DNA of 64,000 nt from Candidatus Saccharibacteria bacterium CG_4_10_14_0_2_um_filter_52_9 (GTDB lineage Bacteria; Actinomycetota; Acidimicrobiia; Acidimicrobiales; RAAP-2). A program made the position numbers and the translations under genes. This document shows positions 1 through 64,000 of the stretch, one piece after another; the first letter of the stretch is position 1; each line of letters opens with the position of its first letter. The DNA lies in contig CAJCJA010000055.1 in NCBI GenBank assembly GCA_903970515.1, positions 1-64,000 of the forward strand. The letters are read 5' to 3'. The notes under the pieces are model-generated. The model was not told where the DNA came from. It did no database searches and saw only the letters and a list, made by a program, of their open reading frames with translations.

Positions 1-1
1 T

Positions 2-454
<453 letters not shown>

Positions 455-544
455 TCGAGTCCAGCCTCACGAGCGTTAAGGATGTGCCAAACAACGCAAA
501 ATGAGGCACCCAGCCAATAATTACAGCGGTGTAGTCCCTCGGGG

Positions 545-572
545 TAGTCTGGAGCAGACTCTGTCGGGAGGA
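545..572 (+). promoter_or_regulatory. Candidate -10 and RBS for the MerR-family gene
   Basis: A TAGTCT box at 545-550 could be a -10 element, giving a short leader that contains GGGAGG at 566-571, eight bases before the ATG at 580. No convincing -35 is visible. This is one of the units here that seems to use a conventional ribosome-binding site. Confidence 0.4.
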
Positions 573-579
573 TGAGCGG

Positions 580-1038
580 ATGAGTGTTTCGGTGACAACT
601 GGATTTAGCGGACCCACGGTGTGTCGTTTGACGGGCGTGACGTATCGCCAGTTGGACTACTGGGCGCGTACCGACCTCGTGACGCCGTCGATAACTCCGG
701 CCAATGGCAGCGGATCGAAGCGCACGTACTCCTACGGCGACGTCCTCGAAGTGAAGGTCATCAAGTCGCTTCTCAATTCCGGCGTCTCGCTCGCGAGAGC
801 GCGACAGGCCGTCGAATGTTTACGTAGTGCGCTCGGTGCGGATCTTGCGGCGAGCAGTCTCGTCTTAAGTGACAGTGGTTCGGTACTCGCGCACGATGAC
901 GGCGATCTCGTTGACTTATTACGCGGGGGACAAGGTGTGTTCAACATCGTGCCCCTGGGGAGCGTGGTGGCCGAACTCACCTCCACGATCTCGAAAGAAC
1001 AACTCGCAACGTCGGAGAGGGAGCACCGCTCGGCGTGA
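580..1038 (+). CDS. ftsR: MerR-family transcriptional regulator, Rv1828/FtsR-like
   Basis: A 152-aa DNA-binding regulator. An N-terminal winged helix-turn-helix (about residues 8-75) contains the TYRQLDYWARTDLV segment and the wing GSGSKRTYS, which closely follow the actinobacterial Rv1828/FtsR group as I know it. The C-terminal half has the LLRGGQGVFNI effector-like motif of that group and no metal-binding cysteines. In mycobacteria this regulator sits in the garA/gcvH neighbourhood; here it stands just before gcvT-gcvPA-gcvPB, so the linkage to glycine cleavage is kept. The C. glutamicum relative controls ftsZ; whether this one does is unknown. It overlaps the next ORF by four bases (GTGA), indicating translational coupling. 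The symbol rests on recall of family features, not on a search. Confidence 0.78.
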   Translation: MSVSVTTGFSGPTVCRLTGVTYRQLDYWARTDLVTPSITPANGSGSKRTYSYGDVLEVKVIKSLLNSGVSLARARQAVECLRSALGADLAASSLVLSDSGSVLAHDDGDLVDLLRGGQGVFNIVPLGSVVAELTSTISKEQLATSEREHRSA

Positions 1039-1433
1039 CGCCCCAATTCCTGCGTGGTGGCTCTAAAGCGCGTCACCCCAGTGTCAATAGCACGGCATCG
1101 ACGAGTTTCGCCCACCCCAGTGAGCACTTGTTCGCGACCTTGCTCACGCTCTACGGATTTGACTGGCAGTACGAACCAATTGAGTTCCCGCTCGCGTGGA
1201 ATGAACTAGGACAACCCGTGAGGGGCTTTCGACCCGACTTTTACGTTCCCGCCCGACGTCTTTTCATCGAACTCACCGTGCTCGAACAACGACTCGTCAC
1301 CAAGAAGAACCACAAGGTCCGCGAGTTTCGCCACCTATATCCCGAGGTCAACCTGCTTGTGGTGTACCAGCGCGACTTCGCGAAGATACTTCGTCGCCAC
1401 GATCTCGGTTCGCTCGCGGACCTGGCGGCGTAA
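1035..1433 (+). CDS. Hypothetical protein with PD-(D/E)XK nuclease-like core
   Basis: A 132-aa protein starting with GTG inside the stop of the MerR gene (GTGA overlap), so the two are probably co-translated. The centre reads RPDFYVP, then LFIEL, then a Lys-rich stretch with paired KK. This arrangement resembles the PD...(D/E)xK active site of small Vsr/DUF559-type endonuclease folds. The third motif residue is Thr rather than Lys (ELT), so a Lys from the following segment would have to substitute or the site is inactive. The first 30 residues look unstructured. Function is unknown; a role with the regulator or in DNA repair is only a guess. The stop overlaps the putative gcvT promoter box. 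Confidence 0.6.
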   Translation: MTPQFLRGGSKARHPSVNSTASTSFAHPSEHLFATLLTLYGFDWQYEPIEFPLAWNELGQPVRGFRPDFYVPARRLFIELTVLEQRLVTKKNHKVREFRHLYPEVNLLVVYQRDFAKILRRHDLGSLADLAA

Positions 1434-1436
1434 TGT
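1431..1436 (+). promoter_or_regulatory. TANNNT box, possible leaderless start of gcvT
   Basis: TAATGT lies seven bases before the gcvT ATG, with no purine-rich ribosome site between. The box overlaps the stop codon of the upstream ORF. It fits the leaderless pattern seen at many units in this window. Confidence 0.35.
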
Positions 1437-1443
1437 TGCAGCC

Positions 1444-2496
1444 ATGAGCGACCGGCGCCCATTTCTCTACGACGCGCACGTGGCACTAGGGGCGAAGATA
1501 GTCCCGTTCGGCGGCTGGCTCATGCCCTTGCAGTACGCGAGTGGCACAGTCGCCGAGCACCTGGCGTGTCGACGTGACGCGGTCGTCTTTGACGTGAGCC
1601 ACTTGGGCACCGTGCGTTGCGACGGTCCGGGGATGTTCGATGTGCTCCAGGACACCCTCACGAACGACCTCGAAAAGATTGCCCCCGGACGCGCGCAGTA
1701 CACGCACCTCTTGAACGACGACGGATTCGTCGTCGACGACATCATCGTGTGGTGGGTGGGACCTAACTCCTTTGACGTGATGCCCAACGCGTCCAACACT
1801 TCAGGGGTCACTTCGGCGCTGCCGGGCGTGGACGTGACGAGCGAGCGCTGCGTGCTCGCGGTTCAGGGTCCCAATGCCCGTGCGAAGGTCGCCACGGTGG
1901 ATGAACGATTCGCGACGATTGGTCGATTCCACGTCGAGCGAATGGACTTTCGCGGCACTGAAGTTCGAGTTGCCGGCACCGGGTACACCGGTGAGGACGG
2001 GCTCGAGATCGCTGCCCCCAACGAAGTCGCCAACGAGCTCCTCGCGTCGTTGGTGGGGGCGGGGATTACGCCCGCGGGTCTCGGCGCCCGCGACACTTTG
2101 CGCCTCGAGGCGGCGCTGCCGCTCTACGGTCACGAACTGACGCTCGAGTCGACCACGCTCGAAGCGAAACTCGGCTGGGTGCTCGGCTTGGACAAGAAGA
2201 CGTTTCGTGGCAAGGAGGCGGTCGAAGAGGAACGTGCACGTGGGCCGCGTCGTCAACTCACGGGCCTCATCGTTGAGGGTCGCCAGCCCCTTCGCGACGG
2301 CGCGGTCGTTTCCTTCGAGGATCGAGCACTAGGTGAACTCTGTTCGGGTAATTTCTCGCCGGTGCTCGAGCGTGGCATTGGGATGGGATTGCTCCACGAC
2401 GCGCCTGACGCCGGCTCGACGGTGAGCGTTTCGATGCGCGGGCGTGTACTCGACGCGCAGATCTGTACGTTGCCCTTCGTGCGAAAGGTGAAATGA
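1444..2496 (+). CDS. gcvT: Glycine cleavage system T protein (aminomethyltransferase)
   Basis: GcvT transfers the methylene group from the aminomethylated lipoyl arm of GcvH to tetrahydrofolate, releasing ammonia. The 350-aa frame starts at ATG 1444 because the family N-terminus (FGGWLMPLQY) begins shortly after; an upstream extension to 1357 would add residues not typical of the family. Family signatures seen are VFDVSHLGTVR near residue 40, the YTGEDGLEI motif, and GARDTLRLEAALPLYGHEL. The stop overlaps the gcvPA start as ATGA. It forms an operon with gcvPA and gcvPB, but gcvH, usually placed between them, is absent. Confidence 0.95.
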   Translation: MSDRRPFLYDAHVALGAKIVPFGGWLMPLQYASGTVAEHLACRRDAVVFDVSHLGTVRCDGPGMFDVLQDTLTNDLEKIAPGRAQYTHLLNDDGFVVDDIIVWWVGPNSFDVMPNASNTSGVTSALPGVDVTSERCVLAVQGPNARAKVATVDERFATIGRFHVERMDFRGTEVRVAGTGYTGEDGLEIAAPNEVANELLASLVGAGITPAGLGARDTLRLEAALPLYGHELTLESTTLEAKLGWVLGLDKKTFRGKEAVEEERARGPRRQLTGLIVEGRQPLRDGAVVSFEDRALGELCSGNFSPVLERGIGMGLLHDAPDAGSTVSVSMRGRVLDAQICTLPFVRKVK

Positions 2497-3860
2497 ACGT
2501 GGCCGACTATCTACCGCACACGAATGATGAAGTGTCGTCGATGCTGCGCTTCCTTGGTTTGTCGTCGATGGAACAACTCTTCGACCACATCCCCGCGGCG
2601 GTACGGCTCAGTCAAGGCCTCGATCTGCCGGCGGGTCTGAGTGAACCCGACGTCGCTGACTACTTCAGCCGCCTCACGCGTGCCAATCGAGCCCAAGGTT
2701 CCACGCTCACGTGTTTCGCGGGGGCGGGAGCGTATGACCACGAGGTACCCGCGGTCGTCAAGATGCTCGGGTCACGCTCCGAGTTCGTCACCGCTTACAC
2801 GCCCTATCAACCGGAAGTCGCCCAAGGGGTCTTGCAGGCGATCTTTGAGTACCAGACGCTCATTTCGCGCCTCAGTGGCCTGCCCATCGCGAACGCGTCG
2901 CTTTACGATGGCGCGACTGCGCTCGTCGAGGCGCTCAACATGGCGGCCGGCGCAACCCAGCGATCAAAGATGGTGGTTTCGTCGGGCGTGCACCCTCATT
3001 GGCGCGAAGTGGTGCGTACGTTCGCCGCGGGCACCGGCTACGACGTCGTCGAGGTGCCGTTGCGCGACGGCGTGAGCGACTGGGACAGCGTGGACGCGAC
3101 GGGGGCGGCGGCCATCGTGGCGAGTTACCCGAACTACCTCGGCGTGCTCGAGGACGTGAGTGTGGCGAAGAAACTGTCAGTGGCCAATGACGCGTTGTTG
3201 GTGCTCGGTGCGGACCCGATCGCGGCGGGGGTGTTGAAGACGGCGGGTCAATGGGGCGCGGACGTCTTTGTTGGCGAGGGTCAACCTTTCGGGACCCCAC
3301 TTGCCTTCGGGGGACCGTACCTCGGTCTCTTCGCCTGTAGCACCGAGCAGGTGCGTCGCTTACCAGGACGCATCGTGGGTCAGACGGTCGACTCCAATGA
3401 TCGACGCGCCTTCGTCACGACACTGCGCGCTCGTGAGCAGGACATCCGACGCGAGAAGGCGACGTCGAACGTCTGCACCAATCAGACCTTGATGGCGGTC
3501 ACCGCCGCCATCCAACTCGGTTGGCTCGGCACCCAAGGGCTCCGAGAAGTGGCGACGCGCTGCGCCCAAGGGGCGCACTACCTCTTCGACCAAGCGTGTG
3601 CGATCGATGGTGTGCGTCCCGTCTCGACGAGTCCATTCTTTCGAGAGTTCGCGCTGCGCGTGCCCCACGACGCGAGCGAGGTGCTGCGCGCCATGTGCGA
3701 GGACGGCGTGCTGGGCGGGCTGAGCGTCGCGGAGTTGACGAACGGACCCGACGGGTCCCTCGATGACCCGTCGCACGTGGTATTGGTCGCCGTGACCGAG
3801 CGACGGACACGTGAGCAGATCGATCACTACGTGGACGTGCTTCGAAAGGTGGTGCGCTGA
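2493..3860 (+). CDS. gcvPA: Glycine dehydrogenase (decarboxylating) subunit 1
   Basis: This 455-aa protein is the N-terminal half of the split glycine decarboxylase (P protein), which decarboxylates glycine with pyridoxal phosphate and passes the aminomethyl group to lipoylated GcvH. Recognisable segments are FAGAGAYDHEVPA, TAYTPYQPEVAQGVLQ near residue 95, and the DAYEGATAL-like block seen here as SLYDGATALVEAL. The split form is common in Gram-positive bacteria and thermophiles, while many actinobacteria have the fused gcvP. It is translationally coupled to gcvT (ATGA) and shares one base with gcvPB (TGATG), as expected for equimolar subunits. Confidence 0.95.
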   Translation: MNVADYLPHTNDEVSSMLRFLGLSSMEQLFDHIPAAVRLSQGLDLPAGLSEPDVADYFSRLTRANRAQGSTLTCFAGAGAYDHEVPAVVKMLGSRSEFVTAYTPYQPEVAQGVLQAIFEYQTLISRLSGLPIANASLYDGATALVEALNMAAGATQRSKMVVSSGVHPHWREVVRTFAAGTGYDVVEVPLRDGVSDWDSVDATGAAAIVASYPNYLGVLEDVSVAKKLSVANDALLVLGADPIAAGVLKTAGQWGADVFVGEGQPFGTPLAFGGPYLGLFACSTEQVRRLPGRIVGQTVDSNDRRAFVTTLRAREQDIRREKATSNVCTNQTLMAVTAAIQLGWLGTQGLREVATRCAQGAHYLFDQACAIDGVRPVSTSPFFREFALRVPHDASEVLRAMCEDGVLGGLSVAELTNGPDGSLDDPSHVVLVAVTERRTREQIDHYVDVLRKVVR

Positions 3861-5371
3861 TGACGTCCGCTCCGGGAGGACGGGCAGCGTCGGCGCCGTT
3901 GCTCGGACACGAGACCGAACCCACGATGTTCGAGATGTCGGTACCGGGTCGACACGCGTATCAACTCCGTACCACCCAGGTGCCCGCCGTGGCACTCGAG
4001 GAGCTCGTCCCACGCAAGCACCTCAATGCGCACGACGTTGATCTCGTCGAGCTGTCCGAACGGGACCTCGTGGGGCACTTCACGCGACTCTCGCATCGTC
4101 AGTTCTCCGTCGATCTCGGTATGTACCCGCTCGGTTCGTGCACAATGAAGTACAACCCGAAGTTTTGTGACGCCGTTGCGGCGGACCCTGGCCTCAATAG
4201 CGTCCACCCCGGGGTGCCCGCGGAACTCTGCCAAGGTTGGTTGGAGTTACTCGTCACTTTGGAGGAGAAACTATGCGTAATTACGGGCATGAGTGCGGCG
4301 ACGCTGCAACCCGCGGCGGGCGCCGCGGGGGAGTTGACGGGACTGTTATTGATGCGTGCCTATCACGAAGCGAGAGGTGACCTTCGTACGCGAGTGTTGA
4401 TTCCCGACTCTGCGCACGGCACCAATCCCGCGTCGGTGACCCTCGGGGGCTATGAAGTGACGACCATTCCCTCCAACGAACGTGGTCTCGTCGACCTAGC
4501 GTCCTTGAAGGCTGCGTTGGGTCCGGACGTCGCGGGGATTATGTTGACCAACCCCAACACCGTGGGACTCTTTGAAGAAGAGATCGTAGAGATCGCGAGC
4601 GCCGTGCACGAGGTCGGGGGACTGCTCTACTACGACGGCGCCAATCTGAACGCAATTCTTGGCGCGGTGCGACCAGGCGACATGGGATTTGACATCGTGC
4701 ACATGAATCTGCACAAGACTTTCGCCACACCTCACGGCGGGGGAGGTCCCGGCGCAGGTCCTGTCGCCGTGTCGCTGCGCCTCGAGGAATTTCTGCCGGG
4801 TCCCAAGGCAACGCGCGCCAGCTCTGGCGCCTATGAGTGGCGACGACCTTCGCGCTCAATTGGCCGAGTGCACGGCTGGCACGGCAATGCCATGGTGCTC
4901 GCACGAGCGCTGGCCTACATTGACGTGCACGGGGCCGACGGTCTTACGCGCGTTGCCCAGCATGCGGTCTTGAACGCGAACTGGTTGCGCAAACGTCTCG
5001 AAGACACGCTGCCCGCGGCGTATGACCGAATGTGCATGCACGAATGTGTCCTGACCGCGACGAAGCTTAAAGATCAATATGGCATTCGCGGTCTCGACGT
5101 CGCAAAGGCGTTACTGGAGGAGGGCTTTCATTCCCCGACGGTGTACTTTCCACTCATCGTCGAAGAGGCCCTGATGTTCGAACCCACCGAGACCGAGAGT
5201 CCTCAGACCCTCGAAGCATTGGCGCTTGCGGTCGAGCGAATCGCTCTGCGAGCACAGAGCAATCCTGAGTCGCTCCATCGTGCGCCTCAGAGCACGCCTG
5301 TCTCCAGAGTCGACGAAGCACGCGCGGCCCGTCACCTTATCTCAACTGAGGATGCCGCTCAGCGCGCGTGA
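3860..5371 (+). CDS. gcvPB: Glycine dehydrogenase (decarboxylating) subunit 2
   Basis: This 503-aa subunit carries the catalytic pyridoxal phosphate. The expected Schiff-base lysine is K286 in the HMNLHKTFATPHGGGG motif. The GMYPLGSCTMKYNPK block near residue 90 and the DSAHGTNPAS segment are typical of the family. The C-terminus extends about 20-30 residues beyond the core with a low-complexity stretch. It partners with gcvPA just upstream. GcvH, the lipoyl carrier required for function, is not in this window and must lie elsewhere for the pathway to run. Confidence 0.95.
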   Translation: MTSAPGGRAASAPLLGHETEPTMFEMSVPGRHAYQLRTTQVPAVALEELVPRKHLNAHDVDLVELSERDLVGHFTRLSHRQFSVDLGMYPLGSCTMKYNPKFCDAVAADPGLNSVHPGVPAELCQGWLELLVTLEEKLCVITGMSAATLQPAAGAAGELTGLLLMRAYHEARGDLRTRVLIPDSAHGTNPASVTLGGYEVTTIPSNERGLVDLASLKAALGPDVAGIMLTNPNTVGLFEEEIVEIASAVHEVGGLLYYDGANLNAILGAVRPGDMGFDIVHMNLHKTFATPHGGGGPGAGPVAVSLRLEEFLPGPKATRASSGAYEWRRPSRSIGRVHGWHGNAMVLARALAYIDVHGADGLTRVAQHAVLNANWLRKRLEDTLPAAYDRMCMHECVLTATKLKDQYGIRGLDVAKALLEEGFHSPTVYFPLIVEEALMFEPTETESPQTLEALALAVERIALRAQSNPESLHRAPQSTPVSRVDEARAARHLISTEDAAQRA

Positions 5372-5410
5372 GTCGTCGGTCGCGACAAGCCTCTTGGCGA
5401 GTGACCAACC

Positions 5411-5416
5411 TAGAAT
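5411..5416 (+). promoter_or_regulatory. TANNNT box, possible leaderless start
   Basis: TAGAAT ends six bases before the ATG at 5423, with no Shine-Dalgarno sequence between. The unit after gcvPB therefore probably has its own promoter. Confidence 0.45.
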
Positions 5417-5422
5417 GACTGG

Positions 5423-6145
5423 ATGACGAAGCCGCTCATCGGAGTCACGGGTCGACGCTGGCCCGCGTCGCGTCTGGGCGAGTCCGTGCCGGTGGCGATG
5501 TCGGGACTACGTTTTGACCTGCACTTCACCGACTACGTGCACTCAATCGCTCTTGCTGGGGGACTTCCGGTCGAGTTGACTCGCGATGCCGAACCAAGTG
5601 AGATGGTCGAGCATCTCGACGGATTAGTGCTGAGTGGAGGCGCGGACGTCGAGCCGAGCCGCTACGGGGCGACCAACGGCGACCAGTTGGGTCCCCTCGA
5701 GGTCGACCGCGACGAGTGGGAGTTCGCTCTCTATCGGGCGGCACGCCTTCGTGAATTACCAGTACTCGCCATCTGTCGCGGATTCCAGTTGGTCAACGTT
5801 GCGCACGGAGGAACGCTCAATCAGCACGTCGAGCTCGACGAGGGGGCAGGACACCCCCAGTGGGACATCGATGGGCACACGGCCACGCACGACGTGACTT
5901 GTATTAATGAGACGATCATTTCGGCATTGCTGGGTGAGCGCATAGCCGTCAATTCGCTCCATCACCAAACTGTGCACGAACTCGGCGAGGGACTCGTGCC
6001 AAGTGCGTACGCGAGTGACGACGTGATCGAGGGCTTCGAGAGTGCCGACGGCCAAGTACTGGGCGTGCAGTGGCATCCTGAATTACTGCGCGCTCCCGAT
6101 CCAACGTTCGAGTGGTTGGTCAAAAGCTGCACGTCTCGTCGGTAG
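5423..6145 (+). CDS. Class I glutamine amidotransferase-like hydrolase, peptidase C26 (PuuD-like)
   Basis: A 240-aa cytosolic hydrolase of the gamma-glutamyl-gamma-aminobutyrate hydrolase family, which cleaves gamma-glutamyl amides in polyamine breakdown. The nucleophile elbow is LAICRGFQLVNVA near residue 117, the catalytic His/Glu lie in VQWHPEL near residue 218, and LVLSGGADVEPSRYG marks the family near residue 70. The exact substrate cannot be read from sequence. A flavin amine oxidase that could act in the same route is at 53.5 kb, not linked. ATG 5423 is preceded by a -10-like box at leaderless spacing. Confidence 0.85.
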   Translation: MTKPLIGVTGRRWPASRLGESVPVAMSGLRFDLHFTDYVHSIALAGGLPVELTRDAEPSEMVEHLDGLVLSGGADVEPSRYGATNGDQLGPLEVDRDEWEFALYRAARLRELPVLAICRGFQLVNVAHGGTLNQHVELDEGAGHPQWDIDGHTATHDVTCINETIISALLGERIAVNSLHHQTVHELGEGLVPSAYASDDVIEGFESADGQVLGVQWHPELLRAPDPTFEWLVKSCTSRR

Positions 6146-6163
6146 CGCTGACGCGGACGGCGT

Positions 6164-6523
6164 CTAATGAGCGAGCGACATTCCGGCAAGGAACGCGAGT
6201 GCACAAAGCGCGGGTGTCGCGATGACGAGCGTGACCGAATATCCAACGTGGTGTTCTCGCTGAAGGATTGCGGGCACCGCGAAGGCTGACGAAAATGTCG
6301 TGAGTCCTCCACAAAACCCGGTGAGGACGATTGCGTGCAGATGGATGTCGGTGATGCTCGTCAATTGATAGGCCGCCCACCCGGCGATGCCAGTCCCGAC
6401 TACGTTCGCCGCGACGGTTGCCCATGGACGTTGCGTCGGATGCCGTCGACGCACTAGATACTCAGCGACATAGCGGACCACGCATCCCAGCGCACCGGCG
6501 AGTACCACCAGGAACAGGTTCAC
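6164..6523 (-). CDS. crcB: Fluoride channel CrcB/Fluc, second subunit
   Basis: A 119-aa four-helix membrane protein that exports fluoride as half of a dual-topology dimer. I place the start at GTG 6523, overlapping the stop of the upstream crcB as GTGA; the longer reading from 6568 would prepend about 15 residues before the first helix. Diagnostic features are the NVVGTGIAG turn in helix 2 and GFCGGLTTFSSA, the phenylalanine-lined pore motif. The paired, overlapping arrangement suggests an obligate heterodimer. I saw no fluoride riboswitch upstream of the pair. Confidence 0.9.
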   Translation of the reverse strand: MNLFLVVLAGALGCVVRYVAEYLVRRRHPTQRPWATVAANVVGTGIAGWAAYQLTSITDIHLHAIVLTGFCGGLTTFSSAFAVPAILQREHHVGYSVTLVIATPALCALAFLAGMSLAH

Positions 6524-6999
6524 TGCGGCTGTAGCTTCCAACGGAAACGCACTTTTAAACCGAGCCACGCCGCGAGCACGCCACTAAGCACAGCGCCGAG
6601 ACCCACGACCAGTCCGCCCGTGGCTGAGTGGTGCCACACTGCGGCGATATCAACAAAGAGACCAGAGTACGACGTGAAACCGCCAAAGAAACCGGTGATG
6701 ACGAGAAGACGACTGAGGTTGTTGGAATCGAGATTTCGAAGCGGTTCGTGGAGCGCGTACGTCGCGATAAGAACGCCCATGAAATTGATGATCAGCAACA
6801 TCCAAGGAATCTCGCTAAACCATGCGGAGCTGGATGGTTGACCGTAGTATCCGAACGAGCCCGTGTTCGATGAAGCAAAATTCAACCAATTAGATCGAAG
6901 TAAGAGATCGCGAAGAAGAGTGCCGAGTGCGCCACCAGATGCCACTGCGACGACTGCTCGCATCAATTGCTTCGATGTGAGCACGGACTTTGCGGACAT
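6520..6999 (-). CDS. crcB: Fluoride channel CrcB/Fluc, first subunit, with enlarged loop
   Basis: A 159-aa CrcB homologue. Recognisable motifs are GGALGTLLRDLLL in helix 1, NFMGVLIATYAL in helix 2 and GFFGGFTSYSGLF in helix 3. The usual family length is 120-130 residues; the excess is mainly a polar Ser/Gly/Tyr-rich insertion of about 25 residues between helices 1 and 2, plus a short N-terminus. I chose ATG 6999 (MSAKS); ATG 6963 is an alternative, and the open frame continues to 7128 without family-like sequence. It overlaps its partner by four bases. Pore-motif Thr-Thr is Thr-Ser here. Confidence 0.85.
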   Translation of the reverse strand: MSAKSVLTSKQLMRAVVAVASGGALGTLLRDLLLRSNWLNFASSNTGSFGYYGQPSSSAWFSEIPWMLLIINFMGVLIATYALHEPLRNLDSNNLSRLLVITGFFGGFTSYSGLFVDIAAVWHHSATGGLVVGLGAVLSGVLAAWLGLKVRFRWKLQPQ

Positions 7000-7322
7000 G
7001 GATTGAACAAAAGTTATCGCACGAATGTTGAGAGAAAGCACTTTGAGGCGTCCTGAAACACAAACACTGCAATCCGTTGGGAAGATTGAACGGCGCGGCT
7101 TTGAAGTAACCGATTTGCCCTGGCGCAATGTCCTCTCGCAGGTTTCAACATCATGGGGCGTGGCATTCGTAGATCATTCGAATTCGATTTCAACGTTCTC
7201 TTACTTGGTTTCTAGAAATAATCATCGAGTTCGAGTTTCCATATTTTCCAAAGAAATAATGAGAATTGACTGTGAATTCAGTGAGCGTATAGAGTTCACA
7301 GGTTTGTCACAAAGTGCTGCGA

Positions 7323-7328
7323 TATAAT
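7323..7328 (+). promoter_or_regulatory. Consensus -10 upstream of the TasA-like gene
   Basis: A perfect TATAAT lies 60 bases before the ATG at 7388. TTGTCA at 7304-7309 resembles a -35, but the 13-base spacer is too short, so the -35 assignment is doubtful. The resulting leader would be about 50 bases. Confidence 0.5.
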
Positions 7329-7372
7329 TACGATTGTTGAGTTTGACCTACAGATTGTAGAAAAACGTACAT

Positions 7373-7378
7373 AAGGAG
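7373..7378 (+). promoter_or_regulatory. Strong Shine-Dalgarno of the TasA-like gene
   Basis: AAGGAG sits nine bases before ATG 7388, one of the strongest ribosome sites in the window. It suggests high translation of this secreted protein, in contrast to the leaderless neighbours. Confidence 0.7.
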
Positions 7379-7387
7379 AACCTACAG

Positions 7388-8083
7388 ATGAGGCGCCATT
7401 ACCACTTGGCTGGCCGGTCGGCTGCCCTAACTGCGGCGATTGTCGCGGTGCTTGCTTTAGGTTCGACCGCCGCCGTGACGTTTTCAGGTTTTAGTGCAAC
7501 AATTGTGAACAACGCCAACACGTTTTCCGCGGGAACCATGCAGTTAGAAGAGTCCCAAGGCGCCACCACCTGCTACTCGACCGGTTCTGGTTCGGGCGGC
7601 ACCGTGACGTCGACCAACTCGGCGAACTGCGCCATCAACAAGTTGATCGGTACGCTCGACCAGAAGCCCGCGGGTACCCCACTCACCACAACCATCACCA
7701 TGACGAACGTGGGTACGTTGACCGCGGCCGCGGAATCGCTCGCCTTTGGTACGTGCAGCGCCGCAGCGGCGTCCGACGCCAACGGCTACGTCGGTAGCGA
7801 CACCTCTGGATTTTGTGGCAAGGTCGACTTCAGCGTAGGTTACGGCTCAAAGTGCTTGTATCCCGCCAATGCCTCGGCCGCGTGTCCCGCAACGCCGACG
7901 AGTTCCGGTACCCTCGCCGGTGTCGCGTCGACCACCTTCACGAACTCCTCGAGCCCTGGTCTTCCATTGCTCGCGCCCGCGGGATCCCAGACGTACACCT
8001 TCACGGTCATGCTGGACACCACGGCCACGAATATCGATCAGGGTTTGGCAGCGTCGCAGACTATGACATGGAGTCAGTCATAG
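7388..8083 (+). CDS. Secreted TasA/camelysin-like protein with SipW-type signal
   Basis: A 231-aa exported protein. Residues 1-35 form a signal peptide with a basic N-region (RRHYHLAGR) and a hydrophobic core (about 10-30). It is followed by FSATIVNNANTFSAGTMQL, the stretch characteristic of SipW-dependent TasA/CalY (camelysin) proteins, where the small strand after the cleavage site leads into ANTF-x-AGT. The mature part is rich in Thr/Ser/Ala/Gly with paired cysteines, as in beta-sandwich surface proteins. A terminator-like hairpin follows at 8105-8141. The downstream signal peptidase at 11026 is the probable processing enzyme. Fibre formation like Bacillus TasA is inference; a surface or S-layer-associated role is equally possible. 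Confidence 0.7.
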   Translation: MRRHYHLAGRSAALTAAIVAVLALGSTAAVTFSGFSATIVNNANTFSAGTMQLEESQGATTCYSTGSGSGGTVTSTNSANCAINKLIGTLDQKPAGTPLTTTITMTNVGTLTAAAESLAFGTCSAAAASDANGYVGSDTSGFCGKVDFSVGYGSKCLYPANASAACPATPTSSGTLAGVASTTFTNSSSPGLPLLAPAGSQTYTFTVMLDTTATNIDQGLAASQTMTWSQS

Positions 8084-8104
8084 GAATAAGCGCGTAAGTA
8101 TTCT

Positions 8105-8141
8105 CGCTGCCCCCGCGAACTAAAAGTTTGCGGGGGCAGCG
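8105..8141 (+). terminator. Strong hairpin after the TasA-like gene
   Basis: A perfect 12-bp GC-rich inverted repeat (8105-8116 with 8130-8141), extended by a few inner pairs around a TAAAA loop, lies 21 bases after the stop. There is no U-run after it, as is common for actinobacterial terminators. It may fully or partly separate expression of the small secreted protein from the large LamG gene. Confidence 0.65.
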
Positions 8142-8248
8142 AAGTCTTCGGGTGGGTGAGGGCGGTAGGTGTCGGTAATTGCCAACGATGTTCCAATGAT
8201 TTGCGAGGAACAATCGCGCATGGTCTCTTATCAATTAGAAATTCACTT

Positions 8249-11029
8249 ATGAAGGACAGACCGCGCGTGAATCGACGTTGGCGATTGTTTGGCGGAGCGT
8301 CGGCGGCGGCCGTGATGTATGCGGTGCTGCCGTCAATCGTTGCGTCGGCTGCTATTTTCACGGCCACGATCTTAAATACAACAAACACGTTTTCGAGTGG
8401 AAATCTCCTGATGTCTGGCACCACTCCAACGTCGGTCGTGTGTACTCCCGTAACTGGATCCATTTCGGGGTCGAATTCGACGACGTGTAGTGGAAATCCA
8501 CTCCCTTCGGCCGCGTTGTCGACGACTGCATCGAGTGCGGTGACGACACTCACGTCGGTAGGTTCGCTAAGCGGGGGGAGTGGTCTGCTTTCCTCGACTG
8601 GATGTGGGTTGCAGTATTTCAACGACCTTGGTGGAAATGGTAATTATGGTTTTCCATTTTACGGGGTGACACTCGGTACCACGATGTCCCAACTCTCATC
8701 CACCGCCGCCACGTACGACGGATCCACAGGTTGGACCGAGACCAACCTCAACGAGGGCGCCGCCGCCAATTTCACCATCACGGGATGGTTCAAGACGTCG
8801 GCAAATCAGGGGACTATTGTCTCCTACTCGAACGCGCAAGCCAACACTCTTACTGTCGATAACGACCGCGAGCTTTGGATCGACTCAGCGGGTCACTTGG
8901 TGTGGGCGACGGCAACCAGCGCCAGTGCGGTTACCGAATTGACGAGTCCCTCAACGTACACTGCGGGAACGTGGAATTTTTTTGCCGCGAGTATCAGTTC
9001 GTCCGCCGGGGATCGGCTTTACGTCAACGGCGCCGAAGTGGCGTCCAACGCTGCGACGACAGCGTATAACTACAACGGATACTGGCATTTCGGCTGGGGT
9101 GCGGAACTCGACGGAGCGCCGTCCTGGACCGATAAGCCGACCAACGCCTATTTTAATGGTTCACTCAATGGGCTGGCTATCTTTCCTTCGCCTTTGACCA
9201 CAGCCCAGATCTCGACGCTATACGGAGAGACAACCCAGTCAACCTACAACGCCCAGGTGTCCGCTGATGGCGTGTCGTTCTACTGGCCAATGACTGACAG
9301 TGGCACGACCTCTTACACCGGTACTGTCCCTAATCTGAGCGCGGCGACTCAAACTTTCGCCGACGCCTCGGGCAACGCCAACACGGGAAATCCGGAGGGC
9401 ACCGTTACGACTGGTGCCACCGGTCCCACCACGTTAGGGGGCAATGCAGTCTCGCTGCCTGGTACTTCGGGTTCGGACATTTACACCACGAAGACGTATG
9501 CCAACCCCACGACACTTTCGGCTTCGATTTGGTTCAAAACTACGTCGCAGGGTTCAATAATGGGTGCGAATACGTCCCAGGGCGACGGTACACCCACAAG
9601 TTGGGACCGAGATCTCTGGATTGATCCAACCGGCCATCTGGTATTTGGTGTCAACAACGCAGGCAATCTTGACGAAGTCACTTCTCCGGGTGTCTACAAC
9701 GACGGGAACTGGCACTTTGTTGTTGTTTCCTATGGGTCCTCGGGTGAATACATGTACGTCGATGGTTCTCAAGTTGCTTTTAACTCTGCCGGCACCGCAG
9801 GTCAGAACGCCACGATTTATTGGCACCTTGGCTTCGCCTACGTGCTCGGTTGGGGCGATACGACGACCAATTACAACTTCAATGGCACACTCGCCGCAGC
9901 GGGCTTGTTTTCGACGCAATTAACGTCAGCGCAGGTAACCAATCTCTACAACGCGACGAGTGCAGATAACGAACAAACACGTGCCCTCGCCCTGTCACCA
10001 TTGTCCTACTGGCCACTTACTGACATGATCACGCAAACGTTTATCGATGCGTCTGGGAACAGCAATACCGGTGACCCAGAGGGTACCGTTACGACGGGTT
10101 CTACCGGCCCCACCACGTTGGGCGGGAACGCCGTGACGCTTCCAGGAACGTCGGGCAACGACATCGATACCACAAGGACGTACTCCAACCCAACCACGCT
10201 CTCGGCGTCCATTTGGTTTAAGACCACGTCGCAAGGGGCCATCATGGGTGCTAATACGACGCGCCTCGACGGCACGCCAGGTAGCTGGGACCGGGACTTA
10301 TGGATCGATCCAACCGGGCACCTCGTCTTTGGTATTAACGACGCCGGCACCCTTGACGAAGTGACGTCGCCAGGAATTTACGACGACGGCAACTGGCATT
10401 TCGTCGTCGTGTCCTATGGCTCATTGGGCGAATACATGTATGTCGATGGTTCTCAGGTTGCCTATAACTCGGCCGGCACCGCCGGGCAGAACTACACGAT
10501 GTTCTGGCACCTCGGTTTCGCCTATGTGCTCGGCTGGGGCGATACGACGACCGATTACAACTTCAACGGCAGTTTGGCGCAGGCAGGTCTCTATTCAACG
10601 CAACTCTCGCAAGCACAAGTTACGAGTCTTTACAGCGCACCAAGTTTCGCGGATGAAGAGACGCGCGCGTTGGCGTTGTCGCCTCTGTCGTATTGGCCCC
10701 TCACAGATTCGACGTCGTCTTCGGCGTGTGCACTCATATATGTGACCGTCCAGACTACGGTGGGTTCGACGACATCGTGCGTAGTACCTGCGGGCAGTGG
10801 CGCTTGCGGTGCACCTACCAGCGCGGTGACGGCAAGCAACATTGGCTCACGTCCCATGACGAGTCCAGCGACGGGAGCGCCCGTCACGGTCACGGTGACG
10901 ATGAAGCTCGGCTCGGCCGCGGCAACCGGGGTCGCTGGTTTGCACGTTCTCGTGCCACTGCTGTTTTATGAGAGTCTCTCGACGTTCTCGTCGCAACTTT
11001 CGTACCCCTCTGGAGTGGCAATCTTGTGA
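8249..11029 (+). CDS. Large surface protein with SipW-type signal and three LamG domains
   Basis: A 926-aa exported protein. The start is placed at ATG 8249 (MKDRPRVNRRWRLF); GTG 8267 is possible, and the open frame extends upstream to 8156. The N-terminus has a basic region, a hydrophobic core and FTATILNTTNTFSSGNLLM, matching the SipW-dependent pattern of the gene upstream. Three concanavalin-like LamG domains follow at about residues 150-330, 367-572 and 594-800, each with WFKT, LWIDptGHLVF and YVDGSQVA-type strands. A Cys-containing C-terminal region (about 824-926) resembles the end of a camelysin-like domain, so the LamG block may be inserted into one. LamG domains usually bind carbohydrate or protein ligands. 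The stop overlaps the peptidase start (GTGA). Confidence 0.75.
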   Translation: MKDRPRVNRRWRLFGGASAAAVMYAVLPSIVASAAIFTATILNTTNTFSSGNLLMSGTTPTSVVCTPVTGSISGSNSTTCSGNPLPSAALSTTASSAVTTLTSVGSLSGGSGLLSSTGCGLQYFNDLGGNGNYGFPFYGVTLGTTMSQLSSTAATYDGSTGWTETNLNEGAAANFTITGWFKTSANQGTIVSYSNAQANTLTVDNDRELWIDSAGHLVWATATSASAVTELTSPSTYTAGTWNFFAASISSSAGDRLYVNGAEVASNAATTAYNYNGYWHFGWGAELDGAPSWTDKPTNAYFNGSLNGLAIFPSPLTTAQISTLYGETTQSTYNAQVSADGVSFYWPMTDSGTTSYTGTVPNLSAATQTFADASGNANTGNPEGTVTTGATGPTTLGGNAVSLPGTSGSDIYTTKTYANPTTLSASIWFKTTSQGSIMGANTSQGDGTPTSWDRDLWIDPTGHLVFGVNNAGNLDEVTSPGVYNDGNWHFVVVSYGSSGEYMYVDGSQVAFNSAGTAGQNATIYWHLGFAYVLGWGDTTTNYNFNGTLAAAGLFSTQLTSAQVTNLYNATSADNEQTRALALSPLSYWPLTDMITQTFIDASGNSNTGDPEGTVTTGSTGPTTLGGNAVTLPGTSGNDIDTTRTYSNPTTLSASIWFKTTSQGAIMGANTTRLDGTPGSWDRDLWIDPTGHLVFGINDAGTLDEVTSPGIYDDGNWHFVVVSYGSLGEYMYVDGSQVAYNSAGTAGQNYTMFWHLGFAYVLGWGDTTTDYNFNGSLAQAGLYSTQLSQAQVTSLYSAPSFADEETRALALSPLSYWPLTDSTSSSACALIYVTVQTTVGSTTSCVVPAGSGACGAPTSAVTASNIGSRPMTSPATGAPVTVTVTMKLGSAAATGVAGLHVLVPLLFYESLSTFSSQLSYPSGVAIL
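9347..10714 (+). repeat. Two tandem 684-bp LamG-coding units
   Basis: Units 9347-10030 and 10031-10714 align without any length change (offset exactly 684 bases, 228 codons at every anchor I checked). They encode LamG domains 2 and 3 with nearly the same protein, for example GNWHFVVVSYGS and TRALALSPLSYWPLTD in both. Differences are spread over third positions and a few residues, so the duplication is not brand new but has kept register. Confidence 0.85.
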
Positions 11030-12270
11030 GCGTGACTACTGATGGTGGGGGCACGGTCCAAATCAGCGAAGCGGAACTTCGTCGCCTGCAACGTTTGGAT
11101 CGGCGAGAGTTCACGGATCGGCGTGCCAAACCATTCAGTCCACCAATTCCCTGGGACCTCCGCATTTTTTTCACGATCATTGCGATTGCGGTTCTCGCAC
11201 AGGTCGGATGGCTCTTGAGTGGAGGCTCTCTGTATCGGGTGACGACGGCTTCGATGTGCCCAGAAGTGTGTGTGGGTTCGCTGGTCATTGACCGTCCACT
11301 TCCGGCCAACACGGATGTTCGCAAGGGGGAGACGGTGAGCTTCGTACCTCCCGGTCTCGCGACGGTGTACACCCACCGAGTAGTCAAGGTGTTCGCGAAC
11401 GGAACGTTTCTAACGAAGGGGGACGCGGCCAACATTGTCGATCCTTGGACCGTGTCGCCCTCGGACGTACGAGGCGTTGCCGTCGCAACCTTTTGGGGAA
11501 TGGGTTATTTCAGCGAAGGGCTTCCGTTTCTTGCGGTCGGCGTCGCTTTGGTGTTGCTGTTGCGTCGACAGATCGAAGCACGAGTGCGACGGGACTACGA
11601 TCGATTTTTTGCCATCTTGATCGTCGTGGTACCAATTTGGGTTGTCAAACCTCTCATCCGAGCGACGACGGTGGCGACGAGTGTGGCGAAGAACGGCTAC
11701 GAGCGCGTGGCCCTCGTAAATACCGGTCTCCTGCCCGCACAGTTTCGAACCAAGTCGGGGTTTCGTGACTTTGTCCGCCCCGGCCAACGAATTTCGATGG
11801 TTGGAAAGGTACTGCCGGACGGCCAAGTCGCTATCTCCCAATTTGTCTCATTTCATTGGTACGGCTGGCTGATAGTTGCTCTAGTAATTTTCGTTCCTCT
11901 CGCAACCTTCTTCTTCGAACTCCGGTATTCACGACTCCACTTGCGACGCCGAAGTGACCTTCCTTCGCGCAGGCGACCGGCCGGTGAGCCTGGTCCCGCA
12001 CTTGATCCCTCGTTCATTCCATCCTTCGTGACGATCGACGCCACCGCTCACGCTGTCCGTGAAGTGTTACAACCCGCTCCCATGAATGTAGGGCAAGGCT
12101 TGGCAATTGGGCTCCAGAGGAAGAATGATCGTAAGAAGGCAGCCATGGAACTGCAACACGGCCATGATGCCAAGAAGAAGAAAAAGAAGAAGAAAAAGAA
12201 ATCAAAAATTGGTACTTCGTCTGTCGAGTCGGCGAAGGGCGATGGACGTAGCCCATCGTCCTATGTCTAA
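11026..12270 (+). CDS. SipW-like signal peptidase (S26B family) with polylysine tail
   Basis: A 414-aa membrane protease. After a cytosolic N-terminus of about 45 residues comes a first membrane helix (about 46-65), then the nucleophile Ser76 in TASMCPE with VGSLVIDRP. His117 in YTHRVVK occupies the place of the general base Lys of LepB, and TKGDAANIVDP (Asp133) completes the archaeal/SipW-type signature. Further helices lie near 165-180, 193-210 and 280-297, with an extra soluble segment between the last two. The C-terminus is cytosolic and contains ten consecutive lysines (383-392; bases 12172-12201). Co-location with two proteins bearing SipW-type signals points to dedicated processing. 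The family call is firm; the roles of the extra domain and polylysine are unknown. Confidence 0.88.
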   Translation: MSVTTDGGGTVQISEAELRRLQRLDRREFTDRRAKPFSPPIPWDLRIFFTIIAIAVLAQVGWLLSGGSLYRVTTASMCPEVCVGSLVIDRPLPANTDVRKGETVSFVPPGLATVYTHRVVKVFANGTFLTKGDAANIVDPWTVSPSDVRGVAVATFWGMGYFSEGLPFLAVGVALVLLLRRQIEARVRRDYDRFFAILIVVVPIWVVKPLIRATTVATSVAKNGYERVALVNTGLLPAQFRTKSGFRDFVRPGQRISMVGKVLPDGQVAISQFVSFHWYGWLIVALVIFVPLATFFFELRYSRLHLRRRSDLPSRRRPAGEPGPALDPSFIPSFVTIDATAHAVREVLQPAPMNVGQGLAIGLQRKNDRKKAAMELQHGHDAKKKKKKKKKKSKIGTSSVESAKGDGRSPSSYV

Positions 12271-12321
12271 GTGCCCCAGATGCCTTGGCTCGTAGATCCT
12301 GTGGTCAACTCGAGGCGAAAC

Positions 12322-12347
12322 AGCCCTTAGAACGCCCTAGAAGGGCT
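12322..12347 (+). terminator. Possible hairpin after the signal peptidase gene
   Basis: AGCCCTT at 12322-12328 can pair with AAGGGCT at 12341-12347 across a 12-base loop, about 50 bases after the stop. No U-run follows, so terminator activity is uncertain. The rest of the 240-base gap shows no gene. Confidence 0.3.
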
Positions 12348-12497
12348 CTGGCGGCCCTTGATTGGTGACGGGCAGTGTTGTCAGGTGGACAAATTTGGAG
12401 TCCTTGATCGGTTGCAGGGGGTGGTGTACTCCTTGAGTGTCAACTTACTCACTTTACATAACGTACATTATCGGCGTTAGTTCCGATTAACTGTGAC

Positions 12498-12503
12498 TAT
12501 ACT
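12498..12503 (+). promoter_or_regulatory. TANNNT box, possible leaderless start
   Basis: TATACT ends seven bases before ATG 12511, and no ribosome site is present. The spacing supports ATG 12511 over the upstream GTG 12493, which would lie within or before the promoter box. Confidence 0.5.
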
Positions 12504-12510
12504 TAACGGC

Positions 12511-12909
12511 ATGCGTCGGATTCTTTGTGCTGCGGTTTTTCTGGCCGTTAGTGTCGGTTTCCTCGCCATTCCGGCGGGGGCTGATTTGAGCACGCCTCCA
12601 GGGACTACGCTCTCGTTCGATTACAGCGACAACGTCAATCCGGCCTCAGCAAGCAATGGCGAGTTCAACATCATCGTAGACGTCATTCCGGCGCATACGT
12701 CGGGCGTGGTGCGGATTGTCGCCGTGGCTCCGATCGCTGCCGATGAACCGAATCTCGTGTGCGCCTATCAGACGATCTCCTACAGCCAGGTCGAGTGCGC
12801 GTTCAACTTCACGTCGAGCGGTGTATGGATTATTCACGCCTTCTACGCGACTTCGAGCAAAGATGTCGTGAGCCAGAGTGCGGTTGCCAGTTTGCGGGTC
12901 GGCCCTTAG
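12511..12909 (+). CDS. Small secreted protein with Ig-like beta fold, function unknown
   Basis: A 132-aa protein with a classical signal peptide: MRRIL, a hydrophobic core, then IPAGADLS with a probable cleavage after AGA. The mature ~105 residues alternate hydrophobic and polar residues, contain two cysteines about 17 apart, and read like a single immunoglobulin-like or Y_Y_Y-type beta sandwich. There is no ANTF motif, so it need not be a SipW substrate. It stands alone after the export module and has its own -10 box. I do not recognise a specific family. Confidence 0.6.
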   Translation: MRRILCAAVFLAVSVGFLAIPAGADLSTPPGTTLSFDYSDNVNPASASNGEFNIIVDVIPAHTSGVVRIVAVAPIAADEPNLVCAYQTISYSQVECAFNFTSSGVWIIHAFYATSSKDVVSQSAVASLRVGP

Positions 12910-13083
12910 TTGAGCCCCTCAGGTACCCACCAGTTCCGAGTGATCTGGGGTGACCTGTATCGCGGCCTCGATCAAGAAATCGTGCCGGCCTTTGACGTCG
13001 AAGAAGCACTCGTGCTCGCGCACGAACGTCGTCCCGAGTTGCCACGCCCTCGAACGGCCTTCCTCGTCTCGCACTCCGTCTGA
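12910..13083 (+). CDS. Candidate 57-aa small ORF, unknown
   Basis: Directly after the TAG of the secreted protein, the same frame stays open for 58 codons from TTG 12910 (GTG 12940 is an alternative start). The codon choice is GC-rich in third positions and the peptide (VIWGDLYRGLDQEIVPAF, then EEALVLAHERRPELP) reads like a real amphipathic protein. No ribosome site or known family is visible, and it could be translated by readthrough or reinitiation. Without it this 190-base gap is empty. Confidence 0.35.
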   Translation: MSPSGTHQFRVIWGDLYRGLDQEIVPAFDVEEALVLAHERRPELPRPRTAFLVSHSV

Positions 13084-13085
13084 CC

Positions 13086-13091
13086 TACACT
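13086..13091 (+). promoter_or_regulatory. TANNNT box, possible leaderless start of the SDR
   Basis: TACACT ends seven bases before ATG 13099 and no ribosome site lies between, again the leaderless arrangement. Confidence 0.45.
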
Positions 13092-13098
13092 TCGCCAC

Positions 13099-13866
13099 AT
13101 GAATTCACTTTTTGACGTTTCGGGAAAGGTCGTGCTCGTTACCGGAGGGAGCCGGGGCATAGGCGAGATGATCGCCCGCGGCTTCGTCGATGCCGGCGCT
13201 CGCGTCTACATCTCGTCGCGCAAAGCTGACGTGTGTGACGCACTCGCGAAGGAGTTGAGTGCGAACGGTGAGTGCATTTCGCTACCCGCCGACCTTTCCA
13301 CCGAAGCGGAATGCGAACGCCTCGCCCACGAGATCGCCAGCCGTGAAGACCATCTCGACGTGCTAGTCAATAACGCGGGCGCCACGTGGGGAGCCCCGAT
13401 GGAGGAGTACAACGAAACTGCGTTCGAGCGAGTACTCGCTCTTAACGTGAAGGGGGTCTTCCACCTCACGAAATTTCTTCGACCATTGCTCGAACATTCC
13501 GCCAGTGCTGAGAATCCATCGCGAGTCATCAACATTGGGTCGATTGACGGTATCCATGTGCCCATCTTGGAGACCTACGCGTATTCGGCCTCCAAGGCAG
13601 CGGTGCACCAGCTGACGCGCCATCTCGCAAAGCACATGGCGCCGCTGGTCACCGTGAACGCCATCGCGCCCGGCCCTTTTGAATCCAAGATGATGCATGC
13701 GACGCTCGAAGCGATGGGCGACGCGATCGCTCACGCGGCGCCGATGAAGCGTATCGGCAAACCCAGTGATATGGCTGGTGCAGCCATATTTTTGGCATCG
13801 CCGGCGTCGAGCTACATCACCGGAGCAATTCTGCCGGTCGACGGGGGAATCGCGACGCTCGCCTAG
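13099..13866 (+). CDS. Short-chain dehydrogenase/reductase (FabG/RhlG-like)
   Basis: A 255-aa NAD(P)-dependent oxidoreductase of the classical SDR type. The Rossmann glycine motif is TGGSRGIG at residues 15-22, followed by NNAG near 92, the catalytic Ser in INIGSIDG, and YSASK with the Tyr/Lys pair near 158. The C-terminus ends in SSYITGAILPVDGG. An Arg after the third glycine-region strand (SSRKAD) suggests NADPH preference. The substrate cannot be inferred, since neighbours are unrelated. The last four bases overlap the convergent htrA gene. Confidence 0.9.
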   Translation: MNSLFDVSGKVVLVTGGSRGIGEMIARGFVDAGARVYISSRKADVCDALAKELSANGECISLPADLSTEAECERLAHEIASREDHLDVLVNNAGATWGAPMEEYNETAFERVLALNVKGVFHLTKFLRPLLEHSASAENPSRVINIGSIDGIHVPILETYAYSASKAAVHQLTRHLAKHMAPLVTVNAIAPGPFESKMMHATLEAMGDAIAHAAPMKRIGKPSDMAGAAIFLASPASSYITGAILPVDGGIATLA

Positions 13867-15461
13867 CTGCCCTTCGGCGCCGATCCAAGGGTTACGTGGA
13901 TCGTCAGATGCGTGGTGCCACGAAGGATTTGCAATTCGATCAGGTCGCCAGGTTTGAAATTCGAGATGATGCTCGAGACGTCTTGGGCGTTGGACACCGG
14001 AAGGTTGTTGACGCCCACAATAATGTCGCCTTGGTGCACTCCGGCAATTGCGGCCCCGGTGCCCGCGATCACACTCAACACCACTGCCCCACTGGAAATC
14101 GAGAATCCGTATTGGGCCTTGAGTGCGGGCGTGTTCGAGGTGATTTCGACGCCAATAAACGCGCCGTGGCTGACAATGCTCTCGCCCGCTTCGAGAGACT
14201 TCAACAACGACTCAATCGTCGACACCGGAATGGCGAACCCGATGTTCTGGGCGCTTGTCCCGTCAGGAAGCGTGCCCGCGACCGCGGTGTTCATGCCAAT
14301 GACGTCGCCCTCGGAATCGAGCAATGGTCCTCCGGAGTTACCAGGGTTGATCGCGGCGTCGGTTTGAATCAAATTGTTGAGCGTTTCGGTCGCGGTACCC
14401 GAACTGGCGGTGACGGTGCGCCCGAGGGCCGAGACGATTCCCGACGTCACTGTCGGGGTCCCCGCCGCGAGACCGAGCGCGTTGCCAATTGCGACGACCG
14501 CGTCGCCCGCTTGGAGTTCCTTCGAGTTACCGAACGTGACTGTTGGTAGCCCCGACATTCCGGTGATGCGGATCAACGCGACGTCGTCTATGGGGTTGGT
14601 ACCCACGAGGGTCGCCGGCAGTGCTTTAGATGACCCCGTGCGTGTCACGGTGATGGTCCCACTCTGGACGGCGGCCGCGATCACGTGGTTGTTGGTCACG
14701 ACGAGTCCGTTGGACGAGATGATCATTCCACTCCCCTGGTCTTCGATGCCGCTGCCCTTCACGTCGATCGACACGACGGACGTGTCGACGTGGTGCACCA
14801 ATTTGGGGATGCTCATGCCGTTGGGCAGTATCGCGGCTCCTGGTGCGTTGGTGACCGAATTGATGGTGACGCCGCCGCTCTTGGTCGTGCTGCGCGACGC
14901 GAAGTGTCCGGCTAATCCCCCGACCAATGCCGCGACTAAGAGCAGTGAGACGCGTGATGACCAGAGCGTGCGTGACGTGCGAACTTGGGATGACAACGGC
15001 GCCGGATCGGTGTGCACCGGGCTTGTCTCAAAAATGGGCGCGGGAGGCGACGGAACTGCGGCCGTCACCGGTTCACGCGGTGCCGACGAAGCAGATGAAG
15101 GCGACAACGGAGTCTGCGCCGCTTCGCGTGAGGGCTCTGGAGCTGTCGTTGCCGACACCACCGGGGCGACGGCGGCAACGGGCTCCTTCGCGATGAGCGG
15201 CGCTTTTAGAATTTTCGGCTTTTTCGAAACGGCGCTTACTTTCTTCGCGGTTTTTGCGACGGGTGCTGATTTTTTCGCGGCGGCCTTGGTGACACTTCTG
15301 GCGGGCGCTTTGCGCGCGGCAGCCTTCGTCGTGGCGCTGGCCTTCTTCGTTCCAGTGACTTTCTTGGCGAGCGCACTCGCTTGGGCCCCCGACGCCTTCA
15401 GGGGAACGTCCGTCTTGGCTGCGGGCTTCTTCTTTTTGGGCTTGGGCATCTCAGTAGTCAC
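13863..15461 (-). CDS. Membrane-anchored HtrA/DegP-like serine protease with histone H1-like cytosolic tail
   Basis: A 532-aa protein. Residues 1-90 are built of Lys, Ala, Pro and Ser repeats (KKKKPAAK, TKAAARKAPAR and similar) like histone H1 or Hc1 tails. A Pro/Ala linker follows to about 165, then one membrane helix (170-190) and an extracellular trypsin-like domain. The catalytic triad is visible: His259 in VVTNNHV, Asp293 in IDDVALI and Ser376 in NPGNSGGPL. One PDZ domain (about 435-525) ends the protein. HtrA enzymes degrade or refold damaged exported proteins. GTG 15461 is chosen because a TAGCAT box sits six bases upstream; ATG 15449 is the alternative. The basic tail on the cytosolic side is unusual and could contact nucleic acid or acidic lipid head groups. 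Confidence 0.88.
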   Translation of the reverse strand: MTTEMPKPKKKKPAAKTDVPLKASGAQASALAKKVTGTKKASATTKAAARKAPARSVTKAAAKKSAPVAKTAKKVSAVSKKPKILKAPLIAKEPVAAVAPVVSATTAPEPSREAAQTPLSPSSASSAPREPVTAAVPSPPAPIFETSPVHTDPAPLSSQVRTSRTLWSSRVSLLLVAALVGGLAGHFASRSTTKSGGVTINSVTNAPGAAILPNGMSIPKLVHHVDTSVVSIDVKGSGIEDQGSGMIISSNGLVVTNNHVIAAAVQSGTITVTRTGSSKALPATLVGTNPIDDVALIRITGMSGLPTVTFGNSKELQAGDAVVAIGNALGLAAGTPTVTSGIVSALGRTVTASSGTATETLNNLIQTDAAINPGNSGGPLLDSEGDVIGMNTAVAGTLPDGTSAQNIGFAIPVSTIESLLKSLEAGESIVSHGAFIGVEITSNTPALKAQYGFSISSGAVVLSVIAGTGAAIAGVHQGDIIVGVNNLPVSNAQDVSSIISNFKPGDLIELQILRGTTHLTIHVTLGSAPKGS

Positions 15462-15467
15462 GGAGCC

Positions 15468-15473
15468 ATGCTA
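15468..15473 (-). promoter_or_regulatory. TANNNT box for the htrA-like gene
   Basis: On the minus strand TAGCAT ends six bases before GTG 15461, with no ribosome site, favouring a leaderless GTG start. Confidence 0.45.
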
Positions 15474-15533
15474 GGCAATCGATTCTCAATATGACTTAAA
15501 AGTGCTGGAAATGCCTGAAGTTTCGCCTTCGAC

Positions 15534-15539
15534 TAGATT
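15534..15539 (+). promoter_or_regulatory. TANNNT box before the 433-aa protein gene
   Basis: TAGATT ends eight bases before ATG 15548, divergent from the htrA promoter about 60 bases away. No ribosome site is visible. Confidence 0.4.
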
Positions 15540-15547
15540 GGACACCT

Positions 15548-16849
15548 ATGCCTCGTCGCATTGAGATTGAAATCACCAGTGTTACTGGGCAACTGGCCAC
15601 GTGGCGCGCGGCCGGAGCCAAACTACCCAAGGGTGTACTTGACACATCTTTGATTCCCGGGGGCCCCGTCGTGGGCAAGGTCTACCGGGCCGACATCGAG
15701 CAGTACATGGAAGGCATCGAGATCCTGGCCGTGCTCCCCGCGAAAACCGCGTCGCCGCTCGACCCCAAGAACGAACGAGTCGAATTGCTCCCCGTCGCGA
15801 AGCCGGGTCCCGACGTCGTCGTCACGTACGCGCCCAAGGGTCGAGGACCTCGTCGCGATAGCCACGAAGGCGACGCACGACCAGCGCGTCCCAAACGTCC
15901 GGCGGGCCGACCGACAGGCAAGGACCGACCACCGACAGGTGATCGACCCGATCGCGGGGCGACTGGCGAGCACGCAGAGCGAACCGAACGCCCACGTCCC
16001 ACTCGCGCTCCTCGCGCCGAAGGGGCCCGCACGGCCCGGCCGGCACGCGGCGCCCGCACCGAACGCACCGGTCCTCCTTCGGGACCACCCATGACGACGA
16101 TGTATCGCAACGCACTGCTCGCGACACTTTCCCCCGAGCAACTTCCCGTCGCAGAGCAACTCTTGCGCGGGGGGATGCCCGCCGTGCGAAATGCCGTCGC
16201 CGAACAGAACAAGAACGCGGTCGCGCAGGGGCGGCCTACGATCGACTCGACGACGATCGAGCGCATCGCCGAGGAGCTCCTCTCTAAGACAAATCTCGCG
16301 TTGTGGAAGGACAAAGCCGCCGGCGCCATTGGTGCGGGGCGCGAATTGCGTTTACGCGACTTACGTGCCGTGGTCACCGCCGCAAAGACGGTGTCGCTCG
16401 ATGACGAGGCGAAAGTGCAGCAAAAGGAACTCCATTCGACACTCACCGCACGTCTCGAAGTTCTTCGCACGCAATGGACCGAGAAGCTCGACGCCGCGAT
16501 TGCATCGAAGAACGTACTCGAGGCACTTCGGCTCGTGGCGCGACCTCCGGACATGTCGACGCGCGTGAGTGCGAGCGTGGCGACTCAGGTGGTGACGATC
16601 ACCTCCGAAGCCCTCAACACGGATCAGGACGTTGCCAAGTGGCAAGAGATCGTCAATCTGGCGGTCGACACGTCCATTCGACGAAACATCAAGCCACTCG
16701 GTATTCCCAACGACGACGCGTGCAAGGCTCTGGCCATCAAGAACGCCGGTGCCATACCTGAATTCGCGAAACTTCTTGGCATGAAGGTTCCGCCACCGCC
16801 TCCACCGCAACGCAGCGTGCGTCGTCCTGCTACTCGGCGCGCATCGTAA
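15548..16849 (+). CDS. Uncharacterised three-part protein with Arg/Pro-rich linker
   Basis: A 433-aa cytosolic protein I do not recognise. Residues 1-95 form a compact mixed region with ITSVTGQLATWRAAGAKLPKG and GGPVVGKVYRADIEQY. Residues 96-185 are an intrinsically disordered, strongly basic Arg/Pro/Ala/Gly-rich linker. Residues 190-410 look almost entirely alpha-helical with long amphipathic stretches, followed by a PPPPPP run and a basic tail. Basic disordered linkers like this occur in RNA-binding and translation-associated proteins, so a nucleic-acid role is possible but not shown. Codon use matches the neighbours. The 3' end overlaps the convergent GNAT gene by 20 bases. Confidence 0.75.
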   Translation: MPRRIEIEITSVTGQLATWRAAGAKLPKGVLDTSLIPGGPVVGKVYRADIEQYMEGIEILAVLPAKTASPLDPKNERVELLPVAKPGPDVVVTYAPKGRGPRRDSHEGDARPARPKRPAGRPTGKDRPPTGDRPDRGATGEHAERTERPRPTRAPRAEGARTARPARGARTERTGPPSGPPMTTMYRNALLATLSPEQLPVAEQLLRGGMPAVRNAVAEQNKNAVAQGRPTIDSTTIERIAEELLSKTNLALWKDKAAGAIGAGRELRLRDLRAVVTAAKTVSLDDEAKVQQKELHSTLTARLEVLRTQWTEKLDAAIASKNVLEALRLVARPPDMSTRVSASVATQVVTITSEALNTDQDVAKWQEIVNLAVDTSIRRNIKPLGIPNDDACKALAIKNAGAIPEFAKLLGMKVPPPPPPQRSVRRPATRRAS

Positions 16850-17240
16850 GTAGTCGCGCCTTCCAACCGAAGGACTCGTAGAGCGACTTCGTGGCGCGGT
16901 CCCCCGGCAGGGCGTACGCGTCGAGGACTTCCCTTCGATTCTGCACGACGGTGCTCACCAGCGCGCGAGCAACACCTTCTCGTCGATGTTCGGGTGCAAC
17001 GTACACCACCTCCAAGACACCGCGACGACACAAGGCGAATCCGAGTAACGTCGCGTCGTCGTACGCAACGACGACGTCACCATCGCTGATCGCTGAGCGC
17101 AGCACGTCGCCGAGTGCTTGCGTGCCCTGGATGGTCGCGATCAACTTCGCTCCCCCACGTTGTGTAGACGCCTCGTCAGTCGCGAGAGTGAACAGGGCGT
17201 CCAAGGCGCTCGTCCACTTGGACGCAGTCGATATCTGCAT
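16830..17240 (-). CDS. GNAT-family N-acetyltransferase
   Basis: A 136-aa acyltransferase with the acetyl-CoA binding motif VVYVAPEHRREGVARALV (the R/Q-x-x-G-x-A signature) near residue 80, and the C-terminal GDRATKSLYESFGW segment typical of the fold. The substrate, which could be an amine or a protein N-terminus, cannot be determined. It follows the DUF4193-like gene by 30 bases on the same strand and may be co-transcribed, although no ribosome site is obvious before its ATG. It converges on and overlaps the upstream plus-strand gene. Confidence 0.85.
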   Translation of the reverse strand: MQISTASKWTSALDALFTLATDEASTQRGGAKLIATIQGTQALGDVLRSAISDGDVVVAYDDATLLGFALCRRGVLEVVYVAPEHRREGVARALVSTVVQNRREVLDAYALPGDRATKSLYESFGWKARLLTMRAE

Positions 17241-17270
17241 GCCGGGTCGCGACGCCTTCGTCAGGGCTGC

Positions 17271-17714
17271 TCAGATGCAGTCGCGGCAGAGCATTTTGGA
17301 GCGGTCCGCCAACTGACTCGTTTTCTTCAAGAGCCGGCATGATCGGCAGCGAAATTCATCGTCCTGCTTGGGAAGGATGGTTTCGGCCGGATCAATGGAC
17401 GTATCCAGGTCCCCGGGCACTTCTTCATCGTCTTCCGGCGTGCTCGAGCGTCGAATGGTCTCGGCGAGTACTTCGTCGAGGGCGAGTTCCACGTCGGCGT
17501 CGTCAGCGACGTCATCATCATCAGGTACCACAACCTCGGGTAGTACTTCTTCGATGTCTTCGAGTACTGCGACGTCATCAACTTCCTCGACGTCCTCGAC
17601 GTCCTCGACGTCTTCAACCCCCTCGAGGTCCTCTTCGGCAATTATTGCTTCGTCAAAACCGTCCGCGAGCTCCTCTTCATCAAATACTTCGTCTGTGTCG
17701 CCATCACTTGCCAT
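17271..17714 (-). CDS. Acidic DUF4193-like protein with C-terminal zinc ribbon
   Basis: A 147-aa, extremely Asp/Glu-rich protein. Most of the chain is disordered acidic sequence including three VED repeats. The C-terminus has DEFRCRSCRLLKKTSQLADR and CRDC, two CxxC pairs forming the zinc ribbon that defines the actinobacterial DUF4193 group. Members are small, abundant and of unknown function; a link to transcription or translation has been supposed because of the ribbon. A GAAGGA ribosome site precedes ATG 17714 and a TACACT box lies further upstream. Confidence 0.8.
   Translation of the reverse strand: MASDGDTDEVFDEEELADGFDEAIIAEEDLEGVEDVEDVEDVEEVDDVAVLEDIEEVLPEVVVPDDDDVADDADVELALDEVLAETIRRSSTPEDDEEVPGDLDTSIDPAETILPKQDDEFRCRSCRLLKKTSQLADRSKMLCRDCI
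17583..17618. repeat. Short tandem 9-mer repeat within the acidic protein gene
   Basis: The plus strand shows three or more consecutive copies of CCTCGACGT, coding Val-Glu-Asp on the minus strand. Such in-frame arrays can change copy number by slippage without breaking the frame. Confidence 0.7.
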
Positions 17715-17739
17715 AAGTTTCCTTCTCTTTAGCGCTGGC

Positions 17740-17745
17740 AGTGTA
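17740..17745 (-). promoter_or_regulatory. Candidate -10 for the DUF4193-like gene
   Basis: TACACT on the minus strand lies 25 bases before ATG 17714, giving a short leader with a GAAGGA ribosome site five bases before the start. Confidence 0.45.
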
Positions 17746-17806
17746 GAGCCTTTTCGCCGTTCCGTGCGGGCTTAAAGTATAAAGAATCCGTAATGTTCGC
17801 CAAACC

Positions 17807-19414
17807 CTAGTGATTTTGGCGATTTCTCTCCGCGGTGCGCTCCGCTTCGAGTCGCTCGAGATCGATGTCGGAATAATCGACGTAACGCATCGCTTCAGCA
17901 ATTGCTCGGTGACCGGCTTGTTCGCGGATGAGGCGAGCCATTTCGTGCGCGACGCGCCGGTAACTTGGGTGCCCTTGGGGGCCGGAACGCAGCTCAATCA
18001 GGTGCATCGCTTCGCGCGCGTTCATCTGCATCTCGTAGCGAATCCGAAACGCAAGGGCGACGCAATACTGACTCTGGTTCGAGAACTCGGGGCGCATGTC
18101 GTAAAAGAGCGCGGCCGAGCGGTGCAAGGATTCCGTGAAGGGCTGCTCGAGACCCGCTTCGACCACCACCTCAGGCACGTCGAAGCCCAAGTCGACCGTG
18201 AGGGGTTGCCACTCAATACTCAAGAGACGGTGTCGTTGCAGATCTCGAAATGCCCCGTAGTCCGTCACCAATTCGAAGCGGTAGTCCGTCGCTTCGAACG
18301 CTCGACCAGGACGATGACGTCGATTCTGGCGATGACCCACGTACGCCTTCATCAGCCGCTGTCGTTCCTCGACCGACATCTTCGCCACCACCCGCACCGC
18401 GGCGTCGTGCGAGACCGTTGAACTCGCCGCGACGATTGCTTCGAGGACCCGCGATTCTCCTTCGGGGTCGAAAGTCACAAGTCGAACGCTCTCCCCCGAC
18501 GCATCGTGGCCCTCATCGGCGGTCTTCTCACGCACGAGGGCGGCGGTCGCAGCGTTCGTCGTCGCAAAATAGCTCGTCCAGGCGAGACCGCGCTCGGGTA
18601 CGTCGAGTCGTTTCAAGAACGAGGGAATCACCTTTCGGAGCTCCTCGAGCATGAGCGCGGCGTAGTCGCGGACCTCGGAAAGCGGATGAGCACGCATGCG
18701 AAGGATCAGTGCCTCGTATGCCTGGCCTGAGGCATAAATGCCGAGATTCGACAGCGAGCTCGCCGGCAGCAGTCCTCGCGCCGCGTCAAGGGCCTTCGCG
18801 CGAATGGCTTGTCGGTACACGAAATCGGTGTCTTCAGGAGTCTTCGGGTATTTTCTCGCGATGTGTTCGCTGAGACGCGGAAGCAATTCCGCGTACGTGT
18901 CGAACATGCGGTCCATCTCACCCACGTAGCGCGCACCGAACCGCGATTCGAGGACGTCGTGGTCTCGGTAGAAACGGTAGTGCCCGTTTGCGAGACGTTT
19001 GTCGTAGCCAAGGTAGCGAGTCGACTGTTCGAGGTAGCTCATCAATCGTCCACGTTCGAGCACTTTGGTCAAGATGTTGCTCGCCTGCTCGCAGGCGAGA
19101 TGCACGCCGCCCAGTTGAGCGACCGAGTCGTCGCCGTATTCGTAGAAGATCTTTTGGTACAACTCGTCAGCGCGCTCCAGACCAACAGTCGCGTCGATGG
19201 TGAGGTCGCCCGTGAGGTCGAGGTCGCCCACGAACTCGTCAAGGAAGAGACGTCGAAGGCTCTTGGAGGATCGCGAGTATCGCGCGAACAATGCGCCCTT
19301 CACCACCTCGGGAAGATTCACGAGCGCGAAGACCGGCCCCTCAAGATTGGTGAAATAACGTCGAAGAATCGACGTTTCGGCGTCAGTGAATTCTTCGGTG
19401 GCGTAGGGATGCAT
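17807..19414 (-). CDS. ThyX-like protein, two fused thymidylate-synthase-type halves
   Basis: A 535-aa protein, about twice the length of a normal flavin-dependent thymidylate synthase. The first half contains SYLEQSTRYLGYDK, the equivalent of the ThyX NEQSTRY motif, but the preceding RHR is altered (ERGR). The second half keeps RHRLLS (about residue 400) and HLIELRSGPQGHPSYRRVA, matching the ThyX C-terminal LxLR...R motif. Each half thus seems to retain a different subset of active-site residues, which might combine into one site, or the protein may have another function. ThyX normally methylates dUMP with FAD and methylene-tetrahydrofolate. It follows helY by 24 bases. An 8-bp inverted repeat (17797-17804 and 17815-17822) spans the stop codon. 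Confidence 0.8.
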   Translation of the reverse strand: MHPYATEEFTDAETSILRRYFTNLEGPVFALVNLPEVVKGALFARYSRSSKSLRRLFLDEFVGDLDLTGDLTIDATVGLERADELYQKIFYEYGDDSVAQLGGVHLACEQASNILTKVLERGRLMSYLEQSTRYLGYDKRLANGHYRFYRDHDVLESRFGARYVGEMDRMFDTYAELLPRLSEHIARKYPKTPEDTDFVYRQAIRAKALDAARGLLPASSLSNLGIYASGQAYEALILRMRAHPLSEVRDYAALMLEELRKVIPSFLKRLDVPERGLAWTSYFATTNAATAALVREKTADEGHDASGESVRLVTFDPEGESRVLEAIVAASSTVSHDAAVRVVAKMSVEERQRLMKAYVGHRQNRRHRPGRAFEATDYRFELVTDYGAFRDLQRHRLLSIEWQPLTVDLGFDVPEVVVEAGLEQPFTESLHRSAALFYDMRPEFSNQSQYCVALAFRIRYEMQMNAREAMHLIELRSGPQGHPSYRRVAHEMARLIREQAGHRAIAEAMRYVDYSDIDLERLEAERTAERNRQNH

Positions 19415-19438
19415 GGAGTATCGAGACTAGGGGTGAAA

Positions 19439-21565
19439 CTACCCGCGAGGGTGGACGGTGGAAGCGCCCGCCACAACGCTACGTAAAACGGCATCTCGCG
19501 CCTCTGACGCGACGTCGGCCACGCCGGTGAGGTGGCGCATCCGCGAAAGCTGTTCGCAGAGGTCGGCCACCTGTTTCGCGTTCCTGACGAAATCGCCCGG
19601 TGACGTCTGGCCTATTTCGACGTCGGCCAAATCCAACACCGTCGAGAGCGACGCACCCCTCGCCCACGCCGCGATGGTCGTGGCGAACTTGCCGTCGGGT
19701 TCTTTCGCGTGCGGCACCGCGAAGCGATCCTCAACTTCACGGATAGTGGTCGCAATCGTGCGCAATTCGATCATTCGCTCGGACATATTCCCACGGCGTT
19801 CCTGTCCGAGTCGATCGTTGAAGGTCTTGCGCTTCTTGGTAGTCACCTGACGCGCGGCGTTCTGCGTTCTCGACGTTCGCTTTGATTCGAAGACGAAGCA
19901 CGACAGCAGGCCCGCGAGTTGCGATGGTTCGAGTCCCTCGAAGACGCCCGCGCTAATAGATTCGGCGACGAGCAGGTCGCACTCGTGATATATCGATCGC
20001 AGAAGTTGTCCTTGCTGATTGAGTGTCCATTGCTGCGCGTAGCCCAACTCCTCTAAGACGTGGTGTCGCGCGATCATCTGGTCACCAAGCGTGCGCTTGG
20101 TACCCGCGGGGCGGCGATCAGTTTCGAATTGCGCGAAGGAACGTTGCACGACTTCGAGCGCCGTCTCGAAATCGAAGTGGTTGATGAGGTTGGCGGTGAA
20201 GTTATACGTAGGACGAAATGAGGAATGGAGGTCTGACGGTGGCGCCAAAGCGACGCGACCCACGTCGTGGAGTGCAACGTCGGTGGCGAAACACACGATG
20301 GCGTGGCCCTCGTCGTCGAGGCCTCGACGACCGGCTCGACCCGTCATTTGGGAGAATTCCCCACTGGTGAGAAACTTGTTGCCTGAATCGGAGAACTTGG
20401 AAAACTTCTCAAGCGCCACGGAACGTGCGGGCATGTTTACTCCGAGCGCGAGCGTCTCGGTCGCGAAGACGACGGCCAAGAGATTGCGCTCGAAGCACGT
20501 TTCGACGATCTCGCGGAATGCAGGAACCATGCCGGCGTGATGCATCGCGAGGCCCCGACGCAACGAATCGATGAAGTCCGCGTATTCGAGTGCAACGAGA
20601 TCTTCGTTGGAGAATCCGAGCAGCCTCGCTTCGGCGATCATTTCAATCTCTCGTCGTTCCTCGGGACTAGTGAACAAGAGACCGTCGCGACGACATTGGT
20701 GCACCGCGTCATCGCACGCGGCGCGCGAGAAAATGAAGACGATGACCGGTAGCAAATCTTCGCGTTCGAGAGCGAGGAGTAACTCGCTGCGGCGCGGCGC
20801 GCGAAAGGGCGGCGGGGGTGCACTCGACTTTGGACCCTTCCATTTGGGACCGGGACGAAATCGACGTGTCGCCTTCATCATGTTGTCAATTCGCCGAGCC
20901 TCATTCGAAAGATGGGGTCCGTCTAATAAGTCGAGGATTTCGGCGGCGGGTTGTCCACGGCGCACGATGGCTAAGTGATTGTGCAGTTGAATCGGACGAG
21001 TCAATTCGATGACCACGCTGGTGGGACCCCTGACCTCTTCGAACCACTCACCGAGAAAGCGGGCGTTGCCAATCGTCGCCGAGAGGGCCACGAATCGAAC
21101 CGCCGACGGCGTCAAAATGAGCACCTCTTCCCAAACGCCACCGCGGAAGGGGTCTTGCAAGTAATGGACTTCGTCGAGCACCACGAGTCCGAGTGTCGCC
21201 AGTTGGTCTGATTCGGTCAGCAACATATTGCGGAGCACTTCGGTGGTCATCACGATGACGTCGCCAGTGCGGTTGATGGAGGTGTCCCCCGTCAAGAGCC
21301 CTACCCGGTCGTCACCGAAGAGCTCGCAAAGCTCCTTGTACTTTTGATTCGACAGCGCCTTGAGTGGTGTCGTATAGAAGGCGCGTTCGCCGCGGTCGAG
21401 GACCCGTCCAATGGCGTAGTTCGCGATAAGCGTCTTTCCCGAGCCCGTGGGTGCGCTGACGAGGACGTTCACGTGTCGGTCAATTGCCTCGATTGCTTCT
21501 ACTTGGAAGTCATCGAGTCCGAAGCCAAGATTCTCCACGAAATTGCTGCGGTACTCGGCGCTCAC
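19439..21565 (-). CDS. helY: Ski2-like superfamily 2 helicase HelY
   Basis: A 708-aa DExH-box RNA helicase of the Ski2/Mtr4/HelY type. Visible motifs are Walker A SAPTGSGKT (about residue 39), TTPLKALSNQK, DEVH in motif II, SATIGN in motif III, the ETLALGVNMPAR region and the QMTGRAGRRG motif VI. Ski2-like helicases feed structured RNA to degradation machinery. The actinobacterial order helY-tatC-tatA near the proteasome genes is retained here. It begins with GTG overlapping the tatC stop (GTGA). The C-terminal third is helical and lacks the long insertions of the eukaryotic proteins. Confidence 0.9.
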   Translation of the reverse strand: MSAEYRSNFVENLGFGLDDFQVEAIEAIDRHVNVLVSAPTGSGKTLIANYAIGRVLDRGERAFYTTPLKALSNQKYKELCELFGDDRVGLLTGDTSINRTGDVIVMTTEVLRNMLLTESDQLATLGLVVLDEVHYLQDPFRGGVWEEVLILTPSAVRFVALSATIGNARFLGEWFEEVRGPTSVVIELTRPIQLHNHLAIVRRGQPAAEILDLLDGPHLSNEARRIDNMMKATRRFRPGPKWKGPKSSAPPPPFRAPRRSELLLALEREDLLPVIVFIFSRAACDDAVHQCRRDGLLFTSPEERREIEMIAEARLLGFSNEDLVALEYADFIDSLRRGLAMHHAGMVPAFREIVETCFERNLLAVVFATETLALGVNMPARSVALEKFSKFSDSGNKFLTSGEFSQMTGRAGRRGLDDEGHAIVCFATDVALHDVGRVALAPPSDLHSSFRPTYNFTANLINHFDFETALEVVQRSFAQFETDRRPAGTKRTLGDQMIARHHVLEELGYAQQWTLNQQGQLLRSIYHECDLLVAESISAGVFEGLEPSQLAGLLSCFVFESKRTSRTQNAARQVTTKKRKTFNDRLGQERRGNMSERMIELRTIATTIREVEDRFAVPHAKEPDGKFATTIAAWARGASLSTVLDLADVEIGQTSPGDFVRNAKQVADLCEQLSRMRHLTGVADVASEARDAVLRSVVAGASTVHPRG

Positions 21566-22290
21566 TTCTTCAGCAACTTACCCACGCCTATCGCCATGAA
21601 GTAAAAGACCGCCAACGGAACGGCGAGCGCCAGCATGGAGAACGGGTCGCTACTTGGAGTGATGACGGCAGAAAAGACCGTAATGGCGATGAGAGCGTAG
21701 CGCCAAGCCTTGAGAAGTCGATTGGGCGTGACGACGTTCGCGAGTTCAAGCGCCACCAAGACAACGGGAAACTCAAAGGTCAAGCCAAAGATGAACATCA
21801 TGAGTATGAACAGTCCGAGATACTGGTTCGGGTTGTACTCGGTGATTAGCGAATGACCACCGATTGCTTCGAGAAAGGAGATTGCGCGTTGGAAGATGAA
21901 GTAGGCAACGACCACACCACTGCAGAAGAAAAGTATCGAAGCGCTGACGAATGGTAGGGCGTAGCGACGCTCCTTGGCCTTAAGGCCCGGCGTCACGAAG
22001 CGCCACGCTTCCCAAAAGAGCACGGGCGTGGAGATCACGAAGCCCCCAAAGAACGCGATCTTTATTCGCAACGTGAGCCCGTCGAGGGGCGCCGTCACCA
22101 GGAAGCGACAGTGTTTCGGCGTCGCGCGGCAATACGGCTCTTGCAGGACATGAAGTATGTGGGTGTAAAAGATGAACGCCACCGTGCCAAACAGCAATAT
22201 CGCAGCGAGGCAAATCATGATCCGCTGGCGCGCTTCTGCCAGGTGTTCGGCGAGGGTCATACCGGAAGCGGCTGTGCGAAATTTCGACAT
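21562..22290 (-). CDS. tatC: Sec-independent protein translocase TatC
   Basis: A 242-aa polytopic membrane protein with six predicted helices that recognises twin-arginine signal peptides and exports folded proteins. The N-terminal MTLAEHLAEARQR block, the F-x-x-P-x-L-F-x-x-W segment (VISTPVLFWEAWRFVTPGL) and the FGLTFEFPVV motif with its conserved Glu are clear. The gene lies seven bases after tatA/B and overlaps helY by four bases, forming a tatA/B-tatC-helY unit. Confidence 0.95.
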   Translation of the reverse strand: MSKFRTAASGMTLAEHLAEARQRIMICLAAILLFGTVAFIFYTHILHVLQEPYCRATPKHCRFLVTAPLDGLTLRIKIAFFGGFVISTPVLFWEAWRFVTPGLKAKERRYALPFVSASILFFCSGVVVAYFIFQRAISFLEAIGGHSLITEYNPNQYLGLFILMMFIFGLTFEFPVVLVALELANVVTPNRLLKAWRYALIAITVFSAVITPSSDPFSMLALAVPLAVFYFMAIGVGKLLKK

Positions 22291-22297
22291 GACTGTC

Positions 22298-22705
22298 CTA
22301 GTTCAGCGAAGGATCGGGAGGAAGGATAGCGCTCTCAGGTCGAGGGATGGGTGCGGCGATGTGCTCGGGAGGAGGGATTGGAGTTGGGGAGGCTTCACTC
22401 GCGGGAAGGACCGTCGGTTGATTCTTCGCCGCTTCCGCGGCGGCGGTTTCTTCCTTGGCGTCGACGTTCGCCGCCAATTGATTCAACAGATTCACCGGGG
22501 AACGTGCGATACGTGCGATGTCGTTGGTGCTCGGCAGGTCCGGAATAGCACTTCGCACTTCGCTCTCAACTCGTTCTTGGAGTCTCTTGAGTGCCCGCCA
22601 ACTCGAGCCGAGTCGGTGAGCCACGTCGGGTAATTTGTCTGGTCCGAGGAGCAAAAGCACCACGGCGACAATTATCAAGATCTTGATGGGACTCAAACTG
22701 AGCAC
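22298..22705 (-). CDS. Twin-arginine translocase subunit TatA/TatB
   Basis: A 135-aa protein with one N-terminal membrane helix (about residues 7-20) followed by the hinge LLGPDKLPDVAHRLG and a long amphipathic helix, then a Pro/Ala/Glu-rich flexible tail. The charged residues around GPDKLP and the length fit TatB at least as well as TatA, so I give no symbol. It works with TatC encoded next to it. GTG 22705 is supported by a TACACT box six bases upstream. Confidence 0.88.
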   Translation of the reverse strand: MLSLSPIKILIIVAVVLLLLGPDKLPDVAHRLGSSWRALKRLQERVESEVRSAIPDLPSTNDIARIARSPVNLLNQLAANVDAKEETAAAEAAKNQPTVLPASEASPTPIPPPEHIAAPIPRPESAILPPDPSLN

Positions 22706-22711
22706 GGCCCC

Positions 22712-22717
22712 AGTGTA
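22712..22717 (-). promoter_or_regulatory. TANNNT box for the tat operon
   Basis: TACACT on the minus strand ends six bases before GTG 22705 with no ribosome site; probable leaderless promoter of tatA/B-tatC-helY. Confidence 0.45.
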
Positions 22718-22738
22718 GAGGTGTCCGCGCCGACCGCC

Positions 22739-23407
22739 TTAGAGGAAACCGAACCTCGAAAATGGCCAAATTCGTAAGAAGGCGCGACCCACGACGTCCG
22801 ACCGCGGAATCGGTCCCCAGTAGCGACTGTCACACGAGTCGGTTCGATTGTCACCCATCATGAAGTAATGATTCGCCGGGACCGTATAGGGAGTCGTCAA
22901 ACTGTAGGCAGTCCCCGTCGGTCCCGGGTACGTCGTGCCCTGTTTGGACGATGGTAACCACGTCTCGTCAAGTTTCTTGCCGTTGATAAAGACGTAGCCA
23001 TTTTTTGATAAGGAAATGCTTTGTCCGGGAAGTGCAACGACACGCTTGACGAGATCGGGCACCGACGTGCCACAGTGTTCGCTCGGCGGCGCCTTGAAGA
23101 CGAGGATGTCGCCCGCATGAATGGAACCAAAATCAAGACTGATCTTGGAGACGATGATGCGGTCGCCAATCTGCAAGGTCGGTTCCATTGAGGCGGAAGG
23201 TATGAAGTACGTCTGGACGACGTACACGCGCATGAGCAGTGACACCAAGAGCGCGGCGATGATAATGGCGACCCACTCGATGATCGTTCGTTGCGTTGAG
23301 TGCTTGCGGCGAAGCACGGGTGCCGGAGCCGTCGGCGTGAATGTTACGGGCGCTACGACGGGCTCGTGTGGCGGCTCGTCGCCGGGCTCAGCGCTCTTTT
23401 TAGACAC
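22739..23407 (-). CDS. lepB: Type I signal peptidase LepB (S26A)
   Basis: A 222-aa membrane protease with a Pro-rich cytosolic N-terminus, one membrane helix (about 42-62), the nucleophile Ser in IPSASMEPTL and the general base Lys in LVKRVVALPGQ. The GDNRTDSCDSRYWGPI box completes the family pattern. It removes signal peptides of ordinary Sec and Tat substrates. Its Ser/Lys dyad contrasts with the Ser/His SipW-type enzyme at 11026. GTG 23407 has a TAGCCT box six bases upstream, so it may have its own promoter although it sits between the tat and proteasome operons. Confidence 0.95.
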   Translation of the reverse strand: MSKKSAEPGDEPPHEPVVAPVTFTPTAPAPVLRRKHSTQRTIIEWVAIIIAALLVSLLMRVYVVQTYFIPSASMEPTLQIGDRIIVSKISLDFGSIHAGDILVFKAPPSEHCGTSVPDLVKRVVALPGQSISLSKNGYVFINGKKLDETWLPSSKQGTTYPGPTGTAYSLTTPYTVPANHYFMMGDNRTDSCDSRYWGPIPRSDVVGRAFLRIWPFSRFGFL

Positions 23408-23413
23408 GAAGCA

Positions 23414-23419
23414 AGGCTA
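23414..23419 (-). promoter_or_regulatory. TANNNT box for lepB
   Basis: TAGCCT on the minus strand ends six bases before GTG 23407; it lies between pafA and lepB and supports a leaderless start. Confidence 0.4.
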
Positions 23420-23425
23420 GTCGGG

Positions 23426-24796
23426 CTAACTACGGCGCTCGAGCGAGCTCAGCAGCTTCTGGAAACGCTCGTCGTTGCTCTTGAATGGATCTTTCAAGAG
23501 CACGGTGCGCTGCATCTCGTCATTCAACTTGAGGTGCACCCAGTCAACGGTGTAGTCGCGGTGCCACTCCTTCGCCGCCTTGATGAAATTGCCCCTCATG
23601 TGCGCTCTCGTCGTCGACGGCGGTATTTGTGATGCACGTTGGATATCGTCGTCGTCAACCATACGGGCGAAGTGCCCTCGTGCTTGGCGACGGTAGTAGA
23701 GGCCGCGTTGCAAATCGGTGTCGTGATACAAGAGATCAATGAGGGCGATCTTCGGATCACTCAGTTCTACGCCGGAACGCTCTCGCTCTCGCTCAATGAT
23801 CTGCAGTTTGGCAATCCAGTCGACGCGGTCCGACAGCCTCATGGGATCGCTTCGGTACTGTTCGATCACTTCGCGCCAGAGTCGCACCGCGTTGACCTGA
23901 TCGTCGGGGACGTCGCGGCTCTGGATGAAATGTTCGGCGCGCTCGCAGAGGTCTTCTTGAATTTCGAGCGCTGTCATGTCGCGACCACTGACCAATCGCA
24001 CCGGCTCCTTGCTCCATAGGTCGTAGGAAATGTCACGCAACGCGTTGATGGGCGACGCCATGTTGTAGTCGCGTAGCACCGTCGTGCGGTCCTCGATCAT
24101 CGCGAGCACGACGGCGGCGGTGCCGATCTTGAGGTACGTCGCGAATTCACTCATGTTCGAGTCACCGACGATGACGTGAAGCCGTCGATACTTCTCGGGG
24201 TCCGCGTGTGGTTCGTCGCGTGTGTTGATGATTGGCCGACTGCGCGTCGTCGCCGATGAAATTGCTTCCCAAATGTGCTCGGCGCGCTGACTCATCGAAT
24301 ACGCCGTGCCTTTGGCGTTCGTGACGACCTTGCCCGCCCCGGTGAAGATCTGTCGACTGATGAGATAGGGGATAAAGACCTGTTCGAGGCGCGTCAGGTC
24401 CTCGATGCGGTCTATGCAGTAGTTCTCGTGACAACCATAGGAGTTACCCGTTGAATCGGTGTTGTTCTTAAAGAGATAGATGTCGCCACGAATTCCTTCG
24501 TCCGCGAGCTGACCCTGGGCGTAGTCCACCAATTCACGCAAGATCGCCTCACCCGCCTTGTCCTGGGCGACGACGTCGGCGAGCGTGTCACATTCGGCGG
24601 TGGCGTACTCGGGGTGGCTCCCTACGTCGAGGTACAGGCGGCTTCCGTTCTCCAAGAACACGTTGCTCGATCGGCCCCACGCGACGACCTTTCGGAAAAG
24701 GAATCGCGACACTTCGTCGGGGCTTAAGCGGCGTTGACCGCGCAACGAAAAAGTGATGCCGTATTCAGTCTCGATGCCGTAGATTCGCCGCAGCAT
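23426..24796 (-). CDS. pafA: Pup ligase PafA
   Basis: A 456-aa ligase of the carboxylate-amine ligase/glutamine synthetase fold that joins the C-terminal Glu of Pup to substrate lysines using ATP. The family start RRIYGIETEYGITF, the RLYLDVGSHPEYATAECD block with the catalytic Asp, and the LFKNNTDSTGNSYGCHENY nucleotide site are all present. It lacks the insertion that marks Dop. It is the last gene of the proteasome operon, 18 bases after prcA. The companion transcription factors pafB and pafC, often next to pafA, are not here. Confidence 0.95.
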   Translation of the reverse strand: MLRRIYGIETEYGITFSLRGQRRLSPDEVSRFLFRKVVAWGRSSNVFLENGSRLYLDVGSHPEYATAECDTLADVVAQDKAGEAILRELVDYAQGQLADEGIRGDIYLFKNNTDSTGNSYGCHENYCIDRIEDLTRLEQVFIPYLISRQIFTGAGKVVTNAKGTAYSMSQRAEHIWEAISSATTRSRPIINTRDEPHADPEKYRRLHVIVGDSNMSEFATYLKIGTAAVVLAMIEDRTTVLRDYNMASPINALRDISYDLWSKEPVRLVSGRDMTALEIQEDLCERAEHFIQSRDVPDDQVNAVRLWREVIEQYRSDPMRLSDRVDWIAKLQIIERERERSGVELSDPKIALIDLLYHDTDLQRGLYYRRQARGHFARMVDDDDIQRASQIPPSTTRAHMRGNFIKAAKEWHRDYTVDWVHLKLNDEMQRTVLLKDPFKSNDERFQKLLSSLERRS

Positions 24797-24814
24797 GGTG
24801 TCGTCCTCGCCCGC

Positions 24815-25492
24815 TCAGCGAAGAAGCTCGCTCACTTGTTCGTCCGTGAGGCGAAGGAACGTCCGACGCGCACCACGATCCTCGAGGATACCTACTTCAA
24901 GTTCGGACGTCGCAATCGTCCGGTCCGGTCCGGCGAGCGCACCCACCGCGTTCTTCAGTGTCTCTTGTAACGAGTGGACAGACTCTTCGTTCGCAGCGAA
25001 TCGTTCGCGGATCGCTTCCGCCTCGCCACCGAGCACGGCGAAGCGCGGTTCGTCCGAGATAGTTCCCTCGTAGGCAATTCGGTACAACTTGGTCGGGCGA
25101 ATCGTGCTGCCGAGTTGTGCGACGAGTATTTCAACCTCGAGAGGCTTTTGACCTTCGGTGAACATGTCACCAAGATGTTGGGCGTAGTAGTTCGCGAGTG
25201 CTCGCGCGTCAACGTCTTCTCTCGAATACGTGAAACCCGTACCGTCGGCCCAGCGGATACCTGCTTCGCGCAGGCGGTCGAACTCGTTGTACTTCCCCGC
25301 TCCGGCAAAGGCAATTCGGTCGTAGATCTCCGAGATCTTGTTGAGCGACGCGGAGGGATTCTCCGCGACGAGCAACACACCGTTGTCGTAAATCGCCGCC
25401 ACCATCGAGCGGCCACGGGCGATGCCCTTCTGCGCGAATTCGGCGCGGTCCTTGGTGAGTTGCTCGGGTGAGACGTAAAAGTAGTTGCTCAT
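24815..25492 (-). CDS. prcA: 20S proteasome alpha subunit
   Basis: A 225-aa subunit of the outer heptameric rings that gate substrate entry and dock the Mpa ATPase. The typical N-terminus YFYVSPEQLTKDRAEFAQKG precedes the alpha-specific GIARGRS segment and the ENPSASLNKISEIYDRIAFAGAG block. There is no N-terminal catalytic Thr, as expected. The start ATG overlaps the prcB stop by four bases, so alpha and beta chains are co-translated. Confidence 0.95.
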   Translation of the reverse strand: MSNYFYVSPEQLTKDRAEFAQKGIARGRSMVAAIYDNGVLLVAENPSASLNKISEIYDRIAFAGAGKYNEFDRLREAGIRWADGTGFTYSREDVDARALANYYAQHLGDMFTEGQKPLEVEILVAQLGSTIRPTKLYRIAYEGTISDEPRFAVLGGEAEAIRERFAANEESVHSLQETLKNAVGALAGPDRTIATSELEVGILEDRGARRTFLRLTDEQVSELLR

Positions 25493-26283
25493 CGAAGAGT
25501 GCCTCCGGCAACGCCGCCCGACTGCGTTCGACGATCGTTGATCGAGCGGAATCGAGCGGCGACATCGTCGACGTCGAGCTCTTGGAATCCCTGCTCGGTG
25601 ATGGTCACCATCATGGGATAGATGTTGCGAACGAAGTCGGGTCCCCCGGTCGAGGGATCATTGTCGCCCGCCTCGTACAAGGCGATCGCGCCAAGTTCGA
25701 GTGCACCCTCGCGGTCGAGGTCCGTGCGAAACCCGAGGCGAAGCGTGTTCTCGGCGAAAGGCGTGCCCGAGCCAATCGTGGCGAAATCGAAGCGTTCGTA
25801 GCATCCACCGGCGCCGTCGTACTCGAAGATTCGCCCTACGCGGTGACTCGGGTCCCAGCCTGCGAGCAGCGGTATCACGATGAGAGGCGTCGACAGATTG
25901 TTGCGCTGAATGATTGGTGAGAGGTAGTTGGCCTTGCCCTCGAGACTCAGCGCTGAGTCCGTCATCTTCTCGTAGTGTTCGAAGGAGAGTTGCGCCATGC
26001 GAATGAACTCAATGCCGCGCGCGGCGGTACCCGAGATCGCGATCGCGGTGAAGCGATCAGCGGCTTCGATCTTTCGCACGTCGCGACTCGCGATGTAATT
26101 GCCCGTTGCCTGTCGATCGCCGACCATGACGACGCCCGCGTCGTAACGAACCGCTATCACCGTCGTCGCGTGGGGTGATTCGAGGGTGCTGGCGTGTTGC
26201 GACGGAGCAAAGCCGGCGGTTTGGGCGTACTGGAAGAAGGACGGCCCCGGGTCACTGTGGGCGTCGTACAGCGGAAGCCCCAC
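25489..26283 (-). CDS. prcB: 20S proteasome beta subunit
   Basis: A 264-aa proteolytic subunit with a 39-residue propeptide. Autocleavage before Thr40 (HA-TTVIAVRYDAG) exposes the nucleophile; the catalytic Asp/Lys pair lies in VGDRQATG and the following strand (RDVRKIEAAD). The propeptide is shorter than the mycobacterial one. The gene follows pup by two bases and overlaps prcA by four. Confidence 0.95.
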   Translation of the reverse strand: MGLPLYDAHSDPGPSFFQYAQTAGFAPSQHASTLESPHATTVIAVRYDAGVVMVGDRQATGNYIASRDVRKIEAADRFTAIAISGTAARGIEFIRMAQLSFEHYEKMTDSALSLEGKANYLSPIIQRNNLSTPLIVIPLLAGWDPSHRVGRIFEYDGAGGCYERFDFATIGSGTPFAENTLRLGFRTDLDREGALELGAIALYEAGDNDPSTGGPDFVRNIYPMMVTITEQGFQELDVDDVAARFRSINDRRTQSGGVAGGTLR

Positions 26284-26285
26284 CG

Positions 26286-26480
26286 TTACTCTCCGCCTTT
26301 TTGCACGTAATTGCGAACGAACTCCTCGGCGTTCTCCTCGAGTACTTCATCGATCTCGTCGAGCAAGTCATCGAGCTCGGCCTTTAGTTGCTCACCCTTG
26401 GTCGTGTCGACGTTAACGTCCGTCGCCGTGTCCGCGGCGCGTTCCGTTCGCTGTTTTTGGATTCGCTCTTGTTCACTCAT
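26286..26480 (-). CDS. pup: Prokaryotic ubiquitin-like protein Pup, ending Gly-Gly-Glu
   Basis: A 64-aa disordered tag protein. The central LDDLLDEIDEVLEENAEEFVR helix binds the Mpa coiled coils and the C-terminus is VQKGGE. Many actinobacteria encode GGQ, which Dop must deamidate first; here the final residue is already Glu, so Pup is ligation-ready as translated. Dop is still encoded next door, presumably for depupylation. The gene sits nine bases after dop and two bases before prcB. Confidence 0.96.
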   Translation of the reverse strand: MSEQERIQKQRTERAADTATDVNVDTTKGEQLKAELDDLLDEIDEVLEENAEEFVRNYVQKGGE

Positions 26481-26489
26481 ACGTCTGTT

Positions 26490-27977
26490 CTACCTGTCTA
26501 GCGCCTGAAGAAGTTCATCTGCTGTCGAACTTACTTCCAACAGGTCCCGGGTCAGTGCCGCCGTGCCGCGTAAGGGGTCGAGCATCGGGACGCGCTGAAG
26601 AGGCCCCTCGCCGAGGTCAAAAACGACCGAATCCCAGTTTGCGGCGGCGATCTGATCGGGATAGCGCGCGACGCACTGACCTCGGAAATACGCCCTTGTG
26701 GAACCGGGTGGATTGTGAACGGCTTCACGAATTGCGCGCTCGTCGAGCATTTTGAAGAGGCCCACCCGTTGGGCGAGCGACTTCTCGGGGCGTAGATCGT
26801 GATATTGCAGGTCGATGGCGCGCAGTTTGGCGTCGTGGGGACCGAGGTCGTAGCGCTCGCGAATTCCGTTCACGACCCGTAACTTGGCCACCCAGTCGAC
26901 CCGGTCCGCGACCGCGTCGGCGTCGTCGCGTACGCCGTCGAGCATTTCACGCCAGTGGCGAAGCACGAGAGCCACCTCGTCGTCCTCGGCGACCGCGTCA
27001 CCGCCGCGCTTCTCGACGTACCCGTCGGCGAGTTCCCACAACTGATCCTGGAAGTCCCAGGCGGTGCGCCACTGGTCGTCCTCACAAATCTCGACCGCGC
27101 GCAACGTCGGGTCAAGTGCGTAGGCGCGTACCGCGCGAACCGGGTGTCGCGGCGCACTCGGAAACGGCTCGGGGCCTAAGTCCTCGAGCGCCGCAAGCAA
27201 CAACGCCGTCGAGCCAAGCTTCACGAAGGTCGCCACTTGGCTGAGATTCGCGTCGCCAATGATGACGTGGAGCCGTCGGAATCGTTCCGCGTCGCTGTGC
27301 GGCTCGTCGCGGGTGTTTATGATCGGACGCTTCAAGGTCGTCTCGAGACCCACGACCTCTTCGAAGAACTCTGCTCGCTGACTCAGTTGGAAATATGGAT
27401 TGGCGTCGATCGCGTGGTCGGTCTCCGCTCCAAGTTTTCCGGCGCCAATGATAATTTGACGCGAGACGAAGTGCGGGACCATGGCGCGCACAACGTGCGA
27501 GAAATCAACCTCGCGACTGACGAGGTAATTCTCGTGGGTACCGTAGGAGTTTCCCTTGCTGTCCGAATTGTTCTTGTAGAGCGTGATCATGTGCTCGGGA
27601 TTGAGTGACTCGTTGGCGACCAGCACCGCGCGACGCATCACCTCCTCGCCCGCGACGTCATAGAGCGTCGCTTCGAGCGGGGTGCGACACTCGGGCGAGG
27701 AGTATTCGGGGTGCGCGTGATCAACGTAGAGCCGCGCGCCGTTGGTCAAGACGGTATTCGCGAGGTGCGTCTCGACGATGGGCGCGAAGGACGTGAGTCC
27801 CGGGAGCCCTCGTGCGTCCAGTTCGGGAGTCTCGCCGTGAAAGTCCCAGTTGATCCTCGTGCGACCCTGCTGGGCGTAAGCGTTGACGACGATGCTCGAC
27901 GCCGTAATCGGGTCCATGTCGGGACCGCCCGCGATGCCGTATTCGGTCTCGATACCGAGCACCTTCGCGATGGCCAT
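26490..27977 (-). CDS. dop: Deamidase/depupylase Dop
   Basis: A 495-aa paralogue of PafA that cleaves the Pup-lysine isopeptide bond and, in GGQ species, deamidates Pup. It starts MAIAKVLGIETEYGIAGG, has the Dop-type loop sequence after ETEYG, the RLYVDHAHPEYSSPEC block with the catalytic Asp, and KNNSDSKGNSYGTHENYL. Because Pup here ends in Glu, only the depupylase role is needed. It follows mpa by three bases and has no promoter-like box of its own. Confidence 0.95.
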   Translation of the reverse strand: MAIAKVLGIETEYGIAGGPDMDPITASSIVVNAYAQQGRTRINWDFHGETPELDARGLPGLTSFAPIVETHLANTVLTNGARLYVDHAHPEYSSPECRTPLEATLYDVAGEEVMRRAVLVANESLNPEHMITLYKNNSDSKGNSYGTHENYLVSREVDFSHVVRAMVPHFVSRQIIIGAGKLGAETDHAIDANPYFQLSQRAEFFEEVVGLETTLKRPIINTRDEPHSDAERFRRLHVIIGDANLSQVATFVKLGSTALLLAALEDLGPEPFPSAPRHPVRAVRAYALDPTLRAVEICEDDQWRTAWDFQDQLWELADGYVEKRGGDAVAEDDEVALVLRHWREMLDGVRDDADAVADRVDWVAKLRVVNGIRERYDLGPHDAKLRAIDLQYHDLRPEKSLAQRVGLFKMLDERAIREAVHNPPGSTRAYFRGQCVARYPDQIAAANWDSVVFDLGEGPLQRVPMLDPLRGTAALTRDLLEVSSTADELLQALDR

Positions 27978-27980
27978 GGG

Positions 27981-29723
27981 TTACAAGTACTGGCCGGTGC
28001 CAACGTGCTGGATCGAACGTCCACCCTTGACGTCGTTTTCTTCGCGATTGATCAGCGTGCGAATGAAAATAATCCGCTCACCCTTCTTACCGGAGATGCG
28101 AGCCCAGTCGTCGGGGTTCGTCGTGTTGGGCAGGTCTTCGTTCTCGCGGAATTCCTGGCGAATTGATTCGAAGAGGTCGGCCGCGACGAGTCCTCGTCCC
28201 TTGCCCGCAATCTCGCGCTTGACGGCCAGCTTCTTGGCGCGACGCACGATGTTCTCGATCATGGCGCCTGACGCGAAGTCCTTGAAGTACAAGATCTCCT
28301 TGTCGCCGCCTTGGTAGGTCACTTCGAGGAAACGATTGGCGTCGTCGATGCGATACATCTGTGCAACGGTGTCCTCGATCATCACGCGCACCGCCTTGTC
28401 GCGGTCACCCCCGCCGAGTTCGCGAATCAGACTCTCGTCAATCGGTAGCTCACCGTGTAAGTAGCGCTCGAAGATCTGGGCCGCCGCGTCGGCGTTCGGT
28501 CGCTCGATCTTGATCTTGACGTCGAGTCGACCAGGTCGCAGGATCGCGGGGTCGATGAGGTCCTCGCGATTTGTCGCGCCGATGACGATCACGTCGCGAA
28601 GTGACTCGACGCCGTCGATTTCGGCGAGCAACTGAGGAACGATGGTTGACTCCATGTCCGAACTGATGCCGGTGCCTCGGGTTCGAAACAGTGAATCCAT
28701 CTCGTCAAAGAAGATGATCACCGGCACGCCCTCTTCAGCCTTCTCCCTCGCCCGCTGGAAGACAAGTCGAATCTGGCGTTCCGTCTCACCCACGTACTTA
28801 TTGAGCAACTCGGGACCCTTGATGTTAAGGAAGTAGGAACGTACGTTGCGGTTCCCCGTCAGTTCGGCCACTTTTTGCGAGAGCGAATTGGCGACCGCCT
28901 TGGCGATCAAGGTCTTGCCGCACCCGGGAGGACCATAGAGCAAGATGCCCTTGGGCGCGGGCAGTTGGTAGTCCTGGAAGAGCGCACGGTGCAAATAGGG
29001 CAATTCCACGGCGTCGGTGATCGATTCAATTTGCTCGTCGAGCCCGCCTACGTCGGCGTAGCTAATGTCGGGGACTTCTTCGAGGACCAATTCCTCCGCT
29101 TCTTGGCGCAACAACTTCTCGACCAAGAGATTGGAGCGAACGTCGAGCAGCAGCGCGTCGCCACTTCGTAATTTGATGTCGCGAAGTGCGTCGGCGAGTT
29201 CGACGACACGTTCCTCGTCGGCGCGGGCGTAGACGAGGACGCGGCGTTCGTCGAGCACTTCTTTGACGGTGACGACTTCGCCCTGTCCGTCGGCGTCACG
29301 AACACCAATGACGCTGAATGACTCATTGAGCACGACTTCGTTGCCTCGCTCGATTTGACCGGGATCGAGTCCGGGGTGCAGTGCGACGCGCATCTTTCGT
29401 CCCGACGCGAAGATGTCCACCGAGCCGTCGTCGTTGAAATCGATGAAGGTTCCATAGACCGCGGGCGGTTGCGTGAGCTTCTCAACCTCCTCGCGCAGGG
29501 CGGCAATTTGGTCGCGCGTCTGTTGAATCGTGATCGTCAGTTTCTCGTTGCTCGAACGCGTCTGGGCCAATTGACCTCGTGCTTCGAGCAGTTTCTCCTC
29601 GAGCATCTCGATGCGTCGACTGGCCTGATCGAGGTCGCTCAACGTGAAGTCGCGAGGAGGGTTCACGACAATCTGGTCGTCATCCTCATCCGACGACTGG
29701 CTGAATCGCTCGTTTCGGTCCAT
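27981..29723 (-). CDS. mpa: Proteasomal ATPase Mpa/ARC
   Basis: A 580-aa AAA+ unfoldase ring. The N-terminal coiled coil that captures Pup spans about residues 25-80, followed by two OB-fold subdomains. The ATPase domain has GPPGCGKT, the FFDEMDSLF Walker B and the Arg-finger region [17 protein letters not shown]. The chain ends GTGQYL, the C-terminal peptide that docks into the alpha-ring pockets and opens the proteasome gate. It is the first gene of mpa-dop-pup-prcB-prcA-pafA. A TAGGGT box lies six bases before ATG 29723. Confidence 0.96.
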
Positions 29724-29729
29724 ATCTCA

Positions 29730-29735
29730 ACCCTA
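29730..29735 (-). promoter_or_regulatory. TANNNT box for the proteasome operon
   Basis: TAGGGT on the minus strand ends six bases before ATG 29723 and no ribosome site is present, giving a probable leaderless mRNA for the whole Pup-proteasome operon. Confidence 0.45.
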
Positions 29736-29783
29736 GGTGAGAGAGGGACTCGTTCTGGCAAACGCAACATTAAATTCACCGGC

Positions 29784-29789
29784 TAAACT
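29784..29789 (+). promoter_or_regulatory. Candidate -10 for the ferredoxin gene
   Basis: TAAACT is followed by a leader with GGAGG at 29809-29813, eight bases before ATG 29822. The ribosome site decides the start in favour of ATG 29822 over GTG 29816. Confidence 0.45.
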
Positions 29790-29821
29790 GCCTGCACCGA
29801 GAGGCCACGGAGGACGTGAAA

Positions 29822-30058
29822 ATGAAGGTGTGGATCGACCAGGACTTGTGTACTGGTGACGGACTATGTGAAGAGATCTGCCCTTCGGTCTTCACGCTCC
29901 TCGACGACGGGCTCGCCTACGTCAAAGAGGGCGATCAAGTGAAGAACTCCCCCGGTGGCGCCGAAGGTCTGGCGCTCGTGCCCGCGGGCATGGAAGACGC
30001 CGTCACCGAGGCCTCCGAAGAGTGTCCCGGTGAGTGCATTTTCATCGAAAACGACTAG
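29822..30058 (+). CDS. Ferredoxin with an Asp in the cluster motif
   Basis: A 78-aa electron carrier. Cluster residues are Cys10, Asp13, Cys16 and Cys68 (the last followed by Pro). The second position of the usual CxxCxxC is Asp, as in archaeal ferredoxins that hold a [4Fe-4S] cluster with an Asp ligand or a [3Fe-4S] cluster. Cys20 and Cys72 could form a disulfide. It lies divergent from mpa and converges on trmI with a four-base overlap. Its redox partner cannot be told from context; cytochrome P450 systems often use such ferredoxins. Confidence 0.88.
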   Translation: MKVWIDQDLCTGDGLCEEICPSVFTLLDDGLAYVKEGDQVKNSPGGAEGLALVPAGMEDAVTEASEECPGECIFIEND

Positions 30059-30849
30059 GACTCCTCGGGCAGTGCGACGCGGCGCACCAGGCGCCTGGCG
30101 GACGTGATGAAGCCAGTGTGAGCGACCATGCGGTGGTCGGGACGCACAGAACGCCCATCAATGTGCCAGGTTCGACGAAGGATTTCGACCGTCTCCTCGA
30201 GACCAAACGAATGACGACGCAACGTCTCTCGCAGGAGCTGGGTTTGATTAATTGTTGGCAAATACGCGAGGAAGATGCCGCCGGGACGTAAGGCGTGCTC
30301 CGCGTGCGCGACGACGTCCCACGGCTCGGGCATGTCCAGGATGATTCGGTCGAAGTTCTCGTGCTCGATGCCAAGGGTGACGTCGCGGATGTGGACGTCA
30401 TAGGACACGTCGGCACCCAGCATGTCGTGCACGTTCTTGATCGCGGTCTGGGCGAAGTCCTCTCGAATTTCGTAGGCGGTGATCAAGGCACCCGCGCGCA
30501 GCATGGTCATCGACAGGGCGCCTGAACCGACGCCTGCTTCCAGCACGCGCATCCCCGGACCGATGTCGCCTTGCATGAGGATGGTGCCCAGGTCCTTGGG
30601 ATAGATCACCTGGGCCCCTCGTGGCATCTTGAGGACCACGTCGGACAGACTCGGACGTAGCACGAGGAAACTTCGCTCGGTGCTTCCTTTGATAAGTGAT
30701 CCCTCGAGGGCTCCGATGACATCGTCGTGTTGGATGATGCCCGAGTGCGTGTGAAACGCGGCACCCGCACGCAAGTTGATCAGATAGTGGCGATCCTTCG
30801 CGTCAATGAGCATGACGCGCTCGCCCTCGCGAAGCGCGGCGTCACTCAC
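30055..30849 (-). CDS. trmI: tRNA (adenine-N1)-methyltransferase TrmI
   Basis: A 264-aa SAM-dependent enzyme that methylates A58 in the T-loop of tRNAs. The N-terminal small barrel is followed by the family SAM site VLEAGVGSGALSMTMLRAG (about residues 103-120), YEIREDF and the catalytic ILDMPEPWDV. The gene lies near the proteasome cluster, as in mycobacteria. It begins with GTG inside the end of a small upstream gene (eight-base overlap), and is the last gene of a five-gene operon starting at 31970. Confidence 0.93.
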   Translation of the reverse strand: MSDAALREGERVMLIDAKDRHYLINLRAGAAFHTHSGIIQHDDVIGALEGSLIKGSTERSFLVLRPSLSDVVLKMPRGAQVIYPKDLGTILMQGDIGPGMRVLEAGVGSGALSMTMLRAGALITAYEIREDFAQTAIKNVHDMLGADVSYDVHIRDVTLGIEHENFDRIILDMPEPWDVVAHAEHALRPGGIFLAYLPTINQTQLLRETLRRHSFGLEETVEILRRTWHIDGRSVRPDHRMVAHTGFITSARRLVRRVALPEES

Positions 30850-31012
30850 TGGGTCGAACGTTCTTCACCCGACGGCCCGACTTCGACGCTCTCGCGTCGA
30901 GCGCGCGAAGAAGGGCAACTGCGCCGGCGATGCCGAGCCATCGAGGAGATTTCTGGAGCCACGCCTTCGCCAATGATGACGCGATGGCCACGCGAAACAA
31001 CCGACGCAACAT
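30842..31012 (-). CDS. 56-aa basic small protein, unknown
   Basis: A microprotein (MLRRLFRVAIASSLAKAW at its start) whose ATG shares its first base with the stop of the preceding gene (TGATG), and whose end overlaps trmI by eight bases. This tight coupling on both sides is the main evidence that it is real. It has one weak hydrophobic segment (WLGIAGAVALLRAL) and a basic tail. I do not recognise a family. It probably belongs functionally with the two membrane-associated genes before it. Confidence 0.55.
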   Translation of the reverse strand: MLRRLFRVAIASSLAKAWLQKSPRWLGIAGAVALLRALDARASKSGRRVKNVRPSE

Positions 31013-31212
31013 CAAGAAGAGCTTTTCTTTTTGGTCCTTCGTGCCCGGCGTCCACGCATCCATCCCCAGACGTAGCCGGTGAGCAGTCCTCCCACGCCCG
31101 CCCTCGCACTTTCGGGGCGTTGACTGATCATCTTCGTGGGTGCGGTCAATTGGTCAGGGATCAGCGCCCTGATCGAGCGTTCCAATTCGCGGCGCGTCTC
31201 GGAATTGCTCAT
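31012..31212 (-). CDS. 66-aa small protein, unknown, in holin-like operon
   Basis: The gene starts at an ATG overlapping the stop of the holin-like gene (ATGA) and ends in the TGATG shared with the next small gene. The protein has a charged N-terminal helix (SETRRELERSIRALIP), a Gly-rich short hydrophobic part (GVGGLLTGYVWGWM) and a very basic end. The pairing with a holin-like protein recalls the actinobacterial DUF3618/holin and enterobacterial YqjD-YqjE pairs of small membrane proteins, but I cannot assign it. Confidence 0.6.
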   Translation of the reverse strand: MSNSETRRELERSIRALIPDQLTAPTKMISQRPESARAGVGGLLTGYVWGWMRGRRARRTKKKSSS

Positions 31213-31562
31213 TTCGAAACCTTGAGTCGGCGCTTCGCGCCGCCGCCCACGATGCGCATCACCGTCGCGACACTGATGAGCAACGCGAGAACCGCGATGA
31301 TGAGGTACGGCAACCACGAAAGACTGCCGTCGAGTACGCGGAATTGGTCTTGCAAGAATCGCAATGCGCCAAAGAGGATCATGACCGCGCCGAAACCCAC
31401 GAGGATGCTCCCGAGGGCACCGAAAATGACGAAGCGACCGAGGTCCTTCAAAGGGTCGAGGGTCTCTTCCTTCAAGTAGCGCAAGAACAATACCTTGATC
31501 TCTTCGAGATCGCTCTTGATGCTCGCACCACGAACCACTTTGCGCCACGAAGGTATCTTCAC
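31209..31562 (-). CDS. Small membrane protein, holin-superfamily-III-like
   Basis: A 117-aa protein with an amphipathic N-terminal helix (DLEEIKVLFLRYLKEET) and two membrane helices (about 44-66 and 83-103), the layout of the actinobacterial putative holin family (PF07332-like/YqjE-like). These chromosomal members are not phage lysis proteins as far as is known. It follows the thioesterase by 12 bases and is coupled to the next small gene by ATGA. Confidence 0.65.
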   Translation of the reverse strand: MKIPSWRKVVRGASIKSDLEEIKVLFLRYLKEETLDPLKDLGRFVIFGALGSILVGFGAVMILFGALRFLQDQFRVLDGSLSWLPYLIIAVLALLISVATVMRIVGGGAKRRLKVSK

Positions 31563-31574
31563 GATACAAGACTA

Positions 31575-31970
31575 CTAAAAACGATCTCGAATCAGGTATG
31601 AAGAACTCGCCGTCGCGACGAGTTTCTCTTCCTGATTGAGGATCTTCGCTTCCACGAATGAGATGACGCTGCCCGGTTTCAGGACCGTCGCGGTGCAGGT
31701 CAAGACGTCGCCCACCCGCGCGGGACGAAGGAACGACACCTTCATTTCGGTGTTCGCGACCGACACTTTTTTGCCCTCGGTCGCCGAGACCGCCGAGGCA
31801 CCCATCGCCGAATCGAGCAGCGCCGAGAGGAATCCGCCTTGCATGATGCCCGCGGGGTTCAAGAAGCGTTCGTCGACGCGCATACGCCAGACGGTCGTGC
31901 CCACCGTCGACTTGTCCACGCACACGAGTCCCAGCGTGAGATCGCAATTGGGCGGAATTTGTAGGGCCAC
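31575..31970 (-). CDS. PaaI-family hotdog thioesterase
   Basis: A 131-aa hotdog-fold acyl-CoA thioesterase. The family helix reads MQGGFLSALLDSAMG near residue 43, followed by the strand block VANTEMKVSFLRPARVGD and a C-terminal ASSSYLI. The acyl substrate is unknown. It opens a five-gene operon (thioesterase, holin-like, two small genes, trmI). GTG 31970 has a TACGCT box six bases upstream, and the promoter region of 62 bases is shared divergently with tkt. Confidence 0.87.
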   Translation of the reverse strand: MALQIPPNCDLTLGLVCVDKSTVGTTVWRMRVDERFLNPAGIMQGGFLSALLDSAMGASAVSATEGKKVSVANTEMKVSFLRPARVGDVLTCTATVLKPGSVISFVEAKILNQEEKLVATASSSYLIRDRF

Positions 31971-31976
31971 TGGACA

Positions 31977-31982
31977 AGCGTA
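31977..31982 (-). promoter_or_regulatory. TANNNT box for the thioesterase operon
   Basis: TACGCT on the minus strand ends six bases before GTG 31970, facing the tkt box 38 bases away; a divergent pair of probable leaderless promoters. Confidence 0.45.
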
Positions 31983-32019
31983 CCGGCGTGCAAAGGACAG
32001 TTTTGGCCCCTCAAGTCAC

Positions 32020-32025
32020 TACTGT
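32020..32025 (+). promoter_or_regulatory. TANNNT box for tkt
   Basis: TACTGT ends seven bases before ATG 32033 with no ribosome site, which supports ATG 32033 over the upstream in-frame start at 31988. Confidence 0.45.
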
Positions 32026-32032
32026 TCTAACA

Positions 32033-34030
32033 ATGAGTGACGATATTTTCGCCGGTGCCAGTGACCTCGAATCGAGGGCGATTCGAGAGTTGGTCGGCTT
32101 CGCGATGGACGCCCCGGCGAAGGCGAATTCGGGCCACAGCGGCACCGCGATGGCGCTCGCACCACTCGGGGTCATGCTCTGGTCGCGGGTGCTTCGTCAC
32201 GATCCGACCGATCCTCTCTGGAGCGACCGCGACCGGTTCATCTTGAGTTGCGGCCACGCCTCGATACTCCAGTACTCGCTCGCGCACATGTTCGGCTACG
32301 ACGTGAGTGTCGAGGACCTCGAGGAGTTTCGCCAGTTGCACTCCAAGACGCCCGGTCACCCCGAAGCGGGCCACACACCCACCGTGGAAGTGACCACCGG
32401 TCCGCTTGGTCAAGGCATCGCCAATGGTGTGGGTATGGCCATCGCCGAACGTGTCCTACGTAGTTCGCACGGTGAGGACCTCGTGAATCACCGCACGTGG
32501 GTGATCGCGGGTGACGGGTGTCTCGAAGAAGGAGTGAGTCACGAGGCGGCGTCCCTCGCGGGTTCGCTCGGCCTTGATCGACTGACCGTCTTCTACGATG
32601 ACAACCACATCACGATCGATGGACCGACGGAACTCGCGCTGCACGACAGTCCCGCCGAGCGCTTCGCCGCCTACCGGTGGCACGTCATCAACCTGGGCGA
32701 AGAAGCGAACGATCTCGACGTGCTCGAACGAGCGACGCACGACGCAATCGCAGAAACGAATCGACCCACGCTGATCATCATTCGTTCGCACATTGGTTTT
32801 CCCTCGCCGGTCATCATGGACACGAAAGAGGCGCACGGCACGCCCCTCAGCGCGGCCGCGATCACGCAGGTGAAGCAGATCTTGGGCATGCCGGAGGTCT
32901 CCTTCCATGACGACCCTGAACTGACGCGTTCGCTCGTCGAATCGCTCAAGGGACGTCGCGACGAACGCATCGCGTGGGAGGCGCGCGTGAAGGCGGCTGG
33001 CGAAAGGGGCGTCGCTTTGTTGACCCAGCTGCAGACCAATGGCGCGGCAGTCATTACCGAGAACGCCGAGAAGTTCGAGGGCGGCACGATGGTGCCCACC
33101 CGCAAGGCCATGCAGCGCGCGATGGACGTCTTCGCGTCCCAGACCAGTGGGCTCACCGCCGGTTCCGCGGATCTCACCGAGAACACTGGCGTCATCTTGA
33201 AGAAGTTCCTCCAGCAGAATCACGCGACGCCCGACGGTCGACAGATCCACTACGGAATTCGCGAGTTCGCCATGAGTGCGTCCTTGGTGGGCGAAGCCCT
33301 CCACGGCGGATTGCGCCCAGTGGGCTCCACCTTCTTCGTCTTTAGTGATTACGCGCGCCCGGCGGTTCGACTCGCCGCCCTCAGCGGGGCGAGTGTCTTG
33401 TTCGTCTACACGCACGATTCCGTCGGTGTGGGCGAAGACGGCCCCACACACCAACCCGTCGAGCAGCTGATGTCACTGCGCGCCATGCCCCGACTGCACG
33501 TCGTGCGTCCCAGTGACGCCAATGAGACACTTGATCTCGTCCAGCAGTACTTGAGCGACCCGCACCCTCCCACGACCGCGCTGGTCCTGTCGCGCCAGGA
33601 CATGCTCGTGTTGAAGGACGACGACGCGGCGGCGTCCGCGGCGGGCGCTCGCAAGGGCGGCTACGTCGTGCGCGAAGATGCCCTGGCGGTCTTCACGTTG
33701 GTCGCTACGGGCTCGGAGCTCGGCCCGTGTCTCGAGGCGTGCGACGAACTTCGCAACCAAGGCGTCATCACTCGCGTCGTCGCCATGCCGTGCTGGCGCT
33801 GTTTTGAAGCGCAGCCACTCGAATATCGCCAAAGCGTGTTTCGCAGCGCACTGCCGTCGGTGTCGATTGAGGCGGGCGCGACCATAGGCTGGTACAAGTA
33901 CGTGGACCACGCGATTGGCATTGACTCATTCGGCTTGTCGGCGCCGGGTAAAGAGGTGTTCGCGAACTTCAACATCAACGCGAGTGCGGTTGTCGAGCAC
34001 GTGCACGACGTCTTACGAGGAGTAAAGTGA
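32033..34030 (+). CDS. tkt: Transketolase
   Basis: A 665-aa thiamine-diphosphate enzyme that moves two-carbon units between pentose-phosphate-pathway sugars. The N-terminal ANSGHSGTAMALAPLG block (usually GHPG, here GHSG), the GPLGQG loop, the GDGCLEEGVSHEA cofactor motif and the Pyr-domain DSVGVGEDGPTHQPVEQ are all seen. ATG 32033 matches the family N-terminus. The stop overlaps tal (GTGA). Operon tkt-tal-pgi. Confidence 0.96.
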   Translation: MSDDIFAGASDLESRAIRELVGFAMDAPAKANSGHSGTAMALAPLGVMLWSRVLRHDPTDPLWSDRDRFILSCGHASILQYSLAHMFGYDVSVEDLEEFRQLHSKTPGHPEAGHTPTVEVTTGPLGQGIANGVGMAIAERVLRSSHGEDLVNHRTWVIAGDGCLEEGVSHEAASLAGSLGLDRLTVFYDDNHITIDGPTELALHDSPAERFAAYRWHVINLGEEANDLDVLERATHDAIAETNRPTLIIIRSHIGFPSPVIMDTKEAHGTPLSAAAITQVKQILGMPEVSFHDDPELTRSLVESLKGRRDERIAWEARVKAAGERGVALLTQLQTNGAAVITENAEKFEGGTMVPTRKAMQRAMDVFASQTSGLTAGSADLTENTGVILKKFLQQNHATPDGRQIHYGIREFAMSASLVGEALHGGLRPVGSTFFVFSDYARPAVRLAALSGASVLFVYTHDSVGVGEDGPTHQPVEQLMSLRAMPRLHVVRPSDANETLDLVQQYLSDPHPPTTALVLSRQDMLVLKDDDAAASAAGARKGGYVVREDALAVFTLVATGSELGPCLEACDELRNQGVITRVVAMPCWRCFEAQPLEYRQSVFRSALPSVSIEAGATIGWYKYVDHAIGIDSFGLSAPGKEVFANFNINASAVVEHVHDVLRGVK

Positions 34031-35139
34031 CAAAGCTCAACACGCTGTACGACTCATTCGGCCAGAGTCCCTGGATCGATAACATTCGCCGTGACTGGCT
34101 CGAGGACGGCACTCTCGAGCGACTCGTCGAACAAGGTGTGCGAGGCGTCACGTCGAACCCGTCGATCTTCGCGAAGGCGCTGGCGACGTCGAACGCGTAC
34201 GACAGCGTGATTGACGCCCACCCCAACGAGGATCCCGAGTCGCTCTTCGAAACCTTGGCGGTACTTGACGTCACCGAGGCTTGTGACGTCTTAATGGGCG
34301 TGCATCGAGCGTCGCGCAAAGATTTCGCCAAGGGAAAGCGTCGCTATCTCGATGGTTTCGTCTCTCTGGAGGTGTCGCCCCGTCTGGCCCGCGACACCGA
34401 CGCGACGATCGACGCGGCGCGACGCCTTCACGCGAAGGTCGGGCGCGACAACCTGATGATCAAGATCCCCGCGACCAAGGAGGGTCTGCCCGCCATCACT
34501 CAAGTCCTCGGCGCGGGCATCAACGTCAACGTCACGTTGATCTTTTCCATCGAGCGCTATCACGAGGTGCTCGACGCGTGGATGAGCGGACTCGAGCTCG
34601 CGATCAAGAATGGTTTCGAGGCGGGATCGGTTGGCAGTGTTGCATCCTTCTTCGTCTCGCGCGTGGACGTCGCGGTCGACAAGCTCCTCGAAGAGGGTGA
34701 CCCCCGGCGTGGAACGGTTGCGATCGACCAGGTGTGTGCCGCCTACAAGTTGTACGCGGACAAGATTGGTTCACTGCGTGCGACGAGCCTGCTCGACTTC
34801 GGGGCCCAGGTGCAGCGTCCGCTATGGGCGTCGACGTCGACGAAGAATCCCACCTACGACGACCTGCTGTACGTGAATTCGATCGTGGGTAATGAGACGG
34901 TCAACACCATGCCCGACGCGACGCTCACGGCGACTCTCGATCACGGGAACTTCGACGAGACGTTGCTGTACTCGTACAAGTCGGTCGTGCACGAGACCCT
35001 CAAACTCGACAGACTTCCCGCCTCGGTGTCGTTGCGCGCCGTCACCGATCAATTGGAACGCGAGGGGGTCGACGCGTTCGTCGCGTCCTACGAAGAACTC
35101 CTTGCGACGGTGTCATCGAAGATGAAGGCATCACACTGA
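34027..35139 (+). CDS. tal: Transaldolase
   Basis: A 370-aa transaldolase of the longer actinobacterial subfamily, moving a dihydroxyacetone unit via a Schiff base. Seen are GVTSNPSIFAKAL near residue 40, the catalytic Lys in NLMIKIPATKEG, NVNVTLIFS and the ASFFVSRVD segment. It begins with GTG overlapping the tkt stop and has GAGGAG upstream. Its TGA shares a base with the pgi ATG. Confidence 0.96.
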   Translation: MTKLNTLYDSFGQSPWIDNIRRDWLEDGTLERLVEQGVRGVTSNPSIFAKALATSNAYDSVIDAHPNEDPESLFETLAVLDVTEACDVLMGVHRASRKDFAKGKRRYLDGFVSLEVSPRLARDTDATIDAARRLHAKVGRDNLMIKIPATKEGLPAITQVLGAGINVNVTLIFSIERYHEVLDAWMSGLELAIKNGFEAGSVGSVASFFVSRVDVAVDKLLEEGDPRRGTVAIDQVCAAYKLYADKIGSLRATSLLDFGAQVQRPLWASTSTKNPTYDDLLYVNSIVGNETVNTMPDATLTATLDHGNFDETLLYSYKSVVHETLKLDRLPASVSLRAVTDQLEREGVDAFVASYEELLATVSSKMKASH

Positions 35140-36455
35140 TGCCTGACGCCGTCAACCTCGTCCAGCGACTCTTCGAGGGTGATCCCACGCTGTTCGAGGG
35201 CGACACCGCTCGGCACGCACTGGGATGGCTCCACCATCCCGAGGAGTATCTCGGTGACTGGCTCGATCAGACCTACGCGGCACTCCCGCGACGACACAAG
35301 CGGACCATTCTCTTGGGGATGGGCGGATCATCGGGCCCCGCTCGCCTCTACGCCCAGTCTCGGCCGAAGAATCAATTGACGGTGCTCGACACGTCAAATC
35401 CCGACACCATTGCGAGCATCGACTTCTCGAACGCACAGGTCATCGCGTCGTCCAAGTCTGGTGGGACGATCGAAACTCAGACCTTGCTCGCCCACGCGCT
35501 TGCGCACGGTCTGGACTCGAAAGACCTCATCATCATCACCGACCCCGGGACGGCTCTCGTCGAGCTTGGCGAGTCGCTCGGTGCCCATATCGTGCTCGGT
35601 GACCCGGCGACGGGAGGGCGCTATTCGGGCCTCTCGCCCTTCGGACTCGTCCCGGCCCTCTACTCTGATTGGACGATCACCCAACTGCGCGACGAACTCG
35701 CGTCGTGTTTCTTGAGTGAAGAACTCGTCGCGCTCGCCGTCGAGGTCGCGGACCAACGTTCCAAACCCATCAAGGACGGTGAAGCTTTCTTCCCCGTGAA
35801 TGGTGACCCGATCACCTCGGGGGCGGCACTGTGGATGGAACAACTGGTCGCCGAGACCACCGGCAAGGAGAACCGCGGATTCATTCCCATGCCGACGCTT
35901 GGACAGAGCGACTACCAGGTCAGTGAAATGCAAGGACACCACCTCGTCGCCGCCTTGCTTGGTTACCACCTGGGCGTCGATCCCTTCAACCAACCCAACG
36001 TCGAGTCGGCGAAGAAGAACGTCTTTTCGCTATTGAGTGGCGCCATCTCGTGGGAACAGCGACACGAGGACCTCGGTGCGATGCGCGATGCCATGATGGG
36101 TTCGACGTACAACGTGTTACAGGTCTACGCTCCCCTCTCGACGTCCGACGAGTTAAGCGCATTGCGCGTTCGATGCGAGGGCGTCTACGGTCCCACCGCG
36201 GCGAACCTTGGTCCGCGTTATCTGCATTCGACGGGACAACTTCACAAGGGTGGACCCACTGGTGTCGTGGGGATTCAATTGGTGCAGCGTCCCGTCACCG
36301 AACCGGTGCGCATCGAGGGCCGCCACTACACCTTCCACGACTTGCACATGGCACAAGCGACGAGCGACTTCCAAGCCATGCAGGCGGCCAATCGTCGCGT
36401 CTATCAATTCATCGTCGACGACCTCCAAGAAGCGGCCGGAATTCTCGGACTCTAG
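35139..36455 (+). CDS. pgi: Glucose-6-phosphate isomerase (short form)
   Basis: A 438-aa isomerase, shorter than the ~550-aa bacterial enzyme and like the Pgi half of fused transaldolase-isomerase proteins. Sugar-phosphate SIS motifs are LLGMGGSSGPARL and SSKSGGTIETQT, followed by GRYSGLSPFGLVPA and the late GQLHKGGPTG block. The TGATG join to tal suggests the two derive from, or gave rise to, such a fusion. Genes zwf, opcA and pgl, often next in actinobacteria, do not follow here. Confidence 0.9.
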   Translation: MPDAVNLVQRLFEGDPTLFEGDTARHALGWLHHPEEYLGDWLDQTYAALPRRHKRTILLGMGGSSGPARLYAQSRPKNQLTVLDTSNPDTIASIDFSNAQVIASSKSGGTIETQTLLAHALAHGLDSKDLIIITDPGTALVELGESLGAHIVLGDPATGGRYSGLSPFGLVPALYSDWTITQLRDELASCFLSEELVALAVEVADQRSKPIKDGEAFFPVNGDPITSGAALWMEQLVAETTGKENRGFIPMPTLGQSDYQVSEMQGHHLVAALLGYHLGVDPFNQPNVESAKKNVFSLLSGAISWEQRHEDLGAMRDAMMGSTYNVLQVYAPLSTSDELSALRVRCEGVYGPTAANLGPRYLHSTGQLHKGGPTGVVGIQLVQRPVTEPVRIEGRHYTFHDLHMAQATSDFQAMQAANRRVYQFIVDDLQEAAGILGL

Positions 36456-36458
36456 GCC

Positions 36459-36464
36459 TAGGAT
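36459..36464 (+). promoter_or_regulatory. TANNNT box for fbiC
   Basis: TAGGAT ends six bases before ATG 36471, with no ribosome site. It implies fbiC is transcribed separately from pgi, only 15 bases upstream. Confidence 0.45.
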
Positions 36465-36470
36465 GCCGTT

Positions 36471-38729
36471 ATGAATACCTCCCAGCGCGCTTTACGGGTA
36501 GAACTCGTCCACGAATCAGCCGAGAGTCTCGCACCTCTCTCCTTCAGCGTCGCGCGGGACAACTTCGGTTACGTGGTCACGTACTCACCGAAAGTGTTCA
36601 TCCCACTTACGAAGCTGTGTCGTGACCGATGCGGGTACTGCACCTTCGCACAAGCTCCCGCCCACGTGAGCTCCCCGTACATGGACTTAGAGGAGGTCAT
36701 GGGAATCGCGCAGGCGGGCAAAGACGCTGGTTGCTCCGAGGCGCTGTTCACGCTCGGCGAACGACCCGAACTGCGCTACGACGAGGCGGCCAAGTGGCTG
36801 GCCGCTCGCGGGTATCGATCGACGGTGGACTACGTCGCGAACGCCGCCCAAATGGTCCTGGAGAGCACCGGTCTCATCCCCCATGCGAACGCTGGGGCGT
36901 TATATCGCCACGAACTCGAACAACTACGCGCGGTGAGCGGTTCCCAAGGCATGATGATCGAATCCCTCGCCCAATTGACGGCACATCGCCTCGCGCCCGA
37001 CAAGGATCCCCAGCGGCGCCTTGACACGCTGCGTTTCGCGGGTGAACTCAAGATCCCCTTCACGACGGGCCTGCTCGTGGGGATTGGCGAGAATCGAGAG
37101 GATCGAATCGCGACGCTTCACGCAATTGCCGACGCGCACGAACAATTTGGTCATGTCCAAGAGGTGATCATCCAGAACTTCCTGCCCAAGCCGCGAACGC
37201 TCATGGCAGGCGATCCCCCCGCGAGCGACGAGGAGTTCCATTGGACAATCGCCGCCGCGCGCATAATCCTTCCTCACGATATTCATCTTCAGGCGCCGCC
37301 CAACCTCAGTGACGACCCGACGAAGTTACTGGCGTACGGCATCGACGACTTCGGTGGGATTTCGCCCGTGACGCGCGACCACGTGAACCCCGAGCGCGCC
37401 TGGCCAGCACTCGAGTCGCTCTCGAGTGCGTGCGACGTTCGGGGTTTCACGTTGGCGCCTCGATTGACGGTCTACCCAGAGTTCATTGGATTGCACTCGG
37501 AGTACCTCGACGAAAGCGTTCGTCCCTACGTGCTCGCCCACGCTGACGCGACGTTCCTCGCGCGCGACGACCAGTGGTTCTCGGGTACGGACGTGACGCC
37601 TCCCGTAGCCCCCGCCCAGGCGTCGCGCACGAACGACGTGCGCGATCTGCTCGCGCGCTACGAACCCGGATACGACTTCGACGCGCAGGAACTCACGACG
37701 CTGTTCAAGGCCCGCGGTGGTGACTACCACGCGGTCGTCGACACGGCGGATCAGGTGCGTCGTGACTTGGTCGGTGACGACGTGAGTTTCGTGATTAATC
37801 GCAATATCAACTACACCAACGTCTGCACCTTCAAATGCCGATTTTGCGCGTTCTCGAAAGGTCCTTTGTCGCTGAACTTGCGGGGTGATCCCTATCTTTT
37901 GACCCTCGAGGAGATCAGCGAGCGTGTCCGCGAAGCTGAAGCGAAGGGTGCGACCGAAGTGTGCCTCCAGGGTGGCATCCATCCAAAGTTCGATGGCGAT
38001 TACTACATCGACGTCGTGGCGGCGGTTCGTGCGGGTTCCCCGACAATTCACATCCACGCCTTCAGCGCGCTCGAGGTGTTCGAAGGCGCACGGCGAAGCG
38101 ACCAGAATCTCGCCGAGTATCTGACGCGACTTCGCGATGCCGGACTAAAGACGCTACCCGGCACCGCGGCGGAGATTCTCGACGACGACGTGCGCGCCAT
38201 CTTGTGCCCGGACAAGATCTCGAGTGATCAATGGCTTGAGGTGCACCGCGCCGCTCACGGCGTGGGTTTGCACTCGAACATTACGATCATGTTCGGTGCC
38301 GTCGAGGGAGTCGAGAGTTGGGTGACGCACCTGCTTCGCACTCGCGCATTGCAAAAAGAGACGGGCGGCTTCACCGAGTTCGTGCCCTTGCCCTTCGTGC
38401 ACATGGCGACGCCAATCTTCTTGAAGGGTCGTTCGCGGCGAGGACCAACGTTTCGTGAGGCAGTCTTGATGCACGCGGTCGCACGATTGCACTACGCCAC
38501 GTTGATCAACAACATCCAAGTCAGCTGGGTGAAGATGGGCGTTGAAGGATCGCGGCGAATCCTGCAAGCCGGGGCCAACGATCTGGGCGGCACCTTGATG
38601 GATGAGAACATCTCACGAGCTGCGGGAGCGACCCATGGTCAAGAGATGGACGTGGAGAACTTGCGCGCAATGGTCGCACCACTTGGTCGTCCCCTGCATC
38701 AGCGAAGTACCCTCTACCAGACTCTCTAG
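36471..38729 (+). CDS. fbiC: FO synthase FbiC (CofG-CofH fusion)
   Basis: A 752-aa bifunctional radical-SAM enzyme making FO, the deazaflavin chromophore of coenzyme F420, from tyrosine and a pyrimidine intermediate. The CofG half has the cluster Cys50/54/57 in CRDRCGYC; the CofH half has Cys452/456/459 in CTFKCRFC. Both radical-SAM barrels look complete (GLLVGIGENREDR; HIHAFSALEV; NNIQVSWVKMG). The linker is shorter than in mycobacterial FbiC. It indicates that the organism makes F420, although no F420-using enzyme is seen here. Confidence 0.95.
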   Translation: MNTSQRALRVELVHESAESLAPLSFSVARDNFGYVVTYSPKVFIPLTKLCRDRCGYCTFAQAPAHVSSPYMDLEEVMGIAQAGKDAGCSEALFTLGERPELRYDEAAKWLAARGYRSTVDYVANAAQMVLESTGLIPHANAGALYRHELEQLRAVSGSQGMMIESLAQLTAHRLAPDKDPQRRLDTLRFAGELKIPFTTGLLVGIGENREDRIATLHAIADAHEQFGHVQEVIIQNFLPKPRTLMAGDPPASDEEFHWTIAAARIILPHDIHLQAPPNLSDDPTKLLAYGIDDFGGISPVTRDHVNPERAWPALESLSSACDVRGFTLAPRLTVYPEFIGLHSEYLDESVRPYVLAHADATFLARDDQWFSGTDVTPPVAPAQASRTNDVRDLLARYEPGYDFDAQELTTLFKARGGDYHAVVDTADQVRRDLVGDDVSFVINRNINYTNVCTFKCRFCAFSKGPLSLNLRGDPYLLTLEEISERVREAEAKGATEVCLQGGIHPKFDGDYYIDVVAAVRAGSPTIHIHAFSALEVFEGARRSDQNLAEYLTRLRDAGLKTLPGTAAEILDDDVRAILCPDKISSDQWLEVHRAAHGVGLHSNITIMFGAVEGVESWVTHLLRTRALQKETGGFTEFVPLPFVHMATPIFLKGRSRRGPTFREAVLMHAVARLHYATLINNIQVSWVKMGVEGSRRILQAGANDLGGTLMDENISRAAGATHGQEMDVENLRAMVAPLGRPLHQRSTLYQTL

Positions 38730-38731
38730 CG

Positions 38732-39703
38732 ATGTCCGAATTAGTTGAGGCGTTTCTTCGGGCTTTGAACGAGGAATCGACCCAGTCCCCTGAACGCCTC
38801 GACGAACTTCGAAACCTCGTGGACCGGATCGTCGAGCTCGCAAAATATGACGCCGACGTCGCCGATCTTCGCACCGCGTCGACTGCGCTCAACGAACTCC
38901 TTGAAGCATCCGCACTGTTCGCACCGTGGCGTGACCGGGCGAAGGTCACCGTGTTTGGTTCGGCACGCACGAAACCCGACGATGCGCTGTACGAGTTGGC
39001 GCGTCAGTTCGGCGCCGCTACGGCCGAGCAAGGATGGATGGTGGTTTCAGGCGCTGGACCAGGGATAATGGAAGCGTCGTCGAAAGGTTCGGGACGCGCC
39101 AACACTCTCGGGGTAAACATCGAGCTGCCCTTTGAACAAGGCGCGAACCAGTTCATTGACGTAGACGACATGCACGTCGCGATGAAGTTTTTCTTCACGC
39201 GCAAAGTCGCCCTCACGCGCGCATCGCACGCCTTCGTGGCGTTTCCCGGTGGTGTGGGCACGATGGACGAGATATTCGAGATCCTCACGTTGGTGCACAC
39301 TGGAAAGACCACGCCCGCGCCCATCATCCTCATCGATACACCAGACGGCGATTTTTGGAAGCGATGGTTTGACTTCATGGAAGTCCTCGTACGCGACGCC
39401 TACATCGAAGCAGCGGATCTCTGTCTCGTCACGACGCACACTTCGGTCGAGAGCGCCATCGACGCAATCAAACACTTTTATCGCAATTACCGTTCCTTCG
39501 AGGTCGTGGGCGAACGCGCCCGCGTGGGTCTCCTCCATCTGCCCTCGACGTCCCAGTTACGAGCCCTGCGCGAGGCGTTCCCCATCTTCGCTACCCACGA
39601 CGGCTTCGTCATCGACGACGACGCCTTGACGTTCGACTTTGACGGAAGAAATTACGTCACCCTTCGCCAGCTCATTGACGTCGTAAACTCGTGGGAGTTT
39701 TAG
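38732..39703 (+). CDS. LOG-family Rossmann protein (TIGR00730-like)
   Basis: A 323-aa protein of the lysine-decarboxylase-like LOG family; studied members release free cytokinin or ribose-5-phosphate from nucleoside monophosphates. Seen are VFGSARTKPDD near residue 72, SGAGPGIMEA and the catalytic PGGVGTMDE motif. An extra ~65-residue helical N-terminus and a C-terminal extension of about 90 residues place it with the longer forms. It starts two bases after fbiC and overlaps the convergent coiled-coil gene by four bases. The physiological substrate is open. Confidence 0.85.
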   Translation: MSELVEAFLRALNEESTQSPERLDELRNLVDRIVELAKYDADVADLRTASTALNELLEASALFAPWRDRAKVTVFGSARTKPDDALYELARQFGAATAEQGWMVVSGAGPGIMEASSKGSGRANTLGVNIELPFEQGANQFIDVDDMHVAMKFFFTRKVALTRASHAFVAFPGGVGTMDEIFEILTLVHTGKTTPAPIILIDTPDGDFWKRWFDFMEVLVRDAYIEAADLCLVTTHTSVESAIDAIKHFYRNYRSFEVVGERARVGLLHLPSTSQLRALREAFPIFATHDGFVIDDDALTFDFDGRNYVTLRQLIDVVNSWEF

Positions 39704-39897
39704 TCGTCGTGTGGTGCGTGTCGAAGAAGTGCTTCGGCCTTTTGTAGACTTCGACGTACCTTCGAAAGGCGCCGCTCGAGTTCCTTCGCGTCGTCACTCG
39801 CACCACGGAGTTGTTCGCGCACCGCGTTGAAGATGGCGTCAGCGACCTTTTCCTCAATGCTCGCGACTTCGTCAGCCAATGCTTCGAAGGATTCCAC
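39700..39897 (-). CDS. 65-aa coiled-coil microprotein coupled to acyl-CoA ligase
   Basis: The GTG at 39897 shares its first base with the TAG of the acyl-CoA ligase (TAGTG). The short protein is almost wholly helical with heptad-like spacing (EALADEVASIEEKVADAIF, then ELERRLSKVRRSLQKAEALL), so a coiled coil is likely. Codon quality matches real genes, and the position implies co-expression with the ligase. I know no family for it. Confidence 0.6.
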   Translation of the reverse strand: MESFEALADEVASIEEKVADAIFNAVREQLRGASDDAKELERRLSKVRRSLQKAEALLRHAPHDD

Positions 39898-41513
39898 TAC
39901 GAAGTGACGACGACGTCGAGTTCGCCGTCGTGATACCTCGAACGCAGCACCTTCTTGTCGAACTTTCCAACGCTGGTCTTGGGGATCGCGTCGAGGAACG
40001 TCCAGTATTCGGGCACCCACCACTTCGCGACGCGCTCGAGAAGGTATGCACGTAACTCGTCGACGCTGACTTCGGCACCCGGTTCCAGCACGACACAACA
40101 CAGCGGCCGCTCTTGCCATTTCGGGTCTGGCACGGCGACGACGGCTGCTTCAAACACTTTGGGGTGCCCCATCATGGTGCTCTCTAGTTCCACCGAACTA
40201 ATCCATTCGCCCCCGGACTTGATGACGTCTTTGCTGCGATCGCTCACCACCATGAACCCCTCGGCGTCGAGTGTCCCGATGTCACCCGTGCGAAGCCAAC
40301 CGTCGTGAAACTTCTCCGGGTCGTCGACGCCAAAGTACGAACCGGTGATCCAAGGGCCGCGGATCTCGAATTCACCGATGGTCTTGCCATCACGCTCCAA
40401 GACGTTGCCAGCTTCGTCGGTGATACGAAGTTGCACGCCCGCGACGACGCGTCCCGCCTTCGCGCGATAGTCAATCTCAAGTTCGGGTGGGGTGCCCGAC
40501 GGTGGGATTGATACCGCAGCGAGTGGACTCGTTTCGGTCATACCCCAACCTTGGATGAGGTCGATACCGTAGCGGTCGCGGAACGCTTCGATCATGAAAC
40601 GCGGTACTTGGGAGCCACCCGCCAAGATCCCCCGCAGACTCGAAAAGTCGGCGTGCTCCGCTTGCTCGGCGGCGCGCAGCACGTCATTCCAAATGGTGGG
40701 CACCCCGAGGGACACCGTGGGGTGCAACTCGCTGATCATCTTGACGATGGGCTCACCTTGTAAGAACATCTGGGGCATGATCAACTCGATGCCCGCGAGG
40801 AACGACGTGAACGCGCAACCCCACGCGTTGACGTGGAACATCGGCACGATGAGCAGACAACGGTCTTTCTCGCACAGACCAATGGAGTTCGCACTGGTCG
40901 ACGCCATTGAGTGCAGCCACGTGGAACGATGCGAATAGACCACGCCCTTGGGATTACCAGTCGTGCCCGAGGTGTAACACATGATTGCGGCGGAGCGCTC
41001 GTCGAGGTCGGGCCAGTCAAAACCCGGTTGCTGCGCGTTGACGAGCGTGTCGTAGTCGAGCGTGTCGCCCAGCAGACCCGAGGTGTCAGGGCCGTTTACG
41101 ATGATGTGACGGACACTCGGCATCTGGTCGCGCACTTTGGCGAGCAACGGTACGAGTGAGTTGTCGACGATAATGATCTCGTCGTGTGCGTGTTGGATGA
41201 TGTAGGCGAGTTGCTCGGGGAAGAGTCGGATGTTGAGCGTGTGCAGCACGGCACCCATGCAGGGGATGGCCAGGTATGCCTCCATGTGCGCCTGGTTGTT
41301 CCACATGAAGGTCGCCACGCGATCGCCTTCGTTAACGCCCAACTCGCGCAAGGCCGCCGCGAGTCGTTCGGCTCGCTTGGATACTTCGAAGAACGTCGCC
41401 TCGTTAACGCCGTCGGCGGTGACGGTGAAGATCTTCTTATCCGCGTAGAGCCATTCGCCGTGTCGAACGATGTCGCGAATCAACAACGGTGCGTCTTGCA
41501 TCGTGCTCTGCAT
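39897..41513 (-). CDS. Fatty-acyl-CoA ligase (AMP-forming)
   Basis: A 538-aa ANL-superfamily ligase that activates a carboxylic acid, probably medium- or long-chain, to its CoA thioester. P-loop YTSGTTGNPKGVVYSHR, the GWGMTETSPL motif, the hinge SGGEWISSVELE and the C-terminal catalytic Lys in PKTSVGKFDKK are visible. The pattern matches the FadD/AlkK-type group. ATG 41513 (MQSTMQ) is chosen for the AGGGGG ribosome site four bases upstream; an in-frame start at 41537 is less likely. The stop overlaps the coiled-coil gene. Confidence 0.9.
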   Translation of the reverse strand: MQSTMQDAPLLIRDIVRHGEWLYADKKIFTVTADGVNEATFFEVSKRAERLAAALRELGVNEGDRVATFMWNNQAHMEAYLAIPCMGAVLHTLNIRLFPEQLAYIIQHAHDEIIIVDNSLVPLLAKVRDQMPSVRHIIVNGPDTSGLLGDTLDYDTLVNAQQPGFDWPDLDERSAAIMCYTSGTTGNPKGVVYSHRSTWLHSMASTSANSIGLCEKDRCLLIVPMFHVNAWGCAFTSFLAGIELIMPQMFLQGEPIVKMISELHPTVSLGVPTIWNDVLRAAEQAEHADFSSLRGILAGGSQVPRFMIEAFRDRYGIDLIQGWGMTETSPLAAVSIPPSGTPPELEIDYRAKAGRVVAGVQLRITDEAGNVLERDGKTIGEFEIRGPWITGSYFGVDDPEKFHDGWLRTGDIGTLDAEGFMVVSDRSKDVIKSGGEWISSVELESTMMGHPKVFEAAVVAVPDPKWQERPLCCVVLEPGAEVSVDELRAYLLERVAKWWVPEYWTFLDAIPKTSVGKFDKKVLRSRYHDGELDVVVTS

Positions 41514-41567
41514 GAGTCCCCCTAGGTGTGCCTTCAACGATGTTACAAAGGTGCGGCGACCGTTCTC

Positions 41568-42995
41568 TTACCACGAGAGTGCGTAGGGCTCCAAGGGTGC
41601 CGGAAGGACGCTCGTACCGCTCAAATGGGCATCGATCGCGGCCGCGGCGCTGCGGCCTTCAGCGATTGCCCACACGATCAGGCTCTGTCCGCGTACGGCG
41701 TCGCCGCAGGCGAACACCGGACTCTGCCCGGGTACCGCCGCCACCCGCCATGCGTTATCGACTCGCAGAGTCCCGCGCTCGGTCATGCACGAAGGTGTGT
41801 TGAGACCCATTCGATCGAGTTCGGGACCTATGAATCCGGCGGCGATCAGTACGAGGTCCGCTGGCGTGCGAAACGTCTCCTGCGCCGAGTGGTCCATCAA
41901 CGAAATCTCGCGCAACGCGTCCTCACCGTGGAATTCGAGGGTCTCAGTAGAAAAGCGTCGCTCCCCGCCCTCTTGGTGCGCTGAGGAGGTCTTGAATAGC
42001 CGCGCCATCGTCGGCCACGGCTGGTCGTCGGGACGACTGTCGGGCGGACGTTCGAGTATCTCGATTTGGGTGACCGAGGAAGCGCCTTGTCGATGCGCGG
42101 TGCCGAGACAGTCGGCACCCGTGTCACCGCCACCCAAGATGATGACGTGACGCCCCCGAGCCGAGATGGGCGATTCCACGCCGTCGCGCACCGCCCGATT
42201 CGCCGCTTCAAGATAGACCATTGCGGCGTACACACCATCGAGTTCCGCCCCCGGCACGGGAATCAGACGAGGGATCGTCGAGCCAATGGCGAGCAGAACC
42301 GCGTCGTAGTTTCGTTGTAAGTCGACGAGTGGTGTGCCGCCGTCACCGATACTGACGTTGGTGTGAAATTTGATGCCCGTGTCGCGCATTACCTCGAGGC
42401 GACGTTCGAGGACAGCCTTTTCCATCTTGAACTCCGGGATGCCGTAACGAAGTAGTCCGCCAATGGCGTCGCTGCGTTCGTACACGCTCACGGCGTGACC
42501 GACACTCCGCAGCTGAGCTGCGGCGGCGAGTCCCGCGGGTCCCGATCCAACGACCGCCACGCGTCGACCCGTCTCGAGGATGGGATACGTGCCGACCGCA
42601 AGGCCGTTCGCGAACGCGTGTTCTGCGACTTCGTATTCGATGCGCTCGATCGTGACCGGGTCACTCGAGATCCCGAGCACGCAGGCCGACTCGCACGGTG
42701 CGGGACAGAGTCGTCCCGTGAACTCGGGAAAGTTATTGGTGCGAAAAAGTTGGTCGGCGGCGTGCGCCCAGTCCCTCTGGTACACGGCGTCATTGAACGT
42801 CGGTATCCGATTGCCGAGCGGACAACCCTGCATGCAAAACGGGATGCCACAATCCATGCAGCGTGCACCTTGCTCGCTGATCTGCGCGTCGCTTTGGGGT
42901 TCGTACACCTCGCGCCAGTCACGCAAGCGCACGGGCACGGGCCGATACGCGGGACCTTGTCGCTCGTACTCTAAGAAACCGGTGACCTTACCCAT
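41568..42995 (-). CDS. gltD: Glutamate synthase small subunit
   Basis: A 475-aa FAD/iron-sulfur protein that feeds NADPH electrons to the large subunit. The N-terminal cysteine clusters are GARCMDCGIPFCMQGCPLGN and CPAPCESACVLG. Two Rossmann motifs follow: VVGSGPAGLAAAAQL for FAD and IILGGGDTGADCLGTA for NADPH. The C-terminus has the GDAVRGQSLIVWAIAEGR block. The start overlaps gltB by eight bases. Confidence 0.95.
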   Translation of the reverse strand: MGKVTGFLEYERQGPAYRPVPVRLRDWREVYEPQSDAQISEQGARCMDCGIPFCMQGCPLGNRIPTFNDAVYQRDWAHAADQLFRTNNFPEFTGRLCPAPCESACVLGISSDPVTIERIEYEVAEHAFANGLAVGTYPILETGRRVAVVGSGPAGLAAAAQLRSVGHAVSVYERSDAIGGLLRYGIPEFKMEKAVLERRLEVMRDTGIKFHTNVSIGDGGTPLVDLQRNYDAVLLAIGSTIPRLIPVPGAELDGVYAAMVYLEAANRAVRDGVESPISARGRHVIILGGGDTGADCLGTAHRQGASSVTQIEILERPPDSRPDDQPWPTMARLFKTSSAHQEGGERRFSTETLEFHGEDALREISLMDHSAQETFRTPADLVLIAAGFIGPELDRMGLNTPSCMTERGTLRVDNAWRVAAVPGQSPVFACGDAVRGQSLIVWAIAEGRSAAAAIDAHLSGTSVLPAPLEPYALSW

Positions 42996-45900
42996 TGCGC
43001 TGCTCGTCGCGCACCCGTTGATATTCGGAGGTCTCGATGCGTACGAAATTCATCCGCTCGGTGCGCCACTCGTCGAGGATCGTCTTGGTGATGTGCGAAC
43101 CCGTCTCGTCGTAGAAGCGCGTCAGTAGACCAAAGAGGAAGTCGTCGTCGTCAAACTCGAGCGGATCGATCTCGTACACGCCCGCGCTCAAGTGATTGTG
43201 CACTTCGCCGTGGGGGTCGTAAAGATACATCGTGCCACCCGACATGCCAGCAGCGAGGTTGCGTCCTACTCGACCGAGTACGACGACGACGCCGCCGGTC
43301 ATGTACTCGCCCGCGTGATCCCCAGCCCCTTCGACGATGATCGTCGCTCCGGAGTTCCGCACCGCGCAGCGCTCACCAACAACGCCGCTGATGAATATCT
43401 CACCACTGGTCGCGCCGTAACCAATGACGTTGCCCGCGATGATGTTTTCCTCGCTCACGAAGGTCGACGCCGGCGACGGTTTGATGATGATGCGTCCACC
43501 CGAAAGACCCTTGCCGGCGTAGTCGTTCGCGTCACCCACGAGGCGCAGTGTCATGCCTTTGGGCATGAAGGCTCCCAGGCTCTGCCCCGACGAACCCTCG
43601 AGGTCTATTTGGACGTGGTCATCGAGCAAGGTCCGTGGTCCGAGGGCGCGAGTGATGGCGCTACCGGTGAGGGTACCCACGGCACGATTGACGTTGCGGA
43701 TTGGACTCGATAGACGCACCGGCACGTTCTTCGTGGCGGCGCTGAGTGCGGTGTCCATGAAGCGCCAGTCGAGCGCGGAATCAAGTCCGTGTTCTTGCTT
43801 CATGCTCTGTCGGCGCTGATCGGCGGAGACGGGTTCGAGTAATGCGCGAAGGTCGAGATCGTTGGTTGGATCCTCGACCGGCTCGACACGTAGGCGCGAC
43901 ACGTCGCCAATGACCTCGTCGAGCGTTCTCGCGCCGAGCATCGAAAGGTACTCGCGTACTTCTTCGGCGATGAATTCGAAAAAGTTCTCCACGAATTCGG
44001 GCTTGCCCGTGAATCGTTCTCGAAGCCGTGGATTCTGCGTCGCGATGCCCACGGGACACGTGTCAAGGTGACACACGCGCATCATCACGCAACCCGAGAC
44101 GACGAGCGGCGCCGTCGCGAACCCGAATTCCTCCGCGCCCAACAAGGCGGCGACCACGACGTCGCGTCCCGTCTTAAGTTGTCCGTCTACTTGCACCACG
44201 ACGCGACTACGCAGGCCGTTCGAGGCGAGCGTTTGGTGGGTCTCAGCGAGACCCATCTCCCAGGGCGTACCCGCGTGCTTGAGTGACGTCAACGGTGCCG
44301 CCCCGGTGCCGCCATCGTGCCCCGAGATGAGGATCACGTCCGCGTGGGCTTTCGCGACGCCCGCCGCGATGGTGCCTACGCCCTGCTCGCTCACGAGTTT
44401 CACGTGGATTCGCGCCTGGTCGTTGGCGCACTTGAGGTCATAGATCAGTTGTTTGAGATCCTCGATCGAATAAATGTCGTGGTGCGGCGGCGGCGAGATC
44501 AACCCGACGCCGGGCGTGGAGTGACGGGTCTTGGCGATCCAGGGGTACACCTTGGATCCGGGCAACTGTCCGCCCTCACCTGGCTTGGCGCCTTGGGCCA
44601 TCTTGATCTGCAGGTCGTCCGCGTTCACGAGGAAACGACTGGTGACGCCGAATCGACCCGAGGCCACTTGCTTGATCGCCGAGCGACGATTGTTCATTGG
44701 ATCAGACGTGTCGAATCGGTCGTCGTCCTCGCCGCCTTCGCCGGTGTTGGACTTGCCTCCAATGCGGTTCATCGCAATGGCGAGCGTTGAGTGCGCCTCT
44801 TCGGAGATGGAACCGTACGACATCGCGCCAGTGGAGAAGCGTTTGATGATCGACGCGGCACTTTCGACTTCATCCAACGGTATGGGCGTCGCACTGGGTA
44901 CAAAATGCATGAGACTACGAAGCGTCATCTTGCCTTCGGCTTGATCGTCGACCAGCTTGGTGTATTCCTTGAAGATGTCAAAACGCTTGGCTCGTGTGGC
45001 GTGTTGCAACTTTTGCACGGTGCGCGGATTGAACAAGTGCAGTTCACCATCGCGGCGCCATTGGTACTCGCCACGGTTCTTGATCTCGAGGGGCACGCCG
45101 AGGGGAGGTGCGTAGGCGTCGCGGTGCATCGTAAGCACGTCGTTCGCGATGTGCTCGAGGGTGACGCCACCAATGCGCGAATGAAAGCCCGGAAAGTACT
45201 TGGTCAGCACCCCTTCGGAGATTCCCACGGCTTCGAAGAGGTGTGATCCCACGTAGCTCGCGACGGTAGAGACGCCCATCTTCGACATGGTCTTGACGAT
45301 GCCCTTGTTGAGCGCCTTGCCGTATTGATAGCGGGCTTCGAAACCACTAAGTTCGCTGAGCTCACCTTCTTCGATGAGCGCGTCGATCGAGTCATAGGCC
45401 AAATACGGGCACACCGCCGACGCGCCAAAGCCCAACAACAGCGCGACGTGGTGGACCTCGCGAACGTCCCCCGCTTCGAGTACCAGCGCGGCGCTCGTTC
45501 GAAGGTGCTCGTGGACCAGGCGGTGGTGCACGGCCGACGTCAGCAAGAGACTTGGAATCGCGGCGTGCGTCGCCGAGATGTTGCGATCGGACATGATGAT
45601 GATGTTGGCGCCCGAGCGCACCTGCGCGACGACTTGATCGCAGACCTCTTCGACCGCCCTCGCGAGACGCTCCGAAGCACTATCGACGCCCGCCGCCTCG
45701 AAGAGTCCGTCGACGACGACCGAGGAGAATCCTCGAAGCCGCGTGTTTTCGTGGATGTAGTGGATCTTCGCGAGCTCCTCGGTCGAGAGGACCGGCGATG
45801 CCAGCACGATCTGGTGGGCGTGCTCGGGGGTCTCGCTGAGCAGGTTCTCCTCACCACCTATGGCGACTCGGGTGGAGGTGACGAGTTCTTCGCGTATGGC

Positions 45901-47436
45901 ATCCAACGGAGGGTTGGTTACTTGTGCGAACAACTGGGTGAAGAAGTCAAATAGCGAACGTGGTTGATGCGATAACGCAGGCAACGTGGCGTCAGAACCC
46001 ATGGAGCCGATGGGTTCCTCGCTGACCTTGGCCATGTGACGAACGATGAGACGCAGGTCCTCCTCGCTGTAACCGAAGTTCTTCTGGTGGCGATGGACCG
46101 ATGCGTGACTCGCGACCAGCATCGGCCGTGCGTCGAGTTCGTCGAGCGACACCTGCTGTTCGTCGAGCCACTGCCCATAGGGAGCCTTCTTCGCGAGCGC
46201 GCCCTTGAGCTCGTCGTCGTCGATGATGCGACCTTGCTCGATGTCGACGAGGAATACTCGCCCGGGCTGCAGACGGCCCTTTCGCTCGATGTTGGAGGGA
46301 TCGATAGGTAAGACACCCACCTCACTCGCGAAGATGACGCGTTGGTCCTTCGTGACCCAATAGCGCGCTGGACGAAGTCCGTTGCGGTCCAAGACGGCCC
46401 CAACAACCTTTCCGTCGCAGAACGACACTGACGCCGGTCCGTCCCAAGGTTCCATCAGCGCGGCGTGATAGCGATAGAAATCGCGACGTTCCGCGCTCAT
46501 CGCGGTCGAGCGCTCCCAGGCTTCGGGGATCATCATCAAGATGGCGTGCGGCAATGATCGACCCGACTGCACGAGCAGCTCGACGACCTCATCGAAGCTC
46601 GCTGAATCGCTCATGTTCTCGGTGATGATCGGTGTGAGCTGGTCGACGGGAAGGGGAAACAGCGGACTTTGCAACGTCGTCTCACGTGCCGTCATCCAAT
46701 TGCGGTTTCCTCGCACGGTGTTGATCTCACCGTTGTGCGAAATGTAGCGGAACGGTTGGGCGAGGTCCCAGCGGGGCAGCACGTTCGTAGAGAACCGACT
46801 GTGCACGACCGCGATGGCGGACGTGAGGAACTCATTGTGCAGGTCGTCGAAGTAATGGCGCAACTGGGGCGCCGAGAGCATTCCTTTGAAAATCAAGACA
46901 TTGGGCGAACACGAGGACGCGTAGATGTCGAATTGGTGCTCGAGAACCTTTCGCGCGGCGAACATGGAGCGTTCCAAGTCCGCCGTGGGATCGCTCCTCG
47001 TGATCAACTGATGCACGAACTCCGGTTCGCTGCTCGCCGACGTCGGACCGAGGATCGATGAATTGACGGGCACGTCGCGCCATCCGATGCTTTGAAGACC
47101 GACGCTCGCGAGCACCGCGTCAATGTCAAGTCGGAGGGTGGGTACGTCGGTGCCCTTAGGAATCATCCAAAAGGCGACGCCGTAGTCGCCCTGGGCAGGT
47201 ATATCAGGGCCAAACGCCTGTCGAATGAAGGCATCGGGCATCTGCACCAAGAGTCCAGCCCCGTCACCGGAATCAACGTCGGCGCCCGTGGCGCCGCGGT
47301 GCTCGAGATTCTCGAGGATCGTCAGGGCGTCAAGAACGGTGGCACGAGTCGGCTGGGCGGTCAAATCGGCCACTATGCCCACGCCACAGGCGTCGTGCTC
47401 AAAACTTGGGTCGTAGAGGGAAAGTTTGTCTGTCAT
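42988..47436 (-). CDS. gltB: Glutamate synthase large subunit
   Basis: A 1482-aa flavoprotein making two glutamates from glutamine and 2-oxoglutarate. A 16-residue propeptide precedes the nucleophile Cys17 (HDACGVGIVADL). The class II amidotransferase domain, the central domain and the FMN/2-oxoglutarate barrel (GEGGEDDDRF and the HDGGTGAAPLTSLKHAG loop) follow. The [3Fe-4S] cysteines are in CHLDTCPVGIATQ, and the final GXGXG beta-helix domain is complete. An AAGGAAA ribosome site lies before ATG 47436 and a TATAGT box upstream. Confidence 0.97.
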   Translation of the reverse strand: MTDKLSLYDPSFEHDACGVGIVADLTAQPTRATVLDALTILENLEHRGATGADVDSGDGAGLLVQMPDAFIRQAFGPDIPAQGDYGVAFWMIPKGTDVPTLRLDIDAVLASVGLQSIGWRDVPVNSSILGPTSASSEPEFVHQLITRSDPTADLERSMFAARKVLEHQFDIYASSCSPNVLIFKGMLSAPQLRHYFDDLHNEFLTSAIAVVHSRFSTNVLPRWDLAQPFRYISHNGEINTVRGNRNWMTARETTLQSPLFPLPVDQLTPIITENMSDSASFDEVVELLVQSGRSLPHAILMMIPEAWERSTAMSAERRDFYRYHAALMEPWDGPASVSFCDGKVVGAVLDRNGLRPARYWVTKDQRVIFASEVGVLPIDPSNIERKGRLQPGRVFLVDIEQGRIIDDDELKGALAKKAPYGQWLDEQQVSLDELDARPMLVASHASVHRHQKNFGYSEEDLRLIVRHMAKVSEEPIGSMGSDATLPALSHQPRSLFDFFTQLFAQVTNPPLDAIREELVTSTRVAIGGEENLLSETPEHAHQIVLASPVLSTEELAKIHYIHENTRLRGFSSVVVDGLFEAAGVDSASERLARAVEEVCDQVVAQVRSGANIIIMSDRNISATHAAIPSLLLTSAVHHRLVHEHLRTSAALVLEAGDVREVHHVALLLGFGASAVCPYLAYDSIDALIEEGELSELSGFEARYQYGKALNKGIVKTMSKMGVSTVASYVGSHLFEAVGISEGVLTKYFPGFHSRIGGVTLEHIANDVLTMHRDAYAPPLGVPLEIKNRGEYQWRRDGELHLFNPRTVQKLQHATRAKRFDIFKEYTKLVDDQAEGKMTLRSLMHFVPSATPIPLDEVESAASIIKRFSTGAMSYGSISEEAHSTLAIAMNRIGGKSNTGEGGEDDDRFDTSDPMNNRRSAIKQVASGRFGVTSRFLVNADDLQIKMAQGAKPGEGGQLPGSKVYPWIAKTRHSTPGVGLISPPPHHDIYSIEDLKQLIYDLKCANDQARIHVKLVSEQGVGTIAAGVAKAHADVILISGHDGGTGAAPLTSLKHAGTPWEMGLAETHQTLASNGLRSRVVVQVDGQLKTGRDVVVAALLGAEEFGFATAPLVVSGCVMMRVCHLDTCPVGIATQNPRLRERFTGKPEFVENFFEFIAEEVREYLSMLGARTLDEVIGDVSRLRVEPVEDPTNDLDLRALLEPVSADQRRQSMKQEHGLDSALDWRFMDTALSAATKNVPVRLSSPIRNVNRAVGTLTGSAITRALGPRTLLDDHVQIDLEGSSGQSLGAFMPKGMTLRLVGDANDYAGKGLSGGRIIIKPSPASTFVSEENIIAGNVIGYGATSGEIFISGVVGERCAVRNSGATIIVEGAGDHAGEYMTGGVVVVLGRVGRNLAAGMSGGTMYLYDPHGEVHNHLSAGVYEIDPLEFDDDDFLFGLLTRFYDETGSHITKTILDEWRTERMNFVRIETSEYQRVRDEQRNG

Positions 47437-47471
47437 CGCGTTTCCTTGCGGGGCAACGCTGACCCGCTCTA

Positions 47472-47477
47472 ACTATA
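47472..47477 (-). promoter_or_regulatory. Candidate -10 for gltBD
   Basis: TATAGT on the minus strand lies 35 bases before ATG 47436; its leader contains AAGGAAA near the start. No good -35 is seen. Confidence 0.45.
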
Positions 47478-47503
47478 CCGAAAAATGGTCATTCTTCGAC
47501 GCC

Positions 47504-47509
47504 TACGCT
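47504..47509 (+). promoter_or_regulatory. TANNNT box for thiO
   Basis: TACGCT ends six bases before GTG 47516. It favours this start over the in-frame upstream codon at 47426, which lies inside gltB. Confidence 0.45.
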
Positions 47510-47515
47510 GGCTGC

Positions 47516-48589
47516 GTGGACACGGTACGAAATGACGTCGTGGTCGTGGGAGCCGGCATTATTGGACTGACGACTGCGTTTCGGCTCCTTCGGGCGGGTC
47601 ACGCGGTCACGCTCTTCGACCCCTCCCCCGCGAAGGGCGCCACGTTCGCGGCGGCCGGAATGATTGCCCCGAGTGCCGAAATCGCGCCCGGAGAATTTTC
47701 CAACTACGAGTTACAACGTGGCGCACTTGGTGCCTGGCGCGAACTCGCGAGCGATCTCGAGGAACTGACGGGTGAGCACTTGCGTATTGAGCAATGTGGG
47801 ACCTTGCTCGTTGGCTGGGACGTGAGCGATCGACGACTGGTCGAACAGTTTGCTCGTGTCGCCCACGGATTTGGCGTTACGGCGACGCGAACGTCGCGCG
47901 AGGAGTGGCCCGACGCGTTCAACGCTCTTACTCCAAGGGTCGACGAGGGCTTGTTCCTCGAAGGTGACGCGTGGATCGATCCCGATCAAGCAGTGCGAAT
48001 ACTGCAGGACGCGCTGTCGCTGCTGGGAGCCAAAATCATCGCCGACGAGGTCGTTCGTGTGGGCTCTGATGACGCGCTCGTGTGGGCGTGGTCCGAATCG
48101 GGCGAAGTACACGCTCGTTACGGAGTCATCGCGAGTGGCGCCCGGGGCTTACCCGAAGGACTGTCGTCTCGTCACAACAATGTGGTTCGCCCGGTGCGCG
48201 GCGTGACGATCCGCGTCGAGGGTCTCGAGCGCAATGAACTTCCGACGGTGCGGTCCTTCGTCCGCGGACGCCCTTTTTATATGGTCAACCGACCAAACGG
48301 TTACGCCGTACTGGGCGCGAGCACGGACGAACGAGGAGATTCCGTAATCGAGGCGGGTGAGCTTTCTCGATTGTTGCGCGACGCGCTCGACCTCGTGCCT
48401 GGCCTCGAGAGCGCCACGGTACTCGAGACGCGCATTGGACTACGTCCCGCCAGCGCGAACCTTCAGCCGTTCTTCGAGGTCCTCGGTGATTCTCGATGGG
48501 CGTGGTCCTCGGGACACTATCGCCATGGCGTCACGCTCGCTCCCCTCGCCGCGAGCGACGCGTTGCGCTTCGTGCAAGGAACGCCGTGA
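47516..48589 (+). CDS. thiO: Glycine oxidase ThiO
   Basis: A 357-aa FAD enzyme of the D-amino-acid oxidase superfamily that oxidises glycine to dehydroglycine for thiazole synthesis by ThiG. The FAD motif VVVVGAGIIGLTTAFRLL begins near residue 9; GATFAAAGMIAPSAE and the late GLRPASANLQPFF and YRHGVTLAPL blocks match ThiO. The start is set at GTG 47516 just before the Rossmann strand. The TGA shares a base with the thiS ATG, so the two are co-translated. ThiG is at the other end of the window. Confidence 0.92.
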   Translation: MDTVRNDVVVVGAGIIGLTTAFRLLRAGHAVTLFDPSPAKGATFAAAGMIAPSAEIAPGEFSNYELQRGALGAWRELASDLEELTGEHLRIEQCGTLLVGWDVSDRRLVEQFARVAHGFGVTATRTSREEWPDAFNALTPRVDEGLFLEGDAWIDPDQAVRILQDALSLLGAKIIADEVVRVGSDDALVWAWSESGEVHARYGVIASGARGLPEGLSSRHNNVVRPVRGVTIRVEGLERNELPTVRSFVRGRPFYMVNRPNGYAVLGASTDERGDSVIEAGELSRLLRDALDLVPGLESATVLETRIGLRPASANLQPFFEVLGDSRWAWSSGHYRHGVTLAPLAASDALRFVQGTP

Positions 48590-48783
48590 TGTTCGTCAAT
48601 GGAGAGCAACACGTGCTTGAGCCGATGAGCGTGACGGCATTAGTGCAACACCTCGGCATCGAGGCACGCGGCATTGCCGTCGCGCGCAATGGCGAGATCA
48701 TTCGGCGCAGTGAATGGGGTTCGACCACGCTGATGCCCGAGGACCACGTGGAGATAGTGAGCGCCGCCGCAGGCGGCGCCTAG
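48589..48783 (+). CDS. thiS: Sulfur carrier protein ThiS with an extra C-terminal Ala
   Basis: A 64-aa ubiquitin-like carrier that donates sulfur to the thiazole. The start MFVNGEQHV and the RSEWGSTTLMPEDHVEIVSA strand match ThiS. A functional ThiS must end in Gly-Gly, which is adenylated and thiocarboxylated; this one ends AAAGGA, so one Ala follows the Gly pair. Either a peptidase trims it, as for some relatives of ThiS/MoaD, or it is inactive, or the base call is wrong. It begins at the base shared with the thiO stop. Confidence 0.9.
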   Translation: MFVNGEQHVLEPMSVTALVQHLGIEARGIAVARNGEIIRRSEWGSTTLMPEDHVEIVSAAAGGA

Positions 48784-48792
48784 GGGGAACAT

Positions 48793-48948
48793 ATGACGAT
48801 GAATGAATTGCTCGAGGCACTCGACGAACGGATTCTCGAGGCGCTGCGGGCAAAAGCGACGGGCGAAACAGTGGTGTACCTTTGCGAAGCGAGGGCGTGG
48901 CTGACGCACCCCGATCAAGCCCACGGCGGACATCGACCGAGTGCCTAA
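48793..48948 (+). CDS. 51-aa small protein downstream of thiS, unknown
   Basis: An ATG at 48793 with AGGGGGA at 48782-48788 just before it opens a 51-codon frame. The peptide is MTMNELLEALDERILEAL followed by VVYLCEARAWLTHPDQ and HGG near the end. The strong ribosome site, the nine-base gap after thiS and the GC-rich third positions support a real gene, co-transcribed with thiO-thiS. I do not recognise a family. Confidence 0.6.
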   Translation: MTMNELLEALDERILEALRAKATGETVVYLCEARAWLTHPDQAHGGHRPSA

Positions 48949-48960
48949 GGCGACTGCGGG

Positions 48961-48966
48961 TAGGAT
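48961..48966 (+). promoter_or_regulatory. Candidate -10 for tRNA-Pro
   Basis: TAGGAT lies 10 bases before the first base of the mature tRNA, a suitable distance for a tRNA promoter. Confidence 0.4.
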
Positions 48967-48976
48967 TGAACGTTCG

Positions 48977-49055
48977 CGGGCTGTGGCTTAGTTTGGTCTA
49001 GAGCGCTCGGCTGGGGGCCGAGAGATCGGGAGTTCAAATCTCCCCAGCCCGACCA
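48977..49055 (+). tRNA. tRNA-Pro (anticodon GGG)
   Basis: A 79-base cloverleaf with encoded CCA. The acceptor CGGGCTG (48977-48983) pairs with CAGCCCG (49045-49051) and the discriminator is A. The D stem is GCTT/GAGC. The anticodon stem CTCGG/CCGAG encloses loop CTGGGGG with anticodon GGG. The T stem GGGAG/CTCCC encloses TTCAAAT. All stems pair fully apart from one G-U. It reads CCC and CCU proline codons. Confidence 0.96.
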
Positions 49056-49071
49056 ACCGACTCGGTTGCTC

Positions 49072-50058
49072 CTAGCGTGGAGCGTCGACGTTCGACGACA
49101 GTGGCGCGTCCTTGCGAGCCTTCGACGATCGCACGCGAATCCCGTAGCGTTGGCCCACACCGGGATTCAGGTGTTTTGCCTGGTCATGAGTAAGTTGGAC
49201 CCAGGTTGACGTCCCATCGTCACCGGCCAATACGACTCGAACCTCGAAGCCAAGTCGTATGACCTCACTGACCGTGGCGCTCTCGGCACCGTCGCCCAGC
49301 GCAACGATCTCAAGTTCATGCGGTCGATAGCTGATACCACCGAAGGACGTAATCGGCCCAAGGAACGAAGCGACGAAGTCGGTCGCGGGGTGGTCGTAGA
49401 CGAACGACGGTCTTCCCGCCTGTTCGATGCGACCGCTATTTAAGATAACCAGTCGGTCCGCAATCTCCATCGCCTCGACCTGATCGTGGGTGACCAAGAT
49501 AGTCGTGATACCCACCTCCTGCTGCAACGTGCGCACCCAACTTCGTAGTTCGGCGCGAACTTGAGCGTCCAGCGCCGCGAACGGTTCGTCCAACAACAAC
49601 ACGTCCGGTTTGATCGCAAGCGCGCGCGCCAACGCCATTCGCTGGCGTTGACCACCGGACAATTGGTGCGGGTACTGATCAGCGAATTCCTCCAGGCGAA
49701 CGAGGCGAAGCAGTTCGTCAACTTGCTCTCGACGTTGCGCACGCGCGACGTGCTGTACCTTCAAACCGTAGGCGACGTTCTCGCGCAGCGACAGATGTCG
49801 AAAGGGGGCGTAGTCCTGAAAACAGAAGCCAATGTGTCGGTCGCGGGCGGGGGTGTTGGTGACGTCACGTCCTGCGAGCGAGACTCGTCCGCTATCGAGT
49901 GGGGTTAATCCCGCGATGATACGAAGGAGCGTGGACTTTCCCGAACCCGAGGGCCCCAGCAGAGCCGTCAACTCGCCTTCGTTCACGATGTCACTGATGT
50001 CGTCAAGCACCAGGCGACCTCCGAACGATTTGGTGACGCCGCTATACGAAACTGACAT
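49072..50058 (-). CDS. cysA: Sulfate ABC transporter ATP-binding protein
   Basis: A 328-aa ATPase powering sulfate/thiosulfate import. Walker A is LLGPSGSGKST, the signature is QLSGGQRQRMALARAL, Walker B is LLLDEPFAALDAQ, and the switch His lies in ILVTHDQVEAM. A C-terminal TOBE-like domain (about 240-328) follows. The start is ATG 50058 (MSVSYSG) with AAGGA upstream. It overlaps cysW by 17 bases and is the last gene of the operon. Molybdate specificity is excluded mainly by the CysT/CysW two-permease arrangement. Confidence 0.9.
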   Translation of the reverse strand: MSVSYSGVTKSFGGRLVLDDISDIVNEGELTALLGPSGSGKSTLLRIIAGLTPLDSGRVSLAGRDVTNTPARDRHIGFCFQDYAPFRHLSLRENVAYGLKVQHVARAQRREQVDELLRLVRLEEFADQYPHQLSGGQRQRMALARALAIKPDVLLLDEPFAALDAQVRAELRSWVRTLQQEVGITTILVTHDQVEAMEIADRLVILNSGRIEQAGRPSFVYDHPATDFVASFLGPITSFGGISYRPHELEIVALGDGAESATVSEVIRLGFEVRVVLAGDDGTSTWVQLTHDQAKHLNPGVGQRYGIRVRSSKARKDAPLSSNVDAPR

Positions 50059-50857
50059 GTCGTTTCCTTTCCAGTCGGTGTCGCGCCACGCCAATGAAGA
50101 CGAGGACGATCACCGAGACGAGGGCGAGGAGAAGGGCGCCCACGAACCCTTGATATGCGTTGAAACTCTCGAAATTGGCCCCAATATTGAGCGTCAGCGT
50201 CTGTGTGATCAGCGCAATGTTGCCCGAGACGATGAGCACCGCCCCGTATTCGCCCAGTACTCGAGCAAGGGTGAGGGTCACGCCGTACGCCGCGGCCCAC
50301 GCGATAGAGCGCATGGTAATGGTGAAGAAGATTCGCGAAGGCTTCGCACCGAGCGTCGCCGCGGTCTGTTCCTGGTGGTCGCCTACTTCACGGAGTAGAG
50401 GTATCACTTGACGCGAGACGAGCGGCAGTGATACGAACACCGACGCGAGGACGATCGCCGGATACGAGAACATGATGCGCAGTCCCGTCGCCGCGAACAC
50501 GGAACCGAACCAGCCATTTTGGGCGTACGCGAGCTCGAGGATCAAGCCCACGATGATGGGTGAGATCGCGAGCGGGATGTCAATGATCACGTCGATGAAT
50601 CGACTGAGCGGCGAAGGATGACGCACGATCCACATCGACACCCCGACTCCGAACAGTACGTTGAGCGGCACCGCGAGAATGACCACCTTCAACGAGAGTT
50701 CAATGGCGAGATCCATCGCGTGGTCGTGTAGTGCAAACCAGAACTGGTTCCAACCGTGGCTCAACGCTTGTTGAAAGACGAAACCAAGGGGTAACGCGAG
50801 GAGCGCACCCACGTAGAAGATCACGAGAGAACGTAGGACGATCGACGGACGTGTCAT
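50042..50857 (-). CDS. cysW: Sulfate ABC transporter permease CysW
   Basis: A 271-aa permease with six predicted helices. The EAA loop that contacts the ATPase reads AATLGAKPSRIFFTITM, followed by the GEYGAVLIVSGNI block characteristic of CysW. It pairs with CysT to form the channel. The start overlaps the cysT stop as ATGA. Confidence 0.9.
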   Translation of the reverse strand: MTRPSIVLRSLVIFYVGALLALPLGFVFQQALSHGWNQFWFALHDHAMDLAIELSLKVVILAVPLNVLFGVGVSMWIVRHPSPLSRFIDVIIDIPLAISPIIVGLILELAYAQNGWFGSVFAATGLRIMFSYPAIVLASVFVSLPLVSRQVIPLLREVGDHQEQTAATLGAKPSRIFFTITMRSIAWAAAYGVTLTLARVLGEYGAVLIVSGNIALITQTLTLNIGANFESFNAYQGFVGALLLALVSVIVLVFIGVARHRLERKRHVSFV

Positions 50858-51723
50858 CCGCGCCTCCGCGCGAGTGTACGGGCGAGGACGTTACTCGTAA
50901 TGAGCACACAGAGCGCACCTACTAGGAGCAACATGGCGACCGAGGCCGCCGCAGCGTTCTGGCCCGAGGAGACCAAGGAGTACACGTACGAGCTTGCAAT
51001 CTCAGTGTGGTAGGGAATGTTGTTCGAAATGAAGACCACCGAACCGTATTCACCAAGTGCGCGTGCGAAGGCGAGGCCCGTGCCGGTGAGAAGTGCGGGC
51101 ATGATGGCAGGCAACGTGATGGTGCGAAACACGTAAATGGAAGATGCGCCAAGGGTTGACGCTGCAGCTTCCGCGTCAATCGTGAGTGACTCGAGCACTG
51201 GCTCGACGGAGCGGACACTGAAAGGTAGCGTGACGAACATGATTGCGACCGTCACTCCCACCCAGGTGCCGGTGATGTTCACGTGGAATGGCGAATGCGG
51301 ACCGTACAGCGTGTAGAAGGTGATGCCCGCGACGACGGTTGGCAGCGCAAAAGGCAAATCGATAATGGCGTTCAACGCGCTTCGCCCCAAAAACCGGTCT
51401 CTCACGAGGACGTATGCGGTGGCGGTGCCCGCGACGGCGTTTAGCACCGCCGCGACGAACGAACACAGGACCGTCAATTTTATAGCGTCGAGTGCCTCGG
51501 CGCTCGTTGCCTGTGACCAGAATGCACCGAGGCCGCCCTTGAAGGCGTTATCGACTAACGCTGCGACGGGTATCAGGATCAACAAACTTAGGTAGCCAAC
51601 GACGAGCGACCTACCCGCGACGGACTTGGACGTCTCGTAACGGGGAACGCGAAGGCCCGTCCACCACGATTGTGGTGGACGGGCTAGTTCGCCGTCAGCG
51701 AGATCAGTTATCTTGACCGGCAA
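50854..51723 (-). CDS. cysT: Sulfate ABC transporter permease CysT/CysU
   Basis: A 289-aa permease with six helices, EAA loop AASTLGASSIYVFRTITLP and the GEYGSVVFISNNIP block. The only in-frame start before the first helix is TTG 51723, with GGAG just upstream, so translation would begin inside the last codons of the binding-protein gene. A perfect 12-bp hairpin then falls inside the first ~20 codons, encoding ARPPQSWWTG. This may serve as an attenuator between the abundant binding protein and the membrane subunits. Confidence 0.85.
   Translation of the reverse strand: MPVKITDLADGELARPPQSWWTGLRVPRYETSKSVAGRSLVVGYLSLLILIPVAALVDNAFKGGLGAFWSQATSAEALDAIKLTVLCSFVAAVLNAVAGTATAYVLVRDRFLGRSALNAIIDLPFALPTVVAGITFYTLYGPHSPFHVNITGTWVGVTVAIMFVTLPFSVRSVEPVLESLTIDAEAAASTLGASSIYVFRTITLPAIMPALLTGTGLAFARALGEYGSVVFISNNIPYHTEIASSYVYSLVSSGQNAAAASVAMLLLVGALCVLITSNVLARTLARRRG
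51656..51683 (-). terminator. Perfect hairpin inside the 5' end of cysT, possible attenuator
   Basis: CCCGTCCACCAC at 51656-51667 pairs exactly with 51672-51683 around a four-base loop, about 20 bases after the binding-protein stop. No U-run follows. It lies within the cysT reading frame if the TTG start is right. Confidence 0.5.
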
Positions 51724-52813
51724 ATTGCTCCAGGTATGTCACGATTCCCTCGTTGGGGTGAATGGAGTCATTCGGAGGGAACGTCACGCTGCTGCCGAAG
51801 AACTCAGGATCAATGACGGGCCACCCTCCGCTGTTGATGGTGGAAATCGTCTGCAAGTCGGTGGACTTCTTGAATGCCGCGAAGGACGACTTGGTGGCAT
51901 TCCACACCGAGGTGAGCACTGAGCGGTATCCAAGTTTCGCGAGCACCGTTTGACCAGCGCTCGAGAAGAGATACTGATAGAACGCCACTGCCGCAGGCTT
52001 CGCCAGACCAGTGTTCGTCAAGGCGATCGGATTTTCGATCAACAGCGTCTGCGGCGGTACAACCACGGTGATGGCATCACCAGCGGCGACAGCTCCGAGC
52101 GCGTCATCTTCGTAGTCCAACAAGACGTCACCGGTGCCCGCCAAGAAAGTCGATAGCGCCGTTGAACCACTGGGTGGTTCAGCGACAATGTGTTCGATCA
52201 CCGACTTCAAGTAATTCTGATCTTGATTGGGAGTGTGTCCGAGAGCCTTCCACGCGGCGTACGCAGCGAGCAGGTCCCACTTCGCACTGCCTGACGTCTC
52301 GGGGTTAGGCGTGACGAGACGAATGCCCTTCCTCGTGAGGTCGCTCCACTGCTTAATGCCGAGTGGATTGCCTTTTCGAACGATGAAAACGACGGTGGAA
52401 TCGGTAACAATGCCCGGCGTCTTGTACACCGTCTGGGTCGCGGGATTCACGCCGCCAATCGTGTCTTCCTGGTTCTCCCACGTGGCGGGAATGTAGCCAG
52501 CAGTGGCGTCGGATTCCTCGTCTGAGTAATACGAGAGATTGACCACGTCGGCAGGGATGCCCTTGGCGACGTTGTTCGCCTCGGTGCCTGAGGCACCGAA
52601 AGTGTTCGTAAAGGTGACGCCCGACCCGGCTGATGTCGCTTGAAACGCCTTTTCGAGGGCCGTGTAGGCCGGACCCACGACGGAGTAACCCACCACATTG
52701 ACGATTGTCGCCTGGGTGCTCGCCGAAGCCGGTACGGCTACGACGGCAATCGTCGTCGCCCCGGCGATGCCAAGTGCCGCTAGTCGGACAAGTTTTGGCG
52801 TCCGTAATCTCAT
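51704..52813 (-). CDS. Sulfate/thiosulfate-binding protein (extracellular)
   Basis: A 369-aa periplasmic-type binding protein of the ABC sulfate importer. The signal peptide (MRLRTPKLVRLAALGIAG, then VAVPASAS) has no lipobox Cys. The mature part has NVVGYSVVGPAYTALEKAFQ, the ADVVNLSY substrate site, the FIVRKGNPLGIKQWSDL segment and NPETSGSAKW, all typical of Sbp/CysP. ATG 52813 is favoured, with an AAAGAG ribosome site; a GTG at 52834 is less likely. First gene of the sulfate operon. Confidence 0.9.
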   Translation of the reverse strand: MRLRTPKLVRLAALGIAGATTIAVVAVPASASTQATIVNVVGYSVVGPAYTALEKAFQATSAGSGVTFTNTFGASGTEANNVAKGIPADVVNLSYYSDEESDATAGYIPATWENQEDTIGGVNPATQTVYKTPGIVTDSTVVFIVRKGNPLGIKQWSDLTRKGIRLVTPNPETSGSAKWDLLAAYAAWKALGHTPNQDQNYLKSVIEHIVAEPPSGSTALSTFLAGTGDVLLDYEDDALGAVAAGDAITVVVPPQTLLIENPIALTNTGLAKPAAVAFYQYLFSSAGQTVLAKLGYRSVLTSVWNATKSSFAAFKKSTDLQTISTINSGGWPVIDPEFFGSSVTFPPNDSIHPNEGIVTYLEQFAGQDN

Positions 52814-52915
52814 GAAAATGCTCTCTTTCTCCACTATTTCTAGTTATCGGATGGGAATAGTGAACTAGGTTAGCGGCGAGACGTCGACGAGTCAAGTTTT
52901 TAGATTGTGAATTGC

Positions 52916-53232
52916 TTACATTTGCGTTTCGGAGTGGCGGACTCTTCCCGGACTCTCGATCGTCGTTTCGAGCTTTTCGCCATTCATTAGGAATACTGGT
53001 GATGTCCGCCCTGCCCAACACCATCGGGACTGCTCGTGGAAACGATGTCATCTGGGAAGACTTCGACCACGGAGAATAGATACGAAATCAGCTCGGCGAC
53101 ACCAAAGACCGTGTCGCTCGTGCTCGTGCTTTGCATGACCACGCCATTGAAAGAACACAAAATCCTGAGATCATTTGGATTCGCAATCTCGTCGGCACCC
53201 GTCGAGAACGAGCGTGGCTCTTCCGTGGAGAT
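52916..53232 (-). pseudogene. Remnant of a fumarylacetoacetate-hydrolase-family gene
   Basis: On the minus strand the frame reads GADEIANPNDLRI, then NGVVMQSTSTSDTVFGVAEL, ISYL, VFPDDIVSTSSPDGVGQG and HHQY, closely following the C-terminal half of FAA-hydrolase enzymes (NGxxMQ, F-x-V-A-x-L-I-x-Y-L, PGDVISTGTPxGVG). After HHQY the frame meets a stop, but restoring one T continues as FLMNGEKLETTIESPG to a TAA at 52916, which is again the family C-terminus. Upstream of about 53232 the family sequence is lost and a stop interrupts the frame. The catalytic N-terminal part is missing, so this is a decayed fragment. Confidence 0.65.
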
Positions 53233-53508
53233 TCGCCAAACGCATAATTCTTCCAACGTTCAGTGTTTCCCAACACGACGTGTCGAGTAATTCTGGAACG
53301 GGCGAAAGAAGTCGAAATATTCCGCCACATGATTGGTGGGGATTGTCGGTCGCACGAGCCAAAGAGGTTGGCTCACTCCCCTTTTCGGTCGTGTTGTTAG
53401 TAGAATTTCTTCGAAGGTCGGGGTGAGAGCCGACGTTCGTGCGTGGAGTGCACCACGAAACGAGAAATGCCTGGAGAGGGTGAATCCAACTTTTCGTTGG
53501 AGACTGTC
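53233..53508. other. Gap between pseudogene and flavoprotein gene
   Basis: About 275 bases with several short open frames but no recognisable protein. A TAGAAT box at 53401-53406 may be a -10 for the flavoprotein. The sequence is lower in GC than the neighbouring genes, consistent with the decay seen in the adjoining pseudogene. Confidence 0.5.
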
Positions 53509-54918
53509 ATGCAGAAGGATCCCTTCGTCTTACGCCACCTCGCGGAACTCACACCAGAATTATGGTGGCTCGATGAGGACCCGCTGGAGCCTGCGTATCA
53601 GCCTGCGTTAATTGGCGATGTCGGCGCAGACCTCTGTGTCGTCGGCGCGGGTTATACCGGATTGTGGACTGCCCTTCTCGCAAAGGAACGTGACCCCGAA
53701 CGTCACGTGGTGGTAATCGAGCAATACGAAACGGGTGCGGGCGCCTCAGGTCGCAATGGTGGATTCTGCTCGTCGTCGTTGACACACGGCTTTCGCAACG
53801 GCATGCGTCGTTTTTCGAGCGAGATGCCCATCATTGAGCGTTTGGGACGCGAGAACCTTGACGAGATCGAAAAAACGATTGAGCGCTACGCGATTGAATG
53901 CGACTGGGAGCGCACCGGCGAGTTACAGGTCGCCATCGCCCCTTGGCAGTTCGCGTCAATGCCGGAGGAAGCGCGACTGCGCAACGAGATGGGCGACCAC
54001 GTCGAAGTGCTTGACCGTGATCAGGTACGAGCACGAATCCATTCGCCGCTCTACGAAGGTGCGCTCTTTGACGCCGATGGCACCGCCATGGTGGATCCCG
54101 CACGACTCGTGTGGGGACTCGAAAGGGCGTGTCTCGCACTTGGGGTGACGATCTACGAGAATTCGAAAGTCGATTGGCTCGAGGACGTCGATGATGCGGT
54201 GCGTGTTCACGCACCCTATGGTGCCGTCACCGCGGCGCGAGTGGCGCTCGCGACGAACGTGTTCCCCTCGCTCGTGCGAAAAGCCCGCAAGTACGTGGTA
54301 CCGGTCTTCGACTACGAGATCGTCACCGAACCATTGAGCGATGAACAGCTCGCGAGCATCGGATGGTCAGGGCGTGAGGGCGTTGCGGACGCGGGCAACC
54401 AATTCCATTACTACCGACTCACCCAGGATCGTTGCATCCTTTGGGGTGGCTATGACGCGATCTACAACTTTCGTGGAAAGGTGCAGCGCAATTACGAGTT
54501 CAACGCCGAAACCTACGCCACGCTGGCGAGCCACTTTCTAAAGACGTTTCCGCAACTGGCGGGTATCAAGTTCACCCACGCCTGGGGTGGGGCAATCGAC
54601 ACGTGCACGAGATTCTCGCCGTTCTGGGGATCAGCGCACCGGGGAAAAGTCGCCTACGTCCTCGGATTCACTGGATTCGGCGTCGCCTCGACCCGCTTTG
54701 GCGCCGCGACAATGTTGGACCTTCTTGATGGACTTGACACCGAACGTACGCGTTTGCGAATGGTGCAAAAAAAACCACTGCCGTTTCCTCCTGAGCCGTT
54801 GCGCTGGATCTTCATCCGCTTCACGCAGTGGTCCATAAAGCGCGCTGACGAACGCGAAGGCAAGCGAAACGTATGGCTGCGCCTGCTCGACGCGATTGGA
54901 TTGGGTTTTGATTCGTGA
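53509..54918 (+). CDS. FAD-dependent amine oxidoreductase (PuuB/DAO family)
   Basis: A 469-aa flavoenzyme of the DAO superfamily. The N-terminal region with ELTPELWWLDEDP precedes the FAD motif VVGAGYTGLWTALLAKE (about residue 44) and GASGRNGGFCSSS, the arrangement of gamma-glutamylputrescine oxidase and related enzymes. Late motifs include FTHAWGGAIDTCTRFSPFWG and GFTGFGVASTRFGA. Substrates may be gamma-glutamylputrescine or another amine. ATG 53509 is chosen, with GGAG seven bases before. It stands alone and shares a bidirectional terminator with acs. Confidence 0.85.
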   Translation: MQKDPFVLRHLAELTPELWWLDEDPLEPAYQPALIGDVGADLCVVGAGYTGLWTALLAKERDPERHVVVIEQYETGAGASGRNGGFCSSSLTHGFRNGMRRFSSEMPIIERLGRENLDEIEKTIERYAIECDWERTGELQVAIAPWQFASMPEEARLRNEMGDHVEVLDRDQVRARIHSPLYEGALFDADGTAMVDPARLVWGLERACLALGVTIYENSKVDWLEDVDDAVRVHAPYGAVTAARVALATNVFPSLVRKARKYVVPVFDYEIVTEPLSDEQLASIGWSGREGVADAGNQFHYYRLTQDRCILWGGYDAIYNFRGKVQRNYEFNAETYATLASHFLKTFPQLAGIKFTHAWGGAIDTCTRFSPFWGSAHRGKVAYVLGFTGFGVASTRFGAATMLDLLDGLDTERTRLRMVQKKPLPFPPEPLRWIFIRFTQWSIKRADEREGKRNVWLRLLDAIGLGFDS

Positions 54919-54923
54919 GACAA

Positions 54924-54954
54924 CGATGCCCCCGGCACCTCGCCGGGGGCATCG
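54924..54954. terminator. Bidirectional terminator between flavoprotein and acs
   Basis: CGATGCCCCCGGC at 54924-54936 pairs perfectly (13 bp) with 54942-54954 across a five-base loop, six bases after the flavoprotein stop and ten before the acs stop. It can serve both convergent genes. Confidence 0.75.
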
Positions 54955-54963
54955 CTTCAGTTT

Positions 54964-56928
54964 CTAGTCGCTGTCGTCCGAACCCATCAGGCCCGAGATC
55001 ATGTTGACAACCGTCGGGTCCATCAACGTCGTGACGTCGCCCAATTGACGATTCTCCGCGACGTCACGCAATAAACGTCGCATAATCTTGCCCGATCGGG
55101 TCTTGGGCAGCTCGGGCGTCAAAATAATCTGGCGCGGTCGCGCTATCGGGCTGATCACCTTCGAGACGTGCTGTCGCAGTTCCTCAATTATTGGCGCCTG
55201 GTCCTTCATCTGCTCGTCCGCCGACAACTTCAGCGTCACGAACGCGACGATGGCTTGGCCGGTGAGGTCGTCGCTGGCACCCACGACCGCCGCCTCGGCG
55301 ACAGCGGGGTGGCCGACCAGCGCGTGCTCCACTTCGGTCGTAGAAAGACGGTGGCCAGAAATGTTCATTACGTCGTCCACGCGACCAAGCAACCAGATGT
55401 CGCCGTCGTCGTCGCGCTTGGCACCGTCGCCGGCGAAGTACTTGCCAGGGAAGCGAGACCAGTACGTCTCTTTGAATCGCTCCGGGTCACCGTAAATCCC
55501 ACGCGTCATCGAGGGCCACGGCTGGGTGATGACGAGGTAGCCACCCTCACCGTTACCAACGGAGTTGCCTTCGTTGTCGACGACGTCGATCGAGATTCCG
55601 GGGAACGCGCGCATCGCGGCGCCCGGCTTCGTTGCCGTGATGCCCGGCAGCGGCGTCGCCATGATGGCGCCCGTTTCGGTCTGCCACCAGGTGTCGACGA
55701 TCGGGCACGTGCCCGCGCCGATGTTGTCTCGGTACCAAATCCACGCTTCAGGGTTGATGGGCTCGCCCACCGTCCCGAGCAATCGCAGACTCGAAAGGTC
55801 GTGACTCTTCGGGAACTCCTCGCCCCATTTCATGAGGGTGCGGATCGTGGTGGGCGCCGTGTAGAGAATCGTCGCCTTGTACTGTTCGATGATCTTCCAC
55901 CAACGGTCCTTACCGCCCGAGTCCGGCAGTCCTTCGTACATGATCTGGGTCACGCCGTTGATGAGCGGGCCGTAGACAATGTAACTGTGTCCGGTAATCC
56001 ATCCGATGTCCGCCGCCGTCCAGCAGACGTCCGTGTCCGCCTTGACGTCAAAGATGTTGTAGTGCGTGGTCGCCACTTGCGTGAGGTACCCCGCCGTCGT
56101 GTGAAAGATGCCCTTGGGCTTGGCAGTCGTACCCGAGGTGTACATGATGAACATCGTGTGTTCGGCCGGGAAATACTCGGGCGCGTGCTCGGTCTTTTGC
56201 TTGGCGACGATTTCGTGCCACCAATGGTCGCGACCGGCGGTCCATTCGACGTCGCCACCCGTGCGCTTGACGACTAACACGGCCTTTACGTTGGGGCACG
56301 ACTTGAGCGCTTCGTCGACCGCTGGCTTCAGCGGGGCCGCAGTACCGCGGCGAAAAGCGCCGTCGGCGGTGACGACGAACTGACAATCGGAGTCCAAAAT
56401 GCGGCTCGACAACGCGTCGGCGGAGAATCCTCCAAACACGACCGAGTGCACGGCACCCAAGCGAACGATGGCGAGCATCGCAACCACCGCTTCGGGAATC
56501 ATTGGCATATAGACCGCCACACGGTCGCCCTTCTTCACACCAAGTTCGGTCAGCGCATTGGCGGCTTGCGCCACCAGCTTCTGCAGGTCCGCGTACGTGA
56601 TCGTCCGGGATTCGCCTTCGGCGTCGGCGACCCAGTGGAAGGCGACCTTGTCACCTTTGCCCGCGTCAACGTGGCGGTCGACGCAGTTCACGCTCGCGTT
56701 AAGTTCGCCATCGCTGAACCACTTCGCGAAGGGGATGTCCCACTCCAGCGTCTTCGTTGGCTTCTTGTGCCATACCAATCGATCAGCTTGCTGGCGCCAC
56801 CACGCGACGGGGTCGGCGTCGGCTTCGACGTAGATCGATGGTTGCGCGTTGGCTTGCTTCGCGAACGCGGCGCTCGGAGGGAAACTTCGCGTCTCTTCCA
56901 ACCAAGCTTCAAGTTTTGCTTCCGTCAT
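54964..56928 (-). CDS. acs: Acetyl-CoA synthetase
   Basis: A 654-aa AMP-forming enzyme making acetyl-CoA from acetate. Motifs include YTSGTTAKPKGIFHTT, GWITGHSYIVYGPL, the DTWWQTETG acetate pocket with its Trp, and the C-terminal PKTRSGKIMRRLLR whose Lys is the usual target of regulatory acetylation. ATG 56928 (MTEAKL) is preceded by a GGGGG ribosome site; an upstream ATG at 56940 is possible. The acetate transporter gene just upstream on the same strand suggests joint acetate uptake and activation. Confidence 0.96.
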   Translation of the reverse strand: MTEAKLEAWLEETRSFPPSAAFAKQANAQPSIYVEADADPVAWWRQQADRLVWHKKPTKTLEWDIPFAKWFSDGELNASVNCVDRHVDAGKGDKVAFHWVADAEGESRTITYADLQKLVAQAANALTELGVKKGDRVAVYMPMIPEAVVAMLAIVRLGAVHSVVFGGFSADALSSRILDSDCQFVVTADGAFRRGTAAPLKPAVDEALKSCPNVKAVLVVKRTGGDVEWTAGRDHWWHEIVAKQKTEHAPEYFPAEHTMFIMYTSGTTAKPKGIFHTTAGYLTQVATTHYNIFDVKADTDVCWTAADIGWITGHSYIVYGPLINGVTQIMYEGLPDSGGKDRWWKIIEQYKATILYTAPTTIRTLMKWGEEFPKSHDLSSLRLLGTVGEPINPEAWIWYRDNIGAGTCPIVDTWWQTETGAIMATPLPGITATKPGAAMRAFPGISIDVVDNEGNSVGNGEGGYLVITQPWPSMTRGIYGDPERFKETYWSRFPGKYFAGDGAKRDDDGDIWLLGRVDDVMNISGHRLSTTEVEHALVGHPAVAEAAVVGASDDLTGQAIVAFVTLKLSADEQMKDQAPIIEELRQHVSKVISPIARPRQIILTPELPKTRSGKIMRRLLRDVAENRQLGDVTTLMDPTVVNMISGLMGSDDSD

Positions 56929-57000
56929 AATTGCCCCCATGCTCGTACGTCATCACGGCACGCGCCCCGACGACGAAATACTTTTGTTGCTTCATCCCCC

Positions 57001-57016
57001 GTGACCTTGAGGTCAC
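57001..57016. promoter_or_regulatory. Palindrome upstream of acs, possible operator
   Basis: GTGACCT at 57001-57007 and AGGTCAC at 57010-57016 form a perfect 7-bp inverted repeat with a two-base centre, 73 bases before the acs ATG. It could bind a dimeric regulator; which one is unknown. Confidence 0.4.
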
Positions 57017-57053
57017 ACCTCTAATCGAGAGTACTTTCACTTTGCCCCAAAAC

Positions 57054-57093
57054 GCCAACAGCGCCCTTGCGGTTAGGCAGGGGCGCTGTTGGC
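57054..57093 (-). terminator. Intrinsic terminator after the acetate transporter gene
   Basis: GCCAACAGCGCCC at 57054-57066 pairs with 57081-57093 (13 bp). On the minus strand a TTTT run follows, so it should end satP transcription before acs. A TTTT run is present on the plus side as well. Confidence 0.75.
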
Positions 57094-57129
57094 TTTTGGG
57101 TCCGAGGTTAAGACACCATTGTGTCTATG

Positions 57130-57693
57130 TTAGCCTCGCGGGCCCACTGGCAACACAACTCGCTTGTGCGTGTCGTTAATGACACCGGCCGCCGAGGCGT
57201 ACCACGCGAGTGCCGCGGTCACGAGGCCGAGCCAACCACCAATCTTGACCATGTCCGCATTGCCGCCACCCCATCGACCAATGGTCAAGAAGATGAAGGT
57301 CAACGTCAGGGCCACGAACACGCTCAGCACTGCGCTGCTGGTGCGCAGCGCCGCGACGGTCATGTACGCCGTGAAGATTGTCCAACCCAGCAAGTAAATC
57401 GCTACGGAGTCCGTACCCAATGGTGCCGGTCCACCGTGGATGAGCAGCCAAAGGCCAATCCAGAACGCGCCGTACGAGGTGAACGCCAAAGCACCAAAGG
57501 TGTTCTTGCGTACAAATTCCCACATACCGGCGAGAAGCTGGGCAGTGCCGCCGTAGATGAGTGCCAAGGCAAGGGCCGCGGCCACACCAGATCCACTCCA
57601 CAAGTTGGCGTTCGCACTGCTCAGACAAAACGTCGTCATAGCGAATGCTGCAAGCCCTAACGGACCGGGATCCGCAATACTGTGTTCAGGCAT
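57130..57693 (-). CDS. satP: Acetate/succinate transporter, GPR1/FUN34/YaaH family
   Basis: A 187-aa membrane protein with six predicted helices. The signature at the N-terminus reads ADPGPLGLAAFAMTTF (NPAPLGL in E. coli), and further helices carry IYGGTAQLLAGMWEF and FTSYGAFWIGLW, the conserved channel motifs. It moves acetate with protons. A GGGGGGA ribosome site precedes ATG 57693. It is close to acs but separated by a terminator, and a CRP-type palindrome lies about 100 bases upstream. Confidence 0.92.
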   Translation of the reverse strand: MPEHSIADPGPLGLAAFAMTTFCLSSANANLWSGSGVAAALALALIYGGTAQLLAGMWEFVRKNTFGALAFTSYGAFWIGLWLLIHGGPAPLGTDSVAIYLLGWTIFTAYMTVAALRTSSAVLSVFVALTLTFIFLTIGRWGGGNADMVKIGGWLGLVTAALAWYASAAGVINDTHKRVVLPVGPRG

Positions 57694-57796
57694 TTAAGTC
57701 CCCCCAATAAGGATTAATTCGAGCCGCCGGCTTGGCGACCCAGTAAAGATTTAACACCTCCGTAATGTGGCGTGCTGGCATGGTAGGTGACTGATT

Positions 57797-57812
57797 TGTG
57801 AAAATTTTCACA
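57797..57812. promoter_or_regulatory. CRP/GlxR-type palindrome upstream of satP
   Basis: TGTGAAAATTTTCACA is a perfect 16-bp palindrome of the form TGTGA-N6-TCACA, the classical binding pattern of CRP-family regulators. It lies 104 bases before the satP ATG, a position suited to activation from upstream. Confidence 0.55.
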
Positions 57813-57855
57813 GAATCGAAGTTCTACCGAGCGGTAACTCGCGCGCCGACTGCAA

Positions 57856-57884
57856 GAAAAAACCTAAGCCATTCCTCAGCAATC
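57856..57884 (-). terminator. Possible intrinsic terminator of the trp operon
   Basis: On the minus strand just after trpA, CTGAG and CTTAG can form a short stem (one G-U pair) followed within a base or two by six T residues. The stem is weak, so efficiency is uncertain. Confidence 0.4.
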
Positions 57885-57894
57885 GAAGAGATGT

Positions 57895-58680
57895 TCAGGC
57901 CGAGACGGGTGCAATGTCAATCGCTCGACGGAATGAACCTATGAAGTCCTCGATCGCGTGCACGTCGCCGCCATCGAGAATCAATTGCACGAGCGCAGTA
58001 CCCACAATCACTCCGTCGCTCACCATTGACGCCTCGCGCGCTTGCTCGGGCGTACCGATTCCTATGCCTACATACACGGGGACGTCCGAGATCGCTCGCA
58101 CCTCGCCTACGACGCGTTTCGCGTCACCTTCATCGGCGGCGCGTCCCGTCACGGCCATGCGCGCCGAGGCGTAACAGAATCCTTCGCTCGCAGGCGCGAG
58201 GAGCGCCACCCGATCTGGTGTTGACGACGGGGCAACGATGAACACGTTTGCGAGGTCGTGCGCATCACATGCGACACGCCAGTCACTTGATTCCTCAATC
58301 GTCAAGTCCGGCACGATCGCTCCGCTCAATCCGCTGGCGGCGATCTTTCCCGCCGCTCGTTCAAGACCGTAGTGAAAGAAGATGTTGTAGTACGTCATCG
58401 CGACGAGTGGAACGTGGGTGGAGAGTGAGCTCAAGTCCTTGCACACCGAGTCGAGCGTCGTACCCGCTTCGAGCGATCGAAGCACACCTTCTTGAATCAC
58501 GACACCATCGATCATGGGGTCCGAGAATGGCACGCCGATCTCGACCGCGTCCGCACCGGCGAGAACCGCCGCCTCGACGTGTTGGATCCAATCGGGCGTC
58601 AAGCCCGCCACGAAATACGGGACGAGCGCCTTGCGACCCGAGGACCGCAGCGCACGTAGTTGCTGCTCGAGGTGTTTCAT
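57895..58680 (-). CDS. trpA: Tryptophan synthase alpha subunit
   Basis: A 261-aa TIM-barrel enzyme cleaving indole-3-glycerol phosphate to indole. Catalytic Glu lies in [16 protein letters not shown] and Asp in [12 protein letters not shown]. The open frame continues far upstream, but ATG 58680 is the family start and overlaps the trpB stop (ATGA). The operon order is trpC-trpF-trpB-trpA. Confidence 0.95.
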
Positions 58681-59858
58681 CCCTCGGCTCGTAGGATCTC
58701 TCGCACCTGGGCGACATCCTTGTCGCCGCGTCCCGAGAGATTCAACAGCACCTTCGAGCCTTTCGGAATGGCGCCTCCCGCTTCCTTCATTATCCACGCC
58801 ACGGCGTGGGCCGTTTCGAGCGCGGGAATGATGCCCTCCAATTCGCTCAACACTTTGAGCGCACCAAGCACCTCGTCGTCGCCAATCGCTTGATATTCGG
58901 CGCGTCCTGATGTCGCGAGGAACGCGTGTTCTGGACCGATGCCTGGATAGTCGAGTCCCGCGGAAATCGAGTGCGCCTCTTCGATTTGCCCAAATTCGTC
59001 CTGGATGAGCAGCGACTTCATGCCGTGCAGCACGCCCGGGGAACCCATCCCCACCGCACTTCCTCCGGCCGCCTCGACGCCCACCAATCGCGCTGAGGTA
59101 TTGGCGAATCCGGCGAACACGCCCGCAGCGTTGGACCCCCCTCCCACGCACGCCACCACCAGGTCGGGCGTGCCCACGCCCATGTCGTGGAGTTGCGCTG
59201 AGGCTTCGATGCCAATGATCGATTGCAGTTCTCGAACCATCCACGGAAAAGGGTGTGGACCCATCACCGAACCCAAGCAGTAGTGCGTATCGTTCACACA
59301 ACTCACCCACTCGCGCATCGCCTCGTTCACCGCATCCTTGAGGGTTCGGCTTCCCGAGGTGACCGGCACGACGGTCGCACCCAAGAGTTCCATTCGAAAA
59401 ACGTTGAGTACTTGACGTTTCGTGTCGACTTCACCCATGTAGACCGTGCACTCGAGACCGAAGCGCGCCGCCGCCGTAGCGGTCGCGACGCCGTGCTGCC
59501 CCGCCCCAGTCTCGGCGATCACGCGGGTCTTACCCATCCTCTTGGTGAGCAGCGTCTGTCCCACGACGTTATTGATCTTGTGCGAGCCCGTATGCGCCAG
59601 ATCCTCTCGTTTGGCGTAGAGCTCGAGTCCGAGTCGTTCGGAGAGCCGTGGCAGCGGGGTCACGGGTGTAGGTCGCCCCCCAAACTCTTTGAGGACTGTT
59701 CGGTACTCGTGTTGGAAAGCGGCATCCGCCCAGGCATCGCGAAACGCGCTTTCTAGTTCGAGGCACGCCGGCATCAACGCCTCGGGCACGAAACGTCCGC
59801 CGAACTCGCCGAAGTGGCCACGCGCGTCAGGCGAGGACATGAATGACGATTCGCTCAC
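58677..59858 (-). CDS. trpB: Tryptophan synthase beta subunit
   Basis: A 393-aa pyridoxal-phosphate enzyme joining indole and serine. K94 in HTGSHKINN is the cofactor lysine; GRFVPEALM near the start, [13 protein letters not shown] and the [10 protein letters not shown] phosphate loop are typical of TrpB1. It begins with GTG overlapping the trpF stop (GTGA) and ends overlapping trpA. Confidence 0.96.
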
Positions 59859-60496
59859 GTGTTCTCTTCTCGCTCGAAAGCCTCGCGGGCCAGTGTCACG
59901 AACTTAGTCACCAAGAGAGGGTCCTTCACTCGAGGGCTGGCTTCGACACCCGTGGCGACGTCGACGCCCCAAGGTGTGAGTTCATCGATGACGCTCGCGA
60001 CGTTGTCGCTCGTGAGACCGCCCGCGACGATGACCGGAACGAGAAATGATCGCCGCGTGACGAGGGTACGTGCGTAACCGACGCCACTGCCGGGTTCGGC
60101 ACCGTCGATGAGCACGGCGTCAACGTCATGTTCGTCGAACGCAAGGAAGTCCGGCTCATTGACCGAGAGCGCCTTTACGACACGAATGTTTTCATCGTGC
60201 AGACGTCTCGTTGTCGCTTCGGATAAGTAGCCGTGTATCTGGGCGACGCCGACACCCGTGGCGGTGGCGGTGTCGACGATGTACGCATCATCGTTGTCGC
60301 GAAAGATGCCCACGTGCACAAGGTCTGGTGTCGCACGCACGACCTCGCGCGCAACGTCGCGTTCGACGTGTCGCGTGGAGACGGCGAAATTGAGGCCCAC
60401 TGCGTCAGCACCACTCGAGGCAACCATCAACGCGTCCGCAACCGAGGTGACGCCACAGATCTTCACGAAATTCCTCGCCGCCAGGAATTCAACCAT
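59855..60496 (-). CDS. trpF: Phosphoribosylanthranilate isomerase
   Basis: A 213-aa TIM-barrel isomerase. The catalytic Cys is in [10 protein letters not shown] near the start and the catalytic Asp in [10 protein letters not shown]; the family's usual GGTG phosphate loop reads GSGVG here. The start at ATG 60496 overlaps trpC by eight bases; an upstream extension to 60598 is not family-like. A separate trpF next to trpB is notable, since many actinobacteria use the bifunctional PriA instead. Confidence 0.9.
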
Positions 60497-61283
60497 TGAC
60501 GACTCGAAGAACACTCGCAAAGTCGCGCACCGCGCCACTCGGGTCAGCGGCTCGTACGAACGTCTCACCGACGAGTACCGCGTCGAAACCGGACTCACTC
60601 GCGCGCGCCACGTCCTCGGGCGTCGTCAGGCCCGATTCGGCAACTTTGATGACGCCCTGGAGCGACTGGCTCACTTTGGCCGCTCGCTCGGGATCGACCT
60701 CGAAGCTATGCAGGTCACGCTGATTGACGCCAACGATGCCCGCGCCCAATTGCACCGCCTGTCGTGCTTCATCGTCGTCGTGTACTTCGACGAGGACATC
60801 CAGATTGCATCGGGTGGCGAGGTCGAAATACCGTCGCAGTTCGTCGGCATCGAGGGCCGCCACGATCAACAGCACCGCACTTGCCCCCATCTCGACAGCG
60901 TCCAGGACGTCGTTCTCGCACACGACGAAATCTTTTCGCAGTAAGGGCAGTGATGTCGCGGCACGCACGTTCTCGAGGTCGCGCGCCGAGCCCGCGAAGA
61001 ATTGCTCGTCAGTCAATACCGAGATGGCGCTCGCGCCACCTTCTTGGTACGCGAGCGCTAATGACACCGGATCAAGATGTTCGTCGATCCACCCCTTCGA
61101 TGGTGAACGGCGTTTGATCTCCGCGATCACCTTGACGTGAGGATTGAGCGACGACACGAGCGCCGCACGAAACGAGGGACCGTCGTACTGCAGCGCGTCG
61201 ACTCGCGCTTGCCACGTCCGCGTATCGACGCTCGCGCGTGCACGATGCGCTGTCACGATCGCGTCGAGATACGTGGTCGCCAT
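60489..61283 (-). CDS. trpC: Indole-3-glycerol phosphate synthase
   Basis: A 264-aa TIM-barrel enzyme closing the indole ring. Signature segments are VIAEIKRRSPSKGWI, LLRKDFVVCENDVLDAVEMGASAVLL, VEVHDDDEA and AESGLTTPEDV. ATG 61283 is the start because a TACGAT box lies six bases upstream. It is the first gene of the minus-strand trp operon; trpD runs divergently from 61364. Confidence 0.94.
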   Translation of the reverse strand: MATTYLDAIVTAHRARASVDTRTWQARVDALQYDGPSFRAALVSSLNPHVKVIAEIKRRSPSKGWIDEHLDPVSLALAYQEGGASAISVLTDEQFFAGSARDLENVRAATSLPLLRKDFVVCENDVLDAVEMGASAVLLIVAALDADELRRYFDLATRCNLDVLVEVHDDDEARQAVQLGAGIVGVNQRDLHSFEVDPERAAKVSQSLQGVIKVAESGLTTPEDVARASESGFDAVLVGETFVRAADPSGAVRDFASVLRVVNG

Positions 61284-61289
61284 GCACGA

Positions 61290-61295
61290 ATCGTA
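61290..61295 (-). promoter_or_regulatory. TANNNT box for the trpCFBA operon
   Basis: TACGAT on the minus strand ends six bases before ATG 61283. The leader would be absent, so no room remains for a trp-leader attenuator or T-box. Confidence 0.45.
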
Positions 61296-61363
61296 CCTGT
61301 ACCTTTGCGGGCCACTCGCGCGAGTAACTTGTCCCATATGTTGAAGCGACGCGCACGCGAGCG

Positions 61364-62383
61364 ATGATGACGTCATTCGCAACCAATGTCCTCAATCCCC
61401 TCGTTCGCGGCACGAACCTCGAACGAGAAGACGCGCGTGACGCGTTGCTCGAGATACTCAACGGGCGCGTCGATCCGGTGCTCATCGCAAGTTTCCTCAC
61501 CGCTCTCACCGCGAAGGGTGAGACCGCCGACGAGATGACCGGCTTCATTGACGCCATGATGAGCACCGCCGACACCTTCGACGTGGGCTCCGACGCCATC
61601 GACCTGGTCGGAACCGGGGGCGACCAACTTCACACGGTGAATATCTCGACGATGGCTGCCCTCGCGGTCGCTGGTTGCGGGGTCCCGGTCGCCAAGCACG
61701 GCAACCGGGCGGCGTCATCGTCGGTTGGTTCCGCCGACGTCCTCGAAGCGTTGGGCGTCCGACTTGACGTGAGCCCCACCACGGTGCGCGCCTGTCTCGA
61801 CGAAGCGAACATCGGATTCCTCTACGCTCCCACTTTTCACCACGCTCTTCGCCACCTGGGCCCGATCCGCAAGGAACTCGGGTTTCGCACGGTGTTCAAC
61901 GTGCTCGGTCCACTCGCCAATCCGGCTTCAGTGGAGCGTTCGCTCATTGGTGTGGCCCAGCGTGCTCTTCTGGACGACATGGCCCAGGTCTTGCACGCAC
62001 GAGGCGTGCGCTACGTGATTCTGGTGAACGCCGACGATGGATTGGACGAACTCTCCTTAGGGGCAGCGTCGAGCTTGCGTTTCATCACTCGAGAAGGCGT
62101 GACTACCTCGCGACTCGATGCTCCCAGTGAATTGGGTGTGCGCCACGACGTCGCGAGCGTCCGGGGCGGGGACCTCGAACACAACGTGGGGGTGGTCCGC
62201 AGTTTCCTTCGGGGCGAACCGAGTGCCGTCTTTGACGTCGTGTGCGCCAATGCCGCGCTCGCGCTGATGGCCGCTGGTCGAGCGACAGATTTGCGCAGCG
62301 GGTTCACGCTCGCGACGGCGGCGGTGCGAGACGGTAAGGCCGCCAACGCACTCGAGCGCCTCGTTGAAGTCTCGAACGCCTAG
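61364..62383 (+). CDS. trpD: Anthranilate phosphoribosyltransferase
   Basis: A 339-aa transferase that couples anthranilate to PRPP. Motifs are LVGTGGDQLHTVNISTMAALA, the KHGNRAASSSVGSADVLEALG block and RKELGFRTVFNVLGPLANPA. ATG 61364 is adjacent to a second in-frame ATG at 61367, and either may be used. It is transcribed away from trpC across an 80-base gap and overlaps the gamma-carbonic-anhydrase gene by four bases at its end. Confidence 0.95.
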   Translation: MMTSFATNVLNPLVRGTNLEREDARDALLEILNGRVDPVLIASFLTALTAKGETADEMTGFIDAMMSTADTFDVGSDAIDLVGTGGDQLHTVNISTMAALAVAGCGVPVAKHGNRAASSSVGSADVLEALGVRLDVSPTTVRACLDEANIGFLYAPTFHHALRHLGPIRKELGFRTVFNVLGPLANPASVERSLIGVAQRALLDDMAQVLHARGVRYVILVNADDGLDELSLGAASSLRFITREGVTTSRLDAPSELGVRHDVASVRGGDLEHNVGVVRSFLRGEPSAVFDVVCANAALALMAAGRATDLRSGFTLATAAVRDGKAANALERLVEVSNA

Positions 62384-62895
62384 AGCACTCGTAAATCGGT
62401 TTTGTACCGCTTTGCGTTCCACACGTACAGCGCAGCGCCGGCGTCAATCGCCTCCTGTGAACTCGCGCCCTCCTTGATCTGTGCGGGTACCCCTACGGCG
62501 AGCGCCCCCGCGGGCACGTCCATTTGATTGCGCACGACGGCCCCGGCGCCCACGGTCGCGCCACTGAAGACGTTGGCGTGGTGCAACACCACCGAACCGC
62601 TCCCCACCAGGGCGCGGTCGTGGATCACGCAACCTTCGAGGTGCGCCAAGTGACCAATCACGCAGTCGTTGCCCACGACGGTCGGAAACTCCGAGACGGC
62701 GTGCACGACCGCGCCGTCTTGAATCGAGGTGCGCTCGCCTATGAAGATTGTGCCGTAGTCGCCGCGCAGGACGGCACCGGGCCAAATCGACGACTCCGCT
62801 CCGATGCGCACGTCACCGATGACGACCGCGTCGGGATGTACGAAGGCGTCGGGATGGATGGTCGGCACACGCTCACCGAGGGCGTAGATCGGCAT
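62380..62895 (-). CDS. Gamma-carbonic-anhydrase-like left-handed beta-helix protein
   Basis: A 171-aa hexapeptide-repeat protein. The repeats (SSIWPGAVLRGD, TSIQDGAVVHAV, CVIHDRALVGSGSVVL) form a left-handed beta helix. Canonical gamma-class enzymes bind metal with three His, the last two in GHxAxLHGC. Here H65 and H82 are kept, but the third position is Glu (GHLAHLEGC), with a His three residues after H82. Activity is therefore uncertain; it may be a non-catalytic or differently liganded member such as PaaY/YrdA-type proteins. It ends against trpD and is followed at its 5' side by the zinc-ribbon gene. Confidence 0.82.
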   Translation of the reverse strand: MPIYALGERVPTIHPDAFVHPDAVVIGDVRIGAESSIWPGAVLRGDYGTIFIGERTSIQDGAVVHAVSEFPTVVGNDCVIGHLAHLEGCVIHDRALVGSGSVVLHHANVFSGATVGAGAVVRNQMDVPAGALAVGVPAQIKEGASSQEAIDAGAALYVWNAKRYKTDLRVL

Positions 62896-63086
62896 CAGAA
62901 CCTCCTATGGGACAACCACGAAATTAACTGATACAGCCGCCAACCTAAATAGATCACCGACGAGAAGATGAAGAACCGCCACATCCAGGGCATTGGTTCT
63001 CGTTCTTCCTCGCGTACTTCGTTGCCGCACACTTCACACACGTCCCCTTCGACGCGACGGTCACAGCTCTCGCACCACTGCGCCAC
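62895..63086 (-). CDS. 63-aa zinc-ribbon membrane microprotein
   Basis: A short protein with two CxxC pairs (CESC and CEVC) forming a zinc ribbon in residues 5-20, an acidic link EVREEERE, then one membrane helix (about 35-55, WRFFIFSSVIYLGWRLYQL) and a basic end. GTG 63086 shares its first base with the stop of der, so it is co-translated, and its stop shares a base with the next gene's start region. Single ribbon plus single helix proteins of this kind are common in bacteria but of unknown function. Confidence 0.72.
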   Translation of the reverse strand: MAQWCESCDRRVEGDVCEVCGNEVREEEREPMPWMWRFFIFSSVIYLGWRLYQLISWLSHRRF

Positions 63087-64000
63087 TATTCGACTCGAAC
63101 ACGTACGCGCACGGGTGTCGAACCTAGTTCGAAGCGTTCTCGCAATGATCGCTCCACGTAACGCATGTAGGTCGCGGGCAAACGACCCGCCACGAACAAA
63201 GTGAAGGTGGGGGGCTCCGTCGCCCCTTGCACCGCGTAGCGAATCTTTCCCGTCGGGGCGGGCTGTTTGATCTGTAGGTCTCGGATGGCCCGGTTGAGCG
63301 CACCGGTGGGAACACGTTTGACGTAGTCCGCGGCCGCGATCGACAGAGCGGGCAGGATGCGATGCACGCCCTTACCCGTCGTCGCGGTCGTCTTCATCAC
63401 GGGCGCGTCACCTAGGAAAGCGAGCTTGTCGCCCACGCCCGCCAACACGTCGTCACGTTCGTCGACGCCCACAAGTTCCCATTTATTCAACACCACCAAC
63501 GAAGGACAACCCGCCGCGGAGATACGTTCGGCGAGGCGCTGGTCCTGACCCGTGGCGCCCACCGTCGCGTCAATGACGAGGATCGCGATGTCAGCGCGGT
63601 CGAGCGCGTCGAGGCTTCGCAGCACCGCGTAGGTTTCGAGACCGGCTTCGGTCTTCGCGCGACGCCGCATGCCCGCGGTGTCGATGAAACGGATCAAGCC
63701 CACCTCGGTTTGGACGACGGTGTCGATGGCGTCACGCGTGGTGCCCGGCATGTCGTGCACGACGGAGCGTTCTTCACCAATCAATTGATTGAAGAGCGTT
63801 GATTTCCCCACGTTGGGTCGACCTACTATCGCGACGCGCAACGCGCCGTCATCGTCGGCGTCCGCGGTCTCTTCGACATCGATCTGCTCGCCGAGTTCGT
63901 CGACGATGTAATCGAGCAGGTCGCCCGATCCGCGTCCGTGCAGGGCACTCACGGTGTGCGGGTCGCCCGCGCCCAGACTCAGGAATTCCCAGGCGTTCGC
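63086..64000 (-). CDS. der: Ribosome-assembly GTPase Der/EngA, C-terminal part
   Basis: The frame is open to the window edge, so the N-terminal GTPase domain is largely missing. The second GTPase domain is complete: G1 VGRPNVGKST, G3 DTAGMRR, G4 NKWE. The KH-like C-terminal domain follows, ending in a basic VRVRVRVE. Der acts in assembly of the 50S subunit. Before the second G domain the linker reads SALHGRGSGDLLDYIVDEL, which belongs to the end of the first domain (SAxHGxG motif). Confidence 0.95.
   Translation of the reverse strand, partial: ANAWEFLSLGAGDPHTVSALHGRGSGDLLDYIVDELGEQIDVEETADADDDGALRVAIVGRPNVGKSTLFNQLIGEERSVVHDMPGTTRDAIDTVVQTEVGLIRFIDTAGMRRRAKTEAGLETYAVLRSLDALDRADIAILVIDATVGATGQDQRLAERISAAGCPSLVVLNKWELVGVDERDDVLAGVGDKLAFLGDAPVMKTTATTGKGVHRILPALSIAAADYVKRVPTGALNRAIRDLQIKQPAPTGKIRYAVQGATEPPTFTLFVAGRLPATYMRYVERSLRERFELGSTPVRVRVRVE

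Follow-up and report, generated by a model that had tools for sequence, protein, structure and literature searches.

A LamG-bearing gene cassette with probable TasA-type thread subunits and its own SipW-type peptidase in an actinobacterial order

The window (the whole stretch of DNA that was analysed, 64,000 nucleotides) contains three plus-strand genes that fill positions 7388–12270 and very probably constitute a dedicated export module. They encode a small exported protein related to TasA and camelysin (P0001), a large protein (P0002) that alignment identifies as its paralogue, in which LamG units sit inside the same domain, between cysteines 3 and 4, and a signal peptidase of the SipW type (P0003). 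It is reasonably likely that the three genes are a self-contained cassette for extracellular threads of the TasA type, and by analogy with known systems the cassette most likely builds adhesive threads like those of Bacillus biofilms. TasA-type fibres have been described in Bacillus and in archaea (passages of PMC9674648, PMC10151520 and PMC9715654). Here a compact TasA-type cassette, inserted between flanking genes, is found in an actinobacterial order, and it suggests a route to a fibre adhesin in which lectin-type units are nested in one loop of a subunit copy. If this reading is true, a single fold would serve both to enter the thread and to display LamG units, one to three of them.

Organization and distribution of the cassette

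The open reading frames lie where the initial annotation had placed them (Table 1). The start of P0002 is most likely the ATG at 8249 and not the GTG at 8156, which would give a protein of 957 aa; the ATG is preferred because the relative in locus L030 starts with ATG, as MKKAPFRRRR, at the equivalent position. The sequence AAGGAG precedes the P0001 gene, and nothing like it is seen upstream of the ATG at 8249. The GTG start of P0003 overlaps the TGA stop of the P0002 gene (11026–11029). The G+C content is 56.8% in the cassette and 61.2% in its flanks.

Table 1. Coordinates of the cassette features in the window.
Feature	Position	Strand	Basis
P0001, small TasA/camelysin-related subunit, 231 aa, six cysteines, SipW-type signal region	7388–8083	+	sequence, profiles
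Hairpin in the RNA, 18-bp stem and 3-nt loop, directly 3' of the small gene	8104–8142	+	folding compared with shuffles
P0002, large subunit, 926 aa from the ATG at 8249, TasA-like shell and three nested LamG units	8249–11029	+	
P0002 shell, N-terminal half (signal region, Cys65, Cys80, Cys119), border approximate	8249–8629	+	
P0002 nested insert, 694 aa without cysteine, three Laminin_G_3 stretches, borders approximate	8630–10711	+	
P0002 shell, C-terminal half (Cys827, Cys844, Cys853) and extension, border approximate	10712–11029	+	
P0003, SipW/ER-type signal peptidase, Ser76/His117, 414 aa, GTG start	11026–12270	+	

A search for the same gene set in related genomes, which the initial annotation had proposed as a check, found 15 loci in which all three genes stand together; these loci are spread over six families of the order (f1, f48, f31, f61, f45 and f16). 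A local profile scan of 34 loci (the window, L030–L049 and L076–L088) accounts for 13 of them, namely the window, L030, L032, L033, L034, L035, L037, L076, L077, L079, L081, L083 and L084. Loci L133 and L036 raise the number to 15; the LamG gene of L036, which starts in the last 484 bases of its contig, was judged by eye from its likeness to that of L037, and L132, whose match figures are identical to those of L030, was taken to be from that genome and left uncounted. Thirteen of the 15 loci have the order small–LamG–peptidase, and L036 and L037, both of the window's own genus, have small–peptidase–LamG. Since the homologues come mostly from fragmented genomes, contig-cut and frame-broken copies occur among them: in L078, L080 and L082 the small and LamG genes are followed by the contig end. 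The other scanned loci had entered the set through peptidase or distant small-family matches and have no adjoining LamG match.

The small family is present in eight of the 99 genomes of the genus, and all eight are among the 15 loci. Profile A3 was matched in 17 of the 397 genomes of the order, some of them just distantly, and profile A4 in four of the 396 genomes of the phylum. Of the named records, the nearest is a bog MAG of the Acidimicrobiaceae. As a side observation, like signal peptidases adjoin at least one protein with a SipW-like N-terminus, with no LamG match, in L040, L041, L045 and L088; small-family matches number four in the last of these, and three of the four, at 377–393 aa, exceed the usual 230–280.

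The small subunit and its kinship to camelysin and TasA

The sequence of P0001 includes ...AVTFSGFSATIVNNANTFSAGTMQLEE. The N-terminal motif of SipW type that had been noted as common to the two adjacent exported proteins is indeed present in both P0001 and P0002, and it was read in their homologues as well. Among 14 aligned small-family sequences its residues G34, F35 and G49 hardly vary; this near-invariance, together with the existence of small-family relatives in other families of the order, puts the motif and the module beyond chance.

The curated camelysin and SipW-signal models do not capture these proteins. P0001 has no match in any Pfam or NCBIfam model at E up to 1; neither P0001 nor P0002 matches the camelysin model PF12389 or TIGR04088, the curated model of the SipW-type N-terminus, at the same limit, and the whole genome has no PF12389 match at E 0.001. 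TIGR04088 is matched above its cut-off by a protein of L042. A Pfam scan of ten relatives gave PF12389 matches for seven: above the gathering score in L042, L043 and L045, just under it (22.5 bits) in L085 (22.1) and L088 (21.5), and at E 0.011 and 0.0046 in L086 and L087. The three proteins of that scan that come from three-gene loci (L083, L081 and L036) had no PF12389 match.

The kinship was seen in profile–profile comparison by hhalign, the percentages of which are single-pair values and not those of a database search. The small family aligned with 16 Pfam-recognised camelysin proteins of the order at 98.4% over the full length and at 95.1% over 38 columns when the mature part only was compared. 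A set of five intermediate proteins from L085–L088 links the two groups: the 15 small proteins matched these intermediates at 99.8% (99.3% without the signal region), the intermediates matched the 16 camelysin proteins at 99.1% (97.6% without it), and the small family pooled with the intermediates matched the camelysin reference at 97.0% over 127 mature columns. Decoys (LamG and the reversed reference) gave 0.1–0.8%. The rows of both helper sets were partly hand-chosen, the intermediates being five of eight candidates and the camelysin reference having been reduced from 30 PF12389 loci (27 tried, 22 rows) to 16 proteins after reading of the N-termini; selection on the N-terminus may bias that region towards a match, and the mature-only comparisons are a partial guard against this.

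The mixed profile A5, with ten rows (two cassette proteins, P0001 and that of L035, four intermediates and four canonical proteins), had as its PDB matches up to E 10 two TasA structures, 5of1 (E 0.026) and 8aur (E 0.031), and AbpX 9sj2 (E 0.1). This match to TasA may rest on the non-cassette rows, since A5 is composed mostly of them and TasA is absent from the PDB matches of A4, the profile built from cassette proteins only. On the profile comparisons taken together, the mature domain of P0001 is homologous to camelysin/TasA, as a relative and not as a member of the family as Pfam draws PF12389. AlphaFold produced two models, each from a two-row alignment, with mean pLDDT of 39.2 and 29.4, neither of which is usable; a Foldseek search with the first of them gave 242 matches up to E 10; no match had an E value of 0.001 or lower, and there was no TasA among the best 50 of the 242.

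The residues around the predicted cleavage point can also be compared with those of TasA. When F35 of P0001 is set on the P2' Phe of TasA, T-F-S/G-F stands beside T-W-A/A-F, the cleavage point of P0001 being placed by alignment to a site that is itself predicted in TasA. Gly-Phe occupies the P1'–P2' position in all 13 small sequences having that segment. The aromatic P2 residue is present in P0001 and in the L030 protein and is lacking, for example, in that of L032 and in P0002. In TasA, Trp at P2 and Phe at P2' have been linked to poor cleavage by LepB (a passage of PMC10269814).

The large subunit as a paralogue with nested LamG units

The sequence of P0002 includes ...ASAAIFTATILNTTNTFSSGNLLMS. 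It had been described as a separate second surface protein with LamG domains; the LamG assignment holds, and the separateness does not, since P0002 is, by alignment, a paralogue of P0001 and a TasA-like subunit with nested LamG units. When the LamG region was removed from three large proteins, the remainder aligned with five small ones over 185 columns at 98.7%; five of the six cysteines are column-matched in every row, and the first is matched in the L035 protein and four columns off in P0002. Among 14 large open reading frames examined, eight could be divided into shell and insert, and the shell of these eight gave 99.7% against the small family, and 98.8% once the signal region had been taken off. 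The interrupted frame of L030 and the frames of L078, L080 and L082, which run off their contigs, were left out of the shell set, as were L037, which lacks a C-terminal half, and L079, whose N-terminal half appears to be on the other strand; the large frames of L032 and L033 are broken and lie outside the 14. The direct match of the large shell to the camelysin reference was just 49%, over 30 columns.

The insert of all eight large proteins sits between shell cysteines 3 and 4 and is itself free of cysteine, and in all eight its length follows the number of Laminin_G_3 stretches, by which the units were counted: 232–236 aa with one stretch in L083 and L084, 468–510 aa with two in L034, L035, L076, L077 and L081, and 694 aa with three in P0002. 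P0002 scores 129.3 bits against PF13385 (gathering score 27.6) in these three stretches, and all eight other large proteins scanned pass the same gathering score. Units 2 and 3 of P0002 are 83% identical as protein and correspond to a DNA repeat pair (9347–10023 and 10031–10707) of 74% identity; unit 1 shares 41.5% and 45.5% identity with these two. In L037 the LamG protein has the N-terminal motif and two LamG stretches and lacks the C-terminal half, so the units there are appended at the end and not nested. In L079 a small-family match at 6770–7120 (+) runs against the direction of the other cassette genes; it may be the N-terminal half of the large gene after an inversion, either a real one or one made by the assembly.

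P0002 has a C-terminal extension ending in STFSSQLSYPSGVAIL, and the small subunit has no such extension. A strand similar to F-(S/T)-A-x-(L/I/V) is found 15 residues before the end in ten of ten large proteins, its F not being kept in L076 (LWWAQI) and L081 (TWTASV). At a width of six residues this strand ranks 1 to 15 among the 350–811 windows of each protein in likeness to the N-terminal donor motif; the chance per protein is between 0.03 and 0.41, for sequences that are related to one another, and the result is mostly weaker at widths 7 and 9. The resemblance of the C-terminal strand to the donor motif is offered only as a suggestion.

The signal peptidases

The initial annotation distinguished a neighbouring Ser/His peptidase of the SipW type from a Ser/Lys LepB at 22.7 kb, and reading the residues of both enzymes bears this out. 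P0003 has Ser76 (TASMCP), His117 (YTHRV) and KGD...DPW, and the enzyme at 22.7 kb, which matches Peptidase_S26, has SASMEPTL and LVKRVV. P0003 scores 46.2 bits against TIGR02228 and 27.4 bits against the SipW model NF046067, below the respective cut-offs of 51.85 and 190. A TIGR02228 search of the genome, which is about 96% complete, found P0003 and the 22.7 kb enzyme and no third place.

The catalytic His is kept in 14 of the 14 aligned peptidases with that segment, and the Ser in 12 of the 13 scanned, the 13th, that of L030, being interrupted there; the L133 peptidase is outside the alignment. L076, L077 and L084 have another residue in place of the Asp of KGD, and the DPW-type motif further on retains its Asp. 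In every peptidase scanned the catalytic part is followed by one or more hydrophobic segments; P0003 carries additional hydrophobic segments, a loop domain and a tail rich in lysine. This tail includes a run of ten lysines near the C-terminus (12172–12201, +); it is similar in L030 and absent from the other aligned peptidases. The loop (VNTGLLPAQF) was considered as a copy of the substrate domain and rejected, with hhalign values of 0.2–0.6% against 0.2% for the LamG decoy.

The proposal of a dedicated SipW-type export module with TasA-related proteins thus gains from profile homology, from the gene order in other genomes and from the Ser/His residues.

A hairpin after the small gene

The 80 nt following the small gene (8084–8163) fold with a z of −6.75, and none of 200 shuffles was as good. 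The same stretch beats all 200 shuffles in each of the six small–LamG–peptidase loci of the genus, the z values in the other five being −4.96 (L030), −10.38 (L032), −3.68 (L033), −7.02 (L034) and −4.14 (L133). Outside the genus the hairpin is strong in L083 (−4.21) and L077 (−3.77), weak in L076 (−2.55) and L082 (−2.54), and not significant in L035, L078, L079, L080, L081 and L084, i.e., in six of the 16 cassettes compared (the set without L036 and L037); z is below −3.5 in eight of the 16. In several other families the 80 nt extend into the large gene. Folding of an equally long stretch behind the window's peptidase gene gave a z of −0.23. A full intrinsic terminator is not claimed, because the stems differ in sequence among the loci and no U-tract follows the hairpin in the window. 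We presume the hairpin to be a leaky stop or a 3' protection that gives more small than large subunit, and P0001 is likewise presumed to be the major, abundant one.

A proposed assembly and the alternatives

In the proposed scheme Sec would export P0001 and P0002, and P0003 would cleave both and free their N-termini. The freed N-terminal strand (around F35, I39 and F46 of P0001) would then complete the beta-sandwich of the neighbouring subunit in the manner of TasA fibres, where the N-terminal strand enters the next subunit with contacts including F29, I32 and F39 (passages of PMC9674648). P0001 would be the abundant subunit of the thread and P0002 a scarce subunit of the same thread, displaying its LamG units, of a lectin-type fold, outward. 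By this analogy donor-strand threads are a fairly likely product. A role in adhesion and a strict need for the neighbouring peptidase are inferred.

The place of P0002 in the thread can be proposed only tentatively: it may be a starter or end piece instead of an interspersed subunit, perhaps a TapA-like starter. TapA is scarcer, has its own fold complete and donates the first strand (passages of PMC10151520). The C-terminal extension of the large protein might, as a suggestion, close its own groove and so make it a starter. The complete version of this idea, a donor-strand thread with a minor subunit that bears one to three LamG units in a sandwich loop and is an obligatory starter with its own groove filled by its C-terminal strand, we regard as unlikely to hold in every part. 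NCBIfam includes a TapA/YqxM model, and P0002 matches no TapA model there at E up to 1.

Exported surface or matrix proteins that do not polymerise, i.e., soluble or cell-bound adhesins processed by a dedicated peptidase, are a rather unlikely alternative to threads. Kinship to camelysin alone does not show polymerisation, AlphaFold gave no usable model, and arrays of LamG units are known from non-fibrous adhesins. Against this, a LamG-free paralogue adjoins the LamG-bearing one in 15 three-gene loci, and eight large proteins retain the whole shell including the N-terminal segment; the joining of both proteins in one assembly is, on these grounds, the easier account.

It is considerably less probable that the LamG protein captures or processes polysaccharide and that the small protein is its partner or chaperone and not a pilin. 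Laminin_G_3 is described as belonging to the concanavalin A-like lectin/glucanase superfamily, and the bog origin of the nearest named record would suit such a function, but the Pfam matches of P0002 are to Laminin_G models solely, with no glycosidase model among them. Binding modules are often repeated in tandem, and the LamG unit is so repeated in six of the eight large proteins counted.

That the gene order is coincidental and LepB processes P0001 and P0002 is very improbable, for although SignalP predicted LepB cleavage of TasA too (a passage of PMC10269814), so that sequence rules do not decide the choice of peptidase, the peptidase gene adjoins two substrates in 15 loci of six families and Phe stands at the TasA P2' position in 13 of 13 small sequences.

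Comparison with known systems

The thread-building cassette favoured here resembles tapA-sipW-tasA of B. subtilis in joining two exported subunits to a Ser/His signal peptidase, and the overlap of the tapA stop codon with the sipW start (a passage of PMC10151520) is like that of P0002 and P0003. It differs from that operon in its order (small, large, peptidase), in that its second protein is a LamG-bearing paralogue of the first, the LamG units being nested in it, in the six cysteines of the small family and the shell, and in the greater length of P0003 with its loop domain and further hydrophobic segments. The sipW region of Bacillus cereus (CalY, TasA, CapP) likewise has two camelysin paralogues and one SipW (PMC10151520), and its TasA and CalY co-assemble (PMC13082335), but LamG, present in our cassette, is not mentioned for B. 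cereus in the cited passages of these two papers. The archaeal bundling pili (AbpA, AbpX) are TasA-related donor-strand fibres according to passages of PMC9674648 and PMC9715654; AbpX was the third, weak match of profile A5, and those systems are archaeal whereas the cassette is actinobacterial.

The only NCBIfam match of P0002 at E up to 1 was to NF052521 of the fimbrial TafC family, with 44.6 bits against a cut-off of 410, and its best stretch (residues 515–602 of the GTG-start protein) lies inside the LamG insert. Among CC-licensed PMC papers none on fimbrial TafC was found, and none by title on a TasA–LamG protein or on the cassette.

Insertion site and neighbouring genes

The cassette is an insertion in this genome. 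In the window and in L030 it lies between a pair of CrcB genes and the gene at 12493–12909. Nineteen loci with a dehydrogenase downstream (L136–L154) were collected, and 18 were compared as cassette-free relatives, L141 belonging to a cassette genome; the eight small-family genomes of the genus include none of these 18. In 11 of the 18 (L139, L142, L143, L144, L146, L147 and L149–L153) no more than 400 bases separate a CrcB match from the 12493-type gene, and there is no CrcB match in the stretch examined in the other seven. In L032–L034 the flanking genes of the window are unmatched, so the cassette sits elsewhere there.

The gene at 12493–12909 (+) encodes an exported protein of 138 aa with no Pfam or NCBIfam match. 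It was considered as a member of the cassette and rejected, because relatives that lack the cassette still have it in the flank, next to the dehydrogenase. The two overlapping CrcB genes (PF02537) that border the insertion site at 6164–7128 (−) presumably encode a two-subunit fluoride channel. Further downstream, at 17807–19414 (−), a protein of 535 aa has two stretches of PF02511 (thymidylate synthase complementing protein, a model of 191 positions) and looks like a tandem or fused ThyX.
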